DNA from: Crocinitomicaceae bacterium
Lineage (GTDB): Bacteria > Bacteroidota > Bacteroidia > Flavobacteriales_D > Crocinitomicaceae
Direction: 5' to 3'
NCBI GenBank assembly: GCA_024643365.1
Contig: JAHENC010000018.1
Location: 62,001-126,000 of the forward strand
DNA: 64,000 nucleotides
Shown here: one piece after another, positions 1-64,000 of the stretch
Position numbering within the stretch: position 1 is the first letter of the stretch
Layout: every line of letters starts with the position of its first letter
Translations under genes and position numbers: made by a program
The notes under the pieces: generated by a model
The model's input: only the letters and a program-made list of their open reading frames with translations
Told to the model about the DNA's origin: nothing
The model's database searches: none

Positions 1-2
1 AG

Positions 3-344
3 TTTCTGAACCGTGTGGATGAAATCATCATGTTCACACCATTAACAATGGGGAATGTCAGACAGATTGTTCAAATACAATTGGATGTATTAAAAGACAA
101 GATGAAAACGATGGATTTGACATTATACGTTACTAAAGATGCATTCGATCACATTGCGGAAATAGGTTATGATCCATTCTTTGGTGCGCGTCCAATCAAA
201 CGAGTGATTCAAAAACAAGTGCTAAATGAGTTGTCTAAGGCCTTATTAAGTGGCACCATTGACCGGGCAAAAAATATTGTGATGGATGTCTTTGATGGTA
301 AAATTGTCTTTCGCAAGCCAATAACGGAAGCAGAGGAAGTCTAA
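3..344 (+). CDS. clpB: ATP-dependent chaperone ClpB, C-terminal fragment
   Basis: This is the 3' end of a gene whose 5' part lies outside the window; the open frame runs in from the first bases. The visible ~113 residues are the end of the second AAA+ module and the D2 small domain of an Hsp100 disaggregase. They include FLNRVDEIIMFTPL (the segment after the sensor-1 region) and the sensor-2 motif GYDPFFGARPIKRVIQ, whose Arg contacts nucleotide. ClpB extracts polypeptides from aggregates together with DnaK. The C-terminus is short and acidic (EAEEV). Family assignment is firm; ClpB is preferred over ClpC or ClpA from the overall match to the ClpB tail. It is followed directly by a hairpin terminator. 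Confidence 0.92.
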   Translation, partial: FLNRVDEIIMFTPLTMGNVRQIVQIQLDVLKDKMKTMDLTLYVTKDAFDHIAEIGYDPFFGARPIKRVIQKQVLNELSKALLSGTIDRAKNIVMDVFDGKIVFRKPITEAEEV

Positions 345-360
345 AAAAGTTTGGACATAA

Positions 361-390
361 AAAAAAGGAGCGATTTCGCTCCTTTTTTTT
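361..390. terminator. Bidirectional intrinsic terminator between clpB and the 402-938 gene
   Basis: A-tract, GGAGCG, loop ATTT, CGCTCC, T-tract. The flanking A and T runs also pair, so it can stop transcription from both converging genes. Confidence 0.85.
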
Positions 391-401
391 ATGTCTTAAA
401 A

Positions 402-938
402 TTAGATTCGGTATTTTTTGAAAAAGGCATCCCAATTCCAAATGAAATTGGACATCACTTCATCCATTCTTTTCAAGAATAATGGATTTGGCGCTTGCAT
501 GCGACGGAAATATTCATCTTGGCATTCGTTCAAGTTGTATTTATGAAACAACGCTTTAGACATTCCGTAAATCCAGTTTTTTGAAGGGTGGTTAACGCGC
601 ATGATGAAGGATTGGTATTCGCGAACCAAACTTCTGAAAGAACTCATGTCCATTTCGTACATTTTGGAAACTTTGTCGAAAATGATGTTTTCAACGCGTT
701 CCGCTTGATCTGCTTCGAAAGTACTTTCTAAGAAAGATAAATTCCCCACAAGAACAATCATTCCAAATTCACCATTATTGCTTGCGTCGATAGCTGGTGA
801 TTTGACAAAAGCAGAATCTTCGTTGATCATCGATGACACTTCTGAAAAGCCATTATCCACGCTATCAAAAATAGCATTGATGAAAACATTGGCAACTTGA
901 TTGTCGGTGAGTTTTCTTTTGGTAAGTGTACTGAACAT
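402..938 (-). CDS. Conserved hypothetical protein, 178 aa
   Basis: I do not recognise a named family. The product is soluble with no signal peptide or membrane segment. It has a mixed, mainly helical composition with a Phe/Trp-rich C-terminus (FIWNWDAFFKKYRI). The start ATG at 938 is the first Met. A TAAATTTG element (minus strand, 974-967) lies about 25 nt upstream, fitting a Bacteroidota -7 box. The gene is convergent with clpB and shares its terminator. The ~175 bp upstream to the cyclophilin gene hold nothing else I can identify. The ORF is judged real from its length, the absence of a competing frame and the flanking signals; its function is unknown. Confidence 0.7.
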   Translation of the reverse strand: MFSTLTKRKLTDNQVANVFINAIFDSVDNGFSEVSSMINEDSAFVKSPAIDASNNGEFGMIVLVGNLSFLESTFEADQAERVENIIFDKVSKMYEMDMSSFRSLVREYQSFIMRVNHPSKNWIYGMSKALFHKYNLNECQDEYFRRMQAPNPLFLKRMDEVMSNFIWNWDAFFKKYRI

Positions 939-1116
939 AGAAATTCGTTTGTTGGTTCCTTCTTTACAAATTTAACATTACCTTAAAGTCACATGAAACT
1001 ACCTACTGATACGTTATCAACCAAGTTTTCAACAAGTATTCCCATGGTTGATTGTTCAAAACTCCATTTTAGCAATCCAACTTCAACCCGTAATTTCGTG
1101 GCATCAAATTTAGCTT

Positions 1117-1572
1117 ATGAAAGGAATCATTAAAACGAACAAAGGTGAAATGCATGTGACATTTTACGAAAACGATGCGCCAAAAACAGTAGAGAACTTT
1201 GTAAAGTTAGCTGAATCAGGTTATTACAATGGATTAAAGTGGCACCGTGTGCTTCCGGATTTCGTCATTCAAGGTGGTTGTCCAAACACACGTGAAGGTG
1301 AAAGAGGTATGCCAGGAACTGGTGGACCAGGTTATCAAATTGATTGTGAACTAACTGGAGATAATCAATACCATGACCGTGGAGTACTTTCAATGGCTCA
1401 CGCTGGGAAAAACACAGGTGGATCACAGTTCTTTGTGTGTCACTCAAGAAGAAATACTTCTCACTTAGATCGTGCACACACGTGTTTCGGAAAAGTAACA
1501 GAAGGATTAGATGTCATTGATGATATTCGCGAAGGTGATAGCATCGATTCCATTGAAATTATCAGAGATTAA
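1117..1572 (+). CDS. Peptidyl-prolyl cis-trans isomerase, cyclophilin type
   Basis: A compact 151-aa bacterial cyclophilin of the PpiB type that isomerises prolyl peptide bonds during protein folding. The core motifs are visible: WHRVLPDFVIQGG (containing the catalytic-region FxxQGG), GVLSMAHAG, GGSQFFVCHS and LDRAHTCFGKV. The length matches single-domain cyclophilins, and there is no signal peptide, so it is cytoplasmic. It starts at the first ATG; a degenerate TAnnTTTG-like element lies about 25 nt upstream. It is a stand-alone gene ending at a strong hairpin shared with serA. Function is secure; the specific clients are unknown. Confidence 0.95.
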   Translation: MKGIIKTNKGEMHVTFYENDAPKTVENFVKLAESGYYNGLKWHRVLPDFVIQGGCPNTREGERGMPGTGGPGYQIDCELTGDNQYHDRGVLSMAHAGKNTGGSQFFVCHSRRNTSHLDRAHTCFGKVTEGLDVIDDIREGDSIDSIEIIRD

Positions 1573-1592
1573 TCAATCGCTCAAAAAATCAA

Positions 1593-1628
1593 AAAAAAAG
1601 GGACTCATGAAAATGTGTCCCTTTTTTT
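1593..1628. terminator. Bidirectional terminator between the cyclophilin gene and serA
   Basis: A-run, GGGAC-CAT stem with one mismatch, GAAA tetraloop, ATG-GTCCC, T-run. It is placed between two convergent stop codons. Confidence 0.85.
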
Positions 1629-1645
1629 ATGTCTTATGTTTGGAT

Positions 1646-2590
1646 TTATGCCAATCCGATGATCAATTGTGCAAGTTCTTCTCCAATGCGGTCTTGCGCT
1701 TCAAGTGTAGCTGCTCCAATGTGTGGAGTACAAGCTATTTTTGGATGATTTAATAATTCTTTAGATGGATTCGGTTCGTTTTCAAAGACATCTAAAGCGA
1801 CTCCGGCAATCGTACCATTGTTTAGTGCTTCGATTAAGTCTGATTCATTAACAACCCCACCACGAGCTGCATTCGAGATGAAAACACCCTTTTTCATATG
1901 AGTAAATTCTTTTGCGCCAAGAACAGCACTTCCATCGGTTTGTTTTGGTACATGAATCGAAATGTAGTCCATTTCTCCTAAAAGACCATGTAAATCTGTT
2001 TGAGTGGTAATTGGAACGTACACGTCTTGATTTCCAACAGTCACTTTAATTTCAACAGCTTGGCTTTTATTATCGATGGCTATTACCTTCATTCCAACAC
2101 CAAGAGCATAGGATGCTAAACTTTGTCCAATTCTTCCGAAACCAATGATTCCCAATGTTTTTCCGCGAAGTTCAACGCCTTTCGCATAGTTCTTTTTCAA
2201 GGTTGAGAAATCTCTGGACTCCATGTTTTTAAATGAATCATGAAGGAAACGGGAAAGAGAAAATAATTGTCCCATTACTAATTCAGCAACAGATTGAGAA
2301 GAAGAAGCTGGCGTGTTGATGACATGAATTCCTTTGCTTCGAGCATAGTCAACATCAATGTTATCCATTCCAACACCGCCACGACCAATGATTTTTACAT
2401 TTGGACAAGCATCGATTACTTCTTTACGAACAGTAGTTGCACTGCGTACTAAAATTGCTTCAATTCCTTGCTCATTTACTGCCGCTGCTAATTGATCTTG
2501 TGCCACTTTTTCTGTAATGACAATGTGACCAGCAGCTTCAATTAGCTGTTTTCCTAAATCTGAAATTCCGTCGTTAGCAAGTATTTTCAT
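1646..2590 (-). CDS. serA: D-3-phosphoglycerate dehydrogenase (short form)
   Basis: NAD-dependent 2-hydroxyacid dehydrogenase catalysing the first step of serine synthesis, 3-phosphoglycerate to 3-phosphohydroxypyruvate. Visible are the Rossmann motif GIIGFGRIGQ, the substrate-binding Arg region NAARGGVVNESDL, the Glu of DVFENEP and the catalytic His of HIGAAT. At 314 aa it is the short type without a C-terminal ACT regulatory domain, so allosteric serine inhibition through ACT is not expected. I start at the ATG at 2590 (MKILANDG) rather than 16 codons upstream, because this begins the conserved fold and avoids overlapping serC, which stops 19 nt before. It is the second gene of a serC-serA operon. 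Confidence 0.93.
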   Translation of the reverse strand: MKILANDGISDLGKQLIEAAGHIVITEKVAQDQLAAAVNEQGIEAILVRSATTVRKEVIDACPNVKIIGRGGVGMDNIDVDYARSKGIHVINTPASSSQSVAELVMGQLFSLSRFLHDSFKNMESRDFSTLKKNYAKGVELRGKTLGIIGFGRIGQSLASYALGVGMKVIAIDNKSQAVEIKVTVGNQDVYVPITTQTDLHGLLGEMDYISIHVPKQTDGSAVLGAKEFTHMKKGVFISNAARGGVVNESDLIEALNNGTIAGVALDVFENEPNPSKELLNHPKIACTPHIGAATLEAQDRIGEELAQLIIGLA

Positions 2591-2609
2591 GTGATGAGTT
2601 TTATCTAGA

Positions 2610-3671
2610 TTAATGTTGATTAAATGCGCGCATAACATCTACCAAAACTTGAATACTTTCGATGGGTAATGCGTTGTAAATAGAAGCACGGTATCCACCC
2701 ACAGAGCGGTGACCAGGTAATCCAACGATTCCAGCTGCTTTCCACATGGTGTCAAATTCTTCAGTTCTACTTTCGTCGTTTAATAGGAATGTCACGTTCA
2801 TATTGGAACGGTCTTCCACTTCAACCGCACCTCTAAAGGCTGGATTCTCATCAATTTCTTTGTAAAGTAACGCCGCTTTTTCGTTGTTTCTTTGCTCCAT
2901 TGCTTTCACTCCGCCATTTGCTAACAAATTGCGTAAGTTCAACATAGCTACGTAAACCGAAAATACAGGTGGTGTATTTAGCATAGACTCTTTTTCCACT
3001 TGTTGTTTTAAGTCCAAATAAGTTGGCATAAATGACGAAGTAGATTTTCCTAAGATTTCATCTTTAACGATGTATAACGTTGCACCAGCTGGACCTAAGT
3101 TTTTTTGAGCTCCGGCATAAATGATGTCATAATCCGCCACATTTATTTCTTTGGAAAAGATATCAGAGGACATATCGCACACTAAGGGTAAATCCGTTTT
3201 AGGAATTTCTTTGAATTGTGTACCGTAAATCGTGTTATTTGAAGTAAAGTGAATGTAATCAACATCTGTAGGAACCGTATATCCTTTTGGTATATAGGTG
3301 AAGTTTTTATCTTCAGAAGACGCAAATACGTTTACGTCAACACCAACTTTTTTCGCTTCTTTGATTGCTCCAGATGCCCAAGTACCCGTATTGATGTATC
3401 CTGCTTTTTTCGTGTCGCGCATCATGTTTAATGCAACGATGGTAAATCCTAAAGTTGCACCACCTTGAAGGAAGGCAACGGAATACCCAGCTGGAACATT
3501 CAAGGCCTTTTTCACTAGATCAATAGCTTCATCCATCACCGCAACGAAATCCTTATGTCGGTGTGATACTTCTAGAATGGAAAGTCCATTAAAATCCAAC
3601 ACAGCATTTGCTGCTTGTTGAAATACTTCTTGTGGTAAAATGCAGGGACCTGCTCCGAAATTATGTTTCAT
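2610..3671 (-). CDS. serC: Phosphoserine aminotransferase
   Basis: Class V PLP-dependent aminotransferase converting 3-phosphohydroxypyruvate and glutamate to O-phosphoserine; it can also act in PLP synthesis. The N-terminus HNFGAGPCILP, the PLP-lysine region YAGAQKNLGPAG (Lys near residue 192) and the C-terminal GHRSVGGYRASIYNA are characteristic. The length of 353 aa is normal. It lies directly upstream of serA on the same strand, so two consecutive steps of serine synthesis are co-transcribed. I see no serB in the window. Confidence 0.96.
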   Translation of the reverse strand: MKHNFGAGPCILPQEVFQQAANAVLDFNGLSILEVSHRHKDFVAVMDEAIDLVKKALNVPAGYSVAFLQGGATLGFTIVALNMMRDTKKAGYINTGTWASGAIKEAKKVGVDVNVFASSEDKNFTYIPKGYTVPTDVDYIHFTSNNTIYGTQFKEIPKTDLPLVCDMSSDIFSKEINVADYDIIYAGAQKNLGPAGATLYIVKDEILGKSTSSFMPTYLDLKQQVEKESMLNTPPVFSVYVAMLNLRNLLANGGVKAMEQRNNEKAALLYKEIDENPAFRGAVEVEDRSNMNVTFLLNDESRTEEFDTMWKAAGIVGLPGHRSVGGYRASIYNALPIESIQVLVDVMRAFNQH

Positions 3672-3748
3672 TGTTGATTAATTTGAGTCAAAATTCATGA
3701 TTACTTTTCACATAGCGTATAGAATGTGAATTAATGTAAGATTTTGTT

Positions 3749-3781
3749 AAAAAAAAAGCTGTCAATTGACAGCTTTTTTTT
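3749..3781 (-). terminator. Terminator of thx, overlapping its stop codon
   Basis: A near-perfect palindrome: A-run, GCTGTC-AATT-GACAGC, T-run. Its distal T-tract includes bases of the thx stop codon (3780-3782), so translation and the terminator stem abut. Confidence 0.8.
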
Positions 3782-3974
3782 ATTCAGATTTTGCGGTTGC
3801 GGTTTTCTTCGCTGCCGGTTTTTTTGCTGCTGGTTTAGCAGTTTCAGTTGCAGCCTTTTTTTCTTTTTTTACTTTCGGAACGATGACTACTTTTTCCTCT
3901 TTTCGTTTTCTGGTTACTCCATATGAGCCCATGGTACGTTTACCCCTTGCTGTTTTTTTATCTCCTTTTCCCAT
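3780..3974 (-). CDS. 30S ribosomal protein Thx with Lys/Ala/Pro-rich tail
   Basis: A 64-aa very basic protein. The first ~25 residues (MGKGDKKTARGKRTMGSYG) match the bTHX/Thx family, a small peptide bound in the 30S head. Known Thx proteins are about 25-45 aa. This one continues with a low-complexity tail holding repeats such as KPAAKKPAAKKTATA, like a histone H1 or nucleoid-protein tail. It has its own TAAATTTG promoter-like element (4014-4007) and its own terminator, so it is monocistronic. The Thx assignment rests on the N-terminus; the tail could add RNA or DNA affinity (inference). Confidence 0.85.
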   Translation of the reverse strand: MGKGDKKTARGKRTMGSYGVTRKRKEEKVVIVPKVKKEKKAATETAKPAAKKPAAKKTATAKSE

Positions 3975-4006
3975 AATGTAATTGTTTATCTTGATAAATA
4001 ACTACA

Positions 4007-4014
4007 CAAATTTA
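4007..4014 (-). promoter_or_regulatory. Candidate -7 element for thx
   Basis: TAAATTTG on the minus strand matches TAnnTTTG and leaves a leader of about 28 nt. No clear TTG -33 element is seen. Confidence 0.4.
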
Positions 4015-4704
4015 TCAATCTTTTTGATACCTAGCTCGGAATTCTTTACTAAGTGCTTCTCCACCGTTAAGTATTTTCTCACACCATTGAATTTTAAGGT
4101 CAATTTGTTCTGTATCTGTTAGTTTCCATGCATGTTGACTAATTTCAAGTCGTTGTCGAATTGTTTGGAGTAGAACGGCAACTGAAACGGAAATATTAAA
4201 GCTTTCGGTAAATCCATACATAGGAATGCGCACGTGTAAATCAGCTGCTTGCATAACTTCCTCACTCAGCCCATTTCGCTCGGTTCCAAAAAAGAAAGCG
4301 AGTGGTTTATCTATTGGCAAGTCATGTACCGTATACGCATCTGTGTGCGGTGTTGTTGCCACAATTTGATAACCTTGTTCTTTTAATGCCTTAATGCAAT
4401 TAGTTGTCGGACCAATTTCATCACTGAAATTATGAATGTCCACCCAACGTCCAGATCCTAGTGCGATGTCTCGTTGAATTTGGTACTGATTATCCTTTTC
4501 GATAACATTTAAGTCTTGAATTCCAAAGCAATCGCACGTTCTCAATACAGCTGAAGCATTATGCTCTTGGTAAATGTTCTCAAGAGCAATGGTTAAATAA
4601 CGCGTTCGCTCTGCAGCGATTCGATCAAATAATGTGATTTTGTTTGGGGTAATAATATCATAAAACTCGTCTAGGACGAATGAATTTTCAGCTGAGTTGC
4701 TCAT
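4015..4704 (-). CDS. TrmH/SpoU family RNA 2'-O-methyltransferase
   Basis: A 229-aa SPOUT-class methyltransferase that would methylate a ribose 2'-OH in tRNA or rRNA using SAM. The three SpoU motifs are visible: NIYQEHNASAVLRTCDCFGI (motif 1, Asn and Arg), LAFFFGTERNGLS (motif 2) and MYGFTESFNISVSVAVLL (motif 3), forming the trefoil knot. The N-terminal part before motif 1 fits TrmH (tRNA Gm18) better than RlmB, but the exact target is not settled by sequence. Its start overlaps the end of the GNAT gene by 17 nt, so it is the last gene of an overlapping minus-strand run. Confidence 0.88.
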   Translation of the reverse strand: MSNSAENSFVLDEFYDIITPNKITLFDRIAAERTRYLTIALENIYQEHNASAVLRTCDCFGIQDLNVIEKDNQYQIQRDIALGSGRWVDIHNFSDEIGPTTNCIKALKEQGYQIVATTPHTDAYTVHDLPIDKPLAFFFGTERNGLSEEVMQAADLHVRIPMYGFTESFNISVSVAVLLQTIRQRLEISQHAWKLTDTEQIDLKIQWCEKILNGGEALSKEFRARYQKD

Positions 4705-5125
4705 AGTGTTTGGTCATTAAAAAATGTTGAATTTCACCAAATAACAAATGTGACTTTTCGGTGATGCTGTAACCTAATTTTTCATAAAACGGTAAAGCGA
4801 TTTCTCTAGCATGCAAAATGGTTTCCTTGCAACCTTTGTTTCGTGCAATTCCTTCCATGTGTTCCATCAGTTGCCTTCCGATACCTCTGCCTTGGTAGCG
4901 ATTGTCAACAGCCATAAATCGAATTTGACTTCCATGATTTGGCGTGAAGTCAAGCCTACCAACACCAATGATTTCATCTTCTTCAATGAAGGCAAAATGT
5001 TCGGCTGTCTCATCTCCTTCATTGCGCTCCGTCCCTCTAGGTTGATTCCAAGGGGCTCTCAATACTTCGTAGCGAAGGTTGAAATACAAATCCCACTCTT
5101 CTGGTGAATTAGGTCTTTTAATCAT
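4688..5125 (-). CDS. GNAT family N-acetyltransferase
   Basis: A 145-aa acetyl-CoA-dependent acyltransferase. The acetyl-CoA pyrophosphate-binding motif is RYQGRGIGRQLMEHM, followed by the typical FYEKLGYS near the C-terminus. The ATG at 5125 (MIKRPNSPEEW) is preferred over the ORF extension to 5155; it overlaps the CoA-transferase stop by 8 nt, consistent with translational coupling. The substrate is unknown. The N-terminal NLRYEVLRAPWNQP resembles bacterial GNATs of unknown substrate. Confidence 0.87.
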   Translation of the reverse strand: MIKRPNSPEEWDLYFNLRYEVLRAPWNQPRGTERNEGDETAEHFAFIEEDEIIGVGRLDFTPNHGSQIRFMAVDNRYQGRGIGRQLMEHMEGIARNKGCKETILHAREIALPFYEKLGYSITEKSHLLFGEIQHFLMTKHYEQLS

Positions 5126-6197
5126 TATTGAATTTAAATGCTGTTGTGCGCACACGTTTAGTTATTCTCCCTGAAATTTCTTCGGTTAATACCAAGGATT
5201 GGGCCTCGTCCGCTTGGAAAACTTCATCCAAAGCTTTCACTTTAGCACATGGAACGTGTTTGATGTGAAGTTTCGATAATAATTGTTCACTATCCGCCTG
5301 TCCAATGAAGGTTTCGAGCAATTCGAATAAGGATTCTCGATTTTCCAAACGCTGTTGATTGTGTACAAAACGAACATCTGTTGCTAATTCCGGGGCACCA
5401 ATTTCAGTAACGAATTTTTCAAAATGATTATCGGAGCCAATGGCAAAAGTTAAGGTCGCCCCATCTTTTGTTTTAAAAAGCTCACCATATGGAGCAATAT
5501 TAGGGTGTAAACTTCCCATTCGTTGGGCTATGTGTCCTGTCATGAGGTAATTTGATGCTTGATTCGCTAAACTACAAACGGCAGCGTCAAATAAGGAAAC
5601 ACTAACTTCGCTTCCAACTCCGGTTAGTTGTCGTTCCATTAAGGCTAATAAAACACCTTCTTTCAGTTGATGTCCGGCGAGGACATCAATGAGCGCAACA
5701 GGCATTTTAATCGGTCCGGAGTCCTTGGTGCCGTTCATGGACATAAATCCAGTTTCGGCTTGTAATATCAGGTCATAGGCTACTCGGTCGCTTTGATCTC
5801 CGAATCCACTAATTTTACCAATAATTAAACGTGGATTGATTTCCAATAAGGTATTTGATTCAAGTCCTAGCTTTCGGTCGTCACCAAATTTAAAATTACT
5901 TAAGAGTATGTCAGCATCTTTCACTAATTCGAGGAATTTCGAATGGTCCTCTTTCATAGATAAATTTAATGAAAGGTAAGATTTTCCATAGTTGACCGAA
6001 GAGAAATAGGCTGAAACTTGGCTGTCCTTTTCTTCGGAAGTCAATTTCCATGAGCGGGTAACATCAGGAATAGTTGGATGTTCTATTTTTATAACGGACG
6101 CTCCAAGTTCTGCAAAGAACATTCCAACGGAAGGTCCAGCTAGAACTGTCGAAAGCTCAAGTACCTTTAAATTTCTAATGCTGTTTAGTTTCTTCAT
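5118..6197 (-). CDS. CaiB/BaiF family (class III) CoA transferase
   Basis: A 359-aa enzyme of the formyl-CoA transferase / alpha-methylacyl-CoA racemase fold. Visible are LKVLELSTVLAGPSVGMFFAELGASVIKIE at the N-terminus, the FGD(D)RK-type CoA site, and PVALIDVLAGHQL carrying the Asp expected to form the aspartyl-CoA intermediate. It transfers CoA between carboxylic acids or racemises 2-methylacyl-CoA; sequence alone does not choose. The start is set at the ATG at 6197 (MKKLNSIRN), 7 codons inside the longest frame. It overlaps the RlpA-like gene by 23 nt. Confidence 0.9.
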   Translation of the reverse strand: MKKLNSIRNLKVLELSTVLAGPSVGMFFAELGASVIKIEHPTIPDVTRSWKLTSEEKDSQVSAYFSSVNYGKSYLSLNLSMKEDHSKFLELVKDADILLSNFKFGDDRKLGLESNTLLEINPRLIIGKISGFGDQSDRVAYDLILQAETGFMSMNGTKDSGPIKMPVALIDVLAGHQLKEGVLLALMERQLTGVGSEVSVSLFDAAVCSLANQASNYLMTGHIAQRMGSLHPNIAPYGELFKTKDGATLTFAIGSDNHFEKFVTEIGAPELATDVRFVHNQQRLENRESLFELLETFIGQADSEQLLSKLHIKHVPCAKVKALDEVFQADEAQSLVLTEEISGRITKRVRTTAFKFNND

Positions 6198-6546
6198 TTT
6201 TCGCAAGGACCTCAACACTTACTGTCGCGATGCCATTTCGTACAAAATTAAGTTTTTTTGCAGCAGCCAAGGTCACATCAATCACATGACTTGAACTTTT
6301 AGAGAGTCGATCGTTCACTTTTAAAACAACCGTAGAATCGTTTTTTAAGTTCGTCACCTTTACCATTGTGCCTAGTGCTATTGTTTTGTGTGCGGCAGTC
6401 AATAAGTTATTATTGAATACATCTCCGGATGAGGTTTTGCGTCCATTCATGGAGCTACTGTAAAAGGATGCGCTTCCTTTTTCTGTATCTGAAAATGAAA
6501 AAGAAAGGAGTGATATGATGCAAAATAGTGCCGAAAAATAACGCAT
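6175..6546 (-). CDS. RlpA-like double-psi beta-barrel (septal ring / 3D domain) protein
   Basis: A 123-aa exported protein: a signal peptide (MRYFSALFCIISLLSFSFS) followed by one DPBB domain with ASFYSSSMNGRKTSSGDVFN, LGTMVKVTNL and the VNDRL segment that carries the catalytic-type Asp in RlpA. RlpA proteins cleave denuded peptidoglycan glycan strands or act structurally at septa. There is no SPOR domain, unlike E. coli RlpA, so septal targeting through SPOR is not expected. I start at the Met of the signal peptide (6546), 11 codons inside the longest ORF. It is the first gene of the four-gene overlapping minus-strand run. Confidence 0.85.
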   Translation of the reverse strand: MRYFSALFCIISLLSFSFSDTEKGSASFYSSSMNGRKTSSGDVFNNNLLTAAHKTIALGTMVKVTNLKNDSTVVLKVNDRLSKSSSHVIDVTLAAAKKLNFVRNGIATVSVEVLAKNEETKQH

Positions 6547-6637
6547 AATCTCTTGTTTGAAGGAGTAAGTTACCATCAATCTTTTGTATTAAAAAATATT
6601 TCAGTCCTTTTCAATTTCTTTAATGCGTCAAATTCAT

Positions 6638-6645
6638 TAAATTTG
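6638..6645 (+). promoter_or_regulatory. Candidate -7 element for aconitase
   Basis: TAAATTTG matches TAnnTTTG, 28 nt before the ATG. The -33 region has only a TTTC with 19-nt spacing. Confidence 0.4.
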
Positions 6646-6673
6646 CGCGCACAATAATAATTACAATAGCACT

Positions 6674-8941
6674 ATGAAAGTATTCGATCTTGACATGATT
6701 CAAAAGGTATATGCGCAATATCCTGAGCGCATTGCAGCAGCTAGAAAAGTCGTTGGTAGACCATTGACTTTATCTGAGAAAATTCTTTACGCTCACCTTT
6801 GGGATGGAAACGCACAAGCAGCATATGAAAGAGGTAACTCTTATGTTGATTTTGCACCAGATCGTGTTGCGATGCAGGATGCTACCGCGCAAATGGCTTT
6901 GTTGCAATTTATGCAAGCAGGAAAAAAACGTGTTGCTGTACCTTCAACGGTTCATGCGGATCACTTGATTCAAGCTAAATTAGGTGCAAGCAAAGACTTA
7001 CAAGAATCATTGAATCAAAACAATGAAGTTTTTAACTTCTTGTCTTCGATTTCGAATAAATACGGAATCGGTTTCTGGAAACCAGGAGCTGGAATCATTC
7101 ACCAAGTTGTTTTGGAAAACTATGCATTCCCGGGTGGAATGATGATTGGTACCGATTCACATACCGTAAATGCTGGTGGACTTGGAATGATCGCAATTGG
7201 TGTTGGTGGAGCTGATGCTGTAGATGTTATGGCAGGAATGGCTTGGGAATTGAAATTTCCAAAGTTGATCGGAGTGAAATTAACAGGTAAATTAAATGGC
7301 TGGACTTCTGCAAAAGACGTCATCTTAAAAGTGGCAGACATTCTTACTGTGAAGGGTGGAACTGGTGCAATCGTTGAATATTTTGGCGAAGGAGCGATCT
7401 CACTTTCTTGTACTGGAAAAGGAACCATTTGTAATATGGGTGCTGAAATTGGTGCAACGACTTCTACATTTGGTTATGATGAGTCTATGCGTCGTTATTT
7501 AAAAGCAACGGGACGTGAGGAAGTTGTGAATGCAGCGGATAAAATTGCTGAACATTTAACCGGAGATCAAGAAGTATATGACAATCCATCTGCTTACTTT
7601 GATCAAATCATTGAAATTAATTTAAGTGAATTGGAACCACAAATTAATGGTCCATTTACACCAGATAGAGGAACGCCCGTTTCTAAAATGCGTGCGGAAG
7701 CGACAGCAAACAATTGGCCAATGAAAGTAGAGTGGGGACTTATCGGTTCTTGTACGAACTCTTCTTACGAGGATTTAGCTCGTGCGGCATCTATCGTTCA
7801 GCAAGCAGTTGCGCAAGGAATTACTCCAAAGGCGGAATTTGGAATCAATCCAGGATCAGAGCAAGTTCGTTTTACAGCGGAACGCGATGGTATCCTAGCT
7901 GATTTTGAGAAAATGGGAACGAAAGTGTTTACAAATGCGTGTGGACCTTGTATCGGCCAATGGTCAAGAGAAGGAGCAGAGAAACAAGAGAAAAATACGA
8001 TTGTGCATTCATTCAACCGTAACTTCTCGAAACGTGCAGATGGAAATCCAAACACACATGCGTTCGTAACATCACCGGAAATGGTTGCTGCATTGGCAAT
8101 TGCTGGTGATTTAGGATTTAATCCGTTAACAGATACTTTGACTAACGATAAGGGAGAACAAGTGAAATTGAATCCTCCTCACGGTGATGAGTTACCAACA
8201 CGTGGATTTGCGGTGGACGACAATGGATACCAAGCTCCAGCGGAAGATGGAAGTGGAGTTGAGATTTTAGTTGCTCCGGATTCGTCTCGTTTACAATTAT
8301 TAGAAAACTTCCCGATTTGGGACGGTAAAAATATTGAGTCAGCTCGTTTGTTGATCAAAGCAAAAGGAAAATGTACTACGGATCACATCTCTATGGCTGG
8401 ACCATGGTTGCGTTACCGTGGACACTTGGATAACATTTCAAATAACTTATTGATTGGTGCAGAGAACGCATTCAACGGTCAAGCGAATTCAGTTAAAAAT
8501 CAATTGACGGGTGAACATGGTGAAGTTCCTGCTGTTCAACGAGCTTACAAAGCAGCTGGAGTTCCAACAATTGTTGTAGGAGATCATAACTATGGTGAAG
8601 GTTCATCACGTGAGCATGCTGCAATGGAACCACGTCACCTCGGTGTTTGTGCAGTTATCGTGAAATCTTTTGCTCGTATTCATGAAACAAACTTGAAAAA
8701 ACAAGGAATGTTAGGTTTGACTTTCTCGAACGAAGCAGATTACGATAAAATCATGGAGGACGATACATTTGACTTTACCGATTTAGCGTCTTTTGCTCCT
8801 GGTAAACAAATTACCTTGAAATTGAATCATTCAAATGGTTCAAGTGAGGAAATCATGTTGAATCATACATACAATGACTCTCAAATTGAGTGGTTTAAAG
8901 CTGGATCGGCTTTGAACCTTATCAAACTAATGGAAGCATAA
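6674..8941 (+). CDS. acnA: Aconitate hydratase (mitochondrial-type)
   Basis: A 755-aa TCA-cycle enzyme interconverting citrate and isocitrate through a [4Fe-4S] cluster. The cluster cysteines are Cys360 (IGSCTNSS), Cys423 and Cys426 ([10 protein letters not shown]). The substrate loop [15 protein letters not shown] near residue 640 lies in the C-terminal swivel domain. The start [13 protein letters not shown] is the first ATG. The length and motif set match the mitochondrial-type aconitase used by Bacteroidota rather than the ~890-aa AcnA or AcnB, so the symbol is only a family label. An outer-membrane protein gene follows 3 nt after the stop. Confidence 0.96.
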
Positions 8942-8944
8942 GAA

Positions 8945-9562
8945 ATGAAAAAACTATTGGCTCTTTTGTTTATTGGTGCAATTGGTTTTGTTCATGGACA
9001 AGCTTCTTTTCAAGGGAATCATTCGTTCGAACTTTATGCAGGTGGTCCAAATTTTATGAAATTTAATTTTTTAGGATCCTCAGCAAACGCAACGAGCATT
9101 TCTGGAACAATGAGCATACCGCCAAGTGGACTTCGCTATTCTTATATGATTTCGAATGATGTAAGTATTGGTATCGATGTCATGTATAATTCATATCGAG
9201 AGTCATATCTATCAACGGATACCGTTTTTGTCAATAACGAATGGACTTACGTAAGTTCTAAGTATACTGATTATAGATCTCGATTAAGAGTTCAGGCGCG
9301 TTTTAATTTTTTATTACCGAGTTCGAGTCCAAATGTAGATAGCTATATTGGGTTAGCAGTTGGAACGAACAATCGTTGGGAAAAACAATGGGTGAATGAT
9401 ATTCAAACAAAAGATTATAATTCAACAGATCTTGTGGTGATTCCGGTTTCCGCTCGTTTGTGTTATGGATTTCGCTATTTCTTCAATTACAATTCTGCGT
9501 TTGGTGCAGAAGTAGGTGTGGGTGGACCTCTTTTTTCCGCTCAGTACATTTATAAGTTTTAA
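8945..9562 (+). CDS. Predicted outer-membrane beta-barrel protein, 205 aa
   Basis: It has a clear signal peptide (MKKLLALLFIGAIGFVHGQ) followed by alternating hydrophobic/polar strands rich in Tyr, Ser, Asn and Gly, ending in an aromatic residue (AQYIYKF) as in OmpA/OmpW-sized barrels. LRYSYMISNDVSIGIDVMY and SRLRVQARFNFLL read as transmembrane strands. It starts 3 nt after the aconitase stop and is likely co-transcribed with it, although no functional link is obvious. No specific family is recognised. Confidence 0.8.
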   Translation: MKKLLALLFIGAIGFVHGQASFQGNHSFELYAGGPNFMKFNFLGSSANATSISGTMSIPPSGLRYSYMISNDVSIGIDVMYNSYRESYLSTDTVFVNNEWTYVSSKYTDYRSRLRVQARFNFLLPSSSPNVDSYIGLAVGTNNRWEKQWVNDIQTKDYNSTDLVVIPVSARLCYGFRYFFNYNSAFGAEVGVGGPLFSAQYIYKF

Positions 9563-9578
9563 GAGAAAGTAAAGACAT

Positions 9579-9614
9579 AAAAAAAGCCCTGACATATTTG
9601 TCAGGGCTTTTTTT
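9579..9614. terminator. Bidirectional terminator between the OMP gene and ahcY
   Basis: A 16-bp perfect stem (A7-GCCCTGACA), loop TATT, then TGTCAGGGC-T7. It is the strongest hairpin type in the window and sits between converging genes. Confidence 0.9.
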
Positions 9615-9628
9615 ATATGTATCAAATT

Positions 9629-10921
9629 TTAGTAACGGTAATGTTCCGCTTTAAATGGACCTTCCACCGCTACACCAATGTAGTCAGCTTGATCAGTACT
9701 TAATGTTTCAAGTTCTACACCGATTTTTGCAAGGTGTAAACGAGCTACTTTTTCATCTAAATGTTTTGGAAGCATGTAAACATCGTTTTCATATTTATCT
9801 GAATGTAACCAGATTTCCAATTGAGCCAATGTTTGATTCGTAAATGAATTAGACATGACAAATGATGGGTGACCTGTTGCACAACCAAGATTTACTAAAC
9901 GTCCTTCAGCAAGAATAATAATGTCCTTACCATTAATGTTGTATAAATCTACTTGTGGTTTGATTTCGATTTTCGAAGCACCATGATTGTTGTTCAACCA
10001 AGCCATATCGATTTCATTGTCGAAGTGTCCGATGTTACAAACAATCGCTTTGTCTTTCATGTTTTCGAAATGACGACCTACAACGATATTTTTGTTTCCG
10101 GTTGTCGTTACAATGATATCACCTAAATGAACCACAGTATCTAATCGTTTTACTTCGAATCCGTCCATTGCTGCTTGTAAAGCACAAATAGGATCTATTT
10201 CAGTAACGATTACTCGAGCTCCAGCTCCTTTTAATGAGGCAGCAGACCCCTTTCCAACGTCTCCGTATCCACAGACAACGGCAACTTTTCCAGCCATCAT
10301 CGTATCTGTCGCACGACGAATAGAATCAACTAATGATTCTTTACAACCATATTTGTTATCAAATTTAGATTTTGTAACGGAGTCATTTACATTGATTGCA
10401 GGCATAACTAACGTACCATTTTTCACACGCTCGTACAAACGGTGAACTCCAGTTGTTGTTTCTTCTGATAATCCTTTGATGTCTTTTGTTAATTCAGGGA
10501 AACGATCGAATACCATGTTGGTCAAATCTCCACCGTCATCCAAAATCATGTTCAATGGTTTTCCACCTTCAAACGCAAACAAGGTTTGTTCAATACACCA
10601 ATCGAATTCTTCTTCGTTCATTCCTTTCCATGCGAAAACTGGAATTCCAGCAGCAGCAATTGCAGCAGCAGCGTGATCCTGAGTAGAGAAAATGTTACAT
10701 GAAGACCAAGTAACTTCTGCTCCTAATTCAACCAACGTTTCGATAAGAACAGCTGTTTGGATTGTCATGTGAAGACATCCAGCAACTCTTGCTCCAGCTA
10801 ATGGTTTTGTAGTTCCGTATTCTTCACGAAGCGACATAAGACCGGGCATTTCTGCCTCGGCTAATTTAATTTCTTTTCTACCCCATTCAGCCAAGCTGAT
10901 GTCTTTTACTTTATAAGCCAT
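9629..10921 (-). CDS. ahcY: Adenosylhomocysteinase
   Basis: NAD-dependent hydrolase splitting S-adenosylhomocysteine into adenosine and homocysteine, relieving product inhibition of methyltransferases. Visible are [28 protein letters not shown], the NAD-binding [10 protein letters not shown], the substrate-site SVTKSKFDN and the conserved C-terminal KAEHYRY tail. The 430-aa length is normal. The start [18 protein letters not shown] is typical. A TAAATTTG element lies 35-42 nt upstream. The gene is monocistronic between a terminator and hemH. The window also carries several SAM enzymes (Pcm, MnmD, PrmA, TrmH-like). Confidence 0.98.
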
Positions 10922-10955
10922 ACTTATTATATCTATTTATTTATGTAATCGAATG

Positions 10956-10963
10956 CAAATTTA
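10956..10963 (-). promoter_or_regulatory. Candidate -7 element for ahcY
   Basis: TAAATTTG on the minus strand with a leader of about 30 nt. No well-spaced TTG is seen. Confidence 0.4.
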
Positions 10964-11002
10964 CTACTTAAATGTGTAATCATAAAGGATACAAAAAGAA
11001 TC

Positions 11003-12028
11003 CTAGTTCATTTTTTGTCGAATCAGTTTTTCTAATCCATTGACAAATAATGGGTGACTGTTCGAGCTTGGAACTAATTGTACTTTTTCCCCACCATGAT
11101 CTTCGAAAATCTCTTGGTATTCTTCACCGATTTCAATCAAAGTTTCTAAGCAATCGGCAACGAAAGCTGGACTAAAAACCAATAACTTCTTCGCTCCCTT
11201 TTTACCCCATTCTTCTACGACTTTATCAGAGAAAGGTGTAAGCCATTTTTTGTCTAGTCTGGATTGAAAACAAACCGTATATTGATCGCTTGTTAATCCA
11301 ATTTTTTGAGCAATAAGTCTTGTTGTTGCAAATGCAGTTGCTTTGTAACAAAACTTATTACGGTCATTCAATTCCGTTTCACATGGTTCATCCGCACACA
11401 AGTCGGTTCCTTCATAAACTTTATCAACTTGTCTTTCTGGTAGTCCGTGGTAGGAAAAGAGGACATGATCGTAGTCCTTAAAGTTGAATTGTTTGGTGTT
11501 TTCTACGATGGAATCTATGTAGCCTTCATTGTCCCAAAATTGACTGATGATTTTAATTTCTGGTATTACCCACCATTTACGAATGATATTCATGGCTTTT
11601 TCAACAGCTGAACCTGTTGAGGCACTTGCGTATTGCGGAAATAAAGGAAGAATAATTATTTCGTCGTAATTCGCTTGATGCATACGCTCTAGTACACTAT
11701 CCATGGACGGATTTTGATAGCGCATCGCCATTTCGATTGTGACGTGGTCATTCTTGAATGCTTCGGCCAACATTGACTGCACTTTTTTCGTGTGAGTAAG
11801 CAGCGGTGAAACACCGTCACCTAGATTCCAAAGTTCTTTATAAATTTTTGCTGATTTCGGTGCTCTAAATGGAACGATGATACCGTTCACAAGTATTTTA
11901 CGAGCAATCCAAGGGATGTCGATTACGCGCGGATCGTTTAAAAATTCTGTTAAGTAACGTCGAACGTCACTCGTTTTTGGACTGTCTGGCGTTCCCAATT
12001 GAAGCAATAAGACTCCCGTTTTTTTCAT
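11003..12028 (-). CDS. hemH: Ferrochelatase
   Basis: The last step of protoheme synthesis, inserting Fe2+ into protoporphyrin IX. The 341-aa product starts MKKTGVLLLQLGTPDSP, the canonical N-terminus, so I discard the 40-codon upstream extension. The catalytic His lies in LFSYHGLPERQVDK, and CFQSRLDKKWLTP, FSPAFVADCLETLIE and the Glu/His surroundings are in order. Upstream on the minus strand is TAATTTTG (12083-12076), giving a leader of about 43 nt. It is divergent from the LuxE-like gene. Confidence 0.96.
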   Translation of the reverse strand: MKKTGVLLLQLGTPDSPKTSDVRRYLTEFLNDPRVIDIPWIARKILVNGIIVPFRAPKSAKIYKELWNLGDGVSPLLTHTKKVQSMLAEAFKNDHVTIEMAMRYQNPSMDSVLERMHQANYDEIIILPLFPQYASASTGSAVEKAMNIIRKWWVIPEIKIISQFWDNEGYIDSIVENTKQFNFKDYDHVLFSYHGLPERQVDKVYEGTDLCADEPCETELNDRNKFCYKATAFATTRLIAQKIGLTSDQYTVCFQSRLDKKWLTPFSDKVVEEWGKKGAKKLLVFSPAFVADCLETLIEIGEEYQEIFEDHGGEKVQLVPSSNSHPLFVNGLEKLIRQKMN

Positions 12029-12126
12029 ATACCGATTGTGTATTTCTATTTTAACAACGTTTTTCAACGCTTGTTCAAAATTACACACATTTCCTGGCTT
12101 GACGATGTGGAATAGACATTTCATCT

Positions 12127-12134
12127 TAACTTTG
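12127..12134 (+). promoter_or_regulatory. Candidate -7 element for the LuxE-like gene
   Basis: TAACTTTG ends 4 nt before the ATG at 12139, with a TTG 25 nt further up. A transcript from here would have almost no leader for that ATG and about 9 nt for the ATG at 12148. Confidence 0.35.
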
Positions 12135-12138
12135 TTGG

Positions 12139-13110
12139 ATGAATCCAATGGAATATTTACTGAGCACGACTTCTAAGAACTTCGAGGAACGTGCTTTGGC
12201 ATTATTTCAGTACCAATATCAAAACGTGGCTGTTTATCGTTCGTATGTGGATCTTATCCATCGGAACAATCCAAAATCGTTGAATGATATTCCATTTCTT
12301 CCGATTTCCTTTTTCAAAACGGCACGCATTGTGGATGAGTTGTCCATGGAAAATGATCTTCATTTTCAAAGCAGTGGAACAGGTAATTCTGGGAGAAGTC
12401 AACATTTCGTGAAAAACAAACGGTGGTACGATGATTCCTTCACATCTGGATTCAAGCATTTCTTTGGTCCAGTTGAGGAATATGTGGTACTCGCTTTGTT
12501 GCCAAATTATATTGATCAAGGTGATTCATCGCTCGTGTATATGGTCAATGCACTCATACAACAATCCGGACAAGCACTTTCAGGATTCTTGTTGCATGAA
12601 CCATCTTCACTTATTCAGCGATATCAAGCAGCTGTTTCTCAAGGTAAAAAAGTCATCATTTTTGGTGTTTCCTATGCTTTGCTCGATTTGGCCGAATTGA
12701 AAATTGATTTATCCGAAGCTATCATCATAGAAACTGGTGGAATGAAAGGCCGCCGAAAGGAATTGACGAAAGCTGAATTACACGCCGCACTCATACACGG
12801 ACTTGGTGTTGATCACGTGAGATCAGAATATGGTATGACAGAATTACTATCCCAAGGCTATTCGATGAAGGACGGTAAATTTCAAGTTGTTCCTTGGATG
12901 AAAATTCTCATTCGTGACCCGTATGATCCATTCACACTTTTTCCAAATGAACGATCTGGTGGAATCAATGTCATCGATTTAGCGAATCAGCATAGTTGTG
13001 CATTTATCCAAACGCAAGATTTAGGAAGGATAGAAGGTGATGGGTTTTATTTAGAGGGACGCTTTGACGAAGCAGATGTTCGTGGTTGTAATCTTCTCGT
13101 TGATCAATAA
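12139..13110 (+). CDS. LuxE-like acyl-protein synthetase / adenylate-forming enzyme
   Basis: A 323-aa protein of the LuxE / coenzyme F390 synthetase-related group (ANL-type adenylating fold). The phosphate-binding segment is FQSSGTGNSGRSQHF and the acceptor motif is SEYGMTELLSQGYS. LuxE activates fatty acids as acyl-AMP and transfers them to a Cys. Here there are no luxC or luxD neighbours, so bioluminescence is not implied. Members in Bacteroidota probably activate an unknown carboxylate. The start may be the ATG at 12139 or at 12148 (MEYLLSTTSKN). A TAnnTTTG element just upstream favours a very short leader. It is followed after 20 nt by the TauE-type gene. Confidence 0.8.
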   Translation: MNPMEYLLSTTSKNFEERALALFQYQYQNVAVYRSYVDLIHRNNPKSLNDIPFLPISFFKTARIVDELSMENDLHFQSSGTGNSGRSQHFVKNKRWYDDSFTSGFKHFFGPVEEYVVLALLPNYIDQGDSSLVYMVNALIQQSGQALSGFLLHEPSSLIQRYQAAVSQGKKVIIFGVSYALLDLAELKIDLSEAIIIETGGMKGRRKELTKAELHAALIHGLGVDHVRSEYGMTELLSQGYSMKDGKFQVVPWMKILIRDPYDPFTLFPNERSGGINVIDLANQHSCAFIQTQDLGRIEGDGFYLEGRFDEADVRGCNLLVDQ

Positions 13111-13121
13111 GCTATTTTTGA

Positions 13122-13129
13122 TATCTTTG
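13122..13129 (+). promoter_or_regulatory. Candidate -7 element for tauE-like gene
   Basis: TATCTTTG ends one base before the ATG at 13131; a second match, TATTTTTG, is at 13113-13120. If 13122-13129 is used, the ATG at 13137 is the better start. Confidence 0.3.
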
Positions 13130-13130
13130 A

Positions 13131-13532
13131 ATGGAAATGACACCACAAACAATCCTTATCCTAGCCATCATTGGTATCTTCGCTGGAGTACTCAGTGGAT
13201 TCGTTGGAGTAGGAGGTGGGGTCATCATTGTTCCAGCCTTGGTTTTTTTTCTAGGAATTTCCCAACATACAGCCCAAGGAACAAGTCTTTTTGTGCTTTC
13301 CATGCCTGTCGTACTGTTTGCAGTGATCAATTACTGGAAGTCTGGGAATGTTGAATGGAAATATGGGCTTGTTATCGCAGCAACCTTTCTTATTGGTGCC
13401 TATATTGGATCCAAATTATCCTTGAAACTTTCACCCGGAATGGTAAAATTAATTTTTGGTGTTTTTCTAGCCTATGTATCTTTTCGTTTAATCTTGTCCG
13501 GTTATACATCTATTTCATCCAATGAATCCTGA
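13131..13532 (+). CDS. Half-size TauE/SafE family membrane protein
   Basis: A 133-aa integral membrane protein with four predicted helices. It carries the TauE signature GIFAGVLSGFVGVGGGVIIVP at residues ~16-36 and the loop ISQHTAQGTSLFVLSMPV. TauE/SafE proteins are sulfite or organosulfonate exporters of ~250 aa with two repeats; this is one repeat, so it may work as a homodimer (inference). There is no frameshift or leftover second half downstream, so it is not a visible truncation. It overlaps the M20 gene by 11 nt, suggesting coupling. The start could be Met1 or Met3 (13137). Confidence 0.85.
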   Translation: MEMTPQTILILAIIGIFAGVLSGFVGVGGGVIIVPALVFFLGISQHTAQGTSLFVLSMPVVLFAVINYWKSGNVEWKYGLVIAATFLIGAYIGSKLSLKLSPGMVKLIFGVFLAYVSFRLILSGYTSISSNES

Positions 13533-14706
13533 GAAACTGAAGTCCTTAGTTGCGGAACTTTTTGAAGAAGTTCGTTCTTGGCGTGAACACATGCATCGTC
13601 ATCCTGAGCCTTCTTTTCAAGAGAAAAACACGATGCTATTTGTTTCTGAAATTCTTACTCGCTACGGGATAGCACATGAAACCAATGTTGCAGATACAGG
13701 AGTTGTCGCTTGGATTGGAGCGGATCATCACACGAAGGAGCAAGCGTGTATTGGATTGCGTGCGGACTTAGATGCTTTGCCAATTCAGGAGGAAAATGAT
13801 ATTCCATATAGGTCCGAGGTAGATGGATGGATGCATGCCTGCGGACATGATGTTCACACCTCCATTTTGTTGGGTTCAGCAGTGATTTTACATGCGAATC
13901 GAAATGAATTGAAACAACCGTTGAAATTGATTTTCCAACCTGGTGAAGAAATGAATCCAGGTGGAGCTAGTTTAATGATGAAAGCGGGAGTCCTACACCA
14001 TCCGACTGTGGAGAAAATGTACGCATTGCATGTTTTTCCAGAAATGGAAGTTGGAAATGTTGGATTACGTCCAGGCTTGTACATGGCATCAAGCGATGAG
14101 TTACATGTGAGTATTAAAGGAATTGGTGGACACGGTGCCTTGCCGGAAAAGTGTGTAAATCCGATAGAAATGGGCGCACTTTGGATGAGTCGTGTGAAAG
14201 CACGTTTCCAAGTGGAATGCCCAGAAGCGGTTCCACATGTTCTAACCTTTGGACGCTTTGAAGCACTTGGTTCAACAAATGTAATTCCATCGGAAGCGCA
14301 TATTAAAGGGACTTTTCGAACGATGGATGAAACTTGGAGAGCAAAAGCATATACTATTTTAGAAAATGAAGCGGAGGAAGTTTCTGCTCTATTTGGAGGA
14401 CATATCGACTTAACGATTTCCAAGGGATATCCTTTTTTGAAAAACGATGAAAAGCTCACTGAGGATGTTAAAGTCCTTTTTAGTGACGTTTTTGGATCTG
14501 ATCAAGTTCATGAATTAGCTTTGCGGATGACCGCCGAAGACTTTGCTTTTTACAGTCAGGAAATTCCGGTTTGCTTCTTTCGTTTAGGAGTTGGAAACAA
14601 GGAAAAAGGAATCACTTACGCGGTTCATCATCCACGTTTCAATATTGATTCAGATTCATTGAAAATGGGAATGATCGCAATGTGTAGTATTGCATTTGAA
14701 GGATGA
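13522..14706 (+). CDS. M20 family metallopeptidase / amidohydrolase
   Basis: A 394-aa zinc hydrolase of the hippurate / IAA-amino-acid / N-acyl-amino-acid amidohydrolase branch. Metal-ligand motifs are in order: MHRHPEPSFQE, LRADLDALPIQE, MHACGHDVHTSILLG (Cys-Gly-His and Asp), QPGEEMNPGGA (catalytic Glu pair) and a late H (AVHHPRFNID). The dimerisation domain IKGIGGHGALPEKCVNP is present. It cleaves an acyl-amino-acid amide bond; the substrate is not predictable. It lies within a translationally coupled trio: 11-nt overlap upstream, 4-nt ATGA overlap downstream. Confidence 0.92.
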   Translation: MNPEKLKSLVAELFEEVRSWREHMHRHPEPSFQEKNTMLFVSEILTRYGIAHETNVADTGVVAWIGADHHTKEQACIGLRADLDALPIQEENDIPYRSEVDGWMHACGHDVHTSILLGSAVILHANRNELKQPLKLIFQPGEEMNPGGASLMMKAGVLHHPTVEKMYALHVFPEMEVGNVGLRPGLYMASSDELHVSIKGIGGHGALPEKCVNPIEMGALWMSRVKARFQVECPEAVPHVLTFGRFEALGSTNVIPSEAHIKGTFRTMDETWRAKAYTILENEAEEVSALFGGHIDLTISKGYPFLKNDEKLTEDVKVLFSDVFGSDQVHELALRMTAEDFAFYSQEIPVCFFRLGVGNKEKGITYAVHHPRFNIDSDSLKMGMIAMCSIAFEG

Positions 14707-15128
14707 GAAATCGTTTGTATATATTTGGACTGATTGTATTTTTAGCAGCTTGCCAAAAACAAAAAGCGCAATTAAAACGAATCGACGGAAGGTGGAAAGT
14801 TGAGCTTGTCCGTGTTCTAGATGGCGAGGGATTCACCTTTTATGATAGTGTTCCAGTTGGGGAGATAGTCATTTCGTCGGATTTGAAAAAAATGGACGGA
14901 AGAATTGATTTAGACTACAGTTATTTCGGTTTGAATCAAGTTCAAGATTCATTTGTTGTTCACAGCACAAATTTTGACATAAATGAATCAGGCGATCATT
15001 TATACGTGAAGCGTTTAACGGATACGATTGATGTGCGTATTTTACTTAGTTCCAAGAAGGACTTGGAGTTTGAATACTATGATAAAAAGCAATATCGTTT
15101 GCGTCGCTTCGCTTTGCACAAACTTTAA
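14703..15128 (+). CDS. Small predicted lipoprotein, 141 aa
   Basis: The N-terminus MRNRLYIFGLIVFLAACQK ends in a lipobox with Cys17, so the mature protein is lipid-anchored. The rest is beta-rich with a lipocalin-like or copper-resistance-like pattern (RIDGRWKVELVRVL near the start resembles the opening of DUF-type lipocalin lipoproteins), but I cannot assign a family. The start shares ATGA with the amidohydrolase stop. Its stop codon and that of sufT, on the other strand, share the same TTAA (15125-15128), with no terminator between. Confidence 0.75.
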   Translation: MRNRLYIFGLIVFLAACQKQKAQLKRIDGRWKVELVRVLDGEGFTFYDSVPVGEIVISSDLKKMDGRIDLDYSYFGLNQVQDSFVVHSTNFDINESGDHLYVKRLTDTIDVRILLSSKKDLEFEYYDKKQYRLRRFALHKL

Positions 15129-15430
15129 AGGAATCCGAGCTCTAATTTCGCTTCTTCGCTCATCATATCTTTGTCCCATGGTGGATCAAAAACAATGTTC
15201 ACCTTCGCAGAAGTAACCCCATCAACTGACGCTACTTTATCTTCCACTTCTTTTGGTAAGCTCTCTGCAACCGGGCAATTTGGAGAAGTTAGGGTCATAT
15301 CGATGAAAACTTGGTTGTCCTCTTCGACTTTTACTTCATAGATCAGTCCAAGTTCAAAAATATCCACAGGAATTTCTGGATCATAAATTGTTTTCATAAT
15401 TTGAACAATTCGGTCTTCTAAGTCACTCAT
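15125..15430 (-). CDS. sufT: SufT-like Fe-S assembly protein (MIP18/DUF59)
   Basis: A 101-aa single MIP18 domain protein. DPEIPVDIFELGLIYEV and LTSPNCPVAESLP (with the conserved Cys) are the diagnostic motifs. SufT helps mature Fe-S proteins, probably as a carrier or targeting factor. It is the third gene of sufS-sufE-sufT; its start overlaps the sufE stop by 4 nt. The convergent lipoprotein gene overlaps its stop. The core scaffold genes sufBCD are not in the window. Confidence 0.92.
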   Translation of the reverse strand: MSDLEDRIVQIMKTIYDPEIPVDIFELGLIYEVKVEEDNQVFIDMTLTSPNCPVAESLPKEVEDKVASVDGVTSAKVNIVFDPPWDKDMMSEEAKLELGFL

Positions 15431-15846
15431 GATGCTGAAATATGTTTAATTGCTTCTAGTTTTAATCGTTTTACCATGCCAAGTAGTCCGTTCGCGCGGG
15501 TAGGTGAAAGGTGTTCTTGTAATCCGATTTTGGAGATGAAAAACAAATCTGCTGTGGCAATATCTTTTGGCTCTTCTCCATCGAGAACACGGATTAAAAG
15601 TCCAATTATTCCTTTGGTGATAATGGCGTCTGAATCTGCCGTAAAATGCATTTTCCCGTCATTAAAATGGGAATCAAGCCATACGCGTGATTGACATCCT
15701 TCAATGAGGCGGTCTTCTGTTTTATTGACATCGTCAATTTTCGGAAGATCTTTTCCTAGGTCAATGATGTATTCGTATTTTTCCATCCAATCATCGAAAA
15801 CTTCGAATTCTTGTATGATTTCTTCTTGCTTTTCTGTTAAGTTCAT
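15427..15846 (-). CDS. sufE: Cysteine desulfuration protein SufE
   Basis: A 139-aa sulfur acceptor that takes persulfide from SufS and stimulates its activity. The acceptor Cys51 lies in LIEGCQSRVWL, followed by DSDAIITKGIIGLL and the C-terminal SPTRANGLLGM typical of SufE. One nucleotide separates it from the sufS stop, so SufS and SufE are produced together as partners. Confidence 0.96.
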   Translation of the reverse strand: MNLTEKQEEIIQEFEVFDDWMEKYEYIIDLGKDLPKIDDVNKTEDRLIEGCQSRVWLDSHFNDGKMHFTADSDAIITKGIIGLLIRVLDGEEPKDIATADLFFISKIGLQEHLSPTRANGLLGMVKRLKLEAIKHISAS

Positions 15847-15847
15847 T

Positions 15848-17083
15848 TTATTTCAACATGCTTAAACTGCGTTCAACTGCTTCGACAAAAGTGTCGATTT
15901 CTTGTTTGGTATTGTAAAACGCAAAAGAGGCGCGAACTGTTCCAGGAATCCCATAAAAATCCATCAATGGTTGGGTACAGTGATGTCCTGTTCGAACGGC
16001 AATACCTTGTTTATCAAGTAATGTTCCTATGTCAAAAGGATGAATTCCTTTTAGTGAAAAAGAAACGACTGATGTTTTGTTCTTCGCTTCACCGATAATT
16101 TGCAATCCCTCGAAAGTATCTAACATGTCTTCAGCGTATTTGGCTAACTCTCGTTCATGTCGTTCTGCAGCTTCCATATCAACTGATTCCAAAAATTCAA
16201 ATGCTTTCCCTAAACAGATTCCACCCGCAATGTGTGGTGTTCCAGCTTCAAATTTAAAGGGTAATTCGTTATAGGTTGTTCGTTCAAAGGTCACACGAGC
16301 AATCATATCACCTCCACCTTGATAAGGGGGCATACGGTCTAGTATTTCTTCTTTTCCATATAGCACGCCAATTCCAGTTGGACCAAATACTTTGTGGCTT
16401 GAAAATACGTAGAAATCACAATCCAACTCTTTAACATTGATGCGCATGTGTTGAATGCTTTGCGCGCCATCGATGAGAACTTTGGATCCAACAGCATGTG
16501 CTTTTTGAATGATTTCCTTTACAGGATTTACCGTTCCCAGTGTGTTGGAAATGTGCGTAATCGCAACAAGTTTTGTTTTTTTCGAAAGAAGTTTGTCAAA
16601 CTCGTCCATTATAAGTTCACCACGTTGGTTGATTGGAGCAACTTTCAATACACAACCTTGTCGTTCACACAACATTTGCCATGGAACGATGTTTGAATGG
16701 TGTTCCATCGCTGAAATCAAGATTTCATCTCCCGCAGACAATGTTGTGCCAAAAGAAAAAGCAACAAGGTTAATGCTGTCAGTTGTTCCTTTGGTGAAGA
16801 TAATTTCCTCTGATTTTCTTGCTCCGAGGAATCGTTGTATGCGCTGTCTTGCAGCTTCATAATCTGTAGTTGCACGTTGACTTAAAAAATGAACGCCTCT
16901 ATGAATATTTGCATTTTCCTTGGAATAGAAGAGATTAATCGCATCTAGTACCAATTTAGGTTTCTGAGATGTCGCTCCATTATCAAAGTAAATGAGATTC
17001 TTCCCATAAACTTGCTGACGTAGTGCCGGAAATTCTTCGCGAATTTCACGTACATTAAATGGTTTTTGTTCCAAGTTGCTCAT
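15848..17083 (-). CDS. sufS: Cysteine desulfurase SufS
   Basis: A 411-aa group II PLP-dependent cysteine desulfurase releasing persulfide sulfur from L-cysteine for Fe-S assembly. The PLP lysine is Lys231 (SSHKVFGPTG) and the catalytic Cys369 lies in RTGHHCTQPLM. DNGATSQKP and the NANIHRGVH segment are family hallmarks. TACCTTTG (minus strand, 17098-17091) ends 7 nt before the ATG and matches the Bacteroidota -7 box, so the mRNA leader would be only a few bases. It is the first gene of the sufSET run. Confidence 0.96.
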   Translation of the reverse strand: MSNLEQKPFNVREIREEFPALRQQVYGKNLIYFDNGATSQKPKLVLDAINLFYSKENANIHRGVHFLSQRATTDYEAARQRIQRFLGARKSEEIIFTKGTTDSINLVAFSFGTTLSAGDEILISAMEHHSNIVPWQMLCERQGCVLKVAPINQRGELIMDEFDKLLSKKTKLVAITHISNTLGTVNPVKEIIQKAHAVGSKVLIDGAQSIQHMRINVKELDCDFYVFSSHKVFGPTGIGVLYGKEEILDRMPPYQGGGDMIARVTFERTTYNELPFKFEAGTPHIAGGICLGKAFEFLESVDMEAAERHERELAKYAEDMLDTFEGLQIIGEAKNKTSVVSFSLKGIHPFDIGTLLDKQGIAVRTGHHCTQPLMDFYGIPGTVRASFAFYNTKQEIDTFVEAVERSLSMLK

Positions 17084-17090
17084 ATTCGTA

Positions 17091-17098
17091 CAAAGGTA
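17091..17098 (-). promoter_or_regulatory. Candidate -7 element for sufSET
   Basis: TACCTTTG on the minus strand, 7 nt before the sufS ATG. No matching TTG box is seen. Confidence 0.35.
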
Positions 17099-17145
17099 CG
17101 AATTCCCTTATTTTGAATTGTTCTAAAGAAGGATAAATTGCAAGA

Positions 17146-18690
17146 TTATTTTGCTTTCAATGAAATGTAAGGAATCAATACTTCTTCGAGGGAAATTCCC
17201 CCGTGCTGAAAAGTATTGCCATAATAGTTCACGAAATGATTGTAGTTGTTTGGATACACAAAGAAATCCTGTTCTCTAGCAAAAACAAATTCCGCAGATA
17301 GTTTTAGTTTTGGTAAAAAAGCTTCACTGGGATTCTTCACCGAAAACACTTCTTTGGCTTCATAAGTTAAACCGCGTCCAGCTTTGTAGCGTAAATTGGA
17401 ATTTGTGTTTCGTTCGCCTACAATGCGAACTGGTTTGTTGACCTTAATCGTTCCGTGGTCTGTCGTTACAATGAGGCGAATTCCAGCTTCTGCTATTTTC
17501 TTGATGATTTCGAGTAGGGGAGAGTGCTCTAGCCAAGAAACGGTGATGGATCGATATGCAGACTCATTATCCGCTAGCTCCCGAATGACTTCCATCTCTG
17601 TTCGCGCGTGAGACAACATATCGACAAAATTGTACACGATGAAGTTCACATCGTTATCCTTCCAAGTGTGAAAAGAATCGCCAAGTTTCTTTCCTGCCTC
17701 AACGTTGGTAATTTTATTGTAACTCCATTTCACATTTTTCCCCAATCGTTTTAATTGTGCATCTAGAAATTCTTTTTCGTGCATGTTTTTCCCTCCTTCA
17801 TCGTCTTCATTTTTCCATAAGGTTGGGAATCGTTTTTCGATTTCAGAAGGTAACAGTCCTGCGAAGAATGCGTTTCGAGCATAATGTGTCGCTGTTGGTA
17901 ATATCGAGAAAACAATCTCTTCTTCCTCTTTGGAAAAATAACGCGATAAAATTGGTTCAATCATCTTCCATTGGTCGAATCGTAAATTATCAATCACAAG
18001 TACAGCTGTTTTTTCTTTCCCAATGAATGGTGCGATTTTATCTTTAACGAGGGTCTGGATCATCTGTGGGGCATCTTCTGTTCCATTGACCCAATCCAGG
18101 TAGTTGTCTTCAATAAAGTCACAAAAAAGTTTATTTGCTTCCTTCTTTTGCATGTCGAAAATTTCACGCATTCCGGAATCTTCAATATTATCTAATTCCA
18201 GTTCCCAATAAACGAGTTTCGCGTAGAACTCTTTCCATTCTTCTGCATCCATACGTCCCATGAGTTGCATGCCGAGTTGACGGAATTCTTGTTGGTAATT
18301 TGAATTTGTTTTTTGACTTACCAATTTCGATAGGTCCAGGTTTTTCTTAATGCTTAGAAGGATTTGATTGGGATTCACCGGTTTAATCAAATAATCGGCG
18401 ATTTTACTCCCTATAGCTTCCTCCATGATGTGTTCTTCTTCGCTTTTGGTGATCATAACGATCGGAACAAGTGGTTTTTGTTCTTTAATTTGGAATAGGG
18501 TTTCAAGCCCTGTTAATCCAGGCATATTTTCATCCAAGAAGATAATATCGTAAGAATGAAGTAGCGCTTTTTCAATCGCATCTTGTCCATTCGTTACCGG
18601 GTCGACACTGTATCCTTTCGCTTCAAGAAACAAAATGTGTGGTTTCAATAATTCAATTTCATCGTCCGCCCAAAGAATTTTACCCTGCAT
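17146..18690 (-). CDS. porX: PorX-type response regulator with PglZ domain (T9SS control)
   Basis: A 514-aa two-part protein. Residues 1-120 are a receiver domain with Asp9/Asp10 in WADDE, the phospho-acceptor Asp53 in IIFLDENMPG, Thr81 in MITKSE and Lys103 in LIKPVNP. After a helical linker, residues ~225-510 form a PglZ / alkaline-phosphatase-superfamily domain with VLVIDNLRFDQW, LPTATHYARNAFFAG and TTDHGTIKV, which place metal ligands and the nucleophilic Thr. In Porphyromonas, PorX is phosphorylated by PorY and controls type IX secretion; its PglZ domain hydrolyses phospho-oligonucleotides. The domain order and spacing match. Divergent from the HD gene by 24 bp. Confidence 0.93.
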   Translation of the reverse strand: MQGKILWADDEIELLKPHILFLEAKGYSVDPVTNGQDAIEKALLHSYDIIFLDENMPGLTGLETLFQIKEQKPLVPIVMITKSEEEHIMEEAIGSKIADYLIKPVNPNQILLSIKKNLDLSKLVSQKTNSNYQQEFRQLGMQLMGRMDAEEWKEFYAKLVYWELELDNIEDSGMREIFDMQKKEANKLFCDFIEDNYLDWVNGTEDAPQMIQTLVKDKIAPFIGKEKTAVLVIDNLRFDQWKMIEPILSRYFSKEEEEIVFSILPTATHYARNAFFAGLLPSEIEKRFPTLWKNEDDEGGKNMHEKEFLDAQLKRLGKNVKWSYNKITNVEAGKKLGDSFHTWKDNDVNFIVYNFVDMLSHARTEMEVIRELADNESAYRSITVSWLEHSPLLEIIKKIAEAGIRLIVTTDHGTIKVNKPVRIVGERNTNSNLRYKAGRGLTYEAKEVFSVKNPSEAFLPKLKLSAEFVFAREQDFFVYPNNYNHFVNYYGNTFQHGGISLEEVLIPYISLKAK

Positions 18691-18705
18691 ATGCCTTATT
18701 TTTAA

Positions 18706-18713
18706 TAGTTTTG
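18706..18713 (+). promoter_or_regulatory. Candidate -7 element for the HD-domain gene
   Basis: TAGTTTTG ends one base before the ATG at 18715. It would give a leaderless mRNA or a start further in. Confidence 0.3.
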
Positions 18714-18714
18714 A

Positions 18715-19977
18715 ATGAATTTAATTAAAGGTACTCAATTGCAACCGAATCAACATCGAAACAACAAGAAGAAAATTATTAACGACCCAGTCTATGGTTT
18801 TATTACAATTCCGGACGAAATAATTTTCGATATATTGGAACATCCTCATATGCAACGACTTCGTCGTATTATGCAGTTGGGATTAAGTCACCTTGTTTAT
18901 CCGGGAGCAAATCACACACGTTTTCATCACGTTTTGGGTGCGATGCACTTGATGAGTGAAGCTGTGGCAACGATTCGTCGCAAAGGACACGAAATTACAC
19001 TTGAAGAGGAACGTGCTGTTTGCCTGGCCATTTTACTGCACGACATCGGACATGGTCCGTTTAGTCATGCCTTGGAATACGACATCGTTTGTGGTGTCAG
19101 TCACGAAGAAATATCTTCCTTTTTTATTGAAGAATTATCTAAGGAATTCGATGGTCAGCTTGATATGGCTTTACTGATCTTTCAAAATAAATACGACAAA
19201 CCGTTTTTACATCAGTTGGTTTCTAGTCAACTTGACATGGATCGACTCGATTATTTAAATCGAGATAGTTTTTATTCTGGAGTAAGTGAAGGAATTATCG
19301 GAACAGATCGATTGATTGAAATGCTGAACGTTCGTGATGGACAATTAGTATTGGAAGAAAAAGGAATCTATTCGATTGAAAAGTTCATTGTAGCTAGACG
19401 TTTGATGTATTGGCAAGTATATTTACACAAAACGGTTGTTGCTGCAGAGTTTATGTTGATTCACGCACTTCGTCGAGCTAAATTTCTAGCGAAACGTGGA
19501 GATGATGTTTTCGCGAGTCCAGCCTTGTCCTTTTTCATGAAACAAGACATAACAGAAAATGACTTTCATCAACGTAAAGAAGTGTTGGAGAATTTTGCTC
19601 AGTTGGACGATTACGACATTTGGTCAGCAATTAAAGTTTGGCAAACACATAATGATCCGATTTTATCCCAATTAGCAAAGTCATTGGTAAATAGAAAGCT
19701 ATTTAAAATCGTTATTTCTAAAGATCCGTTTAGTGAAGAGCGCATCAAAACAGAGCGCAAAAGAATTCAAGATATCTATCAATTATCTGATGATGAGGTT
19801 GACTATTTTGTCTATTCTGATGTTTTAACAAACAAGGCATACAATCAAGACAAACAGAACATTAATCTGTTAATGAAAAATGGAGACATCATCGATTTAA
19901 CCGAAGCTTCTGATAACTTGAATATTTCTGCATTGGCTCAACCGGTAGAGAAATATTTTCTCTGTTTTCCCGCATAG
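18715..19977 (+). CDS. HD-domain phosphohydrolase (dGTPase/SAMHD1-like)
   Basis: A 420-aa HD-superfamily hydrolase. Metal-site motifs are in order: NHTRFHHVLGAMHL (first His), LLHDIGHGPFSHALE (the His-Asp pair) and QLDMDRLDYLNRD (last Asp). This set is that of the YdhJ / dNTP-triphosphohydrolase-like group related to SAMHD1, so the likely substrate is a nucleotide or dNTP, though activity is not shown by sequence. The first ~20 residues are not conserved-looking, and the start is uncertain; the recognisable fold begins at KIINDPVYGFITIP. It is divergent from porX with only 24 bp between starts. The ~110 bp downstream hold no feature other than the HigB promoter. Confidence 0.9.
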   Translation: MNLIKGTQLQPNQHRNNKKKIINDPVYGFITIPDEIIFDILEHPHMQRLRRIMQLGLSHLVYPGANHTRFHHVLGAMHLMSEAVATIRRKGHEITLEEERAVCLAILLHDIGHGPFSHALEYDIVCGVSHEEISSFFIEELSKEFDGQLDMALLIFQNKYDKPFLHQLVSSQLDMDRLDYLNRDSFYSGVSEGIIGTDRLIEMLNVRDGQLVLEEKGIYSIEKFIVARRLMYWQVYLHKTVVAAEFMLIHALRRAKFLAKRGDDVFASPALSFFMKQDITENDFHQRKEVLENFAQLDDYDIWSAIKVWQTHNDPILSQLAKSLVNRKLFKIVISKDPFSEERIKTERKRIQDIYQLSDDEVDYFVYSDVLTNKAYNQDKQNINLLMKNGDIIDLTEASDNLNISALAQPVEKYFLCFPA

Positions 19978-20065
19978 TTAAGACTCCTCCGCACAATAAA
20001 TAGTTATTTCTGCGTTATTTAATTTGTTCCTAAAAATTGAAAATGTAAAAAAAATACGCTAAAAG

Positions 20066-20096
20066 TTGTACTAAAGTGAAACTAATTGTATTTTTG
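20066..20096 (+). promoter_or_regulatory. Candidate promoter of the HigBA-type pair
   Basis: TTG (20066-20068), 20-nt spacer, TATTTTTG (20089-20096), matching TTG-N20-TAnnTTTG. The ATG at 20098 follows at once, so the transcript would be leaderless or nearly so. Confidence 0.45.
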
Positions 20097-20097
20097 T

Positions 20098-20448
20098 ATG
20101 GAGAAAGTGGGAGAAAAGTTCAGAGATATCCTCTTTTTTGAAACGTATTTTGAAGATTTTTTTGTTCAGCAGAAACCAAAAGTAAAGGAGAAAATTATTT
20201 GGACACTCGAGTTGCTACAAGAGTTGCCTGTGATTCCTTCCCAATACCTGAAGCACATTCACGGAACAGATGGTCTATTTGAAATTCGGATTCAAAACGG
20301 CAGTGATATTTTTCGAATTTTTTGTTTTTTCGATGAGGGTCAATTGGTGGTACTAATCAATGCCTTTCAAAAAAAAACACAAAAACTTCCACGAAGAGAA
20401 ATTGCACGTGCCATTCAATTAAAAAAGGACTATGAAAACAATAAGTAA
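20098..20448 (+). CDS. HigB/RelE-type toxin (phage-derived Gp49-like, DUF891)
   Basis: A 116-aa predicted mRNA interferase toxin. The conserved core is KIIWTLELLQELPVIPSQYLKHI, followed by GLFEIRIQNGSDIFRIFCFFDEGQLVVLINAFQKKTQK, the typical RelE-fold strand run, and a basic Lys/Arg-rich end. The ATG at 20098 (MEKVGEKF) is chosen over a TTG four codons upstream. Toxin first and antitoxin second is the HigBA order. The 3' end overlaps the antitoxin start by 17 nt. It is a small accessory islet between housekeeping genes. Confidence 0.88.
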   Translation: MEKVGEKFRDILFFETYFEDFFVQQKPKVKEKIIWTLELLQELPVIPSQYLKHIHGTDGLFEIRIQNGSDIFRIFCFFDEGQLVVLINAFQKKTQKLPRREIARAIQLKKDYENNK

Positions 20449-20734
20449 AGTACTGACTTTAGATCAGTTCAAAGACAAGCATTATGGCCCTAAAGGTTCT
20501 GAATCTCGCGATAGTTTAGAAAAAGGCTACCAAGAATTTCGGTTAGGAGCGATGATACAAAGTGCTAGATTAGAGAAGGGGATGACTCAAGAACAATTAG
20601 CTACCAAAGTGGGTACCACAAAATCCTATATTTCAAAATTAGAAAACGACATGAAAGAAGTTCGTTTTTCAACGTTAAAGAAAATAGTGGAGCTTGGTTT
20701 GGGAGGACAACTTGAGTTATCCATTCGCCTATAA
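20432..20734 (+). CDS. HigA-type antitoxin, XRE family
   Basis: A 100-aa protein with a helix-turn-helix at residues ~38-90: IQSARLEKGMTQEQLATKVGTTKSYISKLEN. It is the expected partner of the upstream toxin, binding it and repressing the shared promoter. The N-terminal ~35 residues form the likely toxin-binding arm. The start overlaps the toxin gene by 17 nt (translational coupling). Its stop codon directly abuts that of the convergent mscS-like gene, leaving no space for a terminator. Confidence 0.9.
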   Translation: MKTISKVLTLDQFKDKHYGPKGSESRDSLEKGYQEFRLGAMIQSARLEKGMTQEQLATKVGTTKSYISKLENDMKEVRFSTLKKIVELGLGGQLELSIRL

Positions 20735-21223
20735 TTATTTTCGTACAATCGTTTTTGCCAGTACAACAGACGTTGGAATAGTGACCAAATGATTTTCCTT
20801 TGTTTTGATATACATAAAGAAGAAACTGATGTCCATTAGTTCTCCTTCAATGTCATATTCCTTGTCCAAAATGTGAATGGTCTCACCAATTTTCATTGGA
20901 TGATTGAAGAATAAAATCAAACTTGCCGTGATATTGGATAAAATCGACCATTGAGCAAAGAATGCTACCCCCATCACAGTAATGATTGACGTGATGAAAA
21001 CAACCAATCCTTCTTTGTTTATGTTCCAAATCCCAGCAAGGACAATGGCAATGAAAATCCACAAGAACAAATTGATGATGCGAACGGTAATTCGTTTTCG
21101 TTTCAAGTCGAAGTCGAAATGAGCTAGAAACCGATTAACTGATTTTGTCGCTAAAAACTTGATTAATAGAGATAATACAATTAAGATGACTGTCTCTAAA
21201 AGTTGAAATTCTAATTGAGTCAT
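20735..21223 (-). CDS. Small MscS-family mechanosensitive channel protein
   Basis: A 162-aa membrane protein with N-terminal helices (residues ~8-25, 48-68 and 72-95) and the MscS core ITVMGVAFFAQWSILSNITASLILFFNHPMKIGETI, where the pore-lining helix and start of the beta domain lie. The C-terminal domain is minimal (ends VVLAKTIVRK), so it lacks most of the MscS vestibule. It would release osmolytes on hypo-osmotic shock. The start overlaps the mazG stop by 4 nt. Confidence 0.87.
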   Translation of the reverse strand: MTQLEFQLLETVILIVLSLLIKFLATKSVNRFLAHFDFDLKRKRITVRIINLFLWIFIAIVLAGIWNINKEGLVVFITSIITVMGVAFFAQWSILSNITASLILFFNHPMKIGETIHILDKEYDIEGELMDISFFFMYIKTKENHLVTIPTSVVLAKTIVRK

Positions 21224-21993
21224 GATTTTTTTAATTTAAGTTTTGCTTCATCCCAAAAAACATCCAATTCATTCAAGGTCATGTTTCGGATGTCGATTTC
21301 TTTTTCTTTGATCAGATCTTCCATCAATTGAAAACGTTTAATGAACTTCTGATTGGTTTGTGCTAAAGCATTTTCAGGCGAAATCCCGATAAATCGAGCA
21401 TAATTGACCAAAGAAAACAACACATCACCAAATTCTTCCTCCACGTGTTCAGAGTTTGCTTCCACTTCCACTTGAAGTTCTTGCATTTCTTCTTCTACTT
21501 TTTTCCAAACATCTTGTCGGTGTTCCCATTCGAAACCTATTCCTTTGGCTTTTTCTTGAATACGAGTAGCTTTTACTAAGGCTGGCAGTGAAGATGGAAC
21601 TCCTTCCAAAACAGATTTCTTACCTTCTTTCAGTTTTAATTTTTCCCAATTTGCTTTAACTTCTTCCTCACCCGAAACTGTTACATCTCCGTATATGTGT
21701 GGATGACGATAAATCAACTTTTCGCAAATAGCATTCAAGACACTTGTCACATCAAATTGACCTTGTTCATCACCCAATTTACAATAGAAAACAAGGTGCA
21801 AGAATAAATCCCCGATTTCACCTTTTATTTCTTGCATGTCATTTTTCGTGATAGCATCGGTCAATTCATAGGTTTCTTCGATGGTTAAATTTCTTAATGT
21901 TTCGAAAGTTTGTTTCTGATCCCAAGGGCATTTTTCCCTTAAGTCATCCATGATGTTTAATAAGCGTTCAAACGCTACTAGTCTAGAATCCAT
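21220..21993 (-). CDS. mazG: Nucleoside triphosphate pyrophosphohydrolase MazG
   Basis: A 257-aa all-alpha NTP pyrophosphatase with two tandem MazG domains. The first has CPWDQKQTFETLRNLTIEETYEL and GEIGDLFLHLVFYCKL, giving the EExxE/ExxD Mg2+ site. The second has EEEMQELQVEVEANSEHVEEEFGDVLFSLVNYARFIG. It hydrolyses non-canonical or excess (d)NTPs to NMP and PPi; in E. coli it also affects ppGpp level. First gene of a coupled mazG-mscS pair, divergent from the lipid A deacylase operon. Confidence 0.95.
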   Translation of the reverse strand: MDSRLVAFERLLNIMDDLREKCPWDQKQTFETLRNLTIEETYELTDAITKNDMQEIKGEIGDLFLHLVFYCKLGDEQGQFDVTSVLNAICEKLIYRHPHIYGDVTVSGEEEVKANWEKLKLKEGKKSVLEGVPSSLPALVKATRIQEKAKGIGFEWEHRQDVWKKVEEEMQELQVEVEANSEHVEEEFGDVLFSLVNYARFIGISPENALAQTNQKFIKRFQLMEDLIKEKEIDIRNMTLNELDVFWDEAKLKLKKS

Positions 21994-22032
21994 AAAGCAA
22001 AGTTAAAGTTATTCTGTCATCCATTATTTCAT

Positions 22033-22040
22033 TAATTTTG
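22033..22040 (+). promoter_or_regulatory. Candidate -7 element for the PagL-like operon
   Basis: TAATTTTG, 4 nt before the ATG at 22045. No good -33 box. Confidence 0.3.
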
Positions 22041-22044
22041 GTTT

Positions 22045-23121
22045 ATGAAAAAAAGCGGCCTACTTTTTTACATTTGCATTGTTTTCAGCAACTTCAACTT
22101 TGCTCAATCGGGATTTGAAATCCGTGAGAAAGTTGGATTCTTGGCCGCTCATCATGCGGGAATGGCGCATTTAGCTCAACATGTGGCTTTCGCAACAGAA
22201 TTATCATACCTCAAGAAACTTAATGGAGAACAAATTTGGCATTCTTACTACCGGCAACCAGTAGTTGGTGGCACCTTGTTTCTTGGTTCCGTTGGAAACA
22301 ATGAAATTCTTGGACGCTTTGTTGGATTGTATGGATTCGCTGAAATGCCTTTAATTAAATACAAGAATTACCGTATGGATTGGAAGTTTGGGACAGGGTT
22401 GGGATATACCAATCGTCCATATGATCCAATTTTAAATCCAAAAAATGTCGCAATAGGTTCTCGCGTGAATGCGATGATGTGTTTTGCATTGAAGCAGACA
22501 TTTGCTTTTAAACAATCCGCAATTACCTTAGCGATGGACATGACGCATTTTAGCAATGGCTCATTCAAAGTTCCGAATCTTGGAATCAATTTACCCTTTG
22601 TTTCTATCGGATATCAATACGATTTCCCTGAAAAAATATTCAAGGTTAAATCCAAGGAAATGTTTTATGTCTATAAACAGTGGCAGCCGAGTGTAAGTGG
22701 TATGCTTTCAAATAAGGAAACGATGCCCATCGGTGGAAAAAAATACCCAGTCTATGCTGGATCGCTATCCATTCGAAATTATTTCAGTCCGAAATCTGGA
22801 TTTGAATTGAACCTTGACATAATATCTAAACAAGCGTTGCTGAATTATGAACCAATGGTCGAAAAGTCTCAGATGGACATCCTTCAGCTTGGAATCTCTG
22901 CGTCATATTTGCTTCCGTTGAACCGTTTCAATTTCGTATATGGACTAGGTGTTTATGTCCGTGATCGTTATCGTGCGGAAGGACCCCTTTACATTCGTTT
23001 GGGCTGTCGTTATTACGTGTCAAAATCCTTAAGTGCGTTCTTTGGGCTGAAAACGCATTATGCGAAAGCAGATTATTTAGAATTTGGACTTACATATCAC
23101 TTTAAAAAACGAGCGCAATGA
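22045..23121 (+). CDS. PagL-like acyloxyacyl hydrolase / lipid A deacylase
   Basis: A 358-aa outer-membrane barrel. It has a signal peptide (ends NFNFAQ near residue 21), then beta strands. The segment DMTHFSNGSFKVPNLGINL at residues ~165-183 carries the His168-x-Ser170-Asn motif of PagL-type lipid A 3-O-deacylases, followed by the GIN(L) strand. It would remove an acyl chain from lipid A in the outer leaflet. The product is longer than Pseudomonas PagL (~170 aa); the extra ~150 C-terminal residues add more predicted strands. Start of a three-gene envelope operon; its stop shares ATGA with the next gene. Confidence 0.82.
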   Translation: MKKSGLLFYICIVFSNFNFAQSGFEIREKVGFLAAHHAGMAHLAQHVAFATELSYLKKLNGEQIWHSYYRQPVVGGTLFLGSVGNNEILGRFVGLYGFAEMPLIKYKNYRMDWKFGTGLGYTNRPYDPILNPKNVAIGSRVNAMMCFALKQTFAFKQSAITLAMDMTHFSNGSFKVPNLGINLPFVSIGYQYDFPEKIFKVKSKEMFYVYKQWQPSVSGMLSNKETMPIGGKKYPVYAGSLSIRNYFSPKSGFELNLDIISKQALLNYEPMVEKSQMDILQLGISASYLLPLNRFNFVYGLGVYVRDRYRAEGPLYIRLGCRYYVSKSLSAFFGLKTHYAKADYLEFGLTYHFKKRAQ

Positions 23122-23861
23122 AGGTATTGAAAGTTACAGTCATGCTTTTGTTCTTTTTGCAATTGACATCGTGTAAAAAACCTGAGAATCGTTCTTGTTG
23201 GAAAGGGGCGGGGAGTCCGATTAGTAAAATTATCGTGTTACCGAATTTCCAGCAGATGGAAATTCATCAACGTCTGAAAATTGAATTGATTCAGGACTCT
23301 GTTTCGTTTATGGAAGTCATTGCTGGTGAGAATTTGGTGAATTTCATTGACTGGACTGTGGTCGATGGAAAATTGGAAATTTGGAACTTAAACAAATGTC
23401 CGTTCTTGCGCTATAAAAATGACGAGGTAACTTTAAAAATTCACTTTACGGTTTTATCCAAATTGATTTATTGGGGTTCCGAACTTCTGACTAATGAAGA
23501 TACTATTCAAACGAATCACCTAGATGTCTTGATGAACGATGGGGCGGGTGACTTGGATTTAACGGTAATTGCAAATTCAATCAATGTGGTTAATCCACAT
23601 GGGTTTTCCAATATTTCATTGGGCGGAACTTGTGATTTTCTTCGATTGGACATTGATGGATATGGTCGTTTCGATGCGCGTCAAATGCACGTAACTGATT
23701 CCATATCGCTCATGTACGCATCGAATGGCATTTCTTATTTATCAGCAAATCAAGTAAAATTAAAAGCAGAACTTTCTAGTAGTGGAGACATATGGTATTA
23801 TGGTCAACCATTGCTCATCAAAAAAATCCGCTATTCAAGCGGTGATCTAATTCAAAAGTAA
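23118..23861 (+). CDS. DUF2807 (GIN domain) lipoprotein
   Basis: A 247-aa lipoprotein: N-terminal MKVLKVTVMLLFFLQLTSC with lipobox Cys19, then a right-handed beta-helix-like GIN/DUF2807 domain with FQQMEIHQRLKIELIQDS, repeated short strands and LSSSGDIWYYGQP near the end. This domain is common in Bacteroidota surface proteins and is described as a putative auto-transporter adhesin head-like fold; biochemical function is not known. Start overlaps the deacylase stop by 4 nt; one base separates it from the porin. Confidence 0.85.
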   Translation: MKVLKVTVMLLFFLQLTSCKKPENRSCWKGAGSPISKIIVLPNFQQMEIHQRLKIELIQDSVSFMEVIAGENLVNFIDWTVVDGKLEIWNLNKCPFLRYKNDEVTLKIHFTVLSKLIYWGSELLTNEDTIQTNHLDVLMNDGAGDLDLTVIANSINVVNPHGFSNISLGGTCDFLRLDIDGYGRFDARQMHVTDSISLMYASNGISYLSANQVKLKAELSSSGDIWYYGQPLLIKKIRYSSGDLIQK

Positions 23862-23862
23862 T

Positions 23863-24858
23863 ATGGGAAAACAAACCCTCCTTTTTCTATTCTTTTTATC
23901 CACGATTGGATTTGCTTCTACCGAAGACACCTTACGATTCCAGCTTCATGGATTAATTGATGGGTATTCTGTAGTTGGTCAATCAAATTCCATTAGGAAG
24001 ATTCCTTATTTGGTTTCTTCTTCGAATCTAAATTCCTTTCAAATCAACTTGAATCTGATGGAGTTTACTTGGGAGAATTCCAAATGGAAATATGCTCTTT
24101 CTCCTGCTTTAGGAACATACATGAGTCAAAATTATGCTGCTGAAAAGAAATACAAACGATGGATTTATGAAGTGTATGTTCAACGTAAATTCAATAAATC
24201 AAGCCTTGCGGCTGGTGTGTTTAGTTCTCCTTACACGCAAGAAACACCCAAAAGCATTGATCAAATAAGCTATTCTAGAAGTTTGGCTCCAGAATATGTT
24301 CCTTATTACATTAGTGGATTGAAATATAATCGGACCATCAATTCGAATTGGAGTTTGTCTCTGTTCGCTATGAACGGATGGCAAAAGATGGATTATGCGA
24401 ACTTCATACCTTCTTTTGGATCTTTGTTGGAGTTTAAACGCGATCGTTGGAAGTTTAACTGGTCAACCTATTTGGGACGCGAAACTACAATTCAAGCAAA
24501 GGAGCCTCAAATGCGCATTTTTAGTGAATGGAACGTTCAATATGCTTATCGAAACTGGTTGTTTCAAAGTTGTTTCTTTGTCGGTACGCAAGGCATCAAT
24601 TTTTCTCGAAATTGGGGGCAGTTAAATGGTCAATTCGCTTATTCATTATCGGATAGAATGAGGTTGTATGGTCGCGTGGAATATTTTATGGATCCTGATA
24701 ATATTCAAATCACACGCAAACATCTTGCCTCAGAAAGTTTAGGTGTTTTATATGCTTTAAATGATGTGATGAACATTGGAACAGAATTTCGTAGTTTCCA
24801 TTCTGAAAAAAAAGCGTTCGAACCTTATCAATTTCTGTTTTTCCAGCTTAAATTCTGA
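23863..24858 (+). CDS. Outer-membrane beta-barrel porin (BBP2-like)
   Basis: A 331-aa protein with a signal peptide (MGKQTLLFLFFLSTIGFAS) and a porin-like strand pattern: LHGLIDGYSVVGQ, WIYEVYVQRKFNKSSLAAGVF, YISGLKYNRTINSNWSLSL, ending in FQPYQFLFFQLKF-type alternating residues with a C-terminal Phe typical of Bam substrates. It resembles Bacteroidota porins of the OmpL-like beta-barrel porin-2 group. The solute is unknown. Third gene of the PagL-like / DUF2807 / porin operon, so all three products are expected at the outer membrane. Confidence 0.78.
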   Translation: MGKQTLLFLFFLSTIGFASTEDTLRFQLHGLIDGYSVVGQSNSIRKIPYLVSSSNLNSFQINLNLMEFTWENSKWKYALSPALGTYMSQNYAAEKKYKRWIYEVYVQRKFNKSSLAAGVFSSPYTQETPKSIDQISYSRSLAPEYVPYYISGLKYNRTINSNWSLSLFAMNGWQKMDYANFIPSFGSLLEFKRDRWKFNWSTYLGRETTIQAKEPQMRIFSEWNVQYAYRNWLFQSCFFVGTQGINFSRNWGQLNGQFAYSLSDRMRLYGRVEYFMDPDNIQITRKHLASESLGVLYALNDVMNIGTEFRSFHSEKKAFEPYQFLFFQLKF

Positions 24859-24859
24859 T

Positions 24860-24867
24860 TAAATTTG
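24860..24867 (+). promoter_or_regulatory. Candidate -7 element upstream of the exonuclease III gene
   Basis: TAAATTTG, 38 nt before the ATG at 24906; no clear -33 box. Confidence 0.3.
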
Positions 24868-24905
24868 AAACTTCGCTTTGCGATGTATTTTTAATTAGAA
24901 GACCC

Positions 24906-25664
24906 ATGAAAATTATTTCCTTTAATGTTAATGGAATCCGAGCAATTGTCGGAAAAACATTCATTCAAGACATGCAACGTGTGAATGCAGATGTCATTTG
25001 TTTACAAGAAACAAAAGCTACACCTGAACAAGTGCAAGATGCGTGCGCTACGTTAGAAGGATATCATGTTTTTGCAAATTCTGCAGAAAGAAAGGGTTAT
25101 TCAGGTACGGCAATATTAAGCAAAGTTCAGCCCTTGAATGTTACATTCGGAATCGGGATAGCTGAACATGATACGGAAGGTCGTGTCGTTTGTGCTGAGT
25201 ATTCTACTTATTTTGTTGTTTCCGTTTATGTTCCGAATTCTGGAAGTGAATTGTTGCGATTGGGATACCGACAATCTTGGGATTCGGATTTCCTCTCTTA
25301 CTTGAAAAAATTAGAAGCGATAAAACCAGTTGTTGTTTGTGGTGACTTTAACGTTGCTCATCAAGCGATTGACTTGGCTCGTCCAAAAGAAAATTTCAAT
25401 AAAGCAGCGGGATACATGCAGGAAGAAATTGATGGAATGAATCAATTCGTACAAAATGGATTAGTTGACACATTTCGTTCCTTGAATCCAGACTTAGTTA
25501 CCTATTCATGGTGGAGTTACCGAGCAGGAGCACGTGAGAAAAATGTTGGTTGGCGGATTGATTACTTCCTCGTTTCGCAATCCTTTTTACCACAAGTAAA
25601 AGAGTCCTTCATTTTGACAGATGTTTTTGGCTCTGACCATTGTCCAGTGGGAATTCAACTATAA
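24906..25664 (+). CDS. xth: Exodeoxyribonuclease III
   Basis: A 252-aa Mg2+-dependent AP endonuclease / 3'-5' exonuclease for base-excision repair. Motifs are in order: SFNVNGIRA at the N-terminus, CLQETKATPEQ (metal Glu), YVPNSGSE, VVCGDFNVAHQ (catalytic Asp/Asn), YSWWSYRAGAREKNVGWRIDY and the final FGSDHCPVGIQL (Asp-His pair). Normal length. Followed by pcm after 8 nt on the same strand. Confidence 0.97.
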   Translation: MKIISFNVNGIRAIVGKTFIQDMQRVNADVICLQETKATPEQVQDACATLEGYHVFANSAERKGYSGTAILSKVQPLNVTFGIGIAEHDTEGRVVCAEYSTYFVVSVYVPNSGSELLRLGYRQSWDSDFLSYLKKLEAIKPVVVCGDFNVAHQAIDLARPKENFNKAAGYMQEEIDGMNQFVQNGLVDTFRSLNPDLVTYSWWSYRAGAREKNVGWRIDYFLVSQSFLPQVKESFILTDVFGSDHCPVGIQL

Positions 25665-25672
25665 AATCAAGG

Positions 25673-26332
25673 ATGCAACACTTAAAAGACACATTCAAAC
25701 ATAAAGGGAAACGCAAGCAACTAATTCTTGAATTAGCGAGCATGGGAGTAAAGGATCAGCGTATTTTAGATGCTTTCGATGCCGTTCCTCGTCACTATTT
25801 TTTAGATACTGCTTTTGAAGACCAAGCTTATTCGAATATGGCTTTCCAAATTGGTGCGGGACAAACAATTTCTCATCCATATACGGTAGCCTTTCAAACA
25901 GAATTATTGGATATCCAAAAAGGAGATAAAGTTCTTGAAATTGGAACAGGTTCCGGATTCCAAACGTCCATTTTATGTGAGTTGGGTGCAAAAGTATATT
26001 CTATTGAAAGACAAAGTGAATTACTTTCCTCGAAACATGTTATTCACCACCTTAATTATTCACCAAAACTTTTTTTCGGTGATGGTTACAAAGGGAGTCC
26101 ACTCAATGCGCCTTTTGATAAAATACTTGTGACTTGTGGAGCGCCGGAAATTCCACAAGAACTGTTAAAGCAATTGAAAGTGAATGGAATCATGGTCATT
26201 CCTGTTGGTGAAGGAAAGGAACAAAAGATGCTTAAAATCATGAAGCAAAGCGACACTTCGTTTACAAAAGAAGAATTTGGAACGTTTAAGTTTGTCCCAA
26301 TGTTGGAACGAACAGTGAACAATAAAAAATAA
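25673..26332 (+). CDS. pcm: Protein-L-isoaspartate O-methyltransferase
   Basis: A 219-aa SAM-dependent repair enzyme that methylates L-isoaspartyl residues in aged proteins. The post-I region GAGQTISHPYTVAFQTELL and the SAM-binding motif VLEIGTGSGFQTSILCELG are diagnostic, with LVTCGAPEIPQELLKQL downstream. The start is placed at the ATG at 25673 (MQHLKDTFKHKGKRKQL), removing 11 codons that would overlap xth. Its stop is 3 nt before the response regulator gene. Confidence 0.95.
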   Translation: MQHLKDTFKHKGKRKQLILELASMGVKDQRILDAFDAVPRHYFLDTAFEDQAYSNMAFQIGAGQTISHPYTVAFQTELLDIQKGDKVLEIGTGSGFQTSILCELGAKVYSIERQSELLSSKHVIHHLNYSPKLFFGDGYKGSPLNAPFDKILVTCGAPEIPQELLKQLKVNGIMVIPVGEGKEQKMLKIMKQSDTSFTKEEFGTFKFVPMLERTVNNKK

Positions 26333-26335
26333 GCT

Positions 26336-27502
26336 ATGAAAGTTCTCATTATTGACGATGAACGTGCGATACGCAGGGCATTGAAAGAAATTTTGGAGTA
26401 CGAAAATTGCCAAGTTTTGGAAGCTGAAAATGGCAAGGATGGATTAGAAATGATTCGTTCCAATTCCTTGGATGTCATTTTCTGTGACATCAAAATGCCT
26501 TTAGTCGATGGAATGGAATTGTTGGAACAAGTTCAAGGTGAAGGGAATGATGTCCCAATTGTCATGATTAGTGGTCATGGTACCTTGGAGACAGCAGTTC
26601 AGGCGATCAAAATCGGAGCCTTTGATTTTATTGAAAAACCATTAGACTTAAATCGCATATTGGTGATTTTGAGAAATGTTAAGGACCGAAATCAGTTGGT
26701 TCAAGAAACTAAAATTCTAAAAACGACTGTCAAAAAAATCAAGGGAAGTGCAATCATTGGTGATACTCCGGAGATTGTGGATATCAAGGCCATGATTGAA
26801 AAAGTAGCACCCTCCGATGCGCGTGTTCTTGTAACAGGTGGCAATGGAACTGGTAAGGAATTAGTGGCACGATCACTACATGAATTATCCAATCGCTCCA
26901 AAATGCCATATATCGAAGTTAATTGTGCGGCAATCCCTTCTGAATTAATCGAAAGTGAGCTTTTTGGACATGAAAAAGGCGCTTTTACCTCGGCTATTAA
27001 AGATAAGAAAGGAAAATTCGAATTGGCATCTGGCGGGACTTTGTTTTTAGATGAAATTGGAGATATGTCCATGAGTGCTCAAGCGAAAGTACTGAGAGCT
27101 CTTCAAGAAAATGTCATTCAGCGCGTTGGTGGAGAAAAGGATGTTAAAGTTGATTGTCGAATCGTAGCGGCAACAAACAAAGACTTGCGAAAAGAAATTG
27201 CTGAGGGTAGATTCCGCGAGGATTTATTTCATCGTTTAGCGGTGATATTAATTCATGTTCCTTCACTCAACGATCGAAGAGCGGATATTCCATTGTTGGC
27301 GAATCATTTTTTACAACTGGTTTGTCAAGATCATGGAATACCCTGTAAGTCTTTAAATAAAGAAGCACTAAATGCGCTTAAATCTCTTGATTGGACTGGA
27401 AACATCCGTGAATTAAGAAATATTATTGAACGATTAGTCATTCTCTGTGATCAAGAAATTGATGCGAAGGATGTCCAGAAATATGCAAATGTAAAAGCGT
27501 AA
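26336..27502 (+). CDS. Sigma-54-type response regulator lacking a DNA-binding domain
   Basis: A 388-aa NtrC-family protein: receiver domain (residues 1-120; Asp7/Asp8, phospho-acceptor Asp51 in IFCDIKMP, Lys in IEKPLDL) and an AAA+ sigma-54 activator domain with Walker A GGNGTGKE, sigma-54 contact loop GAFTSA (not the usual GAFTGA), Walker B GTLFLDEIGDM and the R-finger region FREDLFHRLAV. It stops at NIRELRNIIERLVILCDQEIDAKDVQKYA, with no C-terminal Fis-type helix-turn-helix. If active, it must reach promoters from solution or through a partner. No histidine kinase gene is adjacent. Confidence 0.93.
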   Translation: MKVLIIDDERAIRRALKEILEYENCQVLEAENGKDGLEMIRSNSLDVIFCDIKMPLVDGMELLEQVQGEGNDVPIVMISGHGTLETAVQAIKIGAFDFIEKPLDLNRILVILRNVKDRNQLVQETKILKTTVKKIKGSAIIGDTPEIVDIKAMIEKVAPSDARVLVTGGNGTGKELVARSLHELSNRSKMPYIEVNCAAIPSELIESELFGHEKGAFTSAIKDKKGKFELASGGTLFLDEIGDMSMSAQAKVLRALQENVIQRVGGEKDVKVDCRIVAATNKDLRKEIAEGRFREDLFHRLAVILIHVPSLNDRRADIPLLANHFLQLVCQDHGIPCKSLNKEALNALKSLDWTGNIRELRNIIERLVILCDQEIDAKDVQKYANVKA

Positions 27503-27546
27503 CATTTAAGAGAATTCCCTACTTTCACAAAATAAAATAGTTGATT

Positions 27547-30303
27547 ATGAATCCAAAGTTTAAATCCATTTTACCTCACCTTGTAGCTATTGCAGCTTTT
27601 CTAATTCTTTCAAGTGTATATTTTTCACCCTTGTTCGATGGATATAGCTTGAAACAAAGTGATATTCGACAATTTCAAGGAATGTCGAAAGAAATAGTGG
27701 ATTATGAATTCGTGAATGGGGTGAAGCCTTTGTGGACAAATTCCATGTTCGGTGGAATGCCAAGTTATCAGATTGCGACAGAACACAATGCGAACTGGTT
27801 AACATATATTGATCAAGCAATTAAACTTGGATTACCAAGGCCTGTTGGTATTTTGTTCATCAGTATGTTGGGCTTTTATATTCTGACACTTTGTATGCGC
27901 GTGAATCCGTGGTTGGGCATGATTGGAGCAGTTGCTTTTGGTTTTTCAACCATTAATATCCTGTATATCGGCGCTGGACATATGTCCAAAGTAAATGCGA
28001 TTGCATATATGGCACCAGCTTTAGGTGGATTGATCCTGGCATTTCGGGGTAAATGGCTACTTGGAGCAGCGGTTTTTGGACTGTTTTTCGGTTTGAATTT
28101 AACTGCGAATCACCTACAGATGACTTATTATTTGTCCTTTTTATTAGTAGCAGTAGCGGTTTCCGAGGTGATTCGATTGGCATTGAAAAAAGAATGGATT
28201 TACTTAGGGAAATCGATTGGTGCATTGGCTATTGTTTCTATCCTTACGTTAATGTCATCCGCAAGTAATTTGATGACGACTTTCGAGTATAGTAAGTATA
28301 CAACCAGAGGAACATCCGATTTGACCATCAAACCAAAGGGGCAAGCATCGAAAATGTCAGCGAAAGAAGGACTCAACAAAAATTACATTTTAGAATATAA
28401 TTTCGGCGCAGGAGAATGGCTATCCCTTGTTGCTCCGAATGCAAAAGGTGGAAAAACAGATTTACTTGGAAACAACGAAAAAGCGGTAGAATTGATTAAT
28501 GCCAATCCGGATTATTACGAATACGCGGATATTTTACTGAATACTGATCAATCAAAGCCAGCATTTCCAAGTTATTGGGGTGGACAAAGTTTTAGTGGTG
28601 GCGCGTTCTACTTTGGTGTAGTCATGTTGTTTTTCTTTCTAATGGGATTAATCTTTTTAAAAGATTCCTTGAAGTGGCCTTTCCTTATTATTGGTTTACT
28701 AGTGATTCTTCTTTCATCCAATGATCCAGGTGGAATCAATGACTTTTTTATTAATAAATTCCCGATGTACAATAAATTTCGTGATTCAAAAATGATCATG
28801 ACGCTCTTACAAGTGATGATTCCGGCCTTAGCAGTTCTTTTCTTGGATAAATTATTCCGTAAGGAAGGATTAATTGGACATAAAAAAGCTTGGTTGATTG
28901 GAAGTGCTTCATTGGTATTTGTTGCGCTTATTCTGTATGTTTCTCCTTCAATGTCAGGAGAGTTTTTGACAAAAAATGAAATGTCCATGTTTGCTGATCA
29001 AGCGAAAAACGTGAAGGATCCTAGTCAATTAACGTATTTAACTGGGATTAAAAACGCAATAGAAGATGTGCGAATAGATCTTTACAAATCAGATATAGGA
29101 CGTTCTATTCTTTTCATTTTATTGGGAGCAGGAATCGTTGTTTTGGTGTCGCGTTCAATTTTACCGAAAGCGATTGTTATCGGTGGTTTGTTATTGATTG
29201 TTATGATTGACAACATTTCAGTGAACAAACGATATTTGAACAATGAATTACCTGGTGATCAAACATCCAGTTATGTGGTTGCATCTGATGCGTCAATGCC
29301 ATACGTTCCAAGTACAGCGGACATGAGCATTTTAGCTAGAGAGAAGTCTAATTCAAAAGATGAACAGACCATACTTTCTAAAATGTCAGATTATGTATAT
29401 TACAAAGATGCATTGGATCAAGATATGAATGCTGTTTACGCAAAATTTGGCGCCTTGAATTTAAATACGGATTACCGAGTGTTGAATTTTTCTAATCCAA
29501 TGGCAGAAACGTCTACAAGTTTTTTCCATAAAAGTATTGGGGGTTATCATGGTGCAAAGTTGAAACGCTATCAGGAACTTGTTGATTTCAATACCTTAAA
29601 CGAAATGCAGCAGTTGAATCAAGAGATCAGCGCTGAAAAAAATACCATTTTGCGTAAATATGCTAGTCAAATGGAAATGACTCAAGAAATGGCGCAGCAG
29701 ATTTTTGATACGATTTCCATCGAATCATTGTCCGTTTCAGACAAAAATCCAGCGATTAACATGTTAAACACGAAGTATATTATTGTTAATCCAGGAACGA
29801 AGGCAATTCGAAACACGAATGCAAATGGACCTGCTTGGTTTGTTCAATCTGTTAAATGGGTTTCAAGTGCGAACGAGGAATTAAGCTCTTTAGCAAATTG
29901 TAATACTAAAAAGCAAGCAATCGTTCATCAGGAATTTAAAACGCTTGCCTCAGGAACGACTATGGACACTACAGCATCTATTCGCATGGTCAAGTATGGA
30001 ACAACTGAATTGCGTTATAAAAGCGTGAGTAAAGCTGATCAAATTGCCGTGTTCAGTGAGGTATATTATCCAGAAGGATGGAATTGTTATGTGGATGGTA
30101 AACAAATCGAAACATTTAGAGCTAACTACGTTCTTCGTGCTGCAAAAATTAAAAAAGGAGAGCACCAAATTGAATGGAAGTTCGAGCCAAAAGCATTTCA
30201 AACGGGAAGTAACTTATCTTTCGCTGGTTCAAGTTTGTTGATTCTTGCGTGTATCGGTGTTTTCTGGATGAACCGTAAAATAGAAGTAAGCGAAGAGGCT
30301 TAA
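27547..30303 (+). CDS. YfhO family membrane protein, 918 aa
   Basis: A large polytopic protein: N-terminal helix, a luminal/periplasmic loop with QSDIRQFQGMSKEI, then about 11-12 further hydrophobic segments up to residue ~540, a large soluble C-terminal region and a last helix (SLLILACIGVFWMNRKIE). This is the YfhO/GT-C-like layout seen across Bacteroidota and Firmicutes; YfhO in Firmicutes is linked to glycosylation of lipoteichoic acid. Here the role could be a lipid-linked sugar transfer (inference). The ATG at 27547 is preferred over the TTG at 27541. It is 1 bp from the convergent next gene. Confidence 0.85.
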   Translation: MNPKFKSILPHLVAIAAFLILSSVYFSPLFDGYSLKQSDIRQFQGMSKEIVDYEFVNGVKPLWTNSMFGGMPSYQIATEHNANWLTYIDQAIKLGLPRPVGILFISMLGFYILTLCMRVNPWLGMIGAVAFGFSTINILYIGAGHMSKVNAIAYMAPALGGLILAFRGKWLLGAAVFGLFFGLNLTANHLQMTYYLSFLLVAVAVSEVIRLALKKEWIYLGKSIGALAIVSILTLMSSASNLMTTFEYSKYTTRGTSDLTIKPKGQASKMSAKEGLNKNYILEYNFGAGEWLSLVAPNAKGGKTDLLGNNEKAVELINANPDYYEYADILLNTDQSKPAFPSYWGGQSFSGGAFYFGVVMLFFFLMGLIFLKDSLKWPFLIIGLLVILLSSNDPGGINDFFINKFPMYNKFRDSKMIMTLLQVMIPALAVLFLDKLFRKEGLIGHKKAWLIGSASLVFVALILYVSPSMSGEFLTKNEMSMFADQAKNVKDPSQLTYLTGIKNAIEDVRIDLYKSDIGRSILFILLGAGIVVLVSRSILPKAIVIGGLLLIVMIDNISVNKRYLNNELPGDQTSSYVVASDASMPYVPSTADMSILAREKSNSKDEQTILSKMSDYVYYKDALDQDMNAVYAKFGALNLNTDYRVLNFSNPMAETSTSFFHKSIGGYHGAKLKRYQELVDFNTLNEMQQLNQEISAEKNTILRKYASQMEMTQEMAQQIFDTISIESLSVSDKNPAINMLNTKYIIVNPGTKAIRNTNANGPAWFVQSVKWVSSANEELSSLANCNTKKQAIVHQEFKTLASGTTMDTTASIRMVKYGTTELRYKSVSKADQIAVFSEVYYPEGWNCYVDGKQIETFRANYVLRAAKIKKGEHQIEWKFEPKAFQTGSNLSFAGSSLLILACIGVFWMNRKIEVSEEA

Positions 30304-30304
30304 T

Positions 30305-30898
30305 TTATTTTGAACGTTGAATGATCTCATCAATAGCTCTTACGCCGAACTGATCATTTTCCCAAGCGTGAACGATTTGATGATTTTTACTAAATATAAT
30401 GGTTGGAAATCCACCTCTAGCCATTACGATCCAATCTTTTGGTTTCGTTGATTTTTCTACATCAATTCCTTTATTCAAGGTTTTACGGAATGCAGCCAAT
30501 GGGTTATTGGTTTCAGCAACGACCATGTAACGAATATTTAATGTAGGTTCTCGTCGGAGCAATTCATTCATAAAACGGATTGTTTCATGACAATATGGAC
30601 AACCAGGAAGGACAATAACTGTTACAAGTGGTTTTTTAGGAAAAGAGACTAACCGTTCCGGAGAATAATGATGATTGACAAAGTCCCCAGTATAAATGGG
30701 AAAAATTGAGAAATAAATGCTGAAAGGTAAAACAGCCAACATTGTCATTAGGATCCATTTCTTCCATTTTTGTTGAATACGACTTTGAAAGGTGTATACG
30801 ATTACAAAACCCAGAATGGACATTAAGATGTATGGAATGAGTTTTGAAGCAGTCCAAGAAAAGCCAAGGTCAAGAAAAATGGATTCGAAGAAATTCAT
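30305..30898 (-). CDS. Membrane-anchored thioredoxin-like protein
   Basis: A 197-aa protein with two N-terminal membrane helices (residues ~18-36 and ~48-68) and a periplasmic thioredoxin-like domain. The active-site pair is Cys100 and Cys103 in VIVLPGCPYCHETIRF, and the cis-Pro region is GGFPTIIF. It would act in periplasmic thiol-disulfide exchange; CPYC is a glutaredoxin-like dithiol. Convergent with the YfhO gene, with one nucleotide between stop codons and no hairpin. The small lipoprotein gene upstream has its own terminator, so this gene is likely transcribed from its own promoter. Confidence 0.83.
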   Translation of the reverse strand: MNFFESIFLDLGFSWTASKLIPYILMSILGFVIVYTFQSRIQQKWKKWILMTMLAVLPFSIYFSIFPIYTGDFVNHHYSPERLVSFPKKPLVTVIVLPGCPYCHETIRFMNELLRREPTLNIRYMVVAETNNPLAAFRKTLNKGIDVEKSTKPKDWIVMARGGFPTIIFSKNHQIVHAWENDQFGVRAIDEIIQRSK

Positions 30899-30909
30899 AA
30901 GAAGAAATT

Positions 30910-30935
30910 AAATAAAAAAGGGGGCTGTAGCCCCC
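30910..30935 (-). terminator. Terminator of the small lipoprotein gene (minus strand)
   Basis: GGGGGCT-GT-AGCCCCC (30920-30935) followed on the minus strand by a T-run. Placed just after the 30958-31173 gene. Confidence 0.8.
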
Positions 30936-30957
30936 TAGAGATATGATTTGAAAGAAT

Positions 30958-31173
30958 TTATTCTAATGCACATGTTTTTACAATCGTGTTGACCGTTTGA
31001 GATTGTGCAGCACATTCCGCAGTTGCATCCTTTTTCGTGCCGTTAATTACAGTTGTTTGTGAGTTATTTACACTTGAAATTGTTTCCGTTGTTACACATT
31101 TGCATGAATAATCTTTCGCACAAGAAACCATCATCAACGATGCGAATGCTCCAAAAATCAATGTTTTTTTCAT
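30958..31173 (-). CDS. Small cysteine-containing lipoprotein, 71 aa
   Basis: A signal peptide with a lipobox (MKKTLIFGAFASLMMVSC, Cys18) then a short Thr/Ser/Asn-rich mature part with four further cysteines (CKC, ECAA, KTCALE), which could form disulfides or bind metal. I do not recognise a named family; similar short lipoproteins with this MKK...MMVSCAKDY layout occur in Flavobacteriales. It has a dedicated terminator and appears monocistronic. Function unknown. Confidence 0.75.
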   Translation of the reverse strand: MKKTLIFGAFASLMMVSCAKDYSCKCVTTETISSVNNSQTTVINGTKKDATAECAAQSQTVNTIVKTCALE

Positions 31174-31330
31174 GTTTTGTCGTTTTAAGTTTGATTTATT
31201 TGACCTAAATTACAAAATATTTCAAATCCACTTTTCACAATTCACACTATTTTTATTTTAACATGCTTCCGTCTCTTCGTTTGTTTCATTTTACCTTAAC
31301 TAATGATGGCATTAAATGAAGGACAATTGT

Positions 31331-31338
31331 TATTTTTG
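31331..31338 (+). promoter_or_regulatory. Candidate -7 element for wecB
   Basis: TATTTTTG, 17 nt before the TTG start codon. If used, the leader is about 12 nt and the 19-codon upstream reading frame is not on the mRNA. Confidence 0.4.
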
Positions 31339-31355
31339 GTTAAAATTAAAAAGTC

Positions 31356-32453
31356 TTGGTAAAGAAAATACTCATCATCGTTGGAACTCGTCCGAATTTC
31401 ATTAAAGTTACACGGTTCAAAGAACTGATTAGTACTTACCCGCAATTTCAAGTTGAAATTGTACATACCGGACAACATTGGGATCGTAACATGTCGGAGG
31501 TATTCTTCGAAGAGTTTGGTTTGAAACCTGATTACATGCTATCTGCGTCGTCACATTCTGTTGTCGATCAATTCTCCAGCATGATGAGTAAGCTCAGTGA
31601 GCTCATTTTGGAAATTGGCAAGCCAGATTTAATGATTGTCCCTGGAGACGTAAACTCAACACTTGCATCCGCTTTGGTGGCAAACAAAATGGGCATTCCA
31701 TTGGCGCATTTGGAAAGTGGATTACGGTCAAATGATCGAAACATGCCAGAGGAAATCAATCGGCTACTTACGGATGAAATTTCAGATTTCTTTTTCGTAA
31801 CGGAACAAAGTGGATTAGATCACCTGAAAGAAGAGAAAAAGCATGGAGAAGTATTTTTTGTCGGAAATACCATGATAGACACACTGGTTCATTTTGAACC
31901 ACAGATTCTGAAAAGTACGATTCGTCAACGCTTGGGAATTCAGGATAAACCTTTTATTTTGGTGACCCTACATCGTCCTTCAAATGTAGATTCATTGGAG
32001 GGTCAAGCCAAAATCATTCGCTTATTTACAGAGTTAAGTGAAAAGTATACGATTGTCTTTCCAATTCATCCTAGAACAAGGAAAAACTTCGAGGCTGCGG
32101 ATAACGTTGCTCAATGGTTAGAAAATGGGAATTTACATCTCTTAGATCCCCTTGGATACTTTGATTTTCAATCGCTAGTGAAATATGCTGATTTGATCCT
32201 TACTGATAGTGGAGGGATTCAAGAAGAAAGTACCTATCGTCAAGTTCCATGTTTGACCTTGCGTGAAAATACGGAAAGACCAATCACCGTTGAATTGGGC
32301 ACGAATACCTTAGTCCCATTCGATGAATCAGTGATTTTAGGTTTGATTGATGAAATTCATCATGGAACGTATAAAAAAGGTGAAATCCCACCGCTATGGG
32401 ATGGGAAGGCAACAGAGCGAATTCTTGCTGCTATTTCGAGGATTCTAGTATAA
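31356..32453 (+). CDS. wecB: UDP-N-acetylglucosamine 2-epimerase (non-hydrolysing)
   Basis: A 365-aa enzyme interconverting UDP-GlcNAc and UDP-ManNAc for surface polysaccharide synthesis. Motifs are in order: ILIIVGTRPNFIKV, HTGQHWDRNMSEVFFEEF, VPGDVNST (Asp98), HLESGLRSNDRNMPEEINR (Glu120 and Glu133) and VTLHRPSNVDS (His). The start is a TTG at 31356: no ATG or GTG occurs in frame before residue 46, and GTRPNF must be included. A 19-codon ORF upstream ends overlapping this TTG. The 3' end overlaps the convergent glycosyltransferase by 23 nt. Confidence 0.93.
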   Translation: MVKKILIIVGTRPNFIKVTRFKELISTYPQFQVEIVHTGQHWDRNMSEVFFEEFGLKPDYMLSASSHSVVDQFSSMMSKLSELILEIGKPDLMIVPGDVNSTLASALVANKMGIPLAHLESGLRSNDRNMPEEINRLLTDEISDFFFVTEQSGLDHLKEEKKHGEVFFVGNTMIDTLVHFEPQILKSTIRQRLGIQDKPFILVTLHRPSNVDSLEGQAKIIRLFTELSEKYTIVFPIHPRTRKNFEAADNVAQWLENGNLHLLDPLGYFDFQSLVKYADLILTDSGGIQEESTYRQVPCLTLRENTERPITVELGTNTLVPFDESVILGLIDEIHHGTYKKGEIPPLWDGKATERILAAISRILV

Positions 32454-33735
32454 GCTCGTTCAAGTACGCACTCATTTCTTTGGCTAGCTCTTGTCGGCTA
32501 TATTTTGATAAAGTATGTGTGCGATCAATTGCACCGCTTGTCAATGTTTGAATGGCATCCCAAGTGGGCTTTTCATCAAAATCTATGACAAGTGTATTTG
32601 ACTGTTCTTTCAAAATTTGTGCAGAATCACCGGTTTTTGGACCTATGGCTAAGATTGCTTGGTTACTTGCCAAATATTCAAATAATTTTCCCGGAATAAT
32701 TCCTTGTTGATTTTTCACATTGTTCAAGGGTAAAAGTAATAGAGAACACGAGGACATTAGGTCAATGACTTCTTCGTGAGGAATGAAAGGTCTTTGATCT
32801 AAATAAATGCTAAGTCCACATGATTCAATAGATTGAATAACACTCACATCTACAGCTCCAACTAACTGTATTTTCAATTTACTTTTAAGTGCCTCGCTTC
32901 GTTGAATTTCCTCTGCTAAAAACGACCAAAAAACCATGGGGTTCCTATCTGCATTTAAAGATCCAGTGTGTAATATCGTAAAGTATTGATCCTCTTTTTT
33001 CTGAAAGTGATGAAAGTCATTTGGTGCAAATCCATTCGTGATCAGTTTTATGGATCGCTTTGCTAACTCTTCGAATTCTGTTGTCCAAGTTCGACTTACA
33101 CAAGTAATTCCAGTCGCTTCAGCTAAAACCGACTGCTCGAGTCTTTTTTGTTTTCGAATAGCCCATTTCGTCATTGGTAGCTTGTCAAACCAATCAATGT
33201 TTGTCCAAGGGTCTCTAAAATCAGCAAGCCAAGGAATACCCGTTGCACGTTTTAATCCGAGTGCAATGAGGTGAGTGGTATGCGGTGGACCTGTGGAAAC
33301 AATGATATCTACAGGATGGTCCTTTAGAAAATCGCGTAAATGCTTAACTGATGGACGGATCCAAAACTTTTTTGCATCTGGGATAAATAAATTAGCACGA
33401 AGCCACAGTGCAAACTGCTGAACCCATTTTTTATCTTGTTTGCCACCTTCATTCAGGAAACCGGTTTGTAATTTTTTTCCTTTTTTACCCGTGAGAGCTT
33501 TGTATGCTTCAAAGGGTTCCCAAATAGGGTATTTAATGACATGTACAGATTCAGTAAATTGATCAATCAAACTGTTATCCTCGATAGGGGCTTCTGCATT
33601 TTCGGGCGTGTAGATAATAGGCTCCCAACCCAATTGAGCCAAATATCGACTAAAATGCAGCCAACGCTGAACACCACTGCCTCCACTTGGTGGCCAGTAG
33701 TAGGTAATAATTAATACTTTTTTTGCGTTAGGCAA
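32431..33735 (-). CDS. Glycosyltransferase, GT4-like (GT-B fold)
   Basis: A 434-aa predicted glycosyltransferase. The N-terminus KVLIITYYWPPSGGSGVQRWLHFSRYL is the typical acceptor-side domain of bacterial GT4-like enzymes. The C-terminal domain holds HTGSLNADRNP, LPLNN and IIPGKLFEYLASNQAILAIG, the donor-nucleotide region with the EX-type Glu. No membrane segment. Sugar and acceptor unknown; with convergent wecB it suggests envelope or exopolysaccharide work. Its start overlaps the alaS stop by 8 nt, so it follows alaS in the same transcript. Confidence 0.88.
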   Translation of the reverse strand: MPNAKKVLIITYYWPPSGGSGVQRWLHFSRYLAQLGWEPIIYTPENAEAPIEDNSLIDQFTESVHVIKYPIWEPFEAYKALTGKKGKKLQTGFLNEGGKQDKKWVQQFALWLRANLFIPDAKKFWIRPSVKHLRDFLKDHPVDIIVSTGPPHTTHLIALGLKRATGIPWLADFRDPWTNIDWFDKLPMTKWAIRKQKRLEQSVLAEATGITCVSRTWTTEFEELAKRSIKLITNGFAPNDFHHFQKKEDQYFTILHTGSLNADRNPMVFWSFLAEEIQRSEALKSKLKIQLVGAVDVSVIQSIESCGLSIYLDQRPFIPHEEVIDLMSSCSLLLLPLNNVKNQQGIIPGKLFEYLASNQAILAIGPKTGDSAQILKEQSNTLVIDFDEKPTWDAIQTLTSGAIDRTHTLSKYSRQELAKEMSAYLNELILESSK

Positions 33736-36343
33736 TTTTTGCTTTTATTTCGTCAATAGCTGTTTGCAATCCTTCACTGCGTTTTCCACCGGCTGTTGCG
33801 AAGAATGCTTGTCCGCCTCCACCGCCTTGAATATGACTAGAAACTTCGCGAATCCACTGAGAAGCGTTCCATCCGTTCGATTCAACAAGGTTTTCATCAA
33901 TCATCAAGCTTAGGCCACATTTGTCCGATTCTTTATTACCGATTATTGCGAGGAAATTTTCGTTTTCTTGTTTCAATTGGAAGAGAATGTCTTTTACAGA
34001 ATTGGCATCTAGGTCAACAATTCCACCTAAAAATGATACCGTACCAATTTTGACAATTTGTGCTTTCAATTGTAATTTTAGTTGGCTGGCTTTTTCACGG
34101 ATAAGTTGTTCGATTTCTTTCTGTAGTTGTTGATTTTTAGAAAGTAAATCCTCCACCGATTTAACGATGTCTTTTGGATTTTTAAGCGCATGTTGAATTT
34201 GAGACAGTGTTGCTTCTTTTTCTTTATAGAAATCTTCTGCTGCCTTACCAGTTATGGCTTCAATTCGTCGTACACCTGCTGCTACAGCTGATTCAGAAAC
34301 TATTTTAAATAGTCCGATTTTCGCCGTGTCAGGAACGTGAATTCCACCACAAAGTTCCACAGATTCACCAAATTTTATCACGCGAACATGATCGCCATAT
34401 TTCTCACCAAATAATGCCATTGCACCAAGTGATTTTGCATCATCGATGGCCATTGCACGTCGCTCATCTAGTGGAAGGTTTGCGACAATCGCGGCGCTCA
34501 CTAACGCTTCAATCTGTTCAATTTCTTCATCACTTACTTTCGAGAAATGAGAAAAGTCAAATCGAAGATTTGATGAATTCACTAGAGATCCTTTTTGCTC
34601 CACATGAGTACCTAATACCGTTCTTAAAGCGTGATGGAGTAGGTGCGTGGCACTGTGATTTTTTGCGGTTTGTTCTTGCGTATTTAAATCAATCCCGGCT
34701 GTGAATTCCTCATTCAATTTGCTTGGAAGTTGCTCACTTAAATGAATGATGAGGTTATTTTCTTTTTTTGTGTCGAATATACGAATCGTTTCACTGGTGT
34801 TTTTCAAGGTCCCTTTGTCTCCAACTTGTCCACCACCTTCTGGGTAGAACGGGGTTTGGTTCAAAACGAGTTGAAAAAACGACTTTCCTTTTTGGCTAAC
34901 TTTTCTATATTTCGTAATGCGAACTGTAGCCTGTTTCTGATCGTATCCTACAAAAACGGTCGGAACATCTGTTCCAATTTGCACCCAATCATCTGTTTCA
35001 ATTACCGAAGCTGCTCTTGAACGTTCTTTTTGAATTTGTAATTGTGCTTGGAATCCATCTTCATCAATGCTAAAGCCATTTTCGCGGGCGATAAGGGATG
35101 TTAAATCGACAGGGAATCCATAGGTGTCGTAAAGTTCGAAAACATTCTCACCTGAAATAATGGTTTTTGATGATTTCTTGCTTGCAGCCATCAAGTCATC
35201 CATTCGTTTAATTCCTTGCTCTAGAGTACGGAAAAAGCTTTGCTCTTCCTCTCGGATGACTTTTTCGATTAATTCTCTTTGATGAATCAATTCCTCGTAA
35301 GGATGACCCATTTGTTGAACGAGTACAGCAGAAAGTTTGCAAAGAAATGGTTCTTTTAATCCTAAAGTTTGATAACCATAGCGTACAGCTCTTCGCAAAA
35401 TACGACGAATAACATATCCTGCTCCCGTGTTGGAAGGTAATTGTCCATCAGATATAGAAAAACTGATCGCACGAATATGATCGGCAATGACACGTAGTGC
35501 AATATCTGTCTCTTCTGCTTTTCCATAAGGAATTCCACTTTCCTTGGAGACAAATTGAATGAGCGTTTGGAATAAATCCGTATCGTAATTACTTTGTTTT
35601 CCTTGTAGGGCCATAGCCAATCGCTCAAGTCCCATTCCAGTATCGACATGTGTCGAAGGAAGCGGTTCTAAAGTTCCATCCGCTTTACGGTTGAATTGCA
35701 TGAAAACGTTGTTCCATATTTCAATAACCTGTGGATGATCGTTGTTCACCAAGGTTAATCCATTTACGTCCAAACGATCTGACTCATTTCTGAGGTCAAC
35801 GTGTATTTCAGAGCATGGTCCACAAGGTCCCGTATCGCCCATTTCCCAGAAATTATCCTTTTTAGATGCTAAAATGATTCGGTCTTCCGCAATGAATTTT
35901 TTCCAAATGGCAAAACTTTCATCATCTCGAGGTACTCCATCCTTATCGTCACCTTCGAATACCGTTACATAAAGGCGGTCAACTGGAATTTTATATACGG
36001 AAGTCAATAATTCCCATGCCCAAGTAATTGCTTCTTCTTTGAAATAATCTCCGAACGACCAGTTTCCGAGCATTTCGAACATTGTATGATGGTAAGTATC
36101 TACACCAACTTCTTCTAAATCGTTGTGTTTACCAGAAACTCGTAAGCACTTTTGAGAATTGGCCACACGTTTTTGTGTCGCTTGTTGATGCCCAAGGAAA
36201 AAATCTTTGAATTGATTCATCCCAGCATTCGTGAACATGAGTGTAGGATCATTTTTTACCACCATTGGCGCGGAGGAAACAATTTGATGTCCTTTGCTTT
36301 CGAAAAAATCAAAAAATTGCTGGCGTATTTCAGAAACAGTCAT
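33728..36343 (-). CDS. alaS: Alanine--tRNA ligase
   Basis: An 871-aa class II aminoacyl-tRNA synthetase charging tRNA-Ala. It begins with SEIRQQFFDFFESKGHQIVSSAP and FTNAGMNQFKDFFLG (motif 1/2 region), and DTYHHTMFEMLGNWSFGDYF (catalytic core). The editing domain has KNHSATHLLHHAL (HxxxH) and ELCGGIHVPDT (Cys and His zinc-site ligands). The C-terminal coiled coil and DHHA1 domain end with GGGGGQAFFATAGG. Complete. The promoter is well formed (TTG-N21-TAAATTTG). Confidence 0.98.
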   Translation of the reverse strand: MTVSEIRQQFFDFFESKGHQIVSSAPMVVKNDPTLMFTNAGMNQFKDFFLGHQQATQKRVANSQKCLRVSGKHNDLEEVGVDTYHHTMFEMLGNWSFGDYFKEEAITWAWELLTSVYKIPVDRLYVTVFEGDDKDGVPRDDESFAIWKKFIAEDRIILASKKDNFWEMGDTGPCGPCSEIHVDLRNESDRLDVNGLTLVNNDHPQVIEIWNNVFMQFNRKADGTLEPLPSTHVDTGMGLERLAMALQGKQSNYDTDLFQTLIQFVSKESGIPYGKAEETDIALRVIADHIRAISFSISDGQLPSNTGAGYVIRRILRRAVRYGYQTLGLKEPFLCKLSAVLVQQMGHPYEELIHQRELIEKVIREEEQSFFRTLEQGIKRMDDLMAASKKSSKTIISGENVFELYDTYGFPVDLTSLIARENGFSIDEDGFQAQLQIQKERSRAASVIETDDWVQIGTDVPTVFVGYDQKQATVRITKYRKVSQKGKSFFQLVLNQTPFYPEGGGQVGDKGTLKNTSETIRIFDTKKENNLIIHLSEQLPSKLNEEFTAGIDLNTQEQTAKNHSATHLLHHALRTVLGTHVEQKGSLVNSSNLRFDFSHFSKVSDEEIEQIEALVSAAIVANLPLDERRAMAIDDAKSLGAMALFGEKYGDHVRVIKFGESVELCGGIHVPDTAKIGLFKIVSESAVAAGVRRIEAITGKAAEDFYKEKEATLSQIQHALKNPKDIVKSVEDLLSKNQQLQKEIEQLIREKASQLKLQLKAQIVKIGTVSFLGGIVDLDANSVKDILFQLKQENENFLAIIGNKESDKCGLSLMIDENLVESNGWNASQWIREVSSHIQGGGGGQAFFATAGGKRSEGLQTAIDEIKAKIA

Positions 36344-36363
36344 TGTATCGTTTTGTTTGCTTG

Positions 36364-36395
36364 CAAATTTAGGAAATTGAAAGAACTAAAGACAA
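36364..36395 (-). promoter_or_regulatory. Promoter of alaS
   Basis: On the minus strand, TTG (36395-36393), 21-nt spacer, TAAATTTG (36371-36364). The leader would be about 16-20 nt. Confidence 0.55.
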
Positions 36396-36420
36396 TGAAA
36401 TTGGGCTTATCACGTTCTAA

Positions 36421-37020
36421 ATGAGAAATAATTATTCCATTTCACATTCCATTTTATCCGAAATGCCTAAAATCATGAATGAACTGAGTCAAATTGAGTC
36501 CAAGCTAATTCTAGTCAGAGAACAAAAAGTACTGTTGGATCGTGATGTTGCTGAACTGTATGGGATTGAAACAAAACGTATTAATGAAGCCTATCGCAAT
36601 AATCCGGAGAAATTTCCTGAAGGGTATGTTTTGTTTTTAGATGAGAATGAATCAAAATCTTTAAGGTCGAAAATTTCGACCTTAAACAATTCAACAAGAG
36701 GAAAGCACACGAAATATCAAACAAAAGCGTTCACTGAGAAAGGATTATATATGTTAGCAACCATATTAAGAAGCGAACGAGCGACAGAAACTATCCTAGC
36801 GATAATTGAAACATATGCGAAGTTAAAGGAGTTTACGCAACTCATACAGTCGAGTGTTGTGGACCATAAAGGAGAACTAACGAATGAAGTAATTTAAAAA
36901 AGCTCTGGACTATTAAAGGAACTGATTGTTCCAGATTTAAAAACGGATGAAACTGAAACCTCTTTTGAGATTAATTTCGCTGTAATGAAGCTAAAGCATA
37001 CGATTAAACGAAAGAAGTAA
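36421..37020 (+). pseudogene. ORF6N-domain gene interrupted by one in-frame stop
   Basis: The first 158 codons encode an ORF6N DNA-binding protein (phage antirepressor/KilA-N relative): LILVREQKVLLDRDVAELYGIETKRINEA, FPEGYVLFLDENE, TKYQTKAFTEKGLYMLATILRSERATETIL. A TAA at 36895-36897 ends the frame. The same frame then stays open for 40 codons to a second TAA at 37018-37020, with ETETSFEINFAVMKLKHTIKR, which I recall as the usual C-terminal tail of this family. The shift-free continuation points to a single nonsense substitution. The real start may be the Met at 36475 (MNELSQIESKL). A truncated 158-aa product could still be made. Confidence 0.75.
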
Positions 37021-37027
37021 TTTCCAT

Positions 37028-37035
37028 TACTTTTG
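37028..37035 (+). promoter_or_regulatory. Candidate -7 element for the O-methyltransferase gene
   Basis: TACTTTTG, 18 nt before the ATG at 37054. No clear -33 TTG. Confidence 0.35.
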
Positions 37036-37053
37036 TAAACTTAAATAGCATAA

Positions 37054-37692
37054 ATGGAATTCATTTCTCAAGAATTAGATCAATACTGTTGTTCGCATAC
37101 AACGGAAGAAAACGAACTACTGAAACGTATCAATCGTGAAACACATGTAGAGGTGTTGCAGCCACGCATGTTAAGTGGACACTTTCAAGGACGTGTGTTG
37201 AGCATGCTTTCAAAAATGATTCAGCCAAATCGTATTCTTGAAATAGGAACTTATACCGGTTATTCTGCTCTGTGTATGGCTGAAGGTCTTACACCGGATG
37301 GGAAACTTGTTACAATTGACGTCAATGAAGAATTAGCTAACCGCGTGCAAGGATATTTTAATGCTTCCGTATTCGCGGAGCAAATTCAATATATCATTTC
37401 GCCAGCATTAGACGTTATTCCTAGCTTAAATGAAAGATGGGACTTAGTATTTATTGATGCAGATAAACAAAACTACATTGAATATTACGAACTCATACTG
37501 CCATTGGTTCGTCCTGGGGGTTATGTCATTTTGGACAATGTTCTTTGGTCTGGAAAGGTTGCTGAATCTGACAAAAATGACAAAGACACCGTTCTGTTGC
37601 GAAAGTTAAATGCATTAATTCATTCAGATGAACGTGTCGAAGAAGTGTTGCTACCGATTCGGGATGGTCTGATGATAGCACGTAAAAAATAG
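37054..37692 (+). CDS. Class I SAM-dependent O-methyltransferase (COMT/CCoAOMT-like)
   Basis: A 212-aa Rossmann-fold methyltransferase of the O-methyltransferase family 3 (catechol / caffeoyl-CoA OMT type). Motif I is ILEIGTYTGYSALCMAEGL, with the acidic VTIDVNEE following. The metal site is WDLVFIDADKQNYIEYYE, and VRPGGYVILDNVLWSGKV completes the core. Substrate unknown; members methylate catechol-like hydroxyls with Mg2+. It lies one base before mnmD, suggesting an operon. Confidence 0.9.
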   Translation: MEFISQELDQYCCSHTTEENELLKRINRETHVEVLQPRMLSGHFQGRVLSMLSKMIQPNRILEIGTYTGYSALCMAEGLTPDGKLVTIDVNEELANRVQGYFNASVFAEQIQYIISPALDVIPSLNERWDLVFIDADKQNYIEYYELILPLVRPGGYVILDNVLWSGKVAESDKNDKDTVLLRKLNALIHSDERVEEVLLPIRDGLMIARKK

Positions 37693-37693
37693 A

Positions 37694-38362
37694 ATGAAAA
37701 ATATCGAAATACGTCAAACTGCAGACGGATCTAAAACGCTTTATCTTCCTGAATTAGATGAAACATATCATTCTAGTCATGGGGCATTGCAGGAAGCAAA
37801 GCATGTGTTTATTGAACATGGTTTAGCATTTGTTGGACAAGAGAAAAAACCGATTTCGGTATTCGAAATGGGATTTGGAACAGGGCTTAATGCCTTATTA
37901 ACAGCCCAATGGGCGGGAGAATATTCATGTTCGATTCGTTATATTGGGATAGAGTTTCATCCGATTCCAAAAGATATTTGGCAGCAAATGGACTATGTTC
38001 AGGAAGAATTGGGAAGAGAAATGTATTCAAAAATCATGTCAGCAGAGTGGGGGGAGTATCATGAAATACAATCTAATTTCCAATTAAAAAAAATAGAAGA
38101 GGATATTCGGGGACTTCAACTGGCTGAACATGTTGATTTGATTTACTTTGATGCTTTTGGACCACGTGCACAATCCGAAATGTGGGATCTGCCTGTTTTA
38201 TCAAAAATGTATGAGTTGTTAAATCCAGGAGGAGTATTTGTTACCTATTGCGCTCAAGGACAAATGAAACGAAATTTGAAATCACTTGGGTTTTCTTTGG
38301 AATCCTTGCCAGGGCCTCCAGGGAAAAGAGAAATGACAAGAGCAAAAAAAAAATTAATATAA
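37694..38362 (+). CDS. mnmD: tRNA 5-aminomethyl-2-thiouridine methyltransferase MnmD
   Basis: A 222-aa SAM methyltransferase corresponding to the N-terminal (MnmC2) half of E. coli MnmC. It catalyses nm5s2U to mnm5s2U at the wobble position of tRNA. FEMGFGTGLNALLTAQWA is motif I, and YIGIEFHPI, VDLIYFDAFGPRAQSEMWD and GGVFVTYCAQGQMKRNLKSLGF are family motifs. No FAD oxidoreductase half is present, as in other stand-alone MnmD proteins. Follows the O-methyltransferase gene by one base; ends before a separate promoter/terminator unit. Confidence 0.9.
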   Translation: MKNIEIRQTADGSKTLYLPELDETYHSSHGALQEAKHVFIEHGLAFVGQEKKPISVFEMGFGTGLNALLTAQWAGEYSCSIRYIGIEFHPIPKDIWQQMDYVQEELGREMYSKIMSAEWGEYHEIQSNFQLKKIEEDIRGLQLAEHVDLIYFDAFGPRAQSEMWDLPVLSKMYELLNPGGVFVTYCAQGQMKRNLKSLGFSLESLPGPPGKREMTRAKKKLI

Positions 38363-38378
38363 AATTCACATTGAATCA

Positions 38379-38408
38379 TTGTCGATTAAAAAAAAGCCTT
38401 TAACTTTG
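38379..38408 (+). promoter_or_regulatory. Promoter of the candidate small RNA
   Basis: TTG (38379-38381), 19-nt spacer, TAACTTTG (38401-38408): a full match to the Bacteroidota consensus. No start codon for a gene of any size follows; the next feature on this strand is a terminator. Confidence 0.6.
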
Positions 38409-38412
38409 TATC

Positions 38413-38506
38413 AAATTACAGTTCATAGTTGTAGTTTTAGTTTTATAGTTTTAGCATGGTTTAGCAGGAAGAGGAACAAACAAGAGTTGTTCCTCTTTTT
38501 GTTTTT
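38413..38506 (+). ncRNA. Candidate small RNA, about 90 nt, unassigned
   Basis: A full-consensus promoter is followed within ~95 bp by a strong plus-strand terminator, with no gene between. The transcript would hold U-rich short repeats of TAGTTTTA, one ATG followed at once by GTT and TAG (a two-codon frame), and the terminal hairpin. It lies between mnmD and the convergent Nudix gene. I cannot match it to 6S, tmRNA, SRP, RNase P or a riboswitch. It could instead be a short antisense or 3'-regulatory RNA for the Nudix gene. Not proven to be transcribed. Confidence 0.5.
38470..38506 (+). terminator. Intrinsic terminator of the small RNA / mnmD transcript
   Basis: A 10-bp perfect stem (AGAGGAACAA / TTGTTCCTCT), 7-nt loop, then T5-G-T5 on the plus strand. 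On the minus strand no T-tract follows, so it is directional. Confidence 0.85.
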
Positions 38507-39119
38507 AGTTCATTTTGAGAAGCATCTTTAACTCTGCTAAAATAAGTGCCGTCGCTCCCCAAACGATTTTTTCATTCAATACAAAACAAGGTACGTCTTT
38601 CAAGTGTACGTTTTCGTTGACTTGGATGGCTGTAGTTGTTACAGAACGTTCATCTATTAAATCCTTAATTTTTACTTCGTAGTACTGAGCAACTTCTCGT
38701 TTGTTTATTTCAATGATTGGACGTTCTTCATGTAAAAAGACAAAAGGGCTGACTTCAAAACTAGAAACGGGTATCCAAACCATAGAAAGTTCCGTGATTT
38801 TATCTCCTTTCAATGAAGGAATGGCCATTTCTTCCTCAGATTCTCTTCGAGCAGTATGTTCTAAATGTAAATCAGTTGATTCTGGTTTTCCACCTGGAAA
38901 AGCCATTTGTGCGCTGTGTTTTCCATCATAGGAAGAGCGTTCAATTAATAAAAAGTGCCATTCTTCCTGATAAAGGTACACGTGAATTCCCACTGCTGCT
39001 TTTTTTCGAATCGCTTCAGCGTGATTTTCAAAGTGTTTCCTATAGGGTGCAAAAGCTTCGTGTGCGCGCACCCCTGGTAAAGTTTGTTGAAGTCGATGAA
39101 TCAATTCGCTTTTTGTCAT
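38505..39119 (-). CDS. Nudix hydrolase, CoA pyrophosphatase type
   Basis: A 204-aa Nudix enzyme. FLLIERSSYDGKHSAQMAFPGGKPE matches the UPF0035 signature (x-H-x-G/A-Q-x-x-FPGG) that marks coenzyme A diphosphatases, followed by the Nudix box continuation HTARRESEEEMAI with the catalytic Glu cluster. It would cleave CoA to 3',5'-ADP and phosphopantetheine. Start at the ATG at 39119 (MTKSELIHRLQQ), three codons inside the ORF that begins with TTG. Convergent with the small RNA unit, whose terminator T-tract overlaps its stop codon. Confidence 0.9.
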   Translation of the reverse strand: MTKSELIHRLQQTLPGVRAHEAFAPYRKHFENHAEAIRKKAAVGIHVYLYQEEWHFLLIERSSYDGKHSAQMAFPGGKPESTDLHLEHTARRESEEEMAIPSLKGDKITELSMVWIPVSSFEVSPFVFLHEERPIIEINKREVAQYYEVKIKDLIDERSVTTTAIQVNENVHLKDVPCFVLNEKIVWGATALILAELKMLLKMN

Positions 39120-39202
39120 ACACCACAAAAATGCATTTTTTGAATGAAAGTCATGAAAAAAACATCGTTTTAATATTGAAAAATTAATAATTATTTAAAA
39201 TA

Positions 39203-39219
39203 CCCCTAAAAAACAGGGG
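39203..39219. promoter_or_regulatory. Short inverted repeat upstream of glnN
   Basis: CCCCT-(7 nt)-AGGGG lies 24 nt upstream of the glnN -33 box, in the divergent intergenic region shared with the Nudix gene. There is no T-tract, so it is not a terminator. It could be an operator; nothing proves it. Confidence 0.25.
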
Positions 39220-39243
39220 GTGTTGTGAAAAAAAATGCAATAA

Positions 39244-39277
39244 TTTGAATCTAATGGTGTAAAAAGATATAACTTTG
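39244..39277 (+). promoter_or_regulatory. Promoter of glnN
   Basis: TTTG (39244-39247), 22-nt spacer, TAACTTTG (39270-39277), full Bacteroidota consensus. The ATG follows 17 nt after, giving a leader of about 12 nt. Confidence 0.6.
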
Positions 39278-39294
39278 TAAAAAAAACACTAAAA

Positions 39295-41481
39295 ATGGCA
39301 ACGAAAAGATTAAATGCGTATCAAGATGTGTTAAGTAGAGAACCGAAACACATTGAATTTGATGGGAAATTATCAGAATTGTTTGGTCAAAATGTATTTC
39401 ACATTGATGTAATGCGTGAATACCTACCGTCTGAGACTTACAAATCAATGTTGGAATCCGCACAAAACGGAACGCGTTTAGATCGCAAGAATGCTGATCA
39501 AGTCGCTTCAGCAATGAAAGACTGGGCTATTTCTAAAGGAGCAACTCACTATACACACTGGTTTCAACCCTTAACAGGAACAACAGCTGAAAAACATGAC
39601 GCGTTTTTTAAACCAATTGGTCCAGGGAAAGCAATTGAGCGTTTTGATGGTGATTTATTAGTACAACAAGAACCCGATGCATCTTCTTTTCCAAACGGAG
39701 GTATTCGAAATACGTTCGAAGCACGTGGATACACTGCTTGGGATCCAAGTTCGCCAGCTTTTGTCATTGGTAAAACATTATGTATACCTACAATTTTCAT
39801 CTCCTACACGGGTGAATCTTTGGATTACAAAATGCCTTTATTAAAAGCATTGAATGCCATCGATGGAGCTGCTGTGGAAGTTTGTCAGTATTTTGATAAG
39901 AACGTAAACAAAGTAAATGCGACCCTTGGTTGGGAACAAGAGTATTTCTTAATTGATTCGGCTTTGTTTAATGCGCGTCCTGATATCATGTTGACAGGTA
40001 GAGCATTATTTGGACATGCACCGGCAAAAGGACAACAATTAGAAGATCATTACTTTGGTTCAATTCCAGAGAGAGTAAATGCATTCATGCGTGAATTTGA
40101 AGTGGAGTCCTTGAAATTAGGAATCCCTGTAACAACACGTCACAACGAAGTAGCACCAAATCAATTTGAATGTGCACCGATTTTCGAAGAGTGTAACTTA
40201 GCCAATGACCACAACTTATTGTTGATGGATATCATGGAGAAAACAGCACGCAAACATAACTTCCGTGTATTATTACATGAAAAACCATTCGCAGGTGTTA
40301 ATGGATCTGGAAAACATAACAACTGGTCATTAAGTACGAATACCGGAGTGAATTTATTAGCTCCTGGTAAAAATCCAAAATCGAATTTACAATTCTTAAC
40401 GTTTTTTGTGAATACGATCATGGCGATTCATGAAAACGCAGGATTGTTGCGTGCTGCTATTGCATCAGCAGGAAATGATCATCGCCTTGGAGCAAACGAA
40501 GCGCCTCCAGCGATTATTTCTGTTTTCATCGGAAGTCAACTTTCTCAATTACTAGATGATTTAGAGAAAAACATCAAAGCGGGTAAAATGACACCGCAGG
40601 ATAAAACGGAATTGAAATTGAACATTGGAAAAATCCCACAAATTTTGTTGGATAACACCGATCGTAACCGTACATCACCGTTTGCATTTACCGGAAACAA
40701 ATTTGAATTCCGTGCGGTTGGATCAGCGGCGAACTGTGGTTCTGCAATGATTGTACTAAATACGATTATGGCGAAACAATTACGTGTCTTTAAAATTGCA
40801 GTTGATGCGCGCATCGCTAAAGGTGAAAGCAAAGACGAAGCAATTTTGAAAGAATTGCAATCGATGATTAAAAACTCGAAGAAAATTCGTTTCGAAGGAA
40901 ATGGATACGGAGACGAGTGGGTAATCGAAGCAGAAAAACGCGGATTAGCTAATTTGAAAGATACACCTCGCGCATTACAAATCTGGCATGATAAAAATGT
41001 CGCGAAATTATTTGAGGAAATGGGCGTTCTTTCCGGTCGTGAATTGGATGCGCGTCGCGAAATTGAATTTGAAAACTACGTTTTGAAAATACAAATCGAA
41101 TCTCGTTTAATGGGTGATTTGATTCAAAACAATTTCATACCTGCAGCGGTTGAATATCAAAACAAATTGATTGCAAATGTACAAGGACTCATGAGCATTC
41201 TTGGTGATAAATCTGGAAAGGCAGCTTCTAAAGCGCAAATAGAAATCATTGAGAAAATCAGTATTCACATGAATAAAATGAAAGCGGCGTCTGATGCTAT
41301 GTTGGAGCAACGTAAAATTGCTAACAAATTGGAGAATGCTGAGGACAAAGCTCTTGCTTATTGTGATAACGTGAAATCTCATTTTGATGAAATCCGCTAC
41401 CATGCAGATAAATTGGAATTGTTAGTAGAAGATGAATTGTGGCCATTGCCAAAATTCAGAGAGATGTTATTTACTCGATAA
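39295..41481 (+). CDS. glnN: Glutamine synthetase type III
   Basis: A 728-aa GSIII, the large form of Bacteroidota and cyanobacteria, making glutamine from glutamate, ammonia and ATP. Diagnostic segments are GATHYTHWFQPLTGTTAEKHD near residue 82, WEQEYFLID (metal Glu), RHNEVAPNQFECAPIFEE, HEKPFAGVNGSGKHNNWSL and NRTSPFAFTGNKFEFRAVGS. Full length, with a strong promoter and a strong terminator, so monocistronic. No adjacent GlnB or Amt gene is seen. A small inverted repeat upstream might be regulatory. Confidence 0.98.
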   Translation: MATKRLNAYQDVLSREPKHIEFDGKLSELFGQNVFHIDVMREYLPSETYKSMLESAQNGTRLDRKNADQVASAMKDWAISKGATHYTHWFQPLTGTTAEKHDAFFKPIGPGKAIERFDGDLLVQQEPDASSFPNGGIRNTFEARGYTAWDPSSPAFVIGKTLCIPTIFISYTGESLDYKMPLLKALNAIDGAAVEVCQYFDKNVNKVNATLGWEQEYFLIDSALFNARPDIMLTGRALFGHAPAKGQQLEDHYFGSIPERVNAFMREFEVESLKLGIPVTTRHNEVAPNQFECAPIFEECNLANDHNLLLMDIMEKTARKHNFRVLLHEKPFAGVNGSGKHNNWSLSTNTGVNLLAPGKNPKSNLQFLTFFVNTIMAIHENAGLLRAAIASAGNDHRLGANEAPPAIISVFIGSQLSQLLDDLEKNIKAGKMTPQDKTELKLNIGKIPQILLDNTDRNRTSPFAFTGNKFEFRAVGSAANCGSAMIVLNTIMAKQLRVFKIAVDARIAKGESKDEAILKELQSMIKNSKKIRFEGNGYGDEWVIEAEKRGLANLKDTPRALQIWHDKNVAKLFEEMGVLSGRELDARREIEFENYVLKIQIESRLMGDLIQNNFIPAAVEYQNKLIANVQGLMSILGDKSGKAASKAQIEIIEKISIHMNKMKAASDAMLEQRKIANKLENAEDKALAYCDNVKSHFDEIRYHADKLELLVEDELWPLPKFREMLFTR

Positions 41482-41486
41482 AATAG

Positions 41487-41519
41487 AAAAGTCCCGACAG
41501 TTAGTCGGGACTTTTTTTT
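41487..41519. terminator. Bidirectional terminator between glnN and the four-helix-bundle gene
   Basis: A4-GTCCCGAC, loop AGTTA, GTCGGGAC-T8. Confidence 0.88.
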
Positions 41520-41542
41520 GTCAAAAAAAATGGTCATCAAAC

Positions 41543-41929
41543 TTAGGCAGCAACTTCTAGTGTTTTTGCCACGACACTCTTTTTAAGAGCATTGATTTTT
41601 CCAGTGACCATCTCCAAGTGAATACGGTACTCTAAACAATGCTCTGGTGTTAAGTAACCTAAGTCACGGGCAATCAACGCATGGTTTAATAATTCCATTC
41701 CAGCTGAATATGCACGCTGGTAAAATACGACCTGTTCCTTCCGTGGAACTGGACCGCTCCCCAATGAAATGTTACTCACGATTTCAATGCTCGATTGCTT
41801 CATCCAATTAGAGAGTCCGAATCTCTCTGAGGTTGGGAATTTTTTTGTCGCTGTGTAGGTTAGAAGGACCAATGCATGTGCATCCTTCCAAACATCCAGC
41901 TTTTCAAATGAAAAAAGGTACGTTTTCAT
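41543..41929 (-). CDS. Four-helix-bundle protein (23S rRNA intervening-sequence protein family)
   Basis: A 128-aa member of the S23/IVP-type family. FEKLDVWKDAHALVLLTYTATKKFPTSERFGLSNWMKQSSIEIVSNISLG and the later helical part EYRIHLEMVTGKINALKK are typical. In some bacteria such ORFs lie inside 23S rRNA intervening sequences; free-standing copies are common in Bacteroidota and have no known function. No rRNA is nearby here. It shares the glnN terminator. Confidence 0.85.
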   Translation of the reverse strand: MKTYLFSFEKLDVWKDAHALVLLTYTATKKFPTSERFGLSNWMKQSSIEIVSNISLGSGPVPRKEQVVFYQRAYSAGMELLNHALIARDLGYLTPEHCLEYRIHLEMVTGKINALKKSVVAKTLEVAA

Positions 41930-42029
41930 AATTAGTGATTTAAAGTTTCATTAATTACGACGAAAGCTCTTTTTTTATTTTTGAGAAAATAGACTTAAAC
42001 GATTTTAATCGTTTTGAGGAATGCTAGGA

Positions 42030-43259
42030 CTATTCTTGTCCGAAAACAACCATTGTTTTGAGTAATTCGTGAAGAACGTTTTTTTCTGGTTTAAAAGTGA
42101 TCTCCATGCCATAGTTGGAGCTTCTAACTTCTTTTGTGCCGTCGAATAATTCCTTACTTGCGCGAAACGCCGGAATCATGTCTAAAACAAGTCCCGCCCA
42201 ACCAATATTTTTTATACTCGTTAATCGACCCAAATCTCCTTTGCACAGGAATCCTGTTTGACAACGAGTGATATTTGGTGTCCCAGTAGGACAAAATACC
42301 TGCTTGTCTGAACAAATGTAAAGCGTTTTGGGACTTGTTCGTTTAAAGAAAATTTCTTGACTTCCCATTCTAACCCCTTCTTCTTTCCATTCCAAGGTGT
42401 CAAAGATGGATTGAGCTGTTTTCAACGCACTTTCCATCGAACCGGGATTTTTGTATTCCAATAATACTTCAAAGGAAGGTGCAAAAGGAAATTGTTCGTC
42501 CTCCGTTAATTTTCCTCCATCGTAATTTAAGGAAATACGATCCAATGAATTCAGCAAGCATCGCAGCGAGAATTGTTTGGGAATTGAAGAAAGTACTTTG
42601 TTCGGGAATTGATTGCTGTAATGAAAGGAACGAGGACTTAAAATCAGTGTTTGGTTGGTTTTTTGCCCCTGTGTAACATATTGAAGTTCGTGCTGGGTCC
42701 ATTGGAGTGATCCTTCTATCAATTGTCCATTAAGTTTCTGGTGAACAATTAATTGTCTTGGAAGTACACTTCTTTTCTTCCATTTAACATTATTCAATAT
42801 CCATTTGGACTGTTTTCGAGTTAATGGAGTTAATGGAGAATAAAAAACATCTTTTTCTCGTTGTACATAGTGTGCTCCTATGACTTTCTTAGAACTTTCT
42901 TGAGTCGATTGGAAGTGAATGAGCAAGCCTTTAAAAAATGTTGATTGTATATAGAATACGCTCATGGCTTGTTGAAGATCCATATGTACTCCGTCTAATT
43001 TATTCTTTTTTGCTTTCGATGAGGTGAGTTGATGAAGTTCATTTAAAAACAGTTGATTTTTTACTTCAAACAATTCCGTGGAAATCAGCTCCTTGATTAA
43101 ACTTAATGGATGTGCAGTTAGCTCGAAACTAGCCTCATGAATAATTGGAATTCGCTGTTGCATACTCGGTTTTTTCGAGATGTAAAAGGAAATTTGTACT
43201 GTTACAATGAACAGAAATCCTAAAGTAAGGACAAACACTATTTCTTTGAAGCGATTCAT
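42030..43259 (-). CDS. Membrane-anchored protein of unknown function, 409 aa
   Basis: One N-terminal transmembrane helix (residues ~7-27, FVLTLGFLFIVTVQISFYI) followed by a ~380-residue extracytoplasmic domain. The sequence is rich in Lys, Ser and Leu and has Cys residues clustered late (YICSDKQVFCPTG, TRCQTGFLCKGDLG), which could form disulfides. I do not recognise a family. The AT-rich ~100 bp upstream of 41929 and the 37 bp to the next gene hold no clear feature. It is divergent from the acyltransferase gene; start at the first ATG. Confidence 0.7.
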   Translation of the reverse strand: MNRFKEIVFVLTLGFLFIVTVQISFYISKKPSMQQRIPIIHEASFELTAHPLSLIKELISTELFEVKNQLFLNELHQLTSSKAKKNKLDGVHMDLQQAMSVFYIQSTFFKGLLIHFQSTQESSKKVIGAHYVQREKDVFYSPLTPLTRKQSKWILNNVKWKKRSVLPRQLIVHQKLNGQLIEGSLQWTQHELQYVTQGQKTNQTLILSPRSFHYSNQFPNKVLSSIPKQFSLRCLLNSLDRISLNYDGGKLTEDEQFPFAPSFEVLLEYKNPGSMESALKTAQSIFDTLEWKEEGVRMGSQEIFFKRTSPKTLYICSDKQVFCPTGTPNITRCQTGFLCKGDLGRLTSIKNIGWAGLVLDMIPAFRASKELFDGTKEVRSSNYGMEITFKPEKNVLHELLKTMVVFGQE

Positions 43260-43293
43260 TTCTGCTGTAAAGATAAATGAAAGATGAATTGAT

Positions 43294-43301
43294 TACCTTT
43301 G
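43294..43301 (+). promoter_or_regulatory. Candidate -7 element for the PlsC-like gene
   Basis: TACCTTTG, 3 nt before the ATG at 43305. Confidence 0.3.
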
Positions 43302-43304
43302 AAC

Positions 43305-43856
43305 ATGAAGATTATCGTACGATTTATTTTTTGGTTGACCGGATGGAAGATTGACCAAAACGTCCCAAGCGACATCAAGAAGTGTGTCATAGCAGTAGGT
43401 CCACATACTTCCAATTGGGATTTTGTCCTTGGAAGAATGGCTTTTATACTCTACGGAGTTCAGGGACGTTATCTTGTTAAAAAAGAATTATTTTTCTTTC
43501 CTCTGGGTTGGTTTCTGAAATCGATTGGATGTATACCCGTTGATCGAAAAAAGAAAAACAACTTAACGGACACAGCTTTGAAGTACTTTGAAGAAAATGA
43601 GTCCATGTTTATCGTATTTTCACCCGAAGGGACTAGAAGTTACAATCCAAATTGGAAAAAAGGATTTTACCATGTCGCACAAAAAGCAGGAGTCCCCATT
43701 TACATTTGTTACATCGATTTTAAAACAAAAACAGGTGGATTCGACAGTTTGTTTTATCCAACAGGAGATGTGGAAAATGATATTAAGTATATAAAAACTG
43801 TTTTGAGTAAGTATGAAGGACGTTTCCCCGAGAAAGGGATTCGAAAACCGGATTAA
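43305..43856 (+). CDS. 1-acyl-glycerol-3-phosphate acyltransferase (PlsC-like)
   Basis: A 183-aa lysophospholipid acyltransferase-superfamily protein. The HX4D site is in GPHTSNWDFVLGR, the acceptor motif is FSPEGTRS, and SIGCIPVDR lies between them. Shorter than E. coli PlsC (245 aa); the N-terminal hydrophobic segment IIVRFIFWLTGWKI could anchor it. Acceptor unknown: phospholipid or ornithine lipid synthesis are both possible. ATG at 43305 is chosen over the TTG at 43299. Confidence 0.88.
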   Translation: MKIIVRFIFWLTGWKIDQNVPSDIKKCVIAVGPHTSNWDFVLGRMAFILYGVQGRYLVKKELFFFPLGWFLKSIGCIPVDRKKKNNLTDTALKYFEENESMFIVFSPEGTRSYNPNWKKGFYHVAQKAGVPIYICYIDFKTKTGGFDSLFYPTGDVENDIKYIKTVLSKYEGRFPEKGIRKPD

Positions 43857-44016
43857 TGATATGGTGTGTTAATTTGCTAATTGATTAGTATGCAAGTATG
43901 CCAATGTTTTGTGCGATGCTCGAAAGGTTTGTCGTAGGATGAATAGAAAAGAAAAAATTTTCACATCGAATTAAAAAGAATATAGGTGATTCATTAAACC
44001 ATGATTTCTTTGAACA
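43857..44016. other. Non-coding stretch before the octamer array
   Basis: About 160 bp, AT-rich, with no ORF, hairpin or promoter I can support. The first part contains scraps such as GCTAATTGATTAG that look like decayed copies of the array units that follow. Confidence 0.5.
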
Positions 44017-44160
44017 ACTAGCATAATGAACCATTAGCAAACTAGCACATTCAACAACTAGCACATTAGCACATTAGAAAACTAGCACATTAGCACATTG
44101 AATAACTAGCACATTGAATAACTAGCACATTAGAAAACTAGCACATTAGCACATTAGAAA
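44017..44160. repeat. Array of 18 octamers (8-bp period)
   Basis: The stretch divides exactly into 18 eight-base units: ACTAGCAC (6 times, plus one ACTAGCAT), ATTAGCAC (3), ATTAGAAA (3), ATTGAATA (2), and three variants. The unit size is not a multiple of three and there is no ORF. The last unit meets the stop codon of the DUF5522 gene, where the sequence continues as ACTAACCC. A tandem, partly shuffled repeat; origin by slippage is the simplest explanation. Confidence 0.85.
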
Positions 44161-44161
44161 A

Positions 44162-45276
<1,115 letters not shown>

Positions 45277-45315
45277 TTTCTTTTACAGATATTGAATATA
45301 TTAGCACAATTAACA

Positions 45316-45783
45316 ATGTTGATTTTGGAAAAGGACGAGTTTTGGTTGTCATGGTGCAGGGAGGAATTAACCCTTGGTAGAACTGTTCGCATTGTTGCGT
45401 CAGGTTACAGCATGATTCCAAGCGTTTGGCCAGGTGAATCAATTGAAATTGAACCTGTGGTCATTGAAAATGTTAAAATTGGAGATATTATTGCATTTCA
45501 ACGAATTCAACATATGGTGGTACATCGAGTTGTTATGATTCAGAACCTCAATGACGAATCATACATTACCACTATGGGAGATTCCAATTTAAGGGTGGAT
45601 GAAGTCATTAACAACGCAAACTATATCGGAAAGGTTCAGGTAAAAAACAATACCCCAGTTCAAAGCGGTCAACCTTTGTTAATCAAGAGAAGTTTTTATT
45701 CTGTAGTCGCATTCTTTTTCACCTATTCTAATGCTTTGAAAAAAAGAGTGTTGCACTTGTTTTTCGGCGAAAAGCGTCATTGA
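45316..45783 (+). CDS. SipW-like S26 (signal peptidase I / S24-S26) protein
   Basis: A 155-aa serine peptidase-like protein with the Ser32 box ASGYSMIPSVWPGESIEI, HMVVHRVV (His71, the SipW/ER-type replacement of Lys) and TMGDSN (Asp90). Unlike true signal peptidases it has no N-terminal membrane helix; only a mildly hydrophobic C-terminal stretch. I start at the ATG at 45316 rather than the TTG at 45292. It is tail-to-tail with the NTP_transf_5 gene. Related small S24/S26 proteins often sit beside PqqD/HPr-kinase-like sets, where they may trim a leader peptide (inference). Confidence 0.78.
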   Translation: MLILEKDEFWLSWCREELTLGRTVRIVASGYSMIPSVWPGESIEIEPVVIENVKIGDIIAFQRIQHMVVHRVVMIQNLNDESYITTMGDSNLRVDEVINNANYIGKVQVKNNTPVQSGQPLLIKRSFYSVVAFFFTYSNALKKRVLHLFFGEKRH

Positions 45784-45844
45784 ATGTCATTTTAACAAAG
45801 ACATTACAACACCTTTGAATGAGTTCATTCCGCACAATCAACAC

Positions 45845-46987
45845 TCAATCGTTGGATCTTGCGAAATATTTAAGTCTTTTCATCCATGCCATCGCATAAT
45901 GACTGTTTGGATTGCTTTTGTTGAGGTATTTTTTTGATGGGAATACTTCAAAAAATATCAGAGGCACTATTTTCCACGAAAATGAATATGGAACTAATCT
46001 GGGGAAAAATTTGAAACGGATGAGTTGAGTCACCGTTGGTTTTTGTTCCTTTAAAAAGAACTGAATATAGAAATAATACCTTTTCGGTGCTTTTTTTCTA
46101 CTAGGCAAATAATCCTCATTCAATAATCCCATCCATATCATACAATCGATTACTTGCTCGATTTTTGTCTGAACAATTTTGTCAAAATTATTTTTGTTTT
46201 TCGGATAATCCAATGCAGGCAAGGTAAAGAATACATCTAAAAATGAACTCATTTTAAAGTGATTACCCTTATCCAAATGCACATATAAATGTAAGATGTT
46301 GAAAAGAGCTGAATCAGATTTTTGAAGAACCCACGTTTCTTGTTCTTGACAACTTATTTTTTCTCGTCGGGAAATCAGTTGTTCAGTAGGAAAATGGAAT
46401 CCCAACAAGGTATCATAAAGCATGATGTGGACATCGATATTCATTCCATTTTTACTTGCTTGTAAAGGCGCATGTAATTGAAAATGTTTTTCGTGGAAGT
46501 TAGACTTGTCGACGCTTTGCGAACATAAAAAGCCCATTTCTTCAAAAAGTAATTTAACCTTATCTAAGTGTTCTGGAAGGATCAAGATGTCGATATCCGA
46601 AATGTGTCGAACTCCAAGTTCTCTATACGTTCGAAAAATGAGATCCATGCCCTTTAATACACTGAATGGAATCTGATGATCATCCAACATCTTACTCATT
46701 TGTTGATGTAAAGTCAAAAAATGGGTGTTGCTTTGGAGGATTTGAACATACTTGATTTGGAGAGATTTCCAAAGATTTACATCAAATCCACTGAGTTTAT
46801 TATTTAAAAAAAACCAGTAGGCAAAACCTGAGAGATGACTTAACTGTGCTTTTTCGGTGAATGTATCCCAGTCAATTTTGTCTTTGTGTTCAAGAAACTC
46901 CGGATAATGAAGCGTTGGATTAAAATAGGAAGAACTCCATTTTATTAGAAATCTATCCGTTTGCGAAAGATAGTTATTGAATTTCAT
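45845..46987 (-). CDS. Nucleotidyltransferase family protein (NTP_transf_5)
   Basis: A 380-aa protein with the PF14907-type core: SVLKGMDLIFRTYRELGVRHISDIDILILPEHL, where Lys112-Gly and Asp131-x-Asp133 form the Pol-beta-like nucleotidyltransferase site, plus a later DVHIMLYDTLLG (third acidic residue) and helical C-terminus. It is expected to transfer a nucleotide to, or act with, a peptide or metabolite in RiPP-like loci. The start is the ATG at 46987 (MKFNNYLSQTDRF), overlapping the HPr-kinase-like gene by 14 nt; the ORF extension to 47041 is rejected. Confidence 0.85.
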   Translation of the reverse strand: MKFNNYLSQTDRFLIKWSSSYFNPTLHYPEFLEHKDKIDWDTFTEKAQLSHLSGFAYWFFLNNKLSGFDVNLWKSLQIKYVQILQSNTHFLTLHQQMSKMLDDHQIPFSVLKGMDLIFRTYRELGVRHISDIDILILPEHLDKVKLLFEEMGFLCSQSVDKSNFHEKHFQLHAPLQASKNGMNIDVHIMLYDTLLGFHFPTEQLISRREKISCQEQETWVLQKSDSALFNILHLYVHLDKGNHFKMSSFLDVFFTLPALDYPKNKNNFDKIVQTKIEQVIDCMIWMGLLNEDYLPSRKKAPKRYYFYIQFFLKEQKPTVTQLIRFKFFPRLVPYSFSWKIVPLIFFEVFPSKKYLNKSNPNSHYAMAWMKRLKYFARSND

Positions 46988-47855
46988 GACCTCTGATAAA
47001 TCCACAAATTTCAGCGTCTGGATAAACACCCAAAGAAGCAACAGGACATTTTTTTATAATTCTTTCCATCACGTTAATGTGGTGTAAAATTGCATTTTTA
47101 TCATATCCGTGTTGTATACAGAAAGCAAGTGTCTTGGCTAGTCGTTGTGCACCGGAAAGAGCTTTAAAGGAATTTTCCTTTGAGTGAAATGGTAAGTAAA
47201 TATAGTTTAATGAAGTTGCTTTAGAACTATCCGAATAAGGCATTGGTGTATTATACATCATGACATCACCATTTTTCATCACCCTCAAAATAAGTCGGTC
47301 GTCATTTATGATTTGAGATCCTTGCTTGTTCCAAATGCTAGCCAAGGTACTTTTTCCAACACCACTGAATCCAGAGAAAATACGACCGATTCCTTGGTCA
47401 GTAATACCGGAGGCATGAATCATGATGATGTCTTCCTCGGTACTTAAATAATACCAAACAAGTGGTGCCATCGGATAAGCTAATGGGTTTATTACAGTTT
47501 CGTTTTTACCTGTAATAATTGGCAAACAATAAATATCCCAGGTTTTTTTCTTTGAAGAATATGTGGCCCTTTGTTGTATTTCAAATGTTATGGGATTAAA
47601 AACCTCCACAATAATAGCACTGTCTACTTCATAAACCTTCCATAATACATTGTTTTCCTGCTTTGCTTCGTAGATTAACTTAGCAATACTTGGTAAATCA
47701 ATGAGGAAATCATGTATGTTTATGATTCGATCATTGTTAGTTTCATTTTCATGAAAGAAATCTTCGAAACCTTCTTCAAGTAAAATTGGCAATTCACTTT
47801 TTGAAAACAAACCAAAATTGAAGTCTGCAAGTTTTATTCGGCCAATAAAGTTCAT
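46974..47855 (-). CDS. HPr kinase-like protein
   Basis: A 293-aa P-loop protein. The C-terminal half resembles HPr kinase/phosphorylase: IIMIHASGI (His147), P-loop SGFSGVGKST (Lys168), and INDDRL (Asp185/Asp186) downstream. The N-terminal ~120 residues lack the HPrK substrate domain. Homologues in lasso-peptide clusters (such as the paeninodin kinase) phosphorylate the precursor Ser; here the target is unknown. Stop overlaps the NTP_transf_5 start and its start overlaps the PqqD stop by 4 nt. Confidence 0.85.
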   Translation of the reverse strand: MNFIGRIKLADFNFGLFSKSELPILLEEGFEDFFHENETNNDRIINIHDFLIDLPSIAKLIYEAKQENNVLWKVYEVDSAIIVEVFNPITFEIQQRATYSSKKKTWDIYCLPIITGKNETVINPLAYPMAPLVWYYLSTEEDIIMIHASGITDQGIGRIFSGFSGVGKSTLASIWNKQGSQIINDDRLILRVMKNGDVMMYNTPMPYSDSSKATSLNYIYLPFHSKENSFKALSGAQRLAKTLAFCIQHGYDKNAILHHINVMERIIKKCPVASLGVYPDAEICGFIRGHEIQ

Positions 47856-48139
47856 TTTATCAGCATAAAATGATGTAATTCATTTAGATAGGATTTGATA
47901 TCCTCCTGAATAGCATCCTCATTAGAGTCAAATTCCGTACAAACTTTCGAAGATAATGACTTCAAATCATCCGTTGAATCAAGATTTTCCCAAATGAATG
48001 CAGCAACATCGTTTAAGGTAAGGTATTGATTGAAATCAACTACGTTGTCCTTTAAGGGTATTAACAATAATTCATCTCCTGTATTTCTACTGATGAATTT
48101 ATTTTTATTCTGGAAAATATCTGAAATAATCTGATTCAT
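47852..48139 (-). CDS. PqqD family protein (RiPP recognition element)
   Basis: A 95-aa PqqD-type winged helix. KFISRNTGDELLLIPL is the beta-hairpin start and LNDVAAFIWENLDSTDDLKSL is the central helix pair typical of PqqD. PqqD folds bind leader peptides in RiPP biosynthesis. First gene of the PqqD / HPr-kinase-like / NTP_transf_5 operon. TAATTTTG (48151-48144) ends 4 nt before the ATG. The ~200 bp to the next gene hold no precursor larger than 16 codons on either strand. Confidence 0.87.
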   Translation of the reverse strand: MNQIISDIFQNKNKFISRNTGDELLLIPLKDNVVDFNQYLTLNDVAAFIWENLDSTDDLKSLSSKVCTEFDSNEDAIQEDIKSYLNELHHFMLIK

Positions 48140-48143
48140 GGTC

Positions 48144-48151
48144 CAAAATTA
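48144..48151 (-). promoter_or_regulatory. Candidate -7 element for the PqqD operon
   Basis: TAATTTTG on the minus strand, 4 nt before the ATG at 48139. Confidence 0.35.
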
Positions 48152-48302
48152 TCGTTTTTTATTGAATACTTCGTTTTAATTCGAAGAGTAATTTACTGAC
48201 TGAACTTTTCTAATTCAATATGGAAGCTCATTGATTTTTCCATTCTACTTTGAATAGATCGTGTAACAAAATGATGTAAATGTCTGATGTATGAATATAA
48301 GA

Positions 48303-48330
48303 TTGTTCGCTTCTAACCAGTGTAATTTTG
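48303..48330 (+). promoter_or_regulatory. Promoter of the T9SS type A cargo gene
   Basis: TTG (48303-48305), 17-nt spacer, TAATTTTG (48323-48330); leader of about 9-13 nt to the ATG at 48344. Confidence 0.5.
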
Positions 48331-48343
48331 ACAGAAAAAAACG

Positions 48344-51300
48344 ATGATGAAAACACAGTGCTACTTGAAGCCGACCCACTTTACTTTTATTAACAGGTTA
48401 AAATACATTCGATTTTGGAGTCTGTTCCTTTTGATTTTTCTTTTCGGTTCAACACAGGCTCAAACAACAATAGCTGAATGGAATTTTAGTTCAAGTAATA
48501 CCGTGCCAAGTATAGGTGCTGGTACAGCATCTGTTTATGGAAATCTAAGTCAATCTTTTCCAACATCATCTTATGGAAAGTGCTGGCAACTTAGTAATTT
48601 CCCCAATCAATCCTCTCAAAACGGAACGCGAGGAGTTGGCTTCAATGTCAGCACGGTTGGATATACGAATGTTCAAGTGAACTTCGAACAACGAGCGTCT
48701 GGATCAGCATCTAGATGGGCTCAGGTAGATTATTCAATTGATGGCGGATCCAATTGGATTTTGGCCTACTGGAATAACAATGGCGCAATCATACCAAAAG
48801 ATTCTTGGGTAGCTTTTTCAGTCGATTTCACAAATGTTACTGGTGTTGCGAATAATGCGAATTTCAAAGTGCGCATTGTTTCTGTATTTTGTCCATTGGC
48901 TTTCGATGAATCAACAAATGCCGTACCTTTCTCTGCAAATTCCGCCTATATGATCGCGGAATCTAGTGCGGTGTATTCACCAAGCACAAGCACAAATAAC
49001 AACAATTATTCATCAAACGGAACATGGCGCTTTGATAATATTTCTGTAAAAGGGGTTTCAATCCCTGTAATCAACGCAATAAACTTAAATAGTTCGATGA
49101 CCGCAGTGTACGGAAGTCCATCAAACGCAATTCCTATAACGCTTTCTGCATCGAATGTAATTGCAGGAATTTCCGCAACACCATCATCCGGATTTGAACT
49201 TTCGACTAGTTCTTCAAGTGGCTTTGCCTCAACACCTCTATTAAATTTAAGCAACGGTAGCATCATATACGTCCGGACAATCTTTAATAAATCAGTAGGG
49301 ACATTTAATGGGGTTCCGTGTGTGCTTTTACAAAGTAATGGGGCGGTAAATAAAAATGTCACCACTAAAAGTAACGGGAATCAAATAACCACGAAGTCCT
49401 TAAGTATTTCAGCGGATGATACATACAAGGAAATGGGACAAATTTTGGCTTCCGGAGCTGGTAATACTTCTTTTACATCGATTGGTTTAATTTCATGCGA
49501 CACGATTTCTTCAGTAAATGTTACTTATGGACTTGCTGGAGAGGGTACAGGGGTAGGTTCCATTGTTGGGGAATATCCAAATCAAGTAATCCCATCATTG
49601 CCAATTGGCACAACATTTAACAGTTCAAATTACATGATTTCATATGTCAATGGGACAATTTTCGTAACTGGATTTACACCTGGAAACATTATTGTTAATC
49701 GCATTGGTGATGGTTCTTCTGCCCTCGGGTCGGCCACCTATCCTTTGAACTTAATTGAGTTTATACCGACTGGATCAGCTTTTCAAACGATGAATCAACA
49801 GTTCTCAAACGCCAATTTATTAACTGAAACAGGGGAGCAAGTCGCTTCCAATGGACATTTAAACTCTTCAAACGGGTTTATAGGTATTCCAGGCTATAAT
49901 GCTGTTCCTGGCACACCAAATGTGGCTAGCGCTCAACCGAAAGCAACCAATATCTTAGGGCTAGGTGCTTCGGTTAACGGACGTGTCGTCTTTCCAATTA
50001 CTGGTACAGGGATTCCATTTGTGGAAGGTTTCCTCACAAGTTTACTGCCACTTAATGCTACTACTTTTTACGTCGCTGGAACTGGAATCAATAATTCTGG
50101 TGGAATTTGGTATTACAATGGCAGTAATTTCATTCAATTGAATGGTGAATTCAATGCCATTCGAACAATCGAGGAGTACAATGGAAATCTTTATTTCTCT
50201 TCGGATGCAAATCCTGCAGGAATTTATCAAATGGGAACAGGTTTACCCACGACTACCGGTCAATCTGCAACTTTGGTGATTTCAACCACTTCTCCAAAGG
50301 GATTCGCCATTAGTCCAGATGGAATTTTCGCTTACATAGCGGATGATAGTCCAATTAATGGAAATAATGGTGGGGGTATTCAAAAATGGATCAAACAAAA
50401 TGGTACATGGTCAAAACAGTACACACACGAATACCGCGTGAAAGGTTTGATAGTTGATTTTTCTGATTCAATTGCTCAAATATTTGGAACTACTTGTTTA
50501 AGTAGTCCAGGTTCGGATAATAATAAAATCATTAAAATTTCGGATGTGAGTTCTGTAGTTATTCCAATTGATTTAGCAATCGCCGGTACAAATTATATTT
50601 TCAAAGGATTAGATTTTGCACCAGCCTTACCGCCAAATGCTCCTCAAATTGTCCAAGTCGAACAACCAACATGCACACAGTCCACTGGAAAAATACATTT
50701 TACAGGATTGCCAGCTGGACAATGGCGCATAACGGGGAATCCAAGTGGAAGTAAAACGGGTACAGGAACAACAGCTTTTGTAGAGAATTTATCGCCTGGA
50801 CAGAGTTATACCTTTAAAGTAACGAGTTTCACAGGTCGTAATTCGATTTGGACGAGCGCAGAATCAATTGATGCTCAACCTGAAATCCCAACGATTCCAA
50901 CGGGTTCAGCTACGCAAAAAAGATGTCAGGGTTCAACAATAAGTGAATTGAATTTGAACCAAAGCAATTTACTTTGGTATGAAAGTGCCATTTCAACAAT
51001 TCCTCTGAATTCATGGAGTCCTTTAATTCATAACAATCATTATTATGCTGCTCAATCGAATGTCAATGGTTGTGAAAGTAATGATCGTTGCGATGTTGTC
51101 GCAAAATTGGTCAATAATGGGGAATGGAAAGGTGATGATAATGGTAGCTGGAAAAATCAAACAAATTGGTGTGGTGGTGTTCCACAGACAGGCGCGTCTG
51201 TCATTATACCTGAATTGACAATAATTCACTTGGATACACTTGCGGAATTAACTGGCTTGAATATACAAAATATGGGTGTTTTACATATTTCGGATGCTAA

Positions 51301-52714
51301 AAAGTTAACCATTAACGGAGATTTAATAATGAATGGAGAATTGAGGTTACATGATAAATCTACGATTGTCCAAATTGAAAATAGTACATGGTCGGGAAAT
51401 GGTAATGTCTTTCTGCAACAGGCAATTACTGGAACAGGTGGTACTACTCCAAGCGGAAGGTTATGGTTTGTTGTAAGTCCAATGGGCAATTCAGTGAGTC
51501 AAGCTTACAAAGCGGAAACGTCGGCTGTACTAAAGTACTTTAATGAACCAACTGGTTCTTGGGTTGAAATAAATAATTCCTCTACACCAATTGAAATTGG
51601 TAAAGGATACTTCGTTCAAACAGGGGTAATGGATACCTTGGTTTTTTCCGGAGGAAATCTAAACAACGGAAACTATACGATTCCATGTACACGAACTGGT
51701 AATACTAATTCTTATCGAGGATTTAATTTAATCTCCAATCCATATGCATCCTACGTTGACTTTAATGCGGTAACGAAAACAAACATCCTTCCAACAATGT
51801 GGTATCGAACAGCTGATTTAACCCAAACAATGGTTTTCGATACCTACAACAGTGAGTTGGGAATCGGTACGAGTTTGGGTGGAGAAACGGTAACTCAGTT
51901 TATTCCTCCCATGCAATCATTTTGGGTGAAAATTCCTTTTGGATTCTCAACAGGTGCGGTTGGTTTTTCCAATGCTATGAGAAGTCATTATTCCAATGGA
52001 TTTGAAGGATTGAAATCTAGTTTGAATGATTTTCCTGTCTACGTTCGGTTGAACTTACTCGATCAGGATAAGAAGGATCAGCTAATTGTATACATGGATC
52101 ATCATGTGAGTAATGAATTCGATCAAATGGATTCAGAAAAAATGATTGTTGCAGGATATCCACAAGTCTATACAAATGTTGGTCCGGCCAAATTAGTCAT
52201 TGATGGGTTGTTATTCACACATGCACATACAACTGTTCCCCTTAGCTTGAATATTCCAACAGCAAAATCATATGTGTTTCAGGCAGAAGAAATAACGCAT
52301 GAACAATCTGGGATTGTTTTAGAAGATAAGTTGTTGCGTGTATTCCAAGATCTCTCAGAGGACCCAAGTTATACTTTTTACACGGTAAATGGCATCATAT
52401 CAAATCGTTTCGTGCTCCATTTTAATTTTTCTAATGGAAATAACGGCACACTAATGACCTCCGAAGGCACGAATGAAGAGGATGCTGTTTTAGTCTTTTC
52501 AACTAGTAATGATGGTATTCATTTATCAATAAACGAAGTATTGGATGCCCCTTTTGAACTTGAGGTAATTGATGCGATGGGACGCTTGGTGAAGACGGTT
52601 CTTATCACCGATCAAGAATCCGTCATTGGACTTCAAGCAGGTTCTGGATTTTATTTTCTTCAATTCAATTGGAAAAATGAAATCGTAAGAAAAAAGGTAT
52701 TCGTTAACAACTAA
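48344..52714 (+). CDS. Large secreted protein with T9SS type A sorting domain
   Basis: A 1456-aa exported protein. A long signal peptide has its hydrophobic core at residues ~25-37 (WSLFLLIFLFGSTQAQ). The N-terminal region (TTIAEWNF...) resembles cell-surface jelly-roll domains. The middle has Ser/Thr-rich Ig-like or MBG-like segments and a propeller-like part (NNSGGIWYYNG, GFAISPDGIFAYIADD). Residues ~910-1250 include a right-handed beta domain (GEWKGDDNGSWKNQTNWCGG). The C-terminal ~80 residues (IDAMGRLVKTVL, FYFLQFNWKNEIVRKKVFV) are a type A sorting domain for secretion by the Por system. Divergent from the PqqD operon. Confidence 0.9.
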   Translation: MMKTQCYLKPTHFTFINRLKYIRFWSLFLLIFLFGSTQAQTTIAEWNFSSSNTVPSIGAGTASVYGNLSQSFPTSSYGKCWQLSNFPNQSSQNGTRGVGFNVSTVGYTNVQVNFEQRASGSASRWAQVDYSIDGGSNWILAYWNNNGAIIPKDSWVAFSVDFTNVTGVANNANFKVRIVSVFCPLAFDESTNAVPFSANSAYMIAESSAVYSPSTSTNNNNYSSNGTWRFDNISVKGVSIPVINAINLNSSMTAVYGSPSNAIPITLSASNVIAGISATPSSGFELSTSSSSGFASTPLLNLSNGSIIYVRTIFNKSVGTFNGVPCVLLQSNGAVNKNVTTKSNGNQITTKSLSISADDTYKEMGQILASGAGNTSFTSIGLISCDTISSVNVTYGLAGEGTGVGSIVGEYPNQVIPSLPIGTTFNSSNYMISYVNGTIFVTGFTPGNIIVNRIGDGSSALGSATYPLNLIEFIPTGSAFQTMNQQFSNANLLTETGEQVASNGHLNSSNGFIGIPGYNAVPGTPNVASAQPKATNILGLGASVNGRVVFPITGTGIPFVEGFLTSLLPLNATTFYVAGTGINNSGGIWYYNGSNFIQLNGEFNAIRTIEEYNGNLYFSSDANPAGIYQMGTGLPTTTGQSATLVISTTSPKGFAISPDGIFAYIADDSPINGNNGGGIQKWIKQNGTWSKQYTHEYRVKGLIVDFSDSIAQIFGTTCLSSPGSDNNKIIKISDVSSVVIPIDLAIAGTNYIFKGLDFAPALPPNAPQIVQVEQPTCTQSTGKIHFTGLPAGQWRITGNPSGSKTGTGTTAFVENLSPGQSYTFKVTSFTGRNSIWTSAESIDAQPEIPTIPTGSATQKRCQGSTISELNLNQSNLLWYESAISTIPLNSWSPLIHNNHYYAAQSNVNGCESNDRCDVVAKLVNNGEWKGDDNGSWKNQTNWCGGVPQTGASVIIPELTIIHLDTLAELTGLNIQNMGVLHISDAKKLTINGDLIMNGELRLHDKSTIVQIENSTWSGNGNVFLQQAITGTGGTTPSGRLWFVVSPMGNSVSQAYKAETSAVLKYFNEPTGSWVEINNSSTPIEIGKGYFVQTGVMDTLVFSGGNLNNGNYTIPCTRTGNTNSYRGFNLISNPYASYVDFNAVTKTNILPTMWYRTADLTQTMVFDTYNSELGIGTSLGGETVTQFIPPMQSFWVKIPFGFSTGAVGFSNAMRSHYSNGFEGLKSSLNDFPVYVRLNLLDQDKKDQLIVYMDHHVSNEFDQMDSEKMIVAGYPQVYTNVGPAKLVIDGLLFTHAHTTVPLSLNIPTAKSYVFQAEEITHEQSGIVLEDKLLRVFQDLSEDPSYTFYTVNGIISNRFVLHFNFSNGNNGTLMTSEGTNEEDAVLVFSTSNDGIHLSINEVLDAPFELEVIDAMGRLVKTVLITDQESVIGLQAGSGFYFLQFNWKNEIVRKKVFVNN

Positions 52715-52723
52715 TCAAAACAT

Positions 52724-52891
52724 ATGAAACTCTACAAAAAACAAGGTGACTTAAAAAGTAAGCGAAGGGAATATCATGTACCCAAGGTACAAAGTACTTT
52801 GATAGATCACGAAATTTCTTTGGTAATGATGTCTGAAAGTGGGACGCCGCCAATTGAATTTAGTATTCATTTATCAAGACGTTTATCCTAG
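52724..52891 (+). CDS. Small ORF, 55 aa, unknown
   Basis: ATG 9 nt after the T9SS cargo stop, ending in TAG just before the shared terminator, so it would be the second gene of that transcript. The product is basic at its N-terminus (MKLYKKQGDLKSKRREYHVP) and ends SIHLSRRLS, with no signal peptide or membrane segment. I do not recognise it. Support comes only from position, the open frame and the terminator placement; it may be real or chance. Confidence 0.4.
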   Translation: MKLYKKQGDLKSKRREYHVPKVQSTLIDHEISLVMMSESGTPPIEFSIHLSRRLS

Positions 52892-52894
52892 CTT

Positions 52895-52931
52895 AAAAAA
52901 AAAGCCCCGGCAATCTGTCGGGGCTTTTTTT
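52895..52931. terminator. Bidirectional terminator between the cargo/ORF55 and PorP/SprF genes
   Basis: A-run, GCCCCGGC stem with a G-T pair, 5-nt loop, CGGGGC, T7. Confidence 0.87.
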
Positions 52932-53943
52932 ATTTTAATCTTCCTCTGTGATTCATTTTCTTGTAGTAGAGTAGGGACTTGAAGTAAATTTCAACAGCAC
53001 CTACACTGCTCGTTGCTTGACTCAATCTCGAGTAGTTTGCATCGAAAGCCAAACCAAATTTGATGGCTTTAATTTTCATTCCAACTGTTGCAACTACAGC
53101 ATCGTTGTGACGGTAGTAAACACCGTATGTTACGTTGTTGGATTTGTTAATGTTTGTGATTTCCGAACCTTCTTTAATTGTATGTTCAAAAGAAACACCT
53201 GCTGTAAAATTGTACGTTGGTCCTGTTCGGAAGTAAATCAGACTTGGTTGAACGTGGAAATCTCTTCTCTTCGTTGTGATATCAGCTCCAGCTTGGACAA
53301 CCATGTTCATGTACATTTTATCACCACCAAATGAGAACGCAATTTTTTGACGAGTTAAGTGGTTTAATGCATAACCTGCATAAAACGTAGATTTGTTTCT
53401 AGTCGTATGTTGGTAATATAAACCTGTACCTAAGTCAATCGTTGCATATGAACTGTTTAAACTTAATTCCGTGTTCGGAGAAGAAAAGAATCCAATTCCA
53501 TTCCATTCGTTTTCCCATGTTTGGTTTCCACGATTAACGCTTTGTTGGTAGAATCCAGGAGAAAGTCCAACAGAGAATTTATTGTTACGATCCAATGCAA
53601 TGGTATAGTTAAACGGAATAGATACACTTGTCGTCATTAAGCTTGCATCTCCAGTTTGGTCATTCACTGCTGCAATTCCTACACCAAAGCTATTTCTTCC
53701 CATTACTCCGTCACGAATTTTAAATTCCGCATTGAGGGTATTGGTTCTCATTCCTGCCTCAGGAACTGTTAACCATTGTGAACGGTAGTTAGTAAAGATG
53801 CTGTAGTCTTCCGCACCGGTTGCTACTGCTGCTGGATTATACAATACCTGTGATTGATACCAAGCACTGATGTTTTTATCTTGTTGAGCACTTGCTTGTA
53901 AAAAACACAAAGCAGTTGCCGAAAAAAGGATCATTCTTTTCAT
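52930..53943 (-). CDS. PorP/SprF family T9SS outer-membrane protein
   Basis: A 337-aa outer-membrane beta-barrel with a signal peptide (LFSATALCFLQASAQ) and the hallmark N-terminal region ISAWYQSQVLYNPAAVATGAEDYSIFTNYRSQWL. The PorP/SprF family is required for secretion or surface anchoring of particular T9SS cargo, often the one encoded next door with a type B CTD. It follows the 53949-54905 gene by 5 nt on the same strand. Many paralogues exist in one genome; this is one of them. Confidence 0.93.
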   Translation of the reverse strand: MKRMILFSATALCFLQASAQQDKNISAWYQSQVLYNPAAVATGAEDYSIFTNYRSQWLTVPEAGMRTNTLNAEFKIRDGVMGRNSFGVGIAAVNDQTGDASLMTTSVSIPFNYTIALDRNNKFSVGLSPGFYQQSVNRGNQTWENEWNGIGFFSSPNTELSLNSSYATIDLGTGLYYQHTTRNKSTFYAGYALNHLTRQKIAFSFGGDKMYMNMVVQAGADITTKRRDFHVQPSLIYFRTGPTYNFTAGVSFEHTIKEGSEITNINKSNNVTYGVYYRHNDAVVATVGMKIKAIKFGLAFDANYSRLSQATSSVGAVEIYFKSLLYYKKMNHRGRLK

Positions 53944-53948
53944 AGGTA

Positions 53949-54905
53949 TTATCTAAATAAAGTAACATTTCCTGAACGATCATCAGATCGACCGTCAATG
54001 GTTCTGAAGTTTAAAATGTATGTGTAAGTAGCTGGATTCAATGGCTTTCCTTTAAAAGTACCATCCCATCCTTCATGTGGATTCGTTGTTCTGAAAACCA
54101 TTTGACCATAACGGTTGAATACTCTTAAGTCGATTTCAGCAATTGCTCCACCTTCTTGGAATCCATTATTTGCATTATTGGTAAAGTTCTGATCTTTGTC
54201 CACGTTTGTAAGTACACGGAAGAAATCATTTTCACCATCACCATTCGGTGAGAATGAGTTAGGAAGTTCAACAAGTACCTGAGAGGCAAAGTTTACAGTT
54301 ACCAAAACAGTGTCAGAAACTGAACAACCATTCAAGGTATAAGTAGCAACGTAGTTTGTTGTGAAGAATGGATTTACCGTTAATGAATCACCTGCAACGC
54401 AAGAAGCACATCCTAAAATACTATCGGAAACAACACCGCTTGGATACCAGTATAAGTCTCCTCCAACTGGCGTACCTTCCGCGTATAAGTATGCGTTTTG
54501 ATACATATTGATTGTTGTGTCATTAATTTCAACATACGCTCCGGCTGTTGTATCAGAAAGTGTTAAGTTCATTGTTGGTGTGGTATTCACAATAACGAAT
54601 TGTGTCAGTGTACTTGTCACACCTGAAGCATTCGTTGCAACTAAAGTAATTGCGAATGGAGTAGAACCGCTAGATACAGGGAAACAAATCGGACCAGGAT
54701 TTTGTCCAATGTAAGTCGAAGGAGTTGCTCCCTGAAATGACCATCCGTATGTTAAGTCACCACCAGTTGAGTTGTTTGTAACATAAATGCAGTCACCTTC
54801 ACAAAGGATTAAATCTTCATCTGAAATAGTGAAGTTTGCACTTGGTGCTTGAGCAAAAACAAGTTGCGTTAAACACAAGGCAGCAAAGAGGAAAATTGAT
54901 TTCAT
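53949..54905 (-). CDS. PKD-like protein with T9SS type B sorting domain
   Basis: A 318-aa exported protein: signal peptide (MKSIFLFAALCLTQLVFAQ), a PKD-like domain (residues ~22-110, CIYVTNNSTGGDLTYGWSFQGATPS), a second beta domain with a CASC-type Cys cluster (ILGCASCVAGDS), and a C-terminal gliding-motility CTD: LPNSFSPNGDGENDFFRV and VFNRYGQMVFRTTNPHEGWDGTFKGKPLNPATYTY. The CTD is the type B (CHU_C) signal. Pairing with the PorP/SprF gene right after suggests a dedicated secretion or attachment partner. Confidence 0.92.
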   Translation of the reverse strand: MKSIFLFAALCLTQLVFAQAPSANFTISDEDLILCEGDCIYVTNNSTGGDLTYGWSFQGATPSTYIGQNPGPICFPVSSGSTPFAITLVATNASGVTSTLTQFVIVNTTPTMNLTLSDTTAGAYVEINDTTINMYQNAYLYAEGTPVGGDLYWYPSGVVSDSILGCASCVAGDSLTVNPFFTTNYVATYTLNGCSVSDTVLVTVNFASQVLVELPNSFSPNGDGENDFFRVLTNVDKDQNFTNNANNGFQEGGAIAEIDLRVFNRYGQMVFRTTNPHEGWDGTFKGKPLNPATYTYILNFRTIDGRSDDRSGNVTLFR

Positions 54906-54968
54906 ATAGCTTGAAAAGTTAATTCAATAATACGAAAGTAAGCAAAAAAGTTTCAATTGCATAAAGAT

Positions 54969-55820
54969 TTACTGACTTGCCCGTATCAAAGTACGAACTT
55001 CATTCATTTCAGGTACATCATGAACACGAAATATATGAGCATTTTTTGTCATTAAAAGGGCATGCAAGGCACTTGTACCATTTAGTGAATTTTCAACACC
55101 AACCTTTAACACCTCTCGAATCATTGATTTTCTTGAAATCCCTACCAAAATTGGTTTTTCAAAAAGGTGAAGCATTTCAAATGAACGAATCAATTCATAG
55201 TTTTCTTCAATGGATTTACCAAAACCAAATCCAGGATCTAGAATGATGTTATAAACTCCACGTTTTTCTAACTCGGAGATTTTTTGAGAAAAATACCGCA
55301 AAACATCCATCATAAAATGACTTGACACATAGGAAGTACCAATATTTGACTTTTCGCCTCTGTGGTAGGTTAGTACATATGGGGCTTGATGTTTAGCAAC
55401 AATCTCCCATATTTCAGGGTCAAATTGACCGCCGGAAATATCATTTACAATATCAGCACCTTGAGTTAATGCATAATTAGCCACTTCAGCGTAAAACGTA
55501 TCAATAGAGAGTATAATGTCCGGAAATTCTTGACGCAACAATGGAAACACATTTTGTAATCTTGAGATTTCTTCACTTGCACTGGGTGTTTCGGCTCCGG
55601 GACGGGTGCTGCTCGCTCCGATATCGATGATGTCTGCTCCGGCCTGAATCATTTGAGATACCTCACTAAGGAAGTCTTCGCTTAGCTTCGTACGGCTTTT
55701 TTCATAGAATGAATCTGGTGTCATATTCAGAATTCCCATTATCTTTGGAACGCTGAAATCGTGCAGTTGTCCTTTACATTGTATAAAGCGACTGATGCGA
55801 AAAGAAGTGTTTGATATCAT
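54969..55820 (-). CDS. folP: Dihydropteroate synthase
   Basis: A 283-aa folate-pathway enzyme joining p-aminobenzoate and 6-hydroxymethyl-dihydropterin pyrophosphate. IMGILNMTPDSF, GADIIDIGASSTRPGAE (pABA/pterin loops), LSIDTFYAEVA, IVNDISGGQ, ILDPGFGFGKS and GISRKSMIREV are the expected motifs in order. Sulfonamide target. Divergent from DUF1599 with only 9 bp between start codons; a TACATTTG element for it would lie inside that gene. Confidence 0.97.
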   Translation of the reverse strand: MISNTSFRISRFIQCKGQLHDFSVPKIMGILNMTPDSFYEKSRTKLSEDFLSEVSQMIQAGADIIDIGASSTRPGAETPSASEEISRLQNVFPLLRQEFPDIILSIDTFYAEVANYALTQGADIVNDISGGQFDPEIWEIVAKHQAPYVLTYHRGEKSNIGTSYVSSHFMMDVLRYFSQKISELEKRGVYNIILDPGFGFGKSIEENYELIRSFEMLHLFEKPILVGISRKSMIREVLKVGVENSLNGTSALHALLMTKNAHIFRVHDVPEMNEVRTLIRASQ

Positions 55821-55829
55821 ACTGAATAC

Positions 55830-56363
55830 ATGGAAAAAACTACACTTGAATACACAAATGTAATGAATGTTTGCCGAGAGATCTTTGAAAAAAAATCACT
55901 CGACTACGGACCGTCTTGGCGAATTTTACGACCAAGCTCCCTTACGGATCAAATTTTCATCAAAGCACAACGTATTCGCACCATTCAAGAAACGGGTGAA
56001 AATAAGGTGGGGGAGTCCTTTGAGGATGCTTTTATGGCAATTGTGAATTATTGCATCATGGCTATTATTCAGGTTCGACATGAAGCAAAAATAAATGATG
56101 ACATGACCGTTGAACAGGCAGTCATGGCCTATCGCCAAGTAGAAAAAGAAGCATTTGAATTGATGCAGAAAAAGAACCATGATTATGGTGAAGCTTGGAG
56201 AGACATGCGCGTAAGTTCATTGACAGATTTAATCCTGAGCAAAGTTTTGCGAATTAAACAAATAGAGGATAATGCAGGATTAACGCTTGTTTCTGAGGGG
56301 ATTGAAGGAAATTATTTCGACATGTTGAATTACAGTGTTTTCGCATTAATACACCTTAAGTAA
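55830..56363 (+). CDS. DUF1599 protein with internal duplication
   Basis: A 177-aa soluble protein made of two copies of one ~70-residue unit: KKSLDYGPSWRILRPSSLTDQIFIKAQRI at the start and KKNHDYGEAWRDMRVSSLTDLILSKVLRI in the second half. This is the DUF1599 layout. Function unknown; I recall its position between folP and tpiA-linked genes being conserved in Bacteroidota, which suggests a core role. Confidence 0.88.
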   Translation: MEKTTLEYTNVMNVCREIFEKKSLDYGPSWRILRPSSLTDQIFIKAQRIRTIQETGENKVGESFEDAFMAIVNYCIMAIIQVRHEAKINDDMTVEQAVMAYRQVEKEAFELMQKKNHDYGEAWRDMRVSSLTDLILSKVLRIKQIEDNAGLTLVSEGIEGNYFDMLNYSVFALIHLK

Positions 56364-56432
56364 TTTTGTTAAGAGGCTGTTAATTCCATTCTTTGGATAA
56401 AATCTTCTTTTACATTTACCAAAACCATTGCT

Positions 56433-57506
56433 ATGAAAGAAACACTTAACATCAGTTCTTGGTCCATTCGCATCATCGTTGCAGGACTATTCCTCATTTC
56501 AGCCTTTGGAAAGATATTTCCGGATCCATCAATGTATGGAACCATTTCAACATTCGAAGTTCAACAATTATATCCGATGGGATTTTCTGAATTGTTGGCG
56601 AAATACTTTTCACGAACTTTAATTGGTGTCGAATTTGCTTTGGGATTTTTGCTCCTTTTTCCATTTAACTTGAAAAAATGGGTGATTCCTTCCATTATTT
56701 TGATGCTGACTGTTTTTTGTGTTCATTTATCCATTGAAGTAGCTACAAAAGGCAATGTTGGAAATTGTGGATGTTTTGGAAGTTTACTTCCTATGACACC
56801 CGTTCAAGCAATAATGAAAAACGTATTGTCCATCGGATTACTTGTTTTACTCCTTTGGAAACATGATGAAGTTCTTCCTAAAAAATCAAACTACTTAGCT
56901 ATGACAAATATTGTAACTGCTTGTATTCTAGCAATGTTTATGTTAATTCCAATTTTCAAGAAACCAACTGATGTTATTGAAGCCCAAACCGCAGCTACGG
57001 ATACAACGAGTGTTCAGGTCGATCCAACACAATCAACAAGTCTAAGGGTAATAACACCATCAGCACAAAAGGACACGGTGAAAACTCCTGAAAAACCAAT
57101 AGGTCCAAAACAAAAGAAATCTGGTTTCGCGAAGTATTATGCGAATATTGACCAAGGAAAGAAAATTTTATGTTTTTTCGCTCCTTCTTGCGAACATTGT
57201 CAGGCAACGGCGAAAGAATTAACTGAAATGCGAAAAGCAAATCCGGATTTTCCTGAAATGCAGATTTTATTCATGGATGAAGCTCCGGAAGAGATTCCTA
57301 ATTTCTTCAAATTTGCAGGCGCGACCTATCCACACAAGGTCATCGAAATCATCGAATTTTGGAATGCTATTGGAAATGAGAAAAATGTTCCAGGCGTATG
57401 TTATTTATGGAACGGCAACGTGATGAAATTCTATGAGGGAACAGAAGGTCCAAATCAGTTTAGTAAGTCAGACTTGAAACTTCAATTGCAGAAAATCAAG
57501 AAATAG
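56433..57506 (+). CDS. BT_3928-type DoxX/MauE membrane protein with thioredoxin-like domain
   Basis: A 357-aa protein: four membrane helices (residues ~12-28, 62-80, 82-104, 125-145) forming a DoxX/MauE-like core, with the pair Cys112/Cys114 in GNCGCFGSLLP, a fifth helix near 158-175, a Pro/Thr-rich linker, and a C-terminal thioredoxin-like domain with Cys253/Cys256 in APSCEHCQATAK. It resembles redox-associated quinone-linked disulfide systems; that function is inferred. Family members have been called BT_3928 family. 70 bp separate it from DUF1599 and 58 bp from tpiA. Confidence 0.86.
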   Translation: MKETLNISSWSIRIIVAGLFLISAFGKIFPDPSMYGTISTFEVQQLYPMGFSELLAKYFSRTLIGVEFALGFLLLFPFNLKKWVIPSIILMLTVFCVHLSIEVATKGNVGNCGCFGSLLPMTPVQAIMKNVLSIGLLVLLLWKHDEVLPKKSNYLAMTNIVTACILAMFMLIPIFKKPTDVIEAQTAATDTTSVQVDPTQSTSLRVITPSAQKDTVKTPEKPIGPKQKKSGFAKYYANIDQGKKILCFFAPSCEHCQATAKELTEMRKANPDFPEMQILFMDEAPEEIPNFFKFAGATYPHKVIEIIEFWNAIGNEKNVPGVCYLWNGNVMKFYEGTEGPNQFSKSDLKLQLQKIKK

Positions 57507-57564
57507 GATTACATTCTTTACAGATTTTCGAGCCAGATTCCGGGAATTATACCTATTTTCGACC

Positions 57565-58305
57565 ATGAGAAACAAAATTCTTGCGGCAAATTGGAAAATG
57601 AATTTGACTGCTTCTGAAGCTCACGATTGGCTTGTTGAATTCAATGAACTAAACTCCGATAAGAACAAAGCTGAATTTCGACTTTATGCACCGAATATTT
57701 TCCTTTCGGACCTCGTGAAGTCTCATACGATGCATATCGGTGCTCAAAATGTTCATTCCTCCGATTTCGGAGCTTTTACTGGAGAAGTTTCTATACCACA
57801 ACTTATAAGTATAGGCGTGCAATCGGTTCTTATAGGACATAGTGAACGAAGAATGTATTTTCATGAAACGGATGCAATCTTAAAAGAGAAAGTAGATGCG
57901 TGCTGCAAAAATGAACTACCATTTGTCTTTTGCTGCGGTGAATCTTTGGAAATCCGAGAGAAAGGCGAACATTTGAATTTCATAGAGACACAATTATCCG
58001 CAGCTATTTTACAGATAAAAACATCTGATTTATCCTTACTGACAATTGCTTACGAGCCCATTTGGGCAATTGGTACTGGTCAAACAGCTACTATTTACCA
58101 GATTAACGAAGTTCATGCATTTATTCGTCAAGTAATGCAGGAATCGTTCGGTGAAAATGGTGCCGAAATCTCAATTCTATACGGAGGAAGTGTAAATACT
58201 TCCAATGCAAAAAGTATTTTCGCTTGTCCAGATGTGGACGGTGGACTCATAGGTGGAGCATCCTTGAATGCATCCAATTTTCTTGAATTAGCAAGCTCTT
58301 TTTAA
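57565..58305 (+). CDS. tpiA: Triosephosphate isomerase
   Basis: A 246-aa glycolytic enzyme interconverting DHAP and glyceraldehyde-3-phosphate. Lys11 in AANWKMNL, the electrophilic His in LIGHSERRMYFHE, the catalytic Glu in AYEPIWAIGTG (loop 6 continues TGQTAT) and the phosphate-binding YGGSVN and GGLIGGASL are present. Normal length. Followed one base later by prmA. Confidence 0.98.
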   Translation: MRNKILAANWKMNLTASEAHDWLVEFNELNSDKNKAEFRLYAPNIFLSDLVKSHTMHIGAQNVHSSDFGAFTGEVSIPQLISIGVQSVLIGHSERRMYFHETDAILKEKVDACCKNELPFVFCCGESLEIREKGEHLNFIETQLSAAILQIKTSDLSLLTIAYEPIWAIGTGQTATIYQINEVHAFIRQVMQESFGENGAEISILYGGSVNTSNAKSIFACPDVDGGLIGGASLNASNFLELASSF

Positions 58306-58306
58306 A

Positions 58307-59143
58307 ATGAATTATTACGAATTAACAGTTCAATTATCGGATTTTGATCGTTGGAACGACATCCTAATTGCTTACTTGGCTGAACTTGATTACGAAAGTT
58401 TTCAAGAAGAAACCCCGGCAGTAAAAGCGTACATTCAAGAATCTTCTTACAACGGTGAGGTGCTACAATCATTATTCAACGAGCTTCAAGCCGGAGATGA
58501 TGTTATCCAATCATTTGAAGTCAAACTGATTCCGCAACAGAACTGGAACGCACAGTGGGAATCGCAGTTTGAACCCGTATTTATTGGGGATGATATCCGA
58601 GTTGTTGCACCATTTCATCAATTGGATCCGTTCACAGGAATTGAAATCCTCATTGAACCCAAAATGTCTTTTGGAACAGGACATCATCAAACCACACATT
58701 TAATGTGTCAATCGATGATGGGAATGGACTTCCAGTCAAAACGTGTGTTAGATATGGGCAGCGGGACAGGAGTACTCGCGATTTTAGCTGAAAAGCGAGG
58801 TTCAAATGATATTGTGGCTATAGATATTGAAGAATGGTCCGCAGAGAATTGTGCAGATAACGCCTCGAAAAATGGCTGTAAATACATTCAATCACTACAT
58901 GGTGGCGTGGAAGTAATTCCAACAGAACCATTTGATTACGTATTGGCAAACATTAACAAGAATGTGCTGACCGCTCAGATGTCTACTTATGTGAATCGAA
59001 TGAAAACAGGTGGACATTTGTTTTTAAGTGGATTTTTTGTATCCGATACAGATGAATTGAAAATGTTGGCATCTGGTTTGAAGTTACAGTTTCAAGCACA
59101 GCACGAACGAGAAGGTTGGGCGGTTTTACTCTTTAAAAAATAA
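58307..59143 (+). CDS. prmA: Ribosomal protein L11 methyltransferase
   Basis: A 278-aa SAM-dependent lysine methyltransferase for ribosomal protein L11. MSFGTGHHQTTHLM is the PrmA-specific substrate/SAM region, VLDMGSGTGVLAILAEKRG is motif I, and DYVLANINKNVLTAQM is the NP-type segment. N-terminal ~90 residues form the L11-recognition domain. It is separated from tpiA by one base and from the next gene by 3 nt. Confidence 0.95.
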   Translation: MNYYELTVQLSDFDRWNDILIAYLAELDYESFQEETPAVKAYIQESSYNGEVLQSLFNELQAGDDVIQSFEVKLIPQQNWNAQWESQFEPVFIGDDIRVVAPFHQLDPFTGIEILIEPKMSFGTGHHQTTHLMCQSMMGMDFQSKRVLDMGSGTGVLAILAEKRGSNDIVAIDIEEWSAENCADNASKNGCKYIQSLHGGVEVIPTEPFDYVLANINKNVLTAQMSTYVNRMKTGGHLFLSGFFVSDTDELKMLASGLKLQFQAQHEREGWAVLLFKK

Positions 59144-59146
59144 GCT

Positions 59147-62100
59147 ATGAGAATTCTTATTTCTCTTTTTATTTCCATTCTATTTATTGAACAATTTACG
59201 GCGCAAACCTTTCCAAAGGAACGGGATAAATTTGTCAAAGAATGGCAGAAGTTGGTGTTAGATGAGGGAGCGGTTCCATTTTTAAAGGATGAACTTCCTC
59301 AGAAAATTAAAGGAAGTTTATTGAATGAAACACAATTTCACCGCCTCGTTGATAATTGCAACAAATTTGCTCAGAAGGAAATCCCACTGTATCCAGAGAT
59401 TTATCAGTACATGATTGCTAGTATTTATCAAATTGAAAATAAATTTCCAGGTGAATTGGTTAATCCATGGTTTAATTACGTCAACGATTATGCAAAAGAA
59501 CCGGGGGAGGAGCTATCGAAATTTCTGAAATTCTCAGCGAACTTTTTTCGATATCAGTCATTTTACCGCGAGCCATCCTATCGCTGGACCTATGCAAAAG
59601 GTCAAATTTCATGGGAGGAAGGGAAAACCCTGAAAATTAAGGCAACAGGAATAGACTTGAAGTGTTTGAAATATGATGATGACAGAAAATTGGAGGATTC
59701 CGTTGTCGTGTATGAAACCAGTGGGTATTTCGATATTCTTCAAAACAAATGGCAGGGTTCGAAAGGAATGGTTACTTGGGAAAAAGTACAATTTTCTAAA
59801 AACGAGACTTTTGCAAAGCTACGAGGGTACAAATGTGATTTCGCTACGGCTAAACTAAAAGTGGATACGGTAGAATTGACTACTCCATACTTTACCACTC
59901 CGATTCTAGGAAAATTGCAAGATATAACTACCTTAGATTTAGGTGAAGGAGAGAAATCACCACAATTTAATTCCTATGAAAAGCGATTGAAAATTCCCAA
60001 CTTGAGGGATCAAATGGACTATGATGGTGGATTTACTTTGGAAGGGCCCGATTTCATCGGTCGCGGAACGGCAGAAAAACCGGCTAAAATCATTTTCAAG
60101 CGTCAAAATGTACCCCTATTTGAAATTAGTTCGATTTATTTCGAGATGAATCCACAGCAAGTCATTGCGCGCAATGCGAAGGCGAAGATGCATTATAAAT
60201 CAGGTGATTCACTGATCATTCAATCGTGTTTCTTCACCTTGAATGAACAGAACAAAGAAATTAGCATCAACTCGGTGAAAAAAGGCTATGAATATTTGCC
60301 GTTTATCGATTCATATTTCAAATTGTATGTCTATGCGCCTGTTTTGAGTTGGAAATTTGGTACACCAGATCCTTATTATACCTTCGAAGTGGGAACGGCT
60401 CAAGAACAAAAAATGGCAAGTTTCCAGTCCATGAATTACTTCGATCCTGCCATCTTTCAAAAGTTTCAAAGCATTGGAACCGCTCATCCATTCGCTCAAA
60501 TAGCGGCTTTAGTGAAAAAAACGTCTAAAATGGAGTTTACTGAAGGTGAGGTTGCTTCTGCTATGAAGAAGACAATTGATCAAGTTAAACCCTTATTGGT
60601 TGACATGGCATCGTATGGTTTTTTGATGATTGATACAGATGTTAAAAAGGTGAAAATTTCACCGAAGTTAATCGCGTATGCTGAGGCAAGTACGGGAGAG
60701 AGTGACTATGACAATATCAAAATCCAAGCTGATTTACGACCGCAAACGATGCAAGAGTCCAAAGAGCAAATTGCAGCGGATCCTTATTTGAAAGAGGTCG
60801 CAGCAAGAATGAATGCTCAGAATAAATCAAAAAGAGCCACCATTGCCTATGCGTCGATACAGTTGGATAAAAATGAAATGCGATTGAACCAAGTTGATCA
60901 AGTAGCTTTATCAGATGCACAGCAGACTTTTGTCTATCCTGATTCTATGTATGTAACCATGTACAAAAACAGGGATATGAGTTTTCATGGATATGTAGTG
61001 GCGGGAAAAATGGAATTTTTCACCAAATTTTCCAAATTCGATTACGAAGCATTTAAAATTAACTTACTATCTACGGAGGAAGCAACGTTGAGAGTCAATC
61101 CTTTGAAAAAGGAGGACGGAACCGAACGGATATTAATGTTTAGTTCGTTTAAAAACATCAAAGGTGAGTTGTTAATTGATGACGTGGAATCAAAATCAGG
61201 AAGAAAAGGAAACAACGCACAATATCCTATTTTGAAGTCAATAGGAGAGGCAAAAGTCTATTACAGCTCCAAAGAAATTCTTAAGGGAGCATATGATAGT
61301 ACACGTTTTTACTATGCTGTTAATCCCTTCGATCTTGATAGTTTGGATGACTTTTCAGAAGCAAGTTTGCGTTTTGAGGGTAGCTTGAATTCTGCCGGAA
61401 TTTTCCCAAGTATCCCTGAGCCTTTAAAAATCATGAATGATTATTCTTTTGGTTTCGTTGCCCAAGCTCCGGAGGATGGGTATCCATTTTATGAAACGGA
61501 TACGAAGTATCAAAATAAAATCGTGCTCTCTAATAATGGTCTTCAAGGGACCGGAACAATTAATTTCTTACAATCTATTTCCATTTCCAAAAAGTTAACA
61601 TTCTTGCCTGATTCAACAATTGGCTTGGCTATTTTCGATAATAAGGAAGTTGGAGCAGGTGTAAGGTATCCAGTGGTACATTCCGAACAGGCTTTGATTT
61701 CCTATCAACCAAGAAAGGCCTTGATGAAAGTTTCTAGTTACGGGGAGAATCCATTAATCATGTTTAAGGACAATGTGGTGATGAACGGAACGTTATTGTT
61801 GGACAAAAAAGGAATGACGGGTAATGGAATACTCGAATTTAAAGAAGCGAGTTTAAACTCAAAGGAATACACATTTACAAACGAAGACATTTTATCAGAA
61901 AATTCCTCGTTCAGTTTGCGTAACCGTTTTAGTCAATATGGTGAGAATCCGTTAGCGATTCAGTCTGATGAAATGAAGACGAATATCAGTTTTAAAACAC
62001 GTATAGGTGAATTCAATTCAAATGGAACAAAGCGAATCATGTTCCCTGCAAATCATTATTATTGTCAAATGGATAAATTCACTTGGTTGATGGATGGTGA

Positions 62101-63742
62101 AAGTTTAGATTTTCAAAAGAACAAAGGAGGGGAGACCAGTTTCGAGAGTGGCGCAGATTTAGCACGAAATAACTTCTTCTCAACAGATGAAAAACAAGAC
62201 ACTCTTCAATTTAAGTCCTTGAATGCGAAGTACGACTTAAAAACTCAATTGATATTATGTAATGCCGTGGATTACATTCAAGTAGGTGATGCTCGAATTT
62301 ATCCGGATAGTTCGCGTGTACGAATCCGCAAAGCCGCAGCAATGGACTCATTGAAAAATGCATTGATTGTAGCGAATTACATCACGAAATATCACACATT
62401 CAAAGAAGCACAAGTGAAAATATCTTCTCGTAAATACTATGAGGGAACGGCGAAATACCCCTATTATGACCGAGATAGTAACTTGACAGTTTTACCTATG
62501 AGTTCAATTAAGTTCGAGAACTTGACGACGACTGCCGAAGGAGAAATTAAAGAAAAAGATCGCTTTAAGTTGAGTAAGGAATTTGATTATTACGGAAGCG
62601 TTATTGTCAGAGCGTCCAATCAAGGATTATTTTTAAATGGATCTACTCGCTTAAATCATACTTGTCAATACGATAAATCATGGATGACTTTTGAAGATAC
62701 TGTTCTCGCGACAAACATTCAGATTCCGATCAACCCAACTCCAAAGAATGCGAAAGGGGAACGCTTAGCTGCTGGGTTCTTATGGCGTCAAACAGAACGA
62801 GTGGACAGTGTACGGATTTACCCAAGTTTCTTATCTAAAACGGAGGGGACAAGTGATCCAAGTTTGTTCAGTTCATTTGGTTATTTACAGTACAATCAAG
62901 CTTTGAGTGAGTATCAAATCGCTTCTAAAAGCCGCTTAAATAAGTCAGACACGCTCAGTAATATGTTGACGTTAGATGTGAATTCGTGTAAAGTCATTGG
63001 TTTTGGTGACATTGAATTAGGTATAAACACCGGAGATGTTAAAATGGACATGTATGGTAAAATTGAATTTGATCAAGAAACCAAGAAAACACGCATTGCG
63101 GCAAATGCCCGCGTGACGATGCCAATAGCTGCAAACGTAATGGAGAATATAGCCTCCAGGATAAAATTACAGGAAGGAGCAAAAGAAGTGGAAATGAAGA
63201 AATCGATTTACGGTTTGAAAAATACATTTGTTCATTGGTCCAATGCAAAGGATGCTCAAGAAGTATTCAAAGATTACGATGAGGATAAGTTGAGAAAAAT
63301 GCCATCAACAATGGAACAGACATTTATTCTTACGGATATTGTTTTAGAGTCTTACGGCACCTTGAAAGCAAGTGCGAAAAAAGTAGACAAAGGATTGATA
63401 TCGGTCAATAATCAAGTTGGATTGGTTAGTATCAGTGGTATTCCTGTTTTAAAACACGTAGAATGGCATCAGTTTTACCTCCAATCCTTCTCGGATGAAG
63501 CTGCTCCAGGATTTACTTGGGATATCAGTTTAATGGATGACACGAAGTATTTTATGAATTACTCGATGGTGAAGAGAGATGGTGATTTGACTATCTTTAC
63601 GAGCGATAAAACAGTCAGTGATGCGATTTTAGCAATCAAACCTGAGAAACGTAAAACGAAAAATTTTAAATTTGATGTCATGGATGAGGTAACTGCCAAG
63701 AGTTTACTTGCTAAATTCCGCGGTTATTTCCTTTACAAATAA
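59147..63742 (+). CDS. Exported protein of unknown function, 1531 aa
   Basis: A very large exported protein: signal peptide MRILISLFISILFIEQFTAQ (Ala-Gln cleavage site), a ~130-residue helical N-terminal part, then over a thousand residues of short repeated beta-strand motifs such as GNGILEFKEASLNSKEY, GTINFLQSISISKK and GFGDIELGINTG. Some segments read like stacked beta-solenoid or OstA/LptA-like rungs. No CTD for the Por system and no C-terminal barrel Phe is clear. I do not recognise a named family; similar long proteins occur in Flavobacteriales. Lies between prmA and plsY on one strand. Confidence 0.8.
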   Translation: MRILISLFISILFIEQFTAQTFPKERDKFVKEWQKLVLDEGAVPFLKDELPQKIKGSLLNETQFHRLVDNCNKFAQKEIPLYPEIYQYMIASIYQIENKFPGELVNPWFNYVNDYAKEPGEELSKFLKFSANFFRYQSFYREPSYRWTYAKGQISWEEGKTLKIKATGIDLKCLKYDDDRKLEDSVVVYETSGYFDILQNKWQGSKGMVTWEKVQFSKNETFAKLRGYKCDFATAKLKVDTVELTTPYFTTPILGKLQDITTLDLGEGEKSPQFNSYEKRLKIPNLRDQMDYDGGFTLEGPDFIGRGTAEKPAKIIFKRQNVPLFEISSIYFEMNPQQVIARNAKAKMHYKSGDSLIIQSCFFTLNEQNKEISINSVKKGYEYLPFIDSYFKLYVYAPVLSWKFGTPDPYYTFEVGTAQEQKMASFQSMNYFDPAIFQKFQSIGTAHPFAQIAALVKKTSKMEFTEGEVASAMKKTIDQVKPLLVDMASYGFLMIDTDVKKVKISPKLIAYAEASTGESDYDNIKIQADLRPQTMQESKEQIAADPYLKEVAARMNAQNKSKRATIAYASIQLDKNEMRLNQVDQVALSDAQQTFVYPDSMYVTMYKNRDMSFHGYVVAGKMEFFTKFSKFDYEAFKINLLSTEEATLRVNPLKKEDGTERILMFSSFKNIKGELLIDDVESKSGRKGNNAQYPILKSIGEAKVYYSSKEILKGAYDSTRFYYAVNPFDLDSLDDFSEASLRFEGSLNSAGIFPSIPEPLKIMNDYSFGFVAQAPEDGYPFYETDTKYQNKIVLSNNGLQGTGTINFLQSISISKKLTFLPDSTIGLAIFDNKEVGAGVRYPVVHSEQALISYQPRKALMKVSSYGENPLIMFKDNVVMNGTLLLDKKGMTGNGILEFKEASLNSKEYTFTNEDILSENSSFSLRNRFSQYGENPLAIQSDEMKTNISFKTRIGEFNSNGTKRIMFPANHYYCQMDKFTWLMDGESLDFQKNKGGETSFESGADLARNNFFSTDEKQDTLQFKSLNAKYDLKTQLILCNAVDYIQVGDARIYPDSSRVRIRKAAAMDSLKNALIVANYITKYHTFKEAQVKISSRKYYEGTAKYPYYDRDSNLTVLPMSSIKFENLTTTAEGEIKEKDRFKLSKEFDYYGSVIVRASNQGLFLNGSTRLNHTCQYDKSWMTFEDTVLATNIQIPINPTPKNAKGERLAAGFLWRQTERVDSVRIYPSFLSKTEGTSDPSLFSSFGYLQYNQALSEYQIASKSRLNKSDTLSNMLTLDVNSCKVIGFGDIELGINTGDVKMDMYGKIEFDQETKKTRIAANARVTMPIAANVMENIASRIKLQEGAKEVEMKKSIYGLKNTFVHWSNAKDAQEVFKDYDEDKLRKMPSTMEQTFILTDIVLESYGTLKASAKKVDKGLISVNNQVGLVSISGIPVLKHVEWHQFYLQSFSDEAAPGFTWDISLMDDTKYFMNYSMVKRDGDLTIFTSDKTVSDAILAIKPEKRKTKNFKFDVMDEVTAKSLLAKFRGYFLYK

Positions 63743-63745
63743 CAG

Positions 63746-64000
63746 ATGCTACTTTTAACTATTATTCTACTAGGATACATCATTGGATCTATTCCAACGG
63801 CAGTTTGGGTTGGAAAATCTTTTCGAGGTATCGATATTCGTGAACATGGAAGTAAAAATGCCGGCGCAACGAATACGTTTCGTGTTTTAGGTAAACGTTT
63901 CGGTTGGTTTGTTCTAGTTGTGGATGTAACCAAAGGAGTTTTTGCAGCTTGTCTGCCACACTTCTTTTCCTATATGTTAGAGGGATATAAAGATGAGTTT
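63746..64000 (+). CDS. plsY: Glycerol-3-phosphate acyltransferase PlsY, N-terminal fragment
   Basis: The first 85 codons of a gene cut by the window end. MLLLTIILLGYIIGSIPTAVWVGK is the first membrane helix with the GSIPTA motif; DIREHGSKNAGATNTFRVLGK holds the Gly/Ser/Asn-rich catalytic loop; FGWFVLVVDVTKG follows. PlsY transfers acyl from acyl-phosphate to glycerol-3-phosphate, the first step of phospholipid synthesis with PlsX. Starts 3 nt after the 1531-aa gene. Confidence 0.93.
   Translation, partial: MLLLTIILLGYIIGSIPTAVWVGKSFRGIDIREHGSKNAGATNTFRVLGKRFGWFVLVVDVTKGVFAACLPHFFSYMLEGYKDEF

Follow-up and report, generated by a model that had tools for sequence, protein, structure and literature searches.

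Gene content of the locus

The window (the whole 64,000-nucleotide stretch of Crocinitomicaceae DNA analyzed here) encodes, between genes for a PALP enzyme and a PorP/SprF protein, a compact set of putative peptide-maturation enzymes, a large protein of the type IX secretion system (T9SS) and a small peptide (Table 1). The genes for the PqqD-type protein, the kinase and the nucleotidyltransferase overlap by 4 and 14 nt, and the S26 gene is convergent to them, exactly as a first-pass annotation of this DNA had described. The precursor gene starts 9 nt past the stop codon of the T9SS gene, 4.6 kb from the PqqD gene, and the two are probably co-transcribed (48344-52891). The terminator assigned to this unit is one of five terminator-like sites in the region, a total that is not above that of shuffled sequences (5.3).

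Table 1. Features of the locus (window coordinates).
Feature	Coordinates	Strand	Remarks
PALP enzyme	44341..45276	+	left border, conserved flank of insertion site
S26B-type (Sec11/SipW/archaeal) Ser/His signal-peptidase-like protein	45292 (TTG) or 45316 (ATG)..45783	+	163 aa, or 155 aa from ATG
NTP_transf_5 nucleotidyltransferase	45845..46987	-	ATG start 46987; TTG start at 47041 possible
HPrK/PEPCK-fold kinase	46974..47855	-	no detectable HPrK N-terminal domain; proposed peptide kinase
PqqD-type protein	47852..48139	-	PF05402; proposed leader-binding RRE
T9SS secreted protein	48344..52714	+	1456 aa; N-terminus resembling a signal peptide, C-terminal module of ~550 aa, type A sorting domain (T9SS)
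Precursor peptide	52724..52891	+	55 aa; leader Y17-x-x-P20, D28, EIS32, S37, then short C-terminal part
Intrinsic terminator	52897..52931	+	16-pair stem and T run; closes T9SS-precursor unit
PorP/SprF protein	52930..53943	-	right border, conserved flank of insertion site

The enzymes and their conserved residues

The family assignments made earlier for three of the enzymes stand. The PqqD-type protein matches PF05402 (E = 1.2e-12) as the only such protein in its genome, and its sequence relatives in the PDB include a PqqD family protein and TbiB1. The nucleotidyltransferase matches PF14907 at 2.1e-26 (93.4 bits, cut-off 31.2), and its DxD residues D149 and D151 (numbered from the TTG start) are kept in 20 of 20 sequences. 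The S26 protein passes TIGR02228 (58.5 bits, cut-off 51.85), and a profile built from 15 relatives matches SEC11A/C at 1e-12. Its catalytic serine and histidine and the GD motif are retained in all 19 lone domains and in all 27 domains fused to ABC exporters. By a crude hydropathy scan no membrane anchor is seen in the window protein (best 19-residue stretch, 1.09), while the relative at locus L071 reaches 2.58; a hydrophobic segment lies C-terminal to the S26 domain in L030 and L071, and none in L048.

The kinase scores below every curated cut-off listed (TIGR04355, E = 1.2e-9; Hpr_kinase_C, 9e-4), and it falls well short of the full HPr kinase/phosphorylase model TIGR00679 (17.4 bits, cut-off 240). 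It does carry the catalytic signature of that family, consisting of the histidine, the P-loop and the Asp-Asp pair: H147, G162, G165, G167, K168, S169, D185 and D186 are invariant in 46 of 46 sequences. The loss of catalytic residues, which the first-pass annotation had named as a possible objection, is thus not observed in the kinase, the S26 protein or the nucleotidyltransferase. HPrK was the sole match reached by a PDB profile search with the kinase, at 0.017. PEPCK leads the fold search; HPrK comes second by Foldseek, with a low TM score. HPrK is not among the 50 matches listed by the VIA fold search, an absence that says nothing against it. The genome of the window has one PqqD match, one kinase match and three precursor matches, one of them at a contig edge.

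A precursor peptide family with a conserved leader

The first-pass annotation had found no precursor in the window. One is present, outside the interval that it covered, and was revealed by a comparison of short ORFs near the kinase in the window locus and 58 related loci. A single short-ORF family emerged, recognized at 25 loci by BLAST linkage and at 34 of the 58 by HMM. The window copy is matched at 3.1e-10 by an HMM built from 17 members, with the window copy not among the seeds. In an alignment of 22 precursors, Y17, P20 and D28 are invariant; residue 32 is serine or threonine in all 22 (EIS/T), S37 is present in 21, and residue 22 is valine or isoleucine in 20, with phenylalanine and leucine in the other two. 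A proline follows shortly after S37 in 21 of the 22, its place being taken by glycine in the window copy. No double-glycine site stands out in the leader portion of this alignment.

When Y17 is set as position -17, P20 falls at -14, the V/I residue at -12 and a serine or threonine at -2. This is the register of lasso peptide leaders, in which YxxPxL spans -17 to -12 and the penultimate threonine is conserved (PMC10368454). Under the same spacing, core position 1 (residue 34) is not conserved (V in 9, Q in 6, F in 3 and A in 2 of the 22), nor is there a conserved acid at core positions 7–9 (residues 40–42).

The family is under purifying selection, with dN/dS between 0.03 and 0.44 in 43 of 46 related pairs; the other three pairs are saturated, many have dS above 1, and the window copy is in no pair. 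A database search returned 2986 clusters at E≤1e-3. No Pfam domain is present in any of the 120 clusters listed, and those that carry a name are almost all called "hypothetical protein". In the 24 of 58 kinase neighborhoods with no recognizable precursor, a search for divergent members by the Y..P pattern gave only three unconvincing ORFs. The locus thus combines a leader-binding-type domain with a genetically linked precursor that has a conserved leader, as expected of a ribosomally synthesized and post-translationally modified peptide (RiPP).

Pairing of the precursor with T9SS proteins

The tie of the gene set to T9SS-secreted proteins had been missed in the earlier annotation. We gathered 62 distinct precursors, of which 8 lie at contig edges and 54 have upstream DNA. 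A same-strand gene ends less than 400 nt upstream of 49 of these 54. Its product has a T9SS type A sorting domain in 48 of the 49 cases by TIGR04183 (E≤0.01; window included) and in 42 by PF18962; the 49th is an S26 protein of locus L031, which matches TIGR02228 rather than TIGR04183. Hence 48 of 54 precursors lie directly behind a T9SS gene, the exceptions being four tandem precursors in L034, one in L031, and another L031 copy that follows the S26 gene. Viewed from the T9SS side, 17 of the 20 genes with this module and downstream room in the window's genus have a precursor behind them, and 3 have none.

A hydropathy scan shows a hydrophobic N-terminus on the 1456-aa T9SS protein of the window. 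The two partners scanned from genomes G193 and G105 differ in their domains, one with HYDIN-like Ig repeats, the other with subtilase and HYDIN domains. The structure model of the C-terminal module is poor (pLDDT 62.8). The tie between the peptide gene set and the T9SS protein is genetic; the two may function jointly.

Related loci and S26-ABC fusions

Although the gene set was initially described as orphan, we identified 58 loci related to it, almost all of them in records from Bacteroidota. BLAST clustering of the 59 neighborhoods (window and relatives) recovered the kinase in 57, PqqD in 51, S26 in 48, relatives of the T9SS protein in 33 and NTP_transf_5 in 21, so that the co-occurrence suggested as a check on the original proposal is borne out. 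Since NTP_transf_5 clustered in only 21 of 59 neighborhoods, three of them S26-ABC fusion loci, its step would not be universal.

The S26 domain forms the N-terminus of an ABC exporter of about 745 aa in 27 relatives, most of which carry a Bacteroidales label; in L070 and L071 the S26 and ABC parts are adjacent, unfused genes. These fusions place S26 in leader removal and export. The N-terminus of the L030 fusion, the one of the 27 scanned against Pfam, matches Peptidase_S24 (25.5 bits, cut-off 23.3) and no C39 family. A database search with the first 160 residues of the S26-ABC protein gave no match, which probably reflects a limit of word sharing.

Beyond the six clustered families, none recurs in more than 12 of the 59 neighborhoods. 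Among 138 of the 182 other neighbor proteins, which were scanned with Pfam, no cyclase or B2 protease model is found in the 25 most frequent of 185 families; these are all the families matched by at least three neighbor proteins, so that rare cases may be missed. More distant kinases occur in other settings: together with radical SAM/SPASM enzymes, PqqD, S26 and ABC proteins in L137, and in polysaccharide-type loci in L140 (by annotation) and L138 (alike by our own HMMs).

Insertion site and distribution

The PorP/SprF and PALP genes lie tail to tail in the window's genus, for which we sampled 61 genomes. In 30 of these the two flanks are 5–56 bp apart, and none of the 30 has the kinase or the precursor. 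Five kinase-positive genomes carry both flanks on a single contig, separated there by 3.1–7.7 kb; the remaining 26 genomes are unreadable at this site, owing to contig ends or to the lack of a close flank match. The empty and filled states of the PorP/SprF-PALP site therefore identify the window gene set as an insert at one site. The order of the S26 and T9SS genes varies within the interval, and one genome (G015) has the cassette at the insertion site with no T9SS gene beside it.

The kinase is found in 11 of the 61 genomes, the precursor in 16, S26 in 8 and the T9SS module in 15. The precursor is present in 10 of 11 kinase-positive versus 6 of 50 kinase-negative genomes (P = 8.7e-7), and all 15 genomes with the T9SS module are precursor-positive (P = 2e-13; 61 genomes), both P values overstating independence because the genomes are related. 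S26 is present in 8 of the 11 kinase-positive and 0 of the 50 kinase-negative genomes. The single kinase-positive genome that has no precursor (G074) has a contig that breaks off within the kinase gene. Six of the 16 precursor-positive genomes have no kinase; in five (G011, G016, G022, G032 and G069) the contig ends within ~0.15 kb of the T9SS gene, an explanation that does not extend to the sixth (G083). A dedicated ABC exporter in the genus was sought with a Bacteroidota ABC subunit (from L071); all 61 genomes match and the cassette-positive ones do not stand out (best match, 166 bits in G000 versus 216 in the kinase-negative G033).

Among 395 genomes of the phylum, precursor matches (E≤1e-3) were detected only in the window genome, G105 and G193, the latter two from one genus. 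The same three alone have a kinase above 200 bits, all others scoring 81 or less; the search scored the best-ranked candidates per genome (up to 16 for the precursor and 6 for the kinase), so that weak copies may be missed. G105 and G193 have four precursors between them, each preceded by a T9SS gene. In G193, which is a single contig, 2.2 Mb separate the precursor from the kinase; the enzymes would therefore serve their precursors in trans.

Proposed function and alternatives

It seems likely to us that the cassette serves to mature a small, ribosomally made peptide, which then acts together with the T9SS protein. In this scheme, the PqqD protein would bind the leader (Y-x-x-P-x-V/I...) and hand the precursor to the HPrK-like kinase, which would phosphorylate a conserved serine, with S37 and S32 as candidates. 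NTP_transf_5 could then add a nucleotidyl or sugar group to the phosphate, in the manner of PsmN, an annotated nucleotidyltransferase needed, according to PMC9266682, for the hexose on the phosphorylated serine made by PsmK. The S26 peptidase would cut off the leader, and in the many Bacteroidales where it is part of an ABC exporter, cutting and export would be coupled. The mature peptide may finally act jointly with the T9SS protein encoded just upstream. PqqD-guided phosphorylation or nucleotidylation of a substrate followed by its cleavage, as first proposed, is well supported at the sequence level by the co-occurrence of the genes, the retained residues and the way the genes track a precursor family with a lasso-type leader.

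The near-universal T9SS pairing (48 of 54 precursors), and the restriction of the genus T9SS module to precursor-positive genomes (15 of 15), argue against the peptide being a free secreted signal or antimicrobial, matured as proposed, with the T9SS protein merely a co-expressed receptor, protease or self-protection protein. The differing partner domains of G193 and G105, which fix no single partner function, and the S26-ABC fusions, which point to peptide export, would suit a free peptide; on balance we regard it as rather unlikely. The roles might also be reversed, with the T9SS protein being the phosphorylated or nucleotidylated substrate and the small ORF its adaptor or chaperone, as could be imagined from the one insertion site common to the T9SS gene and the cassette in several genus genomes. 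However, it is the small ORF that bears the lasso-type leader spacing, the N-terminus of the T9SS protein is signal-peptide-like, the G015 cassette adjoins no T9SS gene, and an S26-ABC exporter would be unlikely to transport proteins longer than 700 aa; we consider this reversal improbable.

A lasso peptide cluster with its cyclase and B2 protease encoded elsewhere in the genome would account for the B1-, K-, N- and D-like parts and for the leader spacing, which fit clusters such as bsf. This seems very improbable, as neither enzyme family recurs beside the cassette (neighborhoods being the part searched), the first core position is occupied by V, Q, F or A instead of glycine in 20 of 22 precursors, and positions 7–9 have no conserved acid. 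A fortuitous or purely regulatory small ORF at the end of T9SS operons, with no role as a substrate, is hardly credible given its codon-level purifying selection, its 2986 database clusters and its co-occurrence with the kinase, even though six genomes have it without a kinase.

The maturation scheme, with joint action of peptide and T9SS protein, would link RiPP maturation with type IX secretion, two fields not joined in the literature searched: a term search, with most subscription papers outside its reach, found no paper combining "type IX secretion" with "PqqD" or "lasso peptide". It also supplies a candidate substrate for genes that had seemed orphan and a likely role for a precursor family of 2986 clusters. 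The fusions offer an exporter with an S26 leader peptidase; by term search, neither S26 nor signal peptidase is mentioned in the accessible part of a 2023 review of RiPP leader proteases (PMC10885120). Similarly, neither "S26" nor "nucleotidyltransferase" appears in the available text of a Bacteroidales RiPP survey, and the available text of the TMcin paper (PMC13252029) has no S26 parallel. In essence, some Bacteroidota have a compact set of genes that seems to modify and cleave a small peptide, encoded almost always right after a large secreted surface protein.

Comparison with known systems

The window kinase resembles HprK-related kinases A and B (TIGR04352, TIGR04355) in being an HPrK-like kinase outside the HPr kinase family proper, but it scores only 25 and 38 bits against a cut-off of 200. 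HprK-related kinase A/B systems may include a PqqD partner. The S26 protein shares the Ser/His dyad, the GD motif and the sequence profile of SipW, archaeal signal peptidase I and Sec11 (S26B), from which it differs by showing no anchor in the crude hydropathy scan and by its genetic link to PqqD, the kinase and the precursor. Like the C39-ABC transporters (PCAT/AMS), the fusions are ABC exporters that begin with a peptidase domain and are associated with a leader peptide; however, the peptidase is S26 (Ser/His) instead of C39, and the leader has no prominent double-glycine site.

The closest parallels are the lasso clusters with a kinase (paeninodin, pseudomycoidin psm and Bradymonas bsf), which also combine a PqqD-like B1 protein, an HPrK-like kinase and a nucleotidyltransferase (PsmN by annotation). 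In lasso clusters, the PqqD-like B1 protein binds the leader and stimulates the kinase, as BsfB1 does with BsfK (PMC10368454). The kinases share the His/Gly/Lys/Ser/Asp-Asp motif, with the window residues equal to those of BsfK, and the leaders share YxxPx(aliphatic) with serine or threonine at -2; many relatives of the window also have an ABC exporter. Unlike in these clusters, the precursor lies behind a T9SS gene, sometimes far from the enzymes, and an S26 peptidase takes the place of the protease. Membership among lasso clusters was rejected, given that neither a cyclase nor a B2 protease is a recurrent neighbor of the cassette and that the core is without ring residues. We therefore describe a new RiPP-like variant that is not a lasso cluster. 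From the B1, K and N proteins, the matching leader and S26 in the place of B2, we infer a phosphopeptide that is linear, is cut by S26 and, in loci with N, is also extended. Tentatively, such peptides may even form a RiPP class of their own, phosphorylated and possibly glycosylated or nucleotidylated linear products of a cyclase-free, lasso-like B1-K-N module, cut by an S26 peptidase that is optionally built into the exporter, and matched one-to-one with T9SS surface proteins, perhaps becoming joined to these proteins or to the anchor of these proteins.

Genomic context and distribution of the cassette components

The components of the cassette also occur in other types of loci. The radical SAM cluster at L137 encodes four radical SAM enzymes, two of them with SPASM, together with PqqD and S26 proteins, two HPrK-like kinases, an NTP_transf_5-like protein, a methyltransferase and an ABC exporter. 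At L138 and L140 (the Pfam scan covered L140 only), the HPrK-like kinase, ABC, NTP_transf_5, PqqD and S26 genes lie alongside glycosyltransferase, Poly_export and chain-length genes; this is a polysaccharide-type locus holding the same module. Sugar-nucleotide enzyme families (RmlD, Epimerase) were matched by 7 of the 138 neighbour proteins scanned (L019-L075), and are possibly relevant to a putative hexose on the peptide.

PF27840 is a precomputed domain on many kinase homologues; the local Pfam scan did not report it for the window kinase itself. Two relatives, L042 and L061, come from metagenome-assembled genomes labelled Alphaproteobacteria and Chlorobiota, perhaps through binning or labelling errors, or transfer.

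Searches of two sampled genomes, G011 and G083, returned no kinase match. The precursor is present in G011, and in G083 a T9SS gene and precursor adjoin the PALP gene (L084). The precursor-like ORFs of L034 encode 26–38 aa, with a stop nearly straight after the leader, and no T9SS gene precedes them.

Features located in other loci
Feature	Position	Strand	Genome
Four precursor-like ORFs in tandem	L034:12992-13452	(-)	
S26 domain at N-terminus of ABC exporter, one polypeptide	L030:1716-3956		
S26 domain at N-terminus of ABC exporter, one polypeptide	L048:1606-3843		
T9SS-module gene broken by stops or frame breaks	L080:58-1863		G011
T9SS-module gene broken by stops or frame breaks	L144:2143-4083		G011
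Radical SAM cluster	L137		G400 contig 227

Comparison with peptidase-containing exporters

S26-ABC exporter fusions were found at L030 and L048 and in 25 further cases. They are an S26 counterpart of the peptidase-containing ABC transporters (PCATs), in which the N-terminal peptidase is of the C39 type.
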